Origin: a virus
DNA length: 23,607 bases
Virus record (IMG/VR): IMGVR_UViG_3300025543_000218
Location: 1 to 23,607 of that record
Reading direction: 5' to 3' (one strand)
Positions within the stretch are counted from its first letter, which is position 1. Each line of letters begins with the position of its first letter. Positions 1-23,607 of this stretch are shown piece by piece. Below the pieces are notes generated by a model, which did not search any database, was not told the origin of the DNA, and saw nothing but the letters and a program-made list of their open reading frames with translations. Position numbers and translations under genes: made by a program.

Positions 1-827
1 TGTCCACCTCTTGGCAGACTGCCCTCCTTCAGAGAGTCGTGCTTGGCTAAGATCATGTTGAGGACTTTAGGATTGCGGATAGCCGCCATGTCCTGCTGAC
101 TCTCAAGGTCAAAGCCCATAGTAGATGCCATGTTAACAGCATTCTGTAGATTAGTATCATACTTGTCGCCCCACTGCTTCTGTAGCTCGGCACGTTGCAT
201 CTCCATCTCGCTCTCAGACTGTAGCTGGAGTGTCTGGTTGGCTTGTGTTAGTTGATTGTTAGTGATGTCGGTATACGCTTGTGAAAGCTTCTGTGCTTGC
301 TCTTGGGAGATGCCAGCCTCATGGAAGGCATTCTGCCAGTTCTCAGCTAGTCCCTCGTCCCATCCCATGCCTTCTGGCAGGTTCTCTGGCTGGAGGTCGT
401 ATGCTGTGGCTGACTCTGGCACACCGATGGCTTGGCGATACGCTGCTATTTCTTCTGGGCTAGATCCTTCATTTGGAACTATGGCAGCATCTGGAGTTAG
501 AGCTTTCTTTCCTAACAGACCTTCAGCGTTCTTGAACCCTTTGATAAGCCCATCAAACGACTTGTATTTACCAATAAGACCAGCGTAGTCGCCCATCTCG
601 CTATCGGTAAGTGTTTGATTCCAGTCTCCTGTAAGCTCACCCTGTGAGTCATATAACTGGCTAATAAGCCCTCCAGACGGAGCTGCTTGAGCTTGACCAG
701 AGAATATGTCTGGTGTGGATGATGCAGGGGCTGCCTCCGTTGCGGGTGCTGCCTCTGTGGTTGGTGCTGGGGCTGCCTCCGTTGCTGGGGCTGCGCCACT
801 ATCGTATGTTGCGGTTTCTTCACTCAT
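1..827 (-). CDS. Capsid assembly scaffolding protein, partial (C-terminus off the left edge)
   Basis: An open frame of 275 codons reads leftward from ATG at 827 to the window edge without a stop. The N-terminus is a low-complexity Ala/Pro/Thr/Glu stretch (residues about 12-35, repeats of ATEAAPA type). A segment follows with 'GDYAGLIGKYKSFDGLIKGF', then 'AIGVPESATAYDL', and then a long Gln/Glu-rich, helix-prone region (about 165-220). This layout (disordered acidic start, 'YKS.dGLIKGF..ae.L', 'GvPe....Y.l') is what I know from podovirus scaffold/capsid assembly proteins, which fill the procapsid and leave or are cleaved before DNA packaging. It follows portal and two small genes in the same direction, where T7-like phages put scaffold; capsid should lie just beyond the left edge. 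The leader CATAACAAAACC before ATG has no Shine-Dalgarno sequence. A different frame in the first 300 bases gives a Pro/Gln-rich artefact. Confidence 0.8.
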   Translation of the reverse strand, partial: MSEETATYDSGAAPATEAAPAPTTEAAPATEAAPASSTPDIFSGQAQAAPSGGLISQLYDSQGELTGDWNQTLTDSEMGDYAGLIGKYKSFDGLIKGFKNAEGLLGKKALTPDAAIVPNEGSSPEEIAAYRQAIGVPESATAYDLQPENLPEGMGWDEGLAENWQNAFHEAGISQEQAQKLSQAYTDITNNQLTQANQTLQLQSESEMEMQRAELQKQWGDKYDTNLQNAVNMASTMGFDLESQQDMAAIRNPKVLNMILAKHDSLKEGSLPRGG

Positions 828-834
828 GGTTTTG

Positions 835-1266
835 TTATGGTTGATACTTCATGCCCTCGGCATCGTAGTTATTACAAAGTAGCTCATATTGATGGGCATA
901 CTTCTTATCGAAAGATTCTTTACTCCAGTTCTCCTTGCGCCACTCGACAACGTATGGATGCTCCTCACCGAACCATGCACCGTTCTTACCCATCTTGATT
1001 AGCTCCTGTGGGTATTGTGGTTCTGAACCAACATTAGGGTCATATGAACCAACATTAGGGTCATATGAACTATTCAATGGATCATCTGCGGTGGTTAGAG
1101 AGTTATTCTCCGCAAGTGCGTCAGCGGTCAGCTTGAGGTCTTCGATTTCAGCCTTGTGCTTCTTGAACTTCCAGTGCTTAAACTTGAGTTCATCGCCATC
1201 ATACCAAGCCAACAGCTTGTTACCTCGGTATGCCTTGCCGCCCCTTAAACTAATCTTGTCGCTCAT
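835..1266 (-). CDS. Hypothetical head-region protein (143 aa) with a tandem heptapeptide
   Basis: I do not recognise this protein. It is 143 residues, charged, with a Lys-rich N-terminal third ('KFKHWKFKKHKAEIEDLK', about 28-45) and an acidic, aromatic C-terminus with 'GAWFGEEHPYVVEWRKENW' (about 96-114). Residues about 67-80 are two perfect copies of SYDPNVG, encoded by a 21-bp tandem duplication. The start has AAAAAGGAC about 6 nt upstream, one of the better Shine-Dalgarno-like sites here. It overlaps the end of the upstream 78-aa gene by 17 nt and stops 8 nt before the scaffold ATG. The position between portal and scaffold suggests a minor head or connector-accessory protein; that is inference from context only. 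Confidence 0.75.
   Translation of the reverse strand: MSDKISLRGGKAYRGNKLLAWYDGDELKFKHWKFKKHKAEIEDLKLTADALAENNSLTTADDPLNSSYDPNVGSYDPNVGSEPQYPQELIKMGKNGAWFGEEHPYVVEWRKENWSKESFDKKYAHQYELLCNNYDAEGMKYQP
1025..1066. repeat. Perfect 21-bp tandem duplication inside a CDS
   Basis: Two identical 21-bp units lie head to tail at 1025-1045 and 1046-1066, and the next four bases (GAAC) begin a third. The unit is seven codons, so the frame is kept and the peptide SYDPNVG is doubled. Slippage or recent duplication is the likely origin. Confidence 0.95.
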
Positions 1267-1486
1267 GTGTTTGTCCTTTTTGTAATTTAACTAGCAACGA
1301 TACCACTGCTCGCTCACCGTCCTTGATGGCAGCACGATATGGGTCTACCACTCCGTTAGAGTCTGGTATGAATGTCCTCTCAATGAGTCCAACAGACTGT
1401 GTTAGATACTCAGTTAGGATTTTGCCCTCTGGCGTGTTGAGAGCCTTCTCACACGCCTTGGCTGTCTGTGCGTTTAGTTGTCTCAT
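1250..1486 (-). CDS. Hypothetical small protein (78 aa) downstream of portal
   Basis: I do not recognise it. I place the start at ATG 1486 (MRQLNAQTAK), 4 nt after the portal stop, because an AAGGGATG stretch lies just upstream and the alternative upstream start would run into portal. The protein looks mostly helical, with 'TPEGKILTEYLTQSVGLIERTF' in the middle and a basic C-terminus ('KLQKGQTHERQD'). It overlaps the next gene's start (1266) by 17 nt, so the head genes form a tightly packed operon. A small head protein is possible from position; the sequence does not show a function. Confidence 0.7.
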   Translation of the reverse strand: MRQLNAQTAKACEKALNTPEGKILTEYLTQSVGLIERTFIPDSNGVVDPYRAAIKDGERAVVSLLVKLQKGQTHERQD

Positions 1487-1490
1487 AAAT

Positions 1491-3122
1491 CTACATCCCT
1501 TGAGCCATAGCCTCTGGTAGCTGCCCACCGTTGGCTGCCGAAGCGTCCTTGGCTATGGCTGCTTTTTGAGCGGCTTGCTCCATCTGCATCTGCTGCTGTT
1601 GAGCTTCTGCACGGGCTTGTCGTGTTTCTTCTACATCGATCTCACGCTTGAGACCGTCCTCTGGTAGTCCAGCATTACGCCATCCTTGACGGAACTGCTT
1701 GTCTGAGTCCATGTTATCTAGGATAGCTGGATTCATTTCTGCTAGGGGTGTCTGAATCGCCATGTATTCGGCGTAGTTCATGTTAGTCTTAGCCTTGATG
1801 GCTAGTGAGATCCTGTTGTTGTATGCCACCTGTGGCAGTGGAACTGATCCCTCACCTAACAGCATGGTCAACTCCTCTGGTGGTTGTGGCATCTTGCCCT
1901 GTCTCCAGAGGATGCCAAAGATACGCATGAGCTTAGGGTCGAGATACTCGCTTGTTAGTGCAGAGAATGTTGGGGAGAACTGCATCACCTTCTCAGCCTC
2001 GCGCAGAGTTGCCTCGGTTGCTGTCATCTGTCTCTCAATCTGAGCGAACAGTCTGAACAGGTCACCATGCATGATCTCTTGGATGGTCTTCTTCTTCTCA
2101 GCGATACGGTCCTGTCCAATGTCATAGCGTCCAGATGTCGCCCACTCTCGTGGTGAGCGATTAGGGTCGATGTCGTTAACGTAGGTGATATCCAGTGCGC
2201 CAACGCCAATCTCACCTTCAAGACTCGCAGGAGCGAGTATAGGTGGGTTAGCAGCCTTCTCAGCTAGGACATCCATCTGCTTCTGGAGCAGTGAGAGCTT
2301 GTGTGCCTCTGGCAATGCTATCCACGTAGGTGCAAAACCGTATGGACTCGTGCCCCACTTGAGGTAGCGGGTAACATGGGCTGGCATTTCATAGTAGCCC
2401 TGCTTGGAGACAGTCTTCTTGCTGTCTTCTTCGATACAGCACATGTAGAACGGGAAGTCTTGATCCTCGTCCCATGGCTTGGTCTTCTCGACCATGATGA
2501 TAAACGTGTGCAGATCGTTCTTCTTGGGGTCTTTGACCTCCTTCTGTAGCTTCTCGCTTAGATTCTCAATGCCAAATTCGGTAGCTGCTGCTGCTGCTGT
2601 GTAGCTTGACTCGTAGACCACCTCGTTACACCTGCCACGGTGATCGTTGCCGATGTAGTAGCTACCCACATTGAGGTTGCGGAAGTTTAATTGGTCGTAG
2701 TCCTCGTCCCACTCGCTGAAGTCACAAGCTGTGCCGAATGCTGCACGCTCAAGATATGTCTCTTGGATGGACGTGTAGAAGTTAGATTGATCTAACCGAT
2801 ACGTGATCTCCTCTGAGCATTCGCGGTAGAACTTGATAGCTGCGTCATTGTCCTCCAGTCCCTTGGGTGGTGTGAGGTTGTGCCAGACTTCCTCGCGTGG
2901 AGTGACTAGTGAGCAGAATCCATTTGCCAGTTGTAGGCATGAGATCCTCAGTGTGCTGTCGTGAAGCTCTGCTGAGTTAATTAGGCTTGGGAAGCTCCCG
3001 TGACTGCTGTCAGTGATCTTACGAGGCATAGACAGCTCTGCTATCTCATCCCACAGCTGCTCGTGTGGTGTCCGATACTGGCGTAGAGCGTCACGCCTAC
3101 TGATGACGTAGTCGCCTGTCAT
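1491..3122 (-). CDS. Portal protein (head-to-tail connector, T7 gp8-like)
   Basis: The 543-aa protein matches the podovirus head-to-tail connecting protein family in length and texture. It starts with 'ISRRDALRQYRTPHEQLWDEIAELSMPR', then 'DSTLRISCLQLANGFCSLVTP' (about 54-74) and 'ERAAFGTACDF'. A middle region has 'YNNRISLAIKAK', and the Gln/Ala-rich C-terminal tail ('RAEAQQQQMQMEQAAQKAA', about 503-521) is typical of the family's flexible end. The dodecameric portal forms the DNA channel at one head vertex, binds terminase during packaging and later the tail. The stop of the upstream 67-aa gene overlaps its ATG (TAATG), so translation is probably coupled. Order TerS-TerL-small gene-portal-scaffold agrees with the assignment. 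Confidence 0.9.
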   Translation of the reverse strand: MTGDYVISRRDALRQYRTPHEQLWDEIAELSMPRKITDSSHGSFPSLINSAELHDSTLRISCLQLANGFCSLVTPREEVWHNLTPPKGLEDNDAAIKFYRECSEEITYRLDQSNFYTSIQETYLERAAFGTACDFSEWDEDYDQLNFRNLNVGSYYIGNDHRGRCNEVVYESSYTAAAAATEFGIENLSEKLQKEVKDPKKNDLHTFIIMVEKTKPWDEDQDFPFYMCCIEEDSKKTVSKQGYYEMPAHVTRYLKWGTSPYGFAPTWIALPEAHKLSLLQKQMDVLAEKAANPPILAPASLEGEIGVGALDITYVNDIDPNRSPREWATSGRYDIGQDRIAEKKKTIQEIMHGDLFRLFAQIERQMTATEATLREAEKVMQFSPTFSALTSEYLDPKLMRIFGILWRQGKMPQPPEELTMLLGEGSVPLPQVAYNNRISLAIKAKTNMNYAEYMAIQTPLAEMNPAILDNMDSDKQFRQGWRNAGLPEDGLKREIDVEETRQARAEAQQQQMQMEQAAQKAAIAKDASAANGGQLPEAMAQGM

Positions 3123-3325
3123 TAACCTAAGTTAGTGTTGCCGCCGTATCCACCAGTCTCACCAGCGAATTGTGTCTGTGCGGCTTTGCGCTTCTTCTTG
3201 AGTTCCTTCTCAAAGTTAGATGCTCCACCCTCGGAGTCTGTCTCTAGGTCTACGAGTTGTGCTTGTGGAGCTACTGGCTTAGGTGCTTCAGGTGCTTTAG
3301 GTTTCGATCCCATGATGGGAGTCAT
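3122..3325 (-). CDS. Small hypothetical protein between TerL and portal (67 aa)
   Basis: The protein has an Ala/Pro/Lys-rich N-terminal half ('KPKAPEAPKPVAPQAQLVDL'), an acidic 'ETDSEGGASNFEKELKKKRKAAQTQFAGETGG' type middle and a Gly/Asn-rich end. Small disordered proteins of this look sit between terminase and portal in many podoviruses, without a proven role; some carry the label 'structural'. Its stop TAA shares one base with the portal ATG. ATG at 3325 or ATG at 3313 could be the start; neither has a Shine-Dalgarno sequence. I kept the longer one. Confidence 0.7.
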   Translation of the reverse strand: MTPIMGSKPKAPEAPKPVAPQAQLVDLETDSEGGASNFEKELKKKRKAAQTQFAGETGGYGGNTNLG

Positions 3326-3356
3326 ACTAACGGAAATCTAACAACGTGTCAAGCAC

Positions 3357-4679
3357 CTAGAGAGACTTGCCAAAGCTTGCCTTGGCTCGTCCTAGTGCCT
3401 TGGGAGTCATGCTGCCCATGACCAGTCCATTCTTGAGTGCTTCACCCCAATAGCCAAAGGCATCAGCGAAGTGTGAACACCAGTCATGGACGACCACGTT
3501 AGTTACCCTACCATCTTTTTTGTCCTCGCGGTTGTGGTAGTTCTCCAGTGCATCAATCAGCCCGTCTTCAACATCCACTCGCTTATGGAAGAATATAGAG
3601 CTAAACATATCCTTCATGGAGCGTATGCGCTTCTCCTCAGCCCCAAAGCCAGCATTAGGTAGCACGACCACGTTCTTGAGTCCTGCGTCAAATAGTTTGG
3701 CTTGGAAGCTCATGTTGTCAGCACCTCGTGTGCGACCGTCATGTGGCAGGAAGTGTTGACCATAATTGTAGCCCTTGTCTAACATGTGAGCCACGCGCTC
3801 TGCTGTTGTCATGTTGAGATTAAAGTCACAGTCGATGACCTTGTATGTTAGATTGTGTTGATCCCTCGCCCAGTAGATGCACACAGTGTTCTCTGGAGAT
3901 CCCAGATCCCATGTCGTGTGGACTAGCTGACTGCCATCGTTGCCAAAGTCTAAGATGCGTCCTTGATCTCTCGCCTCGTTGATCTCCTTGGAGTAGATAG
4001 CTCCAGCCCTTGGGACATCGAAGTTACACTCCATCTCCTGTGAGTATGCGTCCTCGCCAATCTTGGCTCGTATCTCACCCAAGTCATCATCGGACACTAT
4101 GCCTGTCTCGGAAGCCTTGAGGACTAGCCCATAGCTGTCCTGTGGCTTCTCCTTGGCAGCCTGTAGGCTCTTGTAGAGGTTGCTGCGACCCTTGGGCGTT
4201 CCCATGCGGATATGCCAGCCCTTGTAATCTAACAGACATGGCAGGATGACATAGGTGAACGCTGACTGCGGTATGTCATCGTCCTCATCGCTGACCACGC
4301 CATCGAAGTAGAGTCCACGCATACGCTCGTAGTTCTCACCAGAGAATAGTCGGATCTCAGACCTGTTAGGAAATGTGATCTTGAGTTCACTGTGGTTGAC
4401 CACAATGTTAGGTATGTTAGCAGTGAAGGACACTAGGTAGCTCCAGCTTACGGATTTCGCTTGGGAGAGTGTCGGACAAATATAACTATACCTTAATGGT
4501 GCTGTGTCCATGCCCTTACGCTTGTGGGTCATAGCCTCCAGTATCAGCTTCTGGATCACCGCCACCGTCTTCCCTGCTCGCCTGTGGGCAACGATAGTCA
4601 TCCACCTCCGCTTGCACTGGAGGAACTCACGGAACGGAGCGCGAGGTCTGATCTCAATGTCGAGTGTCTTACTCTGCAT
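3357..4679 (-). CDS. terL: Terminase large subunit (ATPase and nuclease)
   Basis: TerL pumps DNA into the procapsid and cuts the concatemer. Counting from the upstream TTG at 4688, the motifs are: Walker A-like AHRRAGKT (34-41), Walker B-like strand 'YFDGVVSDEDD' (127-137), coupling motif GTP in 'RMGTPKGR' (161-168), and an RNase H-type nuclease half with 'TTWDLG' (D261), 'LPHDGR' (D317) and the end motif 'HDWCSHFADAFGYW' (401-414). The 440-443 aa length is normal. I chose ATG at 4679 (MQSKTLD); TTG at 4688 is the alternative. The gene starts inside the 3' end of TerS, the usual coupling. The doubled Asp run after the Walker B Glu is unusual but the core residues are present. Confidence 0.92.
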   Translation of the reverse strand: MQSKTLDIEIRPRAPFREFLQCKRRWMTIVAHRRAGKTVAVIQKLILEAMTHKRKGMDTAPLRYSYICPTLSQAKSVSWSYLVSFTANIPNIVVNHSELKITFPNRSEIRLFSGENYERMRGLYFDGVVSDEDDDIPQSAFTYVILPCLLDYKGWHIRMGTPKGRSNLYKSLQAAKEKPQDSYGLVLKASETGIVSDDDLGEIRAKIGEDAYSQEMECNFDVPRAGAIYSKEINEARDQGRILDFGNDGSQLVHTTWDLGSPENTVCIYWARDQHNLTYKVIDCDFNLNMTTAERVAHMLDKGYNYGQHFLPHDGRTRGADNMSFQAKLFDAGLKNVVVLPNAGFGAEEKRIRSMKDMFSSIFFHKRVDVEDGLIDALENYHNREDKKDGRVTNVVVHDWCSHFADAFGYWGEALKNGLVMGSMTPKALGRAKASFGKSL

Positions 4680-5046
4680 CGCCGCCAATGATGATTCGTG
4701 TGTTTACTTCCTGCTTCATGTCCACATCGATCTTATCGCTGTATTTCTTGGGTAGTATCTTGCTCATCACCCACTTGCGAGCATCAATCCGCAACCTGTC
4801 CCGCTGTGTATCGCCAGTGTCATTGTCAGCAATATCAACTATCTCCTCACCTAACCATTCAGCCTGTTCTTGCCGTGACTTCTCGTATTGCTCACGAAAT
4901 TCATCGTTAGTGTAAATGAATTTAAATACGTTCTGTGCTGCTGGAAGGTGCTTATCACTACATATTTTGCGTAGTGATTCACCAGTTGAGATGCGTGTAA
5001 GTATCTCAGCTTGAACAGCTTCAGTCATTTTGCTCGGTCTACCCAT
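4669..5046 (-). CDS. terS: Terminase small subunit
   Basis: The 125-aa protein begins 'MGRPSKMTEAVQAEILTRIS' with a helix-turn-helix-like N-terminus ('GESLRKICSDKHLP', about 32-45). The conserved run 'YEKSRQEQAEWLGEEIVDIA' and 'RDRLRIDARKWVMSKILPKKYSDK' identify the common terminase small subunit type that recognises phage DNA and loads TerL. It lies directly upstream of TerL and overlaps it by about 11 nt. Its ATG overlaps the 3' end of the GIY-YIG gene by 8 nt, so it depends on the same transcript. The leader AATTTACAAC before ATG has no Shine-Dalgarno sequence, so reinitiation after the upstream gene is likely. Confidence 0.88.
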   Translation of the reverse strand: MGRPSKMTEAVQAEILTRISTGESLRKICSDKHLPAAQNVFKFIYTNDEFREQYEKSRQEQAEWLGEEIVDIADNDTGDTQRDRLRIDARKWVMSKILPKKYSDKIDVDMKQEVNTRIIIGGDAE

Positions 5047-5575
5047 GTTGTAAATTATATTCGTTTAGTGATTCATTCTTGATCCAGCTAACATCAGACC
5101 CACTTAGCTCAAACCACTCACCTCTAAGCCTCTTGCTCTTAAATTTGTCGTGTAGCCAAGCCTCAAAGGCTGAGACTGCCTCAACCTTCCAGTTTAGAGT
5201 TATCATTGGGTCTTGGTGCTGTAGCGTCTTCTCTCTAGCTTTAGGTTTTCTAGACCTGCCTATCTTCCAGACATCGCTTACTCCGTGGTGCATTAAGTAA
5301 ATATAAGTTGAGGCATAGTTTATGCCCACCATCTTTCTGATGCTCTCCTTGGACTTGCCTTGTGGTTTGTTGAACTTAGAATGACGAGAGTCTACAAGCT
5401 CCTTTATTAACTTGACGGCTTGGATCTTATCACTATCGGAGACATCATCCCTTGATGCTACAGACACCAGTAAGCCAATGCGCTCAAGGTGAGTCATGAT
5501 CTTTCGATCTTGATCCTCCTTATGCACCAGCTTGTCAGCCTCAATTAGTGTAATTACTTTCTTTATGTTGCTCAT
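5039..5575 (-). CDS. GIY-YIG superfamily protein (T5orf172/Mug113-type)
   Basis: Counting from ATG 5575 (MSNIKKV, 178 aa), the C-terminal half holds 'YIYLM' (91-95, the GIY strand), 'WKIGRS' (103-108, the YIG strand) and 'FEAWLHDKFKSKRLRGEWFEL' (137-157). This order matches the T5orf172/Mug113 branch of the GIY-YIG nuclease fold. The N-terminal 70 residues are helical and charged, with no known domain visible. Members may be free-standing nucleases or inactive DNA-binding proteins; the key arginine (R107 region) and glutamate (E138 region) seem present, so activity is possible. A TTG upstream (5608) could extend the frame, but a strong promoter covers it, so I prefer ATG 5575. It is the first gene of the packaging operon, an unusual place for a nuclease; a role in packaging cleavage is speculation. 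Confidence 0.75.
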   Translation of the reverse strand: MSNIKKVITLIEADKLVHKEDQDRKIMTHLERIGLLVSVASRDDVSDSDKIQAVKLIKELVDSRHSKFNKPQGKSKESIRKMVGINYASTYIYLMHHGVSDVWKIGRSRKPKAREKTLQHQDPMITLNWKVEAVSAFEAWLHDKFKSKRLRGEWFELSGSDVSWIKNESLNEYNLQHG

Positions 5576-5578
5576 GCC

Positions 5579-5613
5579 AGTTAACAGTATAGTTTTTATA
5601 CCTAACAAGTCAA
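5579..5613 (-). promoter_or_regulatory. Strong sigma70-like promoter for the packaging/head operon
   Basis: On the minus strand TTGACT (5613-5608) and TATACT (5591-5586) are 16 bp apart; both match consensus in five of six bases. The predicted start near 5579 leaves about 4 nt before ATG 5575, so the mRNA would be almost leaderless. It fits the only gap between the nuclease gene and the GIY-YIG/terminase operon. Confidence 0.6.
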
Positions 5614-5652
5614 TCGTGAACTTAGCATCATATTTACGACATTTTCACGATT
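5612..5652. promoter_or_regulatory. Inverted repeat upstream of the packaging-operon promoter
   Basis: AATCGTGAA (5612-5620) and TTCACGATT (5644-5652) form a perfect 9-bp inverted repeat with a 23-bp spacer. The left arm touches the -35 box. Reading the minus strand, two related direct copies, TCGTGAAAATG and TCGTAAATATG (9 of 11 identical), lie inside it. The right arm overlaps the stop of the nuclease gene. There is no U-run after it, so I favour a regulator-binding site (activator or repressor of late genes) over an intrinsic terminator. Confidence 0.45.
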
Positions 5653-6133
5653 TTGCCCACAACCTGTGATCCAGTGCCAGTATGTCATCGGTGCGGATAA
5701 CTGTTAGGAGATCCTTGCGACCTTTGCGTTGGTAGAGATTGTAGAGTGCATCTAGTGGGCAGTCAACATACTCAAACTGGCACAGGCTCTTGGCTAACTC
5801 CTTCAGATCCTCACGCTTGACAATGAGGAAGTCATCCGCTCGCTCAAATGCTAAGTAGTCCAGCTTCTCAGCCAGCAGCCAGCCAACTCGACCAGCCACG
5901 TTGTTTAGCTCCAGCCACCTCCGTTCGTCCTGTGTGTCGGTGTCACCACGGCTGACTCGCCCCAGTGCCTTTACATCGAAAGTGCCGAAGCTCGTGACAA
6001 AGTCAATATGTTCGAACTGCTCCTGTCGAGTAGCTCGCCGCGCCTCTGGATCTCGCAGCTTCAGCAGAGCCTCAAACTCTGCCTCCACTGCTTGACCTCT
6101 ATTCCATGCTGGTGTCTTAGCGTAGAAGGACAT
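5645..6133 (-). CDS. Predicted PD-(D/E)XK-fold nuclease (162 aa)
   Basis: Residues 17-21 (EAEFE) supply an N-terminal acidic helix, 'HIDFVTSFGTFDVKALGR' (42-59) gives the core D44...D53-x-K55 pattern of the PD-(D/E)XK fold, and 'WLELNNVAGRVGWLLAEKLDYLAFE' (73-97) has the look of the strand-helix after the active site in restriction-type and Holliday-resolvase-type nucleases. No target or partner is visible. Small phage nucleases of this type may process replication intermediates or host DNA. Its start overlaps the end of the MarR-like gene by 17 nt, so regulator and nuclease are translated from one mRNA. I am fairly sure of the fold and unsure of the role. Confidence 0.6.
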   Translation of the reverse strand: MSFYAKTPAWNRGQAVEAEFEALLKLRDPEARRATRQEQFEHIDFVTSFGTFDVKALGRVSRGDTDTQDERRWLELNNVAGRVGWLLAEKLDYLAFERADDFLIVKREDLKELAKSLCQFEYVDCPLDALYNLYQRKGRKDLLTVIRTDDILALDHRLWAKS

Positions 6134-6365
6134 CTCGACCGTTTTCTGTTAGGGTGATTACAGTCTTCCGCCTGTCCAGCTTGCTTGGAACTCGCTTGGC
6201 TAGGTCTAGCTCCTCGAACCTGTCGATGATAGCTGTCAAGCTAACCTTTGATAGATTCTCGAAGGCTATCTGGGAGATTGTTAGATCCTCCTCCACTAGC
6301 CGTTCCAGTGCGTAAACTTCTCGTAATGTCTTTAGTCCTAGTTTTAGGTATTTTTTTGTATCCAT
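6117..6365 (-). CDS. Small MarR-type winged-helix regulator (82 aa)
   Basis: The protein reads like the DNA-binding core of MarR: helix-turn-helix 'TISQIAFENLSKVSLTAIIDRFEELDLAKR' (about 29-58), then the wing with the family signature 'DRRKTVITLTENGRDVL' (64-80). Full MarR proteins are about 140 aa and dimerise through N- and C-terminal helices; here these are nearly absent, so it is a minimal version. It ends inside the start of the nuclease gene and begins 1 nt after the 37-aa peptide gene. It may control the phage's own promoters (for example the dyad at 5612-5652) or host genes; this is inference. Confidence 0.65.
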   Translation of the reverse strand: MDTKKYLKLGLKTLREVYALERLVEEDLTISQIAFENLSKVSLTAIIDRFEELDLAKRVPSKLDRRKTVITLTENGRDVLLR

Positions 6366-6366
6366 T

Positions 6367-6480
6367 TTAGTGTTCGTTTTTATCTATATCTTCAAGCACG
6401 TCTTTAGCTATCATCATGCCCACAACAAATGCGCTGATGGGTATGATACATATAATTGATATGATGATTAGTATCCACAT
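6367..6480 (-). CDS. Single-helix membrane micropeptide (37 aa)
   Basis: ATG 6480 to TAA 6367 encodes a peptide starting MWILIIISIICIIPISAF, then 'VVGMMIAKDVLEDIDKNEH'. Residues 2-24 are one strongly hydrophobic helix and the tail is charged, so it should sit in the inner membrane with a short cytoplasmic or periplasmic tail. It lies 1 nt after the 41-aa gene's stop and 1 nt before the MarR-like ATG, with no gap for anything else. The packing and the clean hydrophobic pattern support a real gene. Superinfection exclusion or a lysis accessory are possible roles but nothing shows which. Confidence 0.55.
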   Translation of the reverse strand: MWILIIISIICIIPISAFVVGMMIAKDVLEDIDKNEH

Positions 6481-6481
6481 G

Positions 6482-6607
6482 TTATTGCTCTATCTCGTTC
6501 ATTGTTTTAATAACCAGATCTTTCATCTGGTCTTGTGTTAGGTTCTGGCGGTCTAACAAGTATGCTAGTGCCGCCAATATCGTTGTCGTTTGTTTTTTAT
6601 TTTTCAT
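6482..6607 (-). CDS. Small hypothetical protein (41 aa)
   Basis: ATG 6607 to TAA 6482 encodes 41 residues: a Lys-rich start (MKNKKQTTT), a helical middle 'ILAALAYLLDRQNLTQDQMKDL' type segment and an acidic end. ATGA overlaps the upstream 76-aa gene (TGA 6606-6604), the classic translational coupling signature and the main evidence that it is real. No family recognised. Confidence 0.55.
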   Translation of the reverse strand: MKNKKQTTTILAALAYLLDRQNLTQDQMKDLVIKTMNEIEQ

Positions 6608-6834
6608 GATATTCTTGATTCTTCCCAAAGTGCCTGTAGTGCCTCCTCGGTCTGTTCTTCTGTTAGTTCGATCTCCTCGTCTCCAAGGAATGCTGACTGG
6701 ATCTCTACCTCATCTGGATCATCTGGAGTGCACTCTCCGTAGTAGCCCTTCATGCCTTGCTGTCCACGTATGCAGTAGCCATTGATCTGGATGATACGGT
6801 CTTGCTCGTCAAATATAATTGTTTGTAGGTTCAT
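6604..6834 (-). CDS. Acidic hypothetical protein (76 aa)
   Basis: Not recognised. The 76-aa product is very acidic: 'GECTPDDPDEVEIQ' (33-46) and 'GDEEIELTEEQTEEALQALWEE' style C-terminus. The N-terminus 'MNLQTIIFDEQDRIIQINGY' looks like a beta hairpin. Strong acidity in a small early protein is a feature of DNA mimics and of inhibitors that bind host proteins, but charge alone proves nothing. It begins 4 nt after the 32-aa gene's stop (leader ACTAACACC, no Shine-Dalgarno) and overlaps the following 41-aa gene by 4 nt. Confidence 0.65.
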   Translation of the reverse strand: MNLQTIIFDEQDRIIQINGYCIRGQQGMKGYYGECTPDDPDEVEIQSAFLGDEEIELTEEQTEEALQALWEESRIS

Positions 6835-6838
6835 GGTG

Positions 6839-6937
6839 TTAGTAGGTTGGGACGATTACATAGTAGAGGGCAAAGAAGCCCCCGATGAGGAGCAATGCTC
6901 CGATTAGGTCTGCGAGTATTTGTAGTAGTGTTTTCAT
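6839..6937 (-). CDS. Single-helix membrane micropeptide (32 aa)
   Basis: ATG 6937 to TAA 6839 encodes MKTLLQILADLIGALLLIGG followed by 'FFALYYVIVPTY'. Residues 4-30 are one long hydrophobic helix. It directly follows a promoter-like site (TTGACT/TATTAT, 9 nt from -10 to ATG) and precedes the 76-aa gene by 4 nt. The promoter placement and operon packing support it. Function unknown; a membrane-acting phage peptide is a reasonable inference. Confidence 0.55.
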   Translation of the reverse strand: MKTLLQILADLIGALLLIGGFFALYYVIVPTY

Positions 6938-6939
6938 GT

Positions 6940-6974
6940 CGCCCTCATAATAGTCACTATTGAGGCACAGTCAA
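6940..6974 (-). promoter_or_regulatory. Sigma70-like promoter for the small-gene operon
   Basis: On the minus strand TTGACT (6974-6969) and TATTAT (6952-6947) are separated by 16 bp; each matches consensus in five of six positions. The predicted start near 6940 is only about 3 nt before ATG 6937. GAGGGCGAC lies between -10 and ATG; if transcription starts at 6940 its purine part would not be in the mRNA. Confidence 0.5.
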
Positions 6975-6983
6975 CAACTGTTT

Positions 6984-7181
6984 TCAATTATCTTCAATTT
7001 CTTTTTCTGGGTGAATTATCTGGTCTGCCTCCATCAGCCCGTGACACCTGCCAAGCTGCCACTGCAGTCGATGGTTCTCATCCTTGAGTGGACACTCCCG
7101 TGTGCGGTGTGGCGCACCTGTGATACACCAGTCCTCCAGACCACTCTGTAGTCCTTTTTTATATGCTTCTGTTTTATTCAT
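6984..7181 (-). CDS. Hypothetical small protein with Cys/His residues (65 aa)
   Basis: Not recognised. The protein has C19, C30 and C46 with neighbouring His (H25, H47) in 'EDWCITGAPHRTRECPLKDE' (16-35) and 'GRCHGLMEADQ', which could bind a metal, though the spacing fits no zinc-finger family I know. The rest is helical and charged. It lies between the hexamer array and the small-gene promoter. The leader is an A-run (AAAAAAAATAACTT) without Shine-Dalgarno sequence. Codon structure and lack of overlap support a real gene. Confidence 0.6.
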   Translation of the reverse strand: MNKTEAYKKGLQSGLEDWCITGAPHRTRECPLKDENHRLQWQLGRCHGLMEADQIIHPEKEIEDN

Positions 7182-7201
7182 AAGTTATTTTTTTTGGATG
7201 A

Positions 7202-7434
7202 GGTTACAGGTCACGCTTCCTATATATAGGAGCGTAACCTTGTAACCACCTCTGCTGGATTCGGTTACGGTAACTTGTATCTAAATGTAACCTTGTAACC
7301 TCGTATGGCGCAAGCCTTGATTCTATATAGGTTTGAGCATGGTTACACTTTTGAAAATAGTTTTGTAACCTCTGTAACCTTTTCCAAAACATTTCTGTTA
7401 GAAAAACAGCTAGGTTACACTTTTTTTTGTAACC
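7202..7434. repeat. Ordered GTAACC/GGTTAC hexamer array (candidate origin iterons or operators)
   Basis: The 300-bp gap 7182-7481 has no convincing gene but contains eleven exact hexamers: GGTTAC at 7202, 7263, 7341, 7413 and GTAACC at 7234, 7242, 7287, 7295, 7365, 7374, 7429 (left-hand positions). They form four units. The first three are GGTTAC, a spacer of 26, 18 and 18 bp, then GTAACC twice with 2-3 bp between; the fourth is GGTTACA, 8 bp, TGTAACC. Extra features: the palindrome CCTATATATAGG at 7219-7230 inside unit 1, GTTACGGTAAC at 7264-7274, and T/A-runs. Position just after the primase-helicase gene suggests an origin. Operators or folded mRNA hairpins are alternatives. The hexamers fall in changing codon phases, so no protein repeat explains them. 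Confidence 0.9.
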
Positions 7435-7481
7435 ACTATAAGTCATTTGTCTTCATGGTGTTAAGGTGTATTTTGCTCTTT

Positions 7482-9497
7482 TTAGAAGGGTTCATACATT
7501 TTGTATCCGTTCGAGGTTTTCATGATGACTTCGTTGTCCTTCCACTGGGTAATATACTTCTTAGCCAGAGCATCAGTCACCTCACAGACCCTCACTATGT
7601 CCCTCACTAATGCTCCGTGCGTCCACTCAGCCAGTGTTGACTCCTTAGCCACATCTGCTGCCATACGACTCATTGTCTCGACACGCTCACGATGCTTCTG
7701 CTCCGACTTGCTCTCAGATATCTCAACAAAGCCCTCCTCGAAGTCGCACCACTTCCACTGCACACCATGACCCTTACACACCTCACGCTTACGTGAGAAC
7801 CTCGTATAGGTCTCCCTCACGCCCTCGGAGTCAGTATCTATCTGTAGCACAACCTTGCTCTTACGCTCAAGCTGAGAGCCAAGGTGACCACGGGACTTGG
7901 TCTCACTGTTGGGGTTCAAGTGTAACACACCAAGGATGGCAACGTCATGCTTCTTAGCCATTGACATCCACTCAGCAGCCAATGCCACCGCAGACTCTTG
8001 ATCGTTAACATCTGATGACAGGTCAGCATAGCCGTCTAGGAACAGAGCCACAATGTCTGGATTCTTCTCTAGAACCACCCTCGCAGCTATCTGTGCGTCC
8101 TTAGAGCTAAAACCAGCAAGACTGTATGCCAGCAACCTCTCCTTGGGCGCACCTGCCCTCATCATAGCACTATGAAAGTCCTCTGCATCCTGCTCAAAGT
8201 CAAGATAGGCAATCTTGCCAGTGATAGGCTTATCAATAGTGAAACCAAGAGTCCTCTCACCTGTGAACATGGTGTGCATTGCAGCAGCCTTGGCTTGAGT
8301 CTTTCCAGCCTTGGACTGAGCCACAAGCGTGTGGATGTTCTGCGTCCAAAGAATACCAGTCCCGTCTAGACCTAAGAGTGGTGGTTGATGTGGTGGTGGT
8401 GACAACTCATCAAAAGCGCACTCCTGCATCCGTTCCCACACAGATGCATCAGCACTGTCCTCAGCACTCTCTGGTAGCAACTCAGCAAGCTTCTGTGGGT
8501 CTACGGTCTCATGCCTAGCATCACCATTGATCCACAGCACACGCTGGAAGCCGTTGCTCTTGTCGCTACGGTGAACAGCACCGAGCCTTGTAAGGTGTGC
8601 GGGGTTAAGCACCGCGCCATCACCACCAAGATCGACAAACATCTTACGCAGAGCGTGTATATCTTTGACACCCTTGGCAGAGAACGTAGCGTGGTAGGAT
8701 TTGCCAGCACTGAATAGCACTGAAACCAATGGCAGATGCCTAGCCAGATATCGGATAACACCAAGCTGGTGAAGGCGGGGCATCTTATCAGCTTCAAATG
8801 TAATGACATCAAGTGTCTCATTAGCGAACTCTAAGCCCCTGCCACCACTGGCATACTTAAGCTTGCCGTTAACCTTCTCGACTCGCTCCTCTGTTGTCAG
8901 CGTCCTACGCATAGGATTAGCAATCAACTGATCGTAGCCTTCTTCAACGATATTGTCTGCCATCATTAGCCAGCTAGAGGTGTGAGCTATCATACCTTGA
9001 TATCTGTTACCAATGTAGACAGGCTTGTCCACACCCTTAAAGAACTCAGCTAGGAAGTCTGAGACGTTATCAATCTCTGGGGTATCTCCCAGCTTGGAAA
9101 TCAATTCCTCCTCGCTCAGTGGCTCAATGCTCCTGTGCTTAAGGTTGGACTTGACATCCTCAATGTCAGTCTCAAATAAACGCCAGTCGGATCTCTTGAT
9201 AGGAGTATCTGAGCCAGTCCCGTAGATGAGATCTAATGCTCGCTCTACCTCGCCGCCTACTATGTCTCGGTGTGCATCGGTCTTATATAATACCTCCGCA
9301 GCTTGCTTTATGGTAAAGCCAGAGTCCTGTAGTGCGCGTGATGCTCCACACAGGTTGCTGTTGAGGTTCTCCATCAGTGCAGTGCTAAGATATTTCTGTA
9401 TAGAGGATGACACTTCTAACATCCTCTTCCTTGTGTCGTCTGTTAGTTTATCAATGTTCTTAAACTCGCAGACATCTTGTAGTGATATTTCGTTCAT
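7482..9497 (-). CDS. AEP primase-like / RecA-like (RepA-type) helicase fusion
   Basis: This 671-aa protein probably supplies priming and unwinding for phage replication. The middle part resembles archaeo-eukaryotic primases: 'FEADKM' (234-239, acidic motif I), 'SAGKSYHATF' (263-272, motif II with its His) and 'HLTRLGAVHR' (301-310). The C-terminal half is a RecA-fold ATPase of the RepA/AAA_25 kind: Walker A AQSKAGKT (393-400), Walker B 'DIVALFLDGYADL' (481-493) and 'LGVLHLNPN' (522-530). Residues about 625-671 look like a winged helix. In AEP motif I the first acidic residue is Glu rather than Asp, so primase activity could be altered. The gene starts 5 nt after the XRE gene and ends beside the hexamer array. 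Confidence 0.75.
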   Translation of the reverse strand: MNEISLQDVCEFKNIDKLTDDTRKRMLEVSSSIQKYLSTALMENLNSNLCGASRALQDSGFTIKQAAEVLYKTDAHRDIVGGEVERALDLIYGTGSDTPIKRSDWRLFETDIEDVKSNLKHRSIEPLSEEELISKLGDTPEIDNVSDFLAEFFKGVDKPVYIGNRYQGMIAHTSSWLMMADNIVEEGYDQLIANPMRRTLTTEERVEKVNGKLKYASGGRGLEFANETLDVITFEADKMPRLHQLGVIRYLARHLPLVSVLFSAGKSYHATFSAKGVKDIHALRKMFVDLGGDGAVLNPAHLTRLGAVHRSDKSNGFQRVLWINGDARHETVDPQKLAELLPESAEDSADASVWERMQECAFDELSPPPHQPPLLGLDGTGILWTQNIHTLVAQSKAGKTQAKAAAMHTMFTGERTLGFTIDKPITGKIAYLDFEQDAEDFHSAMMRAGAPKERLLAYSLAGFSSKDAQIAARVVLEKNPDIVALFLDGYADLSSDVNDQESAVALAAEWMSMAKKHDVAILGVLHLNPNSETKSRGHLGSQLERKSKVVLQIDTDSEGVRETYTRFSRKREVCKGHGVQWKWCDFEEGFVEISESKSEQKHRERVETMSRMAADVAKESTLAEWTHGALVRDIVRVCEVTDALAKKYITQWKDNEVIMKTSNGYKMYEPF

Positions 9498-9502
9498 TGT
9501 CG

Positions 9503-9721
9503 TTATACCAGTTCGAAGTCACTTAAAGACCAAGGGGAGAGGGTTTCATAGATGTGTTCTGCTAGATGGACTGACGGGGAGTGATTCCCGTGACGGATGT
9601 TGAGGATGGTGGACGGTGCAACGCCGCACTTTGCAGCGATAATGTAGTCTGGGCGATTCTCTAACAGGATTAGATACTGGATCGCGTCCAGTAGATGTGA
9701 TTTAGTTGGTTCGTTACTCAT
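9503..9721 (-). CDS. XRE-family (Cro/CI-type) HTH regulator (72 aa)
   Basis: I start it at ATG 9721 (MSNEPTKS); a TTG at 9760 lies in the -35 box of the promoter and is unlikely. Residues about 22-40, with 'IAAKCGVAPSTILNIRHGN', form a clear lambda-repressor-type helix-turn-helix; the rest is a short helical end without a dimerisation or peptidase domain. It is the first gene of the leftward unit, 5 nt before the primase-helicase, and stands divergent to the early plus-strand operon. That layout is that of a phage switch repressor. Its promoter leaves about 4 nt of leader, like the leaderless cI transcript of lambda. Whether the phage is temperate cannot be decided here. Confidence 0.72.
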   Translation of the reverse strand: MSNEPTKSHLLDAIQYLILLENRPDYIIAAKCGVAPSTILNIRHGNHSPSVHLAEHIYETLSPWSLSDFELV

Positions 9722-9724
9722 AAC

Positions 9725-9760
9725 AGGGGTGTTTATACGCGGGTTTGATATTTGTGTCAA
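9725..9760 (-). promoter_or_regulatory. Near-consensus sigma70 promoter for the repressor/primase unit
   Basis: On the minus strand TTGACA (9760-9755, perfect) and TATAAA (9737-9732, five of six) are 17 bp apart. The expected start near 9725 leaves about 4 nt before ATG 9721. This is the best promoter match in the window. Confidence 0.75.
9745..9760. promoter_or_regulatory. Dyad overlapping the leftward -35 box (operator candidate)
   Basis: TTGATATTTGTGTCAA is a 16-bp imperfect dyad (TTGAxA N4 TxTCAA; five of eight base pairs symmetric). It covers the -35 hexamer of the leftward promoter, where an HTH repressor would block its own gene. Confidence 0.35.
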
Positions 9761-9778
9761 TTTTTAATTCTTTTTCTA

Positions 9779-9813
9779 TTGACTCGACTAATATTATCAG
9801 TATGCTAGGGACA
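9779..9813 (+). promoter_or_regulatory. Sigma70-like promoter for the early plus-strand operon
   Basis: TTGACT (9779-9784) and TATGCT (9801-9806) are 16 bp apart; the -35 matches five of six and the -10 four of six bases. The predicted start near 9813 is about 3 nt before ATG 9816. An AGGGA just upstream of the ATG would help translation only if transcription starts earlier than predicted. The two divergent -35 boxes are 18 bp apart. Confidence 0.55.
9787..9801. promoter_or_regulatory. Dyad inside the rightward promoter spacer (operator candidate)
   Basis: ACTAATATTATCAGT is a 15-bp dyad with six of seven pairs symmetric around 9794. It fills the -35/-10 spacer of the rightward promoter. It does not share its half-site with the other dyad (9745-9760), so the two may be bound by different proteins. 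Confidence 0.35.
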
Positions 9814-9815
9814 CC

Positions 9816-10268
9816 ATGAAACGAAAACACAAACGAGCAGGAGTATTTAAGGTTGGTGAAGATACAATTATCACAAGCAGACCTTTATTAGATTTGCCAG
9901 AGGATCATAAATTTGTCAGACAGAAACACGCCATCGAAGGCAGATGGCAAAAAGCAGAAGATAAAGGCGTTAAAATAATGCAGATATTAAACCATGAGAC
10001 AGCACTGGCTGTGGTCAAAAAATATATACCAGAAATGGAGCAAGCAGCCAAAGATGCAAAGGAGGGCGATTCGGTATACGGTTGTCAAACATTCTTATTT
10101 AAGGATTCAACATTCACCACTGTAATAGTAATGCACAATCCACCAGAGGAAGATGACCCAGACAATCTTGAGAGCGGCTGGGGAGCAGCCATAGTTAAGG
10201 GCGACTCAGTTTATGCTGAGAAGTATTCTAAATACGCCCAAAAAAGCATAACCCAAATGGCAGACTAA
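9816..10268 (+). CDS. Hypothetical early protein (150 aa), first gene of the plus-strand operon
   Basis: Not recognised. The N-terminus is strongly basic (MKRKHKRAGVFKVG). Residues about 56-87 ('QILNHETALAVVKKYIPEME') look helical, and 'TFTTVIVMHNPPEEDDPDN' (106-124) combines a strand with an acidic loop. No catalytic motif is visible. Base composition is more A-rich than in the nuclease genes after it. It is first behind the rightward promoter, and its stop TAA shares a base with the ATG of the DUF2800 gene (TAATG), so both should be translated together. Early position suggests an immediate-early host-interaction or replication accessory protein, without further proof. Confidence 0.75.
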   Translation: MKRKHKRAGVFKVGEDTIITSRPLLDLPEDHKFVRQKHAIEGRWQKAEDKGVKIMQILNHETALAVVKKYIPEMEQAAKDAKEGDSVYGCQTFLFKDSTFTTVIVMHNPPEEDDPDNLESGWGAAIVKGDSVYAEKYSKYAQKSITQMAD

Positions 10269-11329
10269 TGAACACGACAACAGAAAACCACGAAGACAGA
10301 AGCCACGCCAAAGCATCACCAAGCGGATACCGTAGGTGGATGAATTGTAGCGGCTCACTCAATCTAGAGCAGAAGCTTAAAGATAAAGGACTCATCCCAG
10401 AGTTTGAAGAATCATCCCCTGCGGCAGCGGAGGGAACTAGGCTACATGAAGTAGCCGAGAAAGTTCTAACAGGTGAGACGCTCTTATGTCCAACAGAAGT
10501 AAAACCTTACGTAGATTACTGTCGGGACAACACCCCAGAGGGTGCAGAAACATTTATTGAGGAGCGCGTCCCCTTGTTTTACTCTCGCACTGAAACTGGC
10601 TCGGTTGACTACGCATGGCGCAAGGACGATGTCCTCCAGTGTGTAGACCTCAAGACTGGACGCATCAAAGTGGATTCGATGGGTAACCTTCAGCTACTGG
10701 TGTATGCAATGGGTCTAGTGACTCCTGCCGTCAAGGAGCTACGCCTAACAATCTTCCAGTATGATACTCCATACACTTGGAACATCTCCATCCAAGATGC
10801 TAACGAGCTATGCCACGACCTCATGGAAGCAGCTAGGAAGGCACTAGACAAGAGTAACACGGATCTAACAGCATCCACCGATGCGTGTCGCTGGTGCAGG
10901 TGTAAACCGTATTGCCCAGAATACACTGGAGGAATAATGAGCCTGTTAGAAGACACCAACATGAAAATAATATCAGACGAACAGCTAGTCAAATTGATGG
11001 CAGAGAAAAAAAAGATTCTAACACTTCTCGACAACGTGGAAAAAGTGTTGTTTGATCGTGCCAGTGCTGGCGAGACCATCAACGGAGTTCATCTCACCAC
11101 TGGAAGAAAACAGAACAAACAATGGATCAAAGGCGTAGAGCCAGTTGAAGAAATGATCAAACTCGGTCTTCACCTCGACCAAGTTGTTAAGACCACACCG
11201 ATCACGCCGACACAAGCAATGAAACTAACAGATGTCCCAGACGAACTATACGAGCAGCCCGATGGCAAGCTCAAGCTAGAGGTCGATGACATCACTGAAG
11301 TCCTCAACGAACTAGAGGATCTCCACTAA
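10268..11329 (+). CDS. DUF2800 family PD-(D/E)XK nuclease with Fe-S-type cysteines (Cas4/AddB-like)
   Basis: The 353-aa protein begins with the family's typical 'SHAKASPSGYRRWMNCSGS' (12-30). Motifs of a RecB/Cas4-type nuclease follow: 'EGTRLHEVAE' (55-64, His 60), 'GSVDYAW' (111-117, Asp 114), 'DLKTGR' (127-132, the D-x-K core) and 'QLLVYAMGL' (142-150). C27 with C207, C210, C212 and C216 ('DACRWCRCKPYCPEY', 206-220) give the four-cysteine pattern of an iron-sulfur cluster seen in AddB and Cas4. In phages this family sits next to DUF2815 and is thought to work in DNA replication or recombination, probably as a 5' end-processing exonuclease. The C-terminal 130 residues are a helical extension. 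Confidence 0.82.
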   Translation: MNTTTENHEDRSHAKASPSGYRRWMNCSGSLNLEQKLKDKGLIPEFEESSPAAAEGTRLHEVAEKVLTGETLLCPTEVKPYVDYCRDNTPEGAETFIEERVPLFYSRTETGSVDYAWRKDDVLQCVDLKTGRIKVDSMGNLQLLVYAMGLVTPAVKELRLTIFQYDTPYTWNISIQDANELCHDLMEAARKALDKSNTDLTASTDACRWCRCKPYCPEYTGGIMSLLEDTNMKIISDEQLVKLMAEKKKILTLLDNVEKVLFDRASAGETINGVHLTTGRKQNKQWIKGVEPVEEMIKLGLHLDQVVKTTPITPTQAMKLTDVPDELYEQPDGKLKLEVDDITEVLNELEDLH

Positions 11330-11337
11330 ACAATCTC

Positions 11338-11362
11338 GCTTACCAGTAATCTTCTGGTGAGC
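11338..11362 (+). promoter_or_regulatory. Hairpin between the nuclease and ssDNA-binding protein genes
   Basis: GCTTACCAG and CTGGTGAGC form a 9-bp stem with one G-U wobble and a 7-nt loop. No U-run follows, so it is not a typical terminator. It may be an RNase processing site or may set relative expression of the next gene, whose leader (AAATAATACC) has no Shine-Dalgarno sequence. Confidence 0.4.
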
Positions 11363-11395
11363 AGAACTAAACAAAATACAAAATAAAATAATACC

Positions 11396-11956
11396 ATGAA
11401 AATAGTAATTAAAAATGCACGACTTAGTTTTAACTCAATCTTCAATGCGGAGTCCCGCTTCGAAGGTGATCCTAAGTTTTCCGCAATGATGATCCTTGAT
11501 CCTAAAAGTGAGGACGGCAAAGCCAACCTCGCTAACATCAAGTCGGTCATTCGTCAACTGGAGCAGGAGAAGTTGAGGGGCAAAGAACTGCCAATCGACA
11601 AGCTCCCACTTCAAGACGGCAACAACGATGAAGGAGAAGGCAAGTACACAGGCTGGCAAGACCAGATCATTGTGAGTGCCGCCTCTAAGAATCGTCCCGT
11701 TGTAGTCGGTCGTAAGCGTCAACCTGTTGCTGAACAAGATGCCGAGGACGTTCCCTACAGTGGCTGCTACGTTAACGTAGTGGTGGACGCATGGGCAATG
11801 GATCATCAGAGCTGGGGTCAGAGAGTTATCTTTGAACTCAAGGCAATCCAATTCAGCAAAGCAGGTGAGCCATTCGTTGCATCTGGAGTCGATATTAAAA
11901 ACGACTTCGATGAGCTTGATGTAGAGGAGGTAGCCTCATCCGTATTTGACATGTAA
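11396..11956 (+). CDS. DUF2815 family ssDNA-binding protein
   Basis: The 186-aa protein starts 'MKIVIKNARLSFNSIFNAES' and continues with 'GDPKFSAMMILDP' (24-36), 'GSGxx'-free middle 'GKYTGWQDQIIVSAASKNRP' and 'YSGCYVNVVVDAWA' (121-134), then 'GVDIKNDFDELD' and a hydrophobic end 'SSVFDM'. This is the DUF2815 pattern, an OB-fold single-stranded-DNA-binding protein family of phage. The acidic tail ending in Phe-Asp-Met is like the partner-binding tip of bacterial SSB. It would coat ssDNA made by the helicases and the DUF2800 nuclease next to it. Family neighbours normally include a DNA polymerase A gene right after it; here an 81-bp structured gap follows instead. Confidence 0.82.
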   Translation: MKIVIKNARLSFNSIFNAESRFEGDPKFSAMMILDPKSEDGKANLANIKSVIRQLEQEKLRGKELPIDKLPLQDGNNDEGEGKYTGWQDQIIVSAASKNRPVVVGRKRQPVAEQDAEDVPYSGCYVNVVVDAWAMDHQSWGQRVIFELKAIQFSKAGEPFVASGVDIKNDFDELDVEEVASSVFDM

Positions 11957-11967
11957 TTCACCCTAAA

Positions 11968-12022
11968 GCCTCTCACCCCAACCTTACTCCACCATGTGGA
12001 CGCAGTTGCAGGGGTGAGGGGC
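11968..12022 (+). promoter_or_regulatory. Two-tier GC-rich hairpin with a 7-codon open frame
   Basis: GCCTCTCACCCC (11968-11979) pairs with GGGGTGAGGGGC (12011-12022), 12 bp with one wobble. Inside its loop TCCAC (11988-11992) pairs with GTGGA (11996-12000) around CAT. An ATG at 11994 opens MWTQLQG and stops at 12015-12017 within the right arm, so a translating ribosome would melt the outer stem. No U-run follows. It may be a terminator/attenuator or a translation control element between the ssDNA-binding protein gene and the next gene. Confidence 0.55.
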
Positions 12023-12037
12023 ATTACACTACAAGAC

Positions 12038-12370
12038 ATGACAACTATATTAGCATATTGGAGAGATAAGACTTTTACAATACTACAGGCAAGAACTATG
12101 TGGGAACTGTTTGAACAGTTAGATTGTGAAGGAGATCCATCAAGCCCATGCTTACGCATACTGCCCAGCGGATTTTCTATTGCGGTCAACAGAAAGCATC
12201 ACCCATCATTAATGCACACCGAATTAGATAGTAGTATAGCCAAGTTACCCAAGATAAAAATAATGGATATATACAAGGCAATTGACGACAGGTTTGGTGA
12301 TAATACGGAAGCATCTAATGTTTGGCATTACGATAAGACTATTAAACAAGCAATGAAATTAGTCTCTTGA
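12038..12370 (+). CDS. Hypothetical protein (110 aa) between DUF2815 and VRR-NUC genes
   Basis: Not recognised. I start it at ATG 12038 (MTTILAYWRDKTF); a GTG at 11996 would add 14 residues but would put the hairpin in the coding region. The protein has 'LQARTMWELFEQLDCEG' (16-32), 'LPSGFSIAVNRKHHPS' (42-57) and a helical C-terminus; no catalytic pattern is clear. The leader ACACTACAAGAC shares ACACTACAA with the starts at 14943 and 15004. It occupies the place of the family A polymerase gene of related gene sets. Its stop TGA overlaps the TTG start of the next gene. Confidence 0.65.
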   Translation: MTTILAYWRDKTFTILQARTMWELFEQLDCEGDPSSPCLRILPSGFSIAVNRKHHPSLMHTELDSSIAKLPKIKIMDIYKAIDDRFGDNTEASNVWHYDKTIKQAMKLVS

Positions 12371-12642
12371 GAGAATCAGCCATTGAACAAGCAATATGCC
12401 GATACGCCAAAAGTGTCGGCATTTTGCAGTTCAAGTTCACATCACCTAACAGGGCGGGAGTTCCCGACCGTATCTTTCTCTTCCCAGACAGGAAGGTAAT
12501 ATTTATGGAGATGAAGACACCGAAGGGCAGACTCTCCAGACTACAGGAGAACGAGATACGCATCATCAAGAAGTATGGACATAGTGTATACGTGGTTGAC
12601 TCGGTCGAGCAGGGGAAAGAAATACTAGATAGTCACCTATGA
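12367..12642 (+). CDS. VRR-NUC domain nuclease (91 aa)
   Basis: This is a stand-alone VRR-NUC: 'ESAIEQAICRYAKSVG' (3-18) is the opening helix, 'GVPDRIFLF' (31-39) gives the PD motif and 'FMEMKTPKGRLSRLQ' (46-60) the E-x-K with the following Lys-Gly-Arg and Gln. Phage VRR-NUC proteins are structure-specific nucleases, in some cases Holliday junction resolvases, and are typically found next to an SNF2-like helicase, as here. The start is TTG (12367), within TTGA of the previous stop, because no ATG or GTG is available between the upstream stop and the domain. It ends in ATGA overlap with the next gene. Confidence 0.88.
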   Translation: MRESAIEQAICRYAKSVGILQFKFTSPNRAGVPDRIFLFPDRKVIFMEMKTPKGRLSRLQENEIRIIKKYGHSVYVVDSVEQGKEILDSHL

Positions 12643-13055
12643 ACTCGACTGGTGACATAGCAGAGATGGCGTTTATGTTAGAAGCAGCAAAACGCGGCTA
12701 CACCGTCTTCATACCATTCTCTCATGACACCAAGGTTGACATCATTATAATGAAGGCAGGAGAAAAACCGATCACATGCCAAGTAAAGAAGGCTACCCTG
12801 CAAAAGAATCCTCCACACCTTATGCAGACATGGAAGGCTTTACTGGGTTCAGCCAAGTCATCTGTTAGGGTATGCACGGAAGACAACCCAAGATTTACAA
12901 AGTATCAGACAGGAGCATTCGACATGCTGGTCATGTTTATCCAAGAGCAAGACCGATTTGTATTCCACAGGCTGGAAGACGTTGTCGGCAAAGCTGGGGT
13001 GAGGTGGAACAAAAAGCACCCATCCAACAACTGGGAAAAATTCAATGAACTTTAA
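12639..13055 (+). CDS. PD-(D/E)XK endonuclease-like protein (PDDEXK_11-type, 138 aa)
   Basis: The arrangement 'STGDIAEMAFMLEAAKRGYTVFIP' (3-26), 'DTKVDIIIM' (30-38) and 'ITCQVKKAT' (45-53) is that of the short PD-(D/E)XK family seen in intron and prophage endonucleases: E9, D34 and Q-x-K with Gln in place of the usual Glu. The N-terminal 'GDIAE...A..rGy.V..P' is very characteristic. It probably cuts or binds branched or foreign DNA; a Holliday-resolvase-like role beside VRR-NUC would be partly redundant. ATGA coupling to VRR-NUC and an 11-nt overlap with the helicase gene place it inside the replication/recombination operon. Confidence 0.7.
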   Translation: MNSTGDIAEMAFMLEAAKRGYTVFIPFSHDTKVDIIIMKAGEKPITCQVKKATLQKNPPHLMQTWKALLGSAKSSVRVCTEDNPRFTKYQTGAFDMLVMFIQEQDRFVFHRLEDVVGKAGVRWNKKHPSNNWEKFNEL

Positions 13056-14442
13056 ACCATACGACTACCAAGAGCCAATGATTGAGCATCTAGTCAGCAA
13101 TGATCACGCTGCTCTTTTCGCTGGAATGGGTTTGGGTAAGACAGCCGTCACGCTGGAGGCACTGCACCGTGTCGGAGGCAGGGCACTTGTCCTAGCACCA
13201 CTGAGGGTAGCCAGCATGGTCTGGAGCGACCAAGTCAAGAGGTGGGGCTACGACTTCAAGGTAGCCAACCTACGCACCAAGGAGGGCATGAAGGCATGGG
13301 AGGATGGCAGTGCAGACATCTACACAGTCAACCTAGAGATGGTTAGCCGCGGTATCCTTGAGAAGCTCATGCGTAAGGACATGCCAGTTGACACGCTCAT
13401 CGTGGACGAGCTATCCCTGCTGAAGAACGGAGGCTCTAAGAGAACCAAGACGGTCATCAAGCATCGCACGAAGTTCACCAGAGTGTGGGGTCTAACAGGC
13501 ACTCCGTCTCCCAACTCACTCATAGACCTCCACGCACAACTCAAGGTAGTTGATGGTGGTGAGCGACTGGGCAAATTCATAACCAAATTTAAGGAGCGAT
13601 TCTTTGATAGCTGCTACATGGGCTGGACGTTCACCCCCAAGAAGGGAGCGGCAGAAGAGATCCAGAAGCTCATCAGTGACGTATGCCTGTCGGTTAGGTC
13701 AGAAGACCATCTGGATATACCAGACTGCATCGTAGAGGACGTGAACGTAAAGCTGCCAGACGGTGTCATGAAGAAGTATAAGGAGCTTGAGAAGCACCTC
13801 GTCATCCAGCTACAGGACAACGTGGTCGATGCTCAGAGTGCTGCTGTCCTCGTCAACAAGCTTCAGCAGTTCACGGCTGGGCATGTATACGATGAAGATG
13901 GCGAGACATTAGCCGTCCACACTGCAAAGCACAAGGCACTCGCCAAGGTTCTATCCAAGGAGCGTCCTGTGCTGGTCTTAACTCGTTATAAAAGTGAGAT
14001 GCAAGCACTCCTAGAGGCGTTTCCACAGGCACAGGCATTCGATGAGAAGCGCATGGACGACTGGTGTGCTGGCAAGATCCCAGTCTGGATCGCAAACCCA
14101 GCCAGCCTATCTCACGGAATCGACCGCATCCAAGACTCATGCTCTAACATCGTGTGGATGTCCCTAACATATTCACTGGAACAATACGAGCAAACAAACG
14201 CACGTATCCTCCGCACGGGACAGAAAAAATCCTCAACCATCACACGGGTAATGGCTGAGGAGAGTATCGATTGGGCAGTGGCTACTGCTCTGGAGGGTAA
14301 AGGAAAAAATCAAAGCTCACTGCTTGAGTCAATCAAGATCCTCCAGCGTGCTAATTCCATTGAACACAAAAGCGATCCGAAAGTTTCAGAACCTTCAGAT
14401 GGAAGTCATGATCCTCTTGACTCCTTATTTGGACTCTCTTAA
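13045..14442 (+). CDS. SNF2-like superfamily 2 helicase/translocase
   Basis: The 465-aa protein has the motifs of SF2: 'PYDYQ' (5-9, Q-like motif), GMGLGKT (27-33, motif I), 'VLAPLRV' (49-55, Ia), DELS (121-124, motif II, replacing DEAH), TGTPSPN (151-157, III), 'VLTRYKSE' (IV) and 'LEQYEQTNARILRTGQKK' (VI, close to the SNF2 'Q..aR.hRiGQ'). Phage members with the VRR-NUC domain next door are thought to remodel forks or branch points during replication and recombination. The C-terminal tail after about residue 440 is Ser/Asp-rich. The last 92 nt overlap tail to tail with the DnaA domain IV-like gene on the other strand. Confidence 0.88.
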   Translation: MNFKPYDYQEPMIEHLVSNDHAALFAGMGLGKTAVTLEALHRVGGRALVLAPLRVASMVWSDQVKRWGYDFKVANLRTKEGMKAWEDGSADIYTVNLEMVSRGILEKLMRKDMPVDTLIVDELSLLKNGGSKRTKTVIKHRTKFTRVWGLTGTPSPNSLIDLHAQLKVVDGGERLGKFITKFKERFFDSCYMGWTFTPKKGAAEEIQKLISDVCLSVRSEDHLDIPDCIVEDVNVKLPDGVMKKYKELEKHLVIQLQDNVVDAQSAAVLVNKLQQFTAGHVYDEDGETLAVHTAKHKALAKVLSKERPVLVLTRYKSEMQALLEAFPQAQAFDEKRMDDWCAGKIPVWIANPASLSHGIDRIQDSCSNIVWMSLTYSLEQYEQTNARILRTGQKKSSTITRVMAEESIDWAVATALEGKGKNQSSLLESIKILQRANSIEHKSDPKVSEPSDGSHDPLDSLFGLS

Positions 14443-14644
14443 TAGCGGCGTAGGCATACTGGCTATTGCGCCTACCTAGAAGGGCAGCGATCTTGTCTTT
14501 AGCTAGGTAATCTCTGAGCAGGAACGCACACACGTAACGTGCAGAACTGATGTCCCTACCTACCTTACCATTACGGTCTACGATGTCCATGGGATCTACC
14601 CCAAACTCCGCTGCTGCCTCTTCTATTATTGTCTGTATTTTCAT
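14351..14644 (-). CDS. Stand-alone DnaA domain IV-like DNA-binding protein (97 aa)
   Basis: The pattern 'QTIIEEAAAEFGVDPMDI' (4-21), 'SARYVCAFLLRDYLAKDKIA' (34-53) and 'LLGRRNSQYAYAAIKRVQ' (55-72) is that of the C-terminal DnaA domain (basic loop, then the helix ending in the RDH..V..A signature, here RNSQYAYAAI). No AAA+ domain is present. Such solo proteins may bind DnaA-box-like sites, to help or block initiation at the host or phage origin. Its stop (TAG at 14353-14351) is inside the helicase gene, giving a 92-nt convergent overlap. It is coupled to the upstream 100-aa gene through ATGA. Confidence 0.68.
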   Translation of the reverse strand: MKIQTIIEEAAAEFGVDPMDIVDRNGKVGRDISSARYVCAFLLRDYLAKDKIAALLGRRNSQYAYAAIKRVQIRSQEDHDFHLKVLKLSDRFCVQWN

Positions 14645-14943
14645 TGTGATATTCTATTGATAAATTTGTTCTGCTCCTCAAAGGCTGAGAAGATACACAA
14701 AGAGATGATGGTGACTAGACCAAGATGCCTCTGTGTAGGGTTAGCTCCGAAGATTTCTTCGACAGCATCGTCCACGCTGAACATCGTGCGGCTATCTCCT
14801 ATACATCCATTCAAGGGAGGAGTTCTCATCACTAGGTCGTCTGGATCGTTGTCGATCAGTAGCACTAGCTCCTCGTTGATGAATAGGTGAACGCCGTCCA
14901 CCTCCATTGTTGTTCTTACTTCTATGTCTAAATTGCTCTTCAT
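14641..14943 (-). CDS. Hypothetical protein (100 aa)
   Basis: Not recognised. It has an acidic strand-rich first half ('VDGVHLFINEELVLLIDNDPDDL', about 15-37) and a C-terminus that alternates hydrophobic and basic residues ('HLGLVTIISLCIFSAFEEQN'), possibly one amphipathic or membrane-associated helix. The start is one of two ATGs preceded by the same 15-base leader (see the 18-bp repeat). ATGA coupling to the DnaA IV-like gene supports it. A different frame starting at 15004 overlaps the first half of this gene and looks less protein-like. Confidence 0.6.
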   Translation of the reverse strand: MKSNLDIEVRTTMEVDGVHLFINEELVLLIDNDPDDLVMRTPPLNGCIGDSRTMFSVDDAVEEIFGANPTQRHLGLVTIISLCIFSAFEEQNKFINRISQ

Positions 14944-15017
14944 TGTAGTGTTGGTTGTAGTTTCGTTCTCCGATTATGTTTATTGTTTCTGTATCGTGGT
15001 TCATTGTAGTGTTGGTT
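14939..15017. repeat. Two exact 18-bp repeats, each carrying a start codon
   Basis: On the minus strand AACCAACACTACAATGAA occurs at 14956-14939 and 15017-15000, 61 bp apart. Each contains an ATG (14943 and 15004) at the same place. The first starts the 100-aa gene; the second opens a 70-codon frame that overlaps it. No Shine-Dalgarno sequence is present in either. Confidence 0.85.
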
Positions 15018-15196
15018 CATGTGTGGTCTTCTATTCTTATTGTGTTTAGGTAGTCACCGAAGTCGGTCATGATGATGTCATTCAACATGATCTCATTCGG
15101 CTTCTTAATTCTCCGTGTCGGAGACTTAGACGGCTCATCTCGCGTCCAGTAGTCTTGACGCTTGATCTCAGCTTGTAGTTTCTCCTTCTCGGACAT
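15017..15196 (-). CDS. Hypothetical protein (59 aa)
   Basis: Not recognised. I start at ATG 15196 (MSEKEKLQAEIKRQDYW); an upstream TTG (15214) lies between the promoter elements. The protein is charged: a helical acidic/basic first half, then 'SKSPTRRIKKPNEIMLND' and an acidic end. Its promoter-like site places ATG exactly at the expected transcription start, so the mRNA may be leaderless. It is first of three small genes leading to the DnaA IV-like gene. Confidence 0.55.
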   Translation of the reverse strand: MSEKEKLQAEIKRQDYWTRDEPSKSPTRRIKKPNEIMLNDIIMTDFGDYLNTIRIEDHT

Positions 15197-15230
15197 GGAT
15201 GGATAATACCACAAAGTAATAGCTGATCAA
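15197..15230 (-). promoter_or_regulatory. Sigma70-like promoter with start codon at +1
   Basis: On the minus strand TTGATC (15230-15225, four of six) and TATTAT (15208-15203, five of six) are 16 bp apart; six bases separate the -10 from ATG 15196, so A of the ATG falls at the predicted +1. It is placed in the gap after the 98-aa gene. Confidence 0.4.
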
Positions 15231-15243
15231 CAAAAAAGATTAA

Positions 15244-15540
15244 CTACTTTCTCAATCCATCAATTACGGTTTTTAACTCACTGTGCCGCACAAAGTCTGA
15301 GTTAAACTGACGTTCAAATGCGAATAGCAAAGCCCTGTTCTTCTCGCTTTCTTCAAGGATCACCTTCTCTAACCGATGTCCATCTTGTACACTGAAACGA
15401 TCTCCACGTTGCTGGAATGCTAATGCTGAGTAGATACTCTGGGTAACCCATATGCTCCACGGTATCACCAGCAACACCACACCGCGCACGATCTGATCCA
15501 TTACTGGTGAGTTAATTTTGTATCTGATCTTCTCTGTCAT
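15244..15540 (-). CDS. Single-pass membrane / coiled-coil protein (possible inner-membrane spanin)
   Basis: The 98-aa protein has a short N-terminus, one hydrophobic segment 'IVRGVVLLVIPWSIWVTQSI' (17-36) and then a charged helical part ('GHRLEKVILEESEKNRALLF', about 54-73), which could be a periplasmic coiled coil. That topology (N-in, one TM, helical periplasmic part) is what inner-membrane spanins have. It overlaps the amidase stop by ATGA and is last in the lysis cassette. The combination with a small lipoprotein gene upstream supports a spanin-like role, but no sequence match is claimed; a virion or anti-holin role remains possible. Confidence 0.6.
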   Translation of the reverse strand: MTEKIRYKINSPVMDQIVRGVVLLVIPWSIWVTQSIYSALAFQQRGDRFSVQDGHRLEKVILEESEKNRALLFAFERQFNSDFVRHSELKTVIDGLRK

Positions 15541-16136
15541 AATCCTAAATGTTTTTCAATTCTAACAACGCGCTCCTCCAGAGTCAATGCTGGCTTGTTA
15601 GGGTTAATATTAAAGTAGTCTAGTATGCCAAGACAGATAGCCTGTGCCATCTGCTGCCGTGTCTCTGGTATCGACACCCACTGGTTCTCAGCCTCATTAG
15701 AGAGGAAGCACCCCTCGGTTAAGATTGCTGGCATTGAAGTGTTACGTAACACGTAAAGGCTGCTGTTGGTCTTAACCCCACGGTTAGTCTGGTCTGGAAA
15801 TGCTTGCGCGTGCCTCCAGCCCACCTTGTTAGCTAGATCTTTAGACTTGGTTGAGCCACTGGTAAACACCTCAAATCCAGACGCATCTGAAGTGGCTGAG
15901 TTGAGGTGGATGCTCACGAATATGTCAGCACCCCATTCGTTCGCCATACGGCAACGCTCTGGAAGGGACACGAATGTGTCGTCCTCACGTATCATCTGCA
16001 CCTCAACGTGCTTCTCAAGCAAGGCTCGTAGCCTTAAGCCTATGTCTAGGACTGCGTGACTTTCAAAATATCCATTGAACTTTCCCTGCGCTCCGCTGTC
16101 ATCGCCGCCGTGTCCACAATCAACCGTAACTTTCAC
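15537..16136 (-). CDS. Endolysin: N-acetylmuramoyl-L-alanine amidase (Amidase_3)
   Basis: The zinc-dependent amidase motifs are all visible: 'DCGHGG' (6-11, H9), 'FESHAVLDI' (24-32, E25), 'SIHLNSA' (75-81, H77) and 'TEGCFLSNEAE' (140-150, catalytic E141). The enzyme splits the bond between muramic acid and L-alanine in peptidoglycan to lyse the host. No signal peptide, so it depends on the holin. The 199-aa length is the catalytic domain plus a short tail ending in a probable coil 'ALTLEERVVRIEKHLGL'. Start is GTG (16136) within GTGA of the lipoprotein stop, with AGGAGG at 16148-16143, the only strong Shine-Dalgarno sequence I found. Confidence 0.9.
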   Translation of the reverse strand: MKVTVDCGHGGDDSGAQGKFNGYFESHAVLDIGLRLRALLEKHVEVQMIREDDTFVSLPERCRMANEWGADIFVSIHLNSATSDASGFEVFTSGSTKSKDLANKVGWRHAQAFPDQTNRGVKTNSSLYVLRNTSMPAILTEGCFLSNEAENQWVSIPETRQQMAQAICLGILDYFNINPNKPALTLEERVVRIEKHLGL

Positions 16137-16387
16137 TTACTACCTCCTATCACTATCGCCCTAAGGTATCTATACTTTGAATAATAGATATCCCCGTTAC
16201 CTGTTATATCTCCCTCAACGAAAGAATATTGTTCACCATTTTTCAGTGTCAACACAGGCAAGGATGTGACGGATCTGTTTATCGATTCGTCCCGCTCTCT
16301 TTGCGAGTTGTTCCATCCGCAGCTCGTCAGCAGCAGTGCCGCTATTGGCAAGCTCAAATATCTCATCCTCGAAAAAGTCTTTGTCAT
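16133..16387 (-). CDS. Small lipoprotein (84 aa), possible outer-membrane spanin
   Basis: The N-terminus has a basic start (MTKTFSRMR), a hydrophobic stretch and the lipobox-like 'LLTSCG' with Cys at residue 23, so it should be a lipoprotein. The mature part is about 60 residues. It overlaps the 78-aa gene by 155 nt in another frame, as Rz1 genes overlap Rz genes, and the amidase start lies in its stop (GTGA). Either ATG 16387 or ATG 16366 (MRYLSL) may start it; the second follows GAGG too closely. Spanin identity is inferred from lipobox, size and place, since the mature part lacks the Pro-rich character of lambda Rz1. Confidence 0.6.
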   Translation of the reverse strand: MTKTFSRMRYLSLPIAALLLTSCGWNNSQRERDESINRSVTSLPVLTLKNGEQYSFVEGDITGNGDIYYSKYRYLRAIVIGGSK

Positions 16388-16469
16388 TATATAATCTACG
16401 TAGGTGGATCAATGGCAGCACCCGCATGTATGCCGATGCCGCCAACATTAGTGCCTTGAATGCGCTCAC
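16233..16469 (-). CDS. Small lysis-cassette protein (78 aa), overlapping the lipoprotein
   Basis: Not recognised with certainty. GTG at 16469 lies in GTGA with the holin-like gene's stop, good evidence of coupling. The N-terminus 'ALMLAASAYMRVLPLIHL' (6-23) is moderately hydrophobic, possibly a membrane helix; the remainder is an acidic-basic helix ('DKDFFEDEIFELANS' and 'ADELRMEQLAKRAGRIDKQI'). It could be a membrane-anchored partner of the lipoprotein. The last 155 nt are read in two frames, which limits how freely either sequence can change. Confidence 0.6.
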   Translation of the reverse strand: MSAFKALMLAASAYMRVLPLIHLRRLYNDKDFFEDEIFELANSGTAADELRMEQLAKRAGRIDKQIRHILACVDTEKW

Positions 16470-16666
16470 TCAGCAGACGGGAACAGAGTTACCTTGCTGC
16501 TTGTGGCTAGGCGTAGAGCGAACCCTACGACACCTAACACAGACAGGATGATGTCTGAGGAGTTTGCTACCCACTCACCCACTGCTGGGACGAAGAAGGA
16601 CACAGCACCAGAGACGGTGGTAATGAATGCCAGTGCGGCGGTTTTGGATTTGAATATGCTTTTCAT
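16466..16666 (-). CDS. Holin-like small membrane protein (66 aa)
   Basis: Two hydrophobic segments, 'ALAFITTVSGAVSFFVPAVG' (11-30) and 'IILSVLGVVGFALRLA' (39-54), are joined by a short loop, with Lys residues at the N-terminus (MKSIFKSK). This layout and size match small two-TM holins that form the membrane lesion letting the endolysin out. It is the first gene of the cassette in the direction of transcription, directly after the tail genes, and holin before endolysin is the usual order. The leader ACTAAAACAAAAAC has no Shine-Dalgarno sequence. Confidence 0.7.
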   Translation of the reverse strand: MKSIFKSKTAALAFITTVSGAVSFFVPAVGEWVANSSDIILSVLGVVGFALRLATSSKVTLFPSAE

Positions 16667-16679
16667 GTTTTTGTTTTAG

Positions 16680-17108
16680 TTAGACCCAGTAAGAGTCGTT
16701 GGTAAAGTCTTGGGGGATAGGAGACATTGTCTCTATCTCGTTTGATTTATATCTGAGGGTCTGGACTGCCGCCCACACGGATTCGATAGCCGCACGTGAC
16801 TCCTCTTGTTCAGCAGTAAGTGAGCCACCCGCTTGAATGATCTTGGTGTAGGTTAAGTCCGTGGCAATGTGGTTGCGCTGCTTCCACTCTGGACAGACTT
16901 CAAGGATGCGCCTGCCAGCCTCAACCTTTACTTCCTCAACCGTAGGCTCATCGTCTGGGGCGGGTGTGCCGTCTAGGTTATAGTTGTCGGCATACGTGCC
17001 GTCTTGCTTCTTCTGGCATTCAACCCAGTCACCTTGGATAAGGTTATCTTGGTTGGCTAGTATCCCGTAGCGTTTGCCTTGCGGGTTGATGTATATTCTC
17101 TGACTCAT
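16680..17108 (-). CDS. Tail-fibre accessory / assembly-type protein (142 aa)
   Basis: The C-terminal half resembles a module common at the end of phage tail proteins and fibre chaperones: 'EAGRRILEVCPEWKQRNHIA' (63-82), 'SLTAEQEESRAAIESVWAAV' (95-114) and 'LRYKSNEIETM' (117-127), i.e. 'A..RI....P.WKQRN', 'W..i..LR..Sn.iE'. The N-terminal half is a small beta-rich part with 'DNLIQGDWVECQKKQDGTYA' . The gene follows the tail fibre with a 5-nt gap, where fibre assembly or attachment proteins normally stand. A structural or chaperone role is likely; which one cannot be seen. Confidence 0.6.
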   Translation of the reverse strand: MSQRIYINPQGKRYGILANQDNLIQGDWVECQKKQDGTYADNYNLDGTPAPDDEPTVEEVKVEAGRRILEVCPEWKQRNHIATDLTYTKIIQAGGSLTAEQEESRAAIESVWAAVQTLRYKSNEIETMSPIPQDFTNDSYWV

Positions 17109-17113
17109 AAATT

Positions 17114-18811
17114 TTATCTAAGTTGTCTTTGGTGGTGAATGACGTTGATTGCGCTGTAGGATTCCTCGTAAGTTGAGCCATTGGGTATAACGCCTTGGAC
17201 TGACACGTTATAGCCTGTGCCAGCCGTTTGAGAAATGTCCACCATGAATCCATCCACGGTTAATTGGATAGCTCCAGTAGCCCCGCTCGAAATCGCTCTT
17301 ATGGCGTATACGATAGACCTTCCAGTGCTGTTTGTATATTCAGTGAATTGCGCTGTTCTGGTAACATCAGCCCAGCCCTGTCCGTATCCTAGTGGTGCGT
17401 TCTTAGCCTTGCACACCAGCGTGACTGTCACTGCTATGGTCTCGTCAGTCAGTGACTTGCTCGTTGTGCCGCCAGCGTGTTCTGCGTTAACTATGACGTT
17501 GCCTGTGTCGGTTATGCCCTCAACAGTGTATACATCATCGTTACTGGCAGATCCAGTCACCTCAATGACATCACCGTCAGCTAGTCCAGTAATACTGCCG
17601 ATACCCGTGAGGCTGATGTTGTTAGTTGAGTTGGTAAAGGTTGCTGTGCCTGTAACAGATGGCAGCGTAACGATATCGTCCAGCACACTGCTGTATGCTT
17701 GGACATCTGAGCCGATAGCCACGCCAAGCGTGGTGCGTTGTGCGCTTGCGTTAGCATCATCAAGCAGATTCCTGCCAGCAAGTGTGCATGTGATCTCCTC
17801 GACCGTGCCAGTGCCTCCTGTGCTGCGACCAAGGATGTTGTTAGTAGCGACATCTTGGATCATGTCGTAGGTGATGGAGTCAGAGGCAGGAAGTGGGGTG
17901 TTGGTCGCGTTAGTTAAATCTACTGCCGATGGCGTGCCAAGATCGGGAGTGACGAGCGTGGGGCTAGTGGCGAACACTAGCGCACCCGTGCCTGTCTCGT
18001 CTGAGATAACTCCAGCCAGTTGTGCTGAAGTAGTTGCTGCAAACTGCGAGAGTGGGTTAGCTGTCTGGGCGTTGCCTCCACCGACAAGATCAATGAAGGA
18101 GCATGTGGTATCGCCGTCTGATTGCAGAACCTGTCCAACAGTAGCCGACTCTGAGTTTAAGTCACCAGCAGTTATCTTGTTGATGGTCAGTGCTTGACCA
18201 ACAAGCGATGCTTGAGTGCCTGTGCCAGAGAGGGTTACATCAGTAGAGTTGTCTGTGCCAGCTACGTCCACGTTAAGGTTAGTCCGTGCCGTGGCTGCGT
18301 CATTCAGATCTGACAGGTCGTTAGCTGTCTGTGCGAAAGTCGTATTAGGGATCTCGGTAAGGTCGCCTGTGCCATCAAAGCCAAGCAGGTTGTCTGCCGT
18401 TCCCTGTGATCCAGTGCCACCCTCGTCCGTGGAAAATGTCAGCACGTCCTGTAGCTTGCGCCACACTCTACGCACCTGCATGTTGAGACGATCGAAGCCC
18501 TCTACCTCGATCGTCTTGGCGGGTAGCGAGCCTGTCTCCTGTAGCGAGACTGGTTGATCCAGAGCGATGTCTAGATACACACCCACTACCACGGTGTCAG
18601 CTTGTGCTACGGTGGTGACGATAGATCCAGTGAGGTCTAGTCCAGACCCTGTGATCGTGTAGTCTTGCCCTGCACCCAGCGTCTGTAGCACACCATCAAA
18701 ATACACACTGACATCAGCGTCTGTGAGATACTTGAAGGGTATCGGATAAGGTGTTACTGTTGAGGCGTTACCCGCGTAGGTAACACTGCTGGTTGTGGTG
18801 GATATGGACAT
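17114..18811 (-). CDS. Tail fibre protein with T7 gp17-like N-terminus
   Basis: Residues 1-124 match the tail-attachment domain of T7-type fibres: 'TYAGNASTVTPYPIPFKYLT' (11-30), 'DADVSVYF' and 'EVEGFDRLNMQVRRVWRKL' (102-120). The shaft is Thr/Gly/Asn-rich with typical fibre segments such as 'ARTNLNVD' (175-182), 'SPTLVTPDLGTPSAVDLTNA' (283-302) and 'AQRTTLGVA' (357-365). The C-terminal part is beta-rich and should carry the receptor-binding tip. At 565 aa it is about the length of T7 gp17. The region before it (18812-18848) has a poor TTGACT-type promoter; the gene may also be read from the internal virion protein transcript. Confidence 0.88.
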   Translation of the reverse strand: MSISTTTSSVTYAGNASTVTPYPIPFKYLTDADVSVYFDGVLQTLGAGQDYTITGSGLDLTGSIVTTVAQADTVVVGVYLDIALDQPVSLQETGSLPAKTIEVEGFDRLNMQVRRVWRKLQDVLTFSTDEGGTGSQGTADNLLGFDGTGDLTEIPNTTFAQTANDLSDLNDAATARTNLNVDVAGTDNSTDVTLSGTGTQASLVGQALTINKITAGDLNSESATVGQVLQSDGDTTCSFIDLVGGGNAQTANPLSQFAATTSAQLAGVISDETGTGALVFATSPTLVTPDLGTPSAVDLTNATNTPLPASDSITYDMIQDVATNNILGRSTGGTGTVEEITCTLAGRNLLDDANASAQRTTLGVAIGSDVQAYSSVLDDIVTLPSVTGTATFTNSTNNISLTGIGSITGLADGDVIEVTGSASNDDVYTVEGITDTGNVIVNAEHAGGTTSKSLTDETIAVTVTLVCKAKNAPLGYGQGWADVTRTAQFTEYTNSTGRSIVYAIRAISSGATGAIQLTVDGFMVDISQTAGTGYNVSVQGVIPNGSTYEESYSAINVIHHQRQLR

Positions 18812-18848
18812 GTTAGTTGGCTTGGTTAGTATGGATTAAATGGATCTG

Positions 18849-21800
18849 TTAGTCAATCTTCAACTCTCGTATCAGATATTTTTGGATACCCTTCTCGCTA
18901 TCCTTTTGCTGCTTTAGGAACTCTTTGCGATCTTCTGGCTTCATCTCTAGGATTATCTCACGGGATCTGCTGATGATCTCCTCTCGCCTTTGACTATCAA
19001 TGGATCGGATCATTCTCCTATCCTTCTCATCTTTGGCTTTCTTCATCTCATCCTTGGTATCAGCGTGAACGTATGACGTAACCTTTTTGATGCGCTTCTC
19101 GTAAATATTAAATGTGTCTTCCTTGTTGAGTCCTTTAGAGAGAGCATTATTCCAGAACCCCATAGCGTCCCTGCCAATGTTAGCTGCCTGTGACAGCACC
19201 GCTGTCTGTGGTGCTACGGCAGCAAGACCCTGTATGCCACGCATTACTGTGTCGGCATTCTCACTAGCAGACTTATCTTCCCACTTGCCAGCTACAGTTA
19301 GTAACTGCTTTGAACCAGTCATTGATCTAACCAGTGGGTTACTAGTTGATGAGAATACATCTTGATCAAAACCATATCGAACTGCCATTGCCCACGCCTC
19401 GCCAGCTACAGGGACACCAGACATTGAGTCAGCAAAGATGTTCGCTATTAGTTTCTTGCCATCAGTTAGATCTTCGATGAACTTCTCCTCTGCATCGTCA
19501 CCCTCACCGAAGCCTCTAAACATAGCACCATACAATGCTCCTACTGCGTGGATGAAGCTATTAACTATAACCACTTGAACGATAAGTTGTTGTGCTGCCA
19601 GTGACTTACTCTGAACACCTTTACCAGTTAGTAGCTTTCTGATAGCCATTGCATTGATAGCCATCATCTTTCTCACCTCTGACTGGAACATCACAAGGAA
19701 CTGAGCCTGTGGCATCCTTGTGTTTTCTGCTAGAGACTTACTAAGTCTGTCTGTTGGCTGGGCAAATCTAGCCATGAGATCATCGACATAGTCTAGTGCT
19801 TGAGCTTTAGCATCAGCCTCTGACACATCGTTAGCCCTCAACTCTCTGATCTTAGCTGTGTAAGCTAATGCCATTGTCATGTTAGACCCCGTATCAGCGA
19901 TGTTAATACCTTGGATACCCTTCTCGGCTAACCTCTCGCTAGTGGAGAATGTTAGGTTTCCAGCCTTGCCCCCTTGGAGTGCATACCTAGTTGCTACGGT
20001 CGCACCCATCTTGAATCTGCGCTGGAATGTCTCAGAGTTGTAAACCTCCTTGGCTTCAGCAAATAGCTCTGGTCTCAAACCCTTTATTAAATATTTAGCC
20101 TCAACACCCAGTGCCACATTGAATCCAGCAGCGAGGTTCTTCATGATAGTGGACAGTTTCAAGCCAAGCACGCCAAGTGCCATGCCCTTACCTATGGATC
20201 TCCACACCCTGTCAGATTCTATCTGGGCTTGAGCTACAGCAGCACCTTGAGTCTCAATGTTCTCAAGCCACTTGTTCATGTTCTTAAGGAAGCCGTCACC
20301 CTTGGCTCTGAGTATTCCGTCTTGCACATCCTTGTCGCGCAATACCCCAGCCCACTTACGCAGAACCTCTGCATGAGTTTTCCAGAATGCGTTCTGCATG
20401 ATGTGGTGGTTAAACACGTTCACGGAGTTCTGTCTCTTGGGACGAGCGTTGTGATTGGTACGCATCTTGTGTGCCGATGGTCGCTTGCTTACACCAGCAA
20501 TCTCTATGCCGTCCATCTGTAAGCTCGTCTCTGGCTTCCCAACGTGTTCAAACACGGCAGGGAAATAGTTCTCAACGGTAGCCATAGCCAGACCATACTC
20601 GCTCCTGTGAAGTGACTCGGTCTCTGGTGTCATCTCACGCAGCTTACCTTGCATCCACAAGCCAAGCTCCTTAACGTCATCGTCAAGAGCCTCGTCTACC
20701 TCCTCACGATACTGCTCATCGTGACCAGTCTTGTCATACTTATCCTTAAGGTCTAACTGTTGGACGGCGAGCCAGTCTTTTAGTAAATCTAACTGAGACA
20801 TCTTGCCAACACTTACCCTGTCGCCAGTGTTGCGTTCAATGGTGTGTCTGAAAAGTTTTTTGCCAGTAGGAGAGAAGCCCTCTGCTATTTGATTCTGGTA
20901 TTCAATATACATCTGGTTGAACTCATCCCTAGATATGTTCTTGTCTCTAATGTCTACCCTGTCCAGTTCTGGGTCTGCTTGAAGCTGCTGGTATGCTTGG
21001 TCTAACTCTGCCGCATTGGCTGCAACCTTGTAGTTATACATCGTGCTGATGGTAACCTTACTGCCCCACTCTACACTTTTAGCTAGAGCGTTAAGTCTGG
21101 CTTGCACTCTGGCAGTCTTGTTAGCACCCTTGATGCCGAAGATGTTAGAGAACACCTTCTTCATTTCTTCCTTGTGTTGGAGTTGCTCCCACTCAAAAGC
21201 GTTAGAAGCTCTGCGGAAATCATCTGCCATCTCCTTGATAGTTGAACCTTCACCACCCTGCATGTCTTCACGGAGCATGTCAGTGATCTGATAGAAACTA
21301 ACAAGCTCACGGGCGAATGACTTAGCCACTGCCTCCTGCTCATTCGCGGTATTGGTTTCACCTTGAGACTTAAATAGCTTGTTCAAGCCAGTTAGTATGT
21401 TGGTGATCTTTCCCTCCTTCCAAGCCTTACGCTCACTAAGGACAGACCTCCACTCACTGCGACCCTCGTCCCAGTTGGTCTGCATGAGTCTCTTCATCAT
21501 CGTTAGCCTGTTAGAGTCGGCGTTAGTGATGTCGGCAAACATCTCGTAGACGTATGCCACGTCCTCATGCTCTTGGATCTCGTCCACTGTTGGCTCTTCG
21601 ATCTTATCTAACTTGACGCGCTCCTGCTGCGCTGCCAGTCCAGCCTCGTCTGGTGACATCTTGACAGCCTTACTTGCAGCCTCGGCTATGCGGTGACCAA
21701 CAGCACCCAGCACACTTTGACCAGTGTCGGATGCCTTCTGCTTGCTTTTAGGTTGGCTACTCTTAATGAGCTTGCTTACATCAGCACGTAACTCCTTACG

Positions 21801-23607
21801 TAAATAGTTCTCCAGCGCGGTATCAACCTTGTCTAGTCTGCTGGCTACATACTTTGATATTCCCTTGCCAGTCTTGAACTCTGACATCTTCTTCATCGTG
21901 CCTAGCTTGCTGCGGATCTCTGGTGGTAGCACCTTAGAGATAGCCTCAATCTGTGCCACGCTGGCGATGATGAACTCACGCTCGTCCATGTTCCTCTCAG
22001 CCTCGCGCATGGACTCGGCAGTGACACCACCGTAGGCGATCTGCTTCTTGTAGATACGCTCACGCACCTTACGCAGACGACTAGCCATGTCCTTGAATAT
22101 CTCTATACGGGAGTCTGGGTCACGCATGAGGGCGTTGATCTTCTCCATCACTGAGTCCTCTGCTGGGGCTAGTGAGAAGGATGTTTGCTCATTAACCAAA
22201 TTGTTTATTTTCCCTTGAATGCGGGACTTACCATAGGCTGATGTAGTGGCTTCTAATTCAGATCTCAAATCCTTAATCTGAACTTCTACTGATGGTGTCG
22301 TTATTATAACGACTGGTATCTTATCAATCCCAGCATCCTTTGCGGCTAACGCTCTATTTCTGCCATCTTGAGAGCCTTTATACTTATCTATATATGGCAA
22401 GGGAAATTTATCACCCTTGCCCATTGCCTTGGCATACTCTTTTCTACCCTCGTCTTCTAGCCGATTGGACTTCAACCAACTTTCATAACTGCCACCAAGG
22501 CGACCATCAGTAGCCTCCCACGCCTCCTTGAGATACTGGTCTGGAGACATTAACTGAACATAGCTTGTCTTAGCATCAATAGATTTATCGCCAGTAGTCT
22601 CCAGAAAGTTTTCCATGTGTCCAGACTGCTTTGCCTCTGCAATGGAAAAACTTATCTCATCCCTGCCAGCATCGAACCTCTGGCTCAGTGGGATCACGTT
22701 GCCGTCTGAGTCGTAGGTTACGGGATCGGCTGACTTGATTCCCTCTGGCGATAACGCAACATAACTAACCTCCACTTTATCACCCTCAACCCTGTTACCA
22801 TAAACTAATGTTTCAACACCAAAAGATCTTATCAATTCGGCAGCATCTTCATCTGTTTTAATAAAATCATCCAATGCTTTTATCTCTGCATCGGTTTGCT
22901 TATTCTTTTCCTGTATGGAAACCCCTTTGTCGGTTGCAACACGCGATGGAAAATTGGGAACTTTATTAACCAGTATTTGATGCCTCCTCTCCACCTCTGC
23001 ATCTGGAAGTTGAGATATGGTGTCTTGATCTGTAAAGTATGAGTTAGGGTCTAGTCTGGCAGCGAAAAGAATTTGCCGAGACCTCTCTTTTGAAAAGTTA
23101 AATGTGTCAACAGTAGCACCCATTGGACTCTTAAGGAAAACCTTCTGCATTCCTTTAAGTCCAGACTTTGTTCCAGACCTCTCTCTGGCTTGTTCCTCTG
23201 TGCCAAAATGAAAACCAAGCTCCCTAACATTGAACACATCAAAAATCAATCCAGACTTTTTCTTTGAAGAACCATCGTATGCAGAGCTTCCGTGCCATGC
23301 CTCCGTTTCATACCCAGCCGCCTTAGCAGCCTCGTCCACCATAGCCTGTGCCTTGGTGGTGTCACCTGCCTCAACCGCTGCTAGGTAGTCAGCGTCTTGG
23401 GCTGGAGTGATGGAGAAGGATGCCGTAGCCACCTTCCTTCCGTTCTCCTCCTTGATGGTGATGTCCTTGCCATCGAAGATCACGTAGTTGTATGTGCCTT
23501 CGCCAGCTTTTCTGCTAGTGCCATCCAGATACTTGATGCCCTTGATGCCTACGGAAGCCATAGCTTCTGAGGCAGCCTTGATGTCTGCATCTCTGTAATC
23601 ACTGATG
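18849..23607 (-). CDS. Giant internal virion / polyvalent protein with ART-like and ParB-like domains, partial
   Basis: The frame runs past the right edge: fifteen more codons (ISDYRDADIKAASEA) precede the first Met at 23561, so at least 1585 residues exist here. Numbering from that Met: 'GIKGIKYLDG' (5-14) ends one polyvalent-type domain; 'AWHGS' (88-92), 'LGFHFGTEEQA' (115-125) and 'VYGNRVEG' to 'PLSQRF' (253-296) look like an ADP-ribosyltransferase-type polyvalent domain; 'YVQLMSPDQYLKEAWE' (334-349) and 'QDGRNRALAAKDAGIDKIPV' (398-417) are ParB-nuclease-like. Long coiled regions and a hydrophobic segment (IVQVVIVNSFIHAVGALYG) follow. SFSI/SFSL repeats mark the domain joints. Beside the tail fibre gene, it is probably injected with DNA, with enzymatic N-terminal domains acting in the host. 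Confidence 0.72.
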   Translation of the reverse strand, partial: ISDYRDADIKAASEAMASVGIKGIKYLDGTSRKAGEGTYNYVIFDGKDITIKEENGRKVATASFSITPAQDADYLAAVEAGDTTKAQAMVDEAAKAAGYETEAWHGSSAYDGSSKKKSGLIFDVFNVRELGFHFGTEEQARERSGTKSGLKGMQKVFLKSPMGATVDTFNFSKERSRQILFAARLDPNSYFTDQDTISQLPDAEVERRHQILVNKVPNFPSRVATDKGVSIQEKNKQTDAEIKALDDFIKTDEDAAELIRSFGVETLVYGNRVEGDKVEVSYVALSPEGIKSADPVTYDSDGNVIPLSQRFDAGRDEISFSIAEAKQSGHMENFLETTGDKSIDAKTSYVQLMSPDQYLKEAWEATDGRLGGSYESWLKSNRLEDEGRKEYAKAMGKGDKFPLPYIDKYKGSQDGRNRALAAKDAGIDKIPVVIITTPSVEVQIKDLRSELEATTSAYGKSRIQGKINNLVNEQTSFSLAPAEDSVMEKINALMRDPDSRIEIFKDMASRLRKVRERIYKKQIAYGGVTAESMREAERNMDEREFIIASVAQIEAISKVLPPEIRSKLGTMKKMSEFKTGKGISKYVASRLDKVDTALENYLRKELRADVSKLIKSSQPKSKQKASDTGQSVLGAVGHRIAEAASKAVKMSPDEAGLAAQQERVKLDKIEEPTVDEIQEHEDVAYVYEMFADITNADSNRLTMMKRLMQTNWDEGRSEWRSVLSERKAWKEGKITNILTGLNKLFKSQGETNTANEQEAVAKSFARELVSFYQITDMLREDMQGGEGSTIKEMADDFRRASNAFEWEQLQHKEEMKKVFSNIFGIKGANKTARVQARLNALAKSVEWGSKVTISTMYNYKVAANAAELDQAYQQLQADPELDRVDIRDKNISRDEFNQMYIEYQNQIAEGFSPTGKKLFRHTIERNTGDRVSVGKMSQLDLLKDWLAVQQLDLKDKYDKTGHDEQYREEVDEALDDDVKELGLWMQGKLREMTPETESLHRSEYGLAMATVENYFPAVFEHVGKPETSLQMDGIEIAGVSKRPSAHKMRTNHNARPKRQNSVNVFNHHIMQNAFWKTHAEVLRKWAGVLRDKDVQDGILRAKGDGFLKNMNKWLENIETQGAAVAQAQIESDRVWRSIGKGMALGVLGLKLSTIMKNLAAGFNVALGVEAKYLIKGLRPELFAEAKEVYNSETFQRRFKMGATVATRYALQGGKAGNLTFSTSERLAEKGIQGINIADTGSNMTMALAYTAKIRELRANDVSEADAKAQALDYVDDLMARFAQPTDRLSKSLAENTRMPQAQFLVMFQSEVRKMMAINAMAIRKLLTGKGVQSKSLAAQQLIVQVVIVNSFIHAVGALYGAMFRGFGEGDDAEEKFIEDLTDGKKLIANIFADSMSGVPVAGEAWAMAVRYGFDQDVFSSTSNPLVRSMTGSKQLLTVAGKWEDKSASENADTVMRGIQGLAAVAPQTAVLSQAANIGRDAMGFWNNALSKGLNKEDTFNIYEKRIKKVTSYVHADTKDEMKKAKDEKDRRMIRSIDSQRREEIISRSREIILEMKPEDRKEFLKQQKDSEKGIQKYLIRELKID

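Follow-up and report, generated by a model that had tools for sequence, protein, structure and literature searches.

A candidate iteron-type replication origin directly downstream of a phage primase-helicase gene

The 23.6-kb IMG/VR virus contig IMGVR_UViG_3300025543_000218 (positions 1 to 23,607, the whole stretch of DNA that was analyzed and is referred to below as the window) contains a dense array of the hexamer GGTTAC and its complement, GTAACC, at positions 7202 to 7434 (no strand assigned), raising the question of the function of so many copies of one word in the gap behind a primase-helicase gene. Based on its sequence and on comparisons with other loci, we conclude that this region is very likely an iteron-type replication origin located directly 3' of the primase-helicase gene, the product of which probably binds the array.

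The array comprises eleven exact hexamers, with GGTTAC starting at positions 7202, 7263, 7341, and 7413 and GTAACC starting at positions 7234, 7242, 7287, 7295, 7365, 7374, and 7429, versus just 7 more copies in the remaining 23.4 kb. In 2,000 dinucleotide-preserving shuffles of the gap (positions 7182 to 7481, 300 bp), the maximum for any hexamer was 6 copies, and in the 300-bp stretches of the window clear of the array, no hexamer exceeded 5 copies. A head (GGTTAC), a spacer, and two tails (GTAACC) follow each other in this order in three units, with head-to-first-tail spacers of 26, 18, and 18 bp and tails that are 2, 2, and 3 bp apart (8, 8, and 9 bp between their starts). The fourth unit, GGTTACA-N8-TGTAACC, occupies positions 7413 to 7434. 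The count of eleven hexamers and the ordered units, including the 18-bp spacer common to two of them, had been reported in an initial sequence-only reading and proved exact, as did the perfect palindrome of the first unit, CCTATATATAGG, which lies in the first spacer at positions 7219 to 7230 (no strand) and for which no evidence of a role was found. The array also contains two copies with one mismatch each, namely, GGTCAC (7209) and GGTAAC (7269). An 80-amino-acid open reading frame (ORF) spans the array on the minus strand (7204 to 7446), and nothing was found to support its status as a gene.

Two AT-rich stretches, neither assigned to a strand, are candidate unwinding elements. The strongest, at positions 7155 to 7201 (81% A+T), is outside the array, on its left flank, and the 60-bp stretch from 7149 ranks among the most AT-rich of the window. 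The alternative candidate, at positions 7380 to 7412 (73% A+T), is a spacer inside the array that separates the last unit from the rest. Cumulative GC skew, which had been suggested as a check, follows gene direction in the window without any turn at 7.2 to 7.4 kb and speaks neither for nor against an origin.

The array is bounded by the stop of the primase-helicase gene (position 7482) and by position 7181, at which the following leftward ORF starts; it begins 47 bp past the primase-helicase stop and extends about 50 to 280 bp beyond it. The primase-helicase, which is the proposed initiator, is a 671-residue protein (7482 to 9497, minus strand) containing an AAA_25 RecA-like ATPase domain (E=4.4e-12) and weakly matching families of phage DNA primases; domain searches of this protein revealed no VapE, DUF5906, or DUF927 match. 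Its C terminus has a predicted H-H-H-E-E order (low confidence) and aligns weakly to an HTH_IclR-type region of another array-bearing locus (L096), and AlphaFold models of the protein and of its C terminus were weak. This weak evidence fits a winged-helix-like fold for the C-terminal ~75 residues. The 65-residue ORF that closes the gap on the other side (6984 to 7181, minus strand) had no Pfam or PHROG match.

A replication and recombination cassette is located at positions 10268 to 14442 (plus strand) and encodes a DUF2800 exonuclease, a single-stranded-DNA-binding protein, VRR-NUC and PDDEXK proteins, and an SNF2 helicase. This cassette is partly common to phi7401PVL, in which VapE, an iteron gap, VRR-NUC, and SNF2 are consecutive. 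Comparison with Caulobacter phage Jess A and Pseudomonas phage Psp6 revealed that the gene order helicase, gap, small ORFs, TerS, and TerL also occurs in other array-bearing phages. In the window, the small terminase subunit (TerS, Sf6 type) is encoded at positions 4669 to 5046 (minus strand). The adjoining gene (5039 to 5608, minus strand) encodes a GIY-YIG-like protein with a MUG113/T5orf172 match and is possibly an insertion, since a terminase relative (L005) has a small-terminase-like ORF directly at that place. A 1,570-residue protein without any significant Pfam domain is encoded at positions 18849 to 23561 (minus strand).

Viral contigs were scanned for two direct GGTTAC hexamers followed by an inverted one and, as a control, for the same pattern with the hexamer written backwards. 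Both scans returned at least 120 stretches; raw match counts are therefore meaningless, and clustering alone is informative. Among the matches listed, at least seven hexamers in 300 bp were found in 70 of the 120 GGTTAC stretches, with 7 up to 13 copies per 300 bp, versus 3 of the 120 backward-hexamer stretches. Same-strand neighbors were mostly 8 or 9 bp apart among the matches listed, to be compared with 8, 8, and 9 bp in the window, a spacing that is not by itself independent evidence, since the scan pattern forces one direct pair per locus. The nearest large proteins (51 scanned) were mostly replicative, with overlapping matches to the families VapE (17), DUF5906 (14), Prim-Pol (6), DUF927 (5), and AAA_25 (2). 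AAA_25 was present in 4 of the 48 array records tested. In three loci (L012, L078, and L096), the GGTTAC array begins either within the 3' end of the AAA_25 gene or immediately after it; in a further one (L029/L220), the AAA_25 match is ~1.3 kb before its array. In L096, the array (7387 to 7576) falls inside the helicase ORF, toward its 3' end, and encodes a Gly-Tyr-Ser repeat tail. For 19 of the 44 loci with at least nine hexamers, searches with four Pfam models established a link to a helicase family, and PHROG identified a helicase and a primase in L085 and L099, respectively; the other strong arrays were at contig ends or had no family match that settled the assignment.

The search of related phages for the array that the sequence-only reading had called for showed that many other virus contigs carry the array; no close relative covering the gap was found. 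Terminase relatives (61 to 97% identity) stop short of the gap or carry another helicase: L005 begins inside the ORF neighboring the gap, and L006, the terminase of which is 61% identical, has a DnaB-type helicase and no array, which is consistent with the array and the primase-helicase traveling together. Searches of viral contigs with single sequences of the primase-helicase, the exonuclease, and the 65-residue ORF revealed no relatives, and distant helicase matches in fecal phages (L215 to L219) are devoid of the array. In L005 (positions 100 to 1100), inspection by eye indicated that several short genes begin with AACACTACAATG or a similar sequence and lack an obvious Shine-Dalgarno sequence, which hints that translation starts may be unusual in the host.

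In order to obtain a sample not chosen by hexamer, 80 loci were fetched from bacterial genomes by their VapE protein alone, using a query alignment derived from array-bearing loci. Together with seven named phage loci and the present record, these afforded 81 usable regions downstream of the gene, of which 47 had a hexamer occurring six or more times within 500 bp, compared with 3 for the in-gene control. The hexamer varied by lineage (GTCCCA, GGTTAC, GTCCAA, GGTGAC, GGTAAC, and others). In 41 VapE loci, the first and last copies were at medians of +6 bp and +248 bp from the stop, respectively, and same-strand neighbors were mostly 9, 10, or 8 bp apart; both the position and the 8- to 10-bp direct-repeat spacing match those of the array of the window. 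We give this geometry the greatest weight as evidence, since the loci were chosen without regard to spacing or hexamer. Arrays in this place behind the gene, with a fixed geometry, recur next to replicative helicases from several families. Comparison of the lineages suggests a modular rule in which the hexamer changes and the spacing and place stay. A partial Mantel test relating the iteron to the C-terminal domain in the VapE loci gave tiny effects for both the C terminus and the core. Three Companilactobacillus VapE loci (L166, L170, and L173) combine closely similar VapE C termini with differing iterons (TGATAC, TGAGAC, and ATGTAC) and form a natural series for tracing which residues read the hexamer.

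Literature searches yielded no description of GGTTAC origins. The closest precedent is provided by the origins of SaPI and PICI satellites, which are located immediately 3' of the initiator gene (pri-rep) with iterons around an AT-rich region; for PICI EcCICFT073, the gene plus ori replicates a plasmid (PMC6092414). The array of the window similarly comprises multiple short iterons directly downstream of a helicase gene, with AT-rich stretches nearby. However, the candidate initiator is the AAA_25 primase-helicase of a phage rather than a satellite Rep, the VapE-type initiator helicase of the satellite and VapE loci is a feature that this protein lacks, and the classical PICI layout, with two iteron sets around one AT-rich center, is merely approximated. 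In SCCmec, the putative origin of Cch2 consists of AAGTG iterons located in the gap that follows the helicase gene and bound by the C-terminal domain of the helicase (PMC7581432). The position of the iterons is the same, whereas the helicase belongs to another family, the iterons are three 5-nucleotide repeats instead of eleven hexamers, and the primase is separately encoded. Yersinia phage YeP4, phi7401PVL, Caulobacter phage Jess A, and Pseudomonas phage Psp6, like the phage studied here, have hexamer arrays behind a primase or helicase gene but differ from it by a VapE-type helicase (DUF5906 type in Psp6) and, in the cases of YeP4, phi7401PVL, and Psp6, by a hexamer other than GGTTAC. In Psp6, the gap that follows the primase gene has an AT-rich stretch flanked by GGTAAC sets; in Jess A, six GGTTAC hexamers start at the end of the primase gene.

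Based on these sequence comparisons, the origin proposed here, with its AAA_25 initiator, is presumably a variant of the SaPI/PICI/VapE kind, the layout of which is widespread in phages. The initial proposal of an iteron origin tied to the primase-helicase was strengthened by the same place, the same spacing, and often the same hexamer beside helicases elsewhere, as well as by the SaPI/PICI precedent. Its companion claims, that the arrangement was undescribed in phages and that the dyads act as alternate stems, were not supported; concerning the former, the arrangement was found here in many phages, and an iteron origin 3' of rep is established in satellites.

By analogy with the anatomy of the SaPI/PICI origins, the primase-helicase is expected to bind to the GGTTAC array, to melt an AT-rich stretch, and to prime synthesis. 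Binding to the iterons would probably involve the winged-helix-like C-terminal domain, and several molecules would sit side by side on the direct repeats spaced by 8 to 9 bp, on both strands. The protein would then assemble as helicase rings and open the adjacent AT-rich stretch, which may be either that at 7155 to 7201 or that at 7380 to 7412. The primase part would make the first primers, such that replication would start at the array.

Alternatively, the array could be an origin to which a different phage protein binds and brings in the helicase, in the manner of the O protein of lambda. The window encodes three candidates, an XRE-like protein (9503 to 9760), a MarR-like protein (6117 to 6365) matching MarR_2, and a 97-residue protein (14351 to 14644, minus strand) matching the C-terminal helix-turn-helix of DnaA, i.e., domain IV (E=2.2e-5), the last two matches being below the curated cutoffs. 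We consider this possibility distinctly unlikely, since, in unrelated phages with differing neighbors, such arrays remain associated with the helicase gene and since DnaA boxes (consensus TTWTNCACA) are absent from the entire window.

The same recurrence behind helicase genes, irrespective of the gene that follows, argues against a multisite operator offering repressor or activator sites for a leftward promoter upstream of the 65-residue ORF. A promoter-like sequence on the minus strand (7464 to 7435) is directed through the array, but this is a weak consensus hit, and eleven sites over 233 bp far exceed usual operators, making this explanation highly improbable.

We regard as extremely improbable that the array acts in the leftward transcript as an RNA folding switch in which a head can pair with either of two tails, as had been offered as an alternative in the sequence-only reading. 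The minus strand does fold far better than its shuffles (z = -7.3), but any set of inverted repeats would do so. An apparent excess of head/tail flank complementarity vanished against a within-locus control, because each locus has its own extended iteron. In a within-locus comparison covering 71 loci, flank complementarity was not higher for neighboring inverted hexamers than for nonadjacent ones (1.68 versus 1.56 of 3; p=0.20), indicating that pairing is apparently not what is kept. The constant feature is direct pairs at 8 to 10 bp rather than stems, and no Rfam family was found at the gathering score. Finally, a packaging (pac) or terminase recognition site is scarcely credible. In favor of this reading, the array and a small terminase gene are separated by no more than a few hundred base pairs in a number of loci (Terminase_2 matched 14 of 77 small neighbor proteins). 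Against it, TerS is 2.2 kb away in the window, arrays hug the helicase stop (median of 6 bp in the VapE sample), and an array is also present in a satellite phage locus (L214) with no annotated terminase nearby.

Within the reading of the array as an origin bound by the primase-helicase, the iterons might have a second role. The PrimPol of phage NrS-1, which is a primase that also has a helicase-like domain, initiates DNA synthesis at a site of its own, 5'-TTTGGTTA-3' (PMC8718748), which is present in just two copies in the NrS-1 genome (PMC7102993). This site and the hexamer of the window have GGTTA in common, and no full match to TTTGGTTA is present in the array; NrS-1 PrimPol recognizes a single-stranded template, whereas the array consists of duplex iterons. 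The occurrence of arrays with VapE, DUF5906, DUF927, and AAA_25 helicases, combined with the resemblance of the hexamer to TTTGGTTA, raises the possibility, which we consider unlikely, that the iterons also serve as start sites for the primase, with one word seating the helicase and then, once single stranded, directing the primase.

Since the layout is common to many phages and to several helicase families, the likely origin of such phages may be readable from sequence by looking behind the primase-helicase gene. The site at which replication starts, and the protein that binds it, would thereby become a directly testable question for many uncultured phages.
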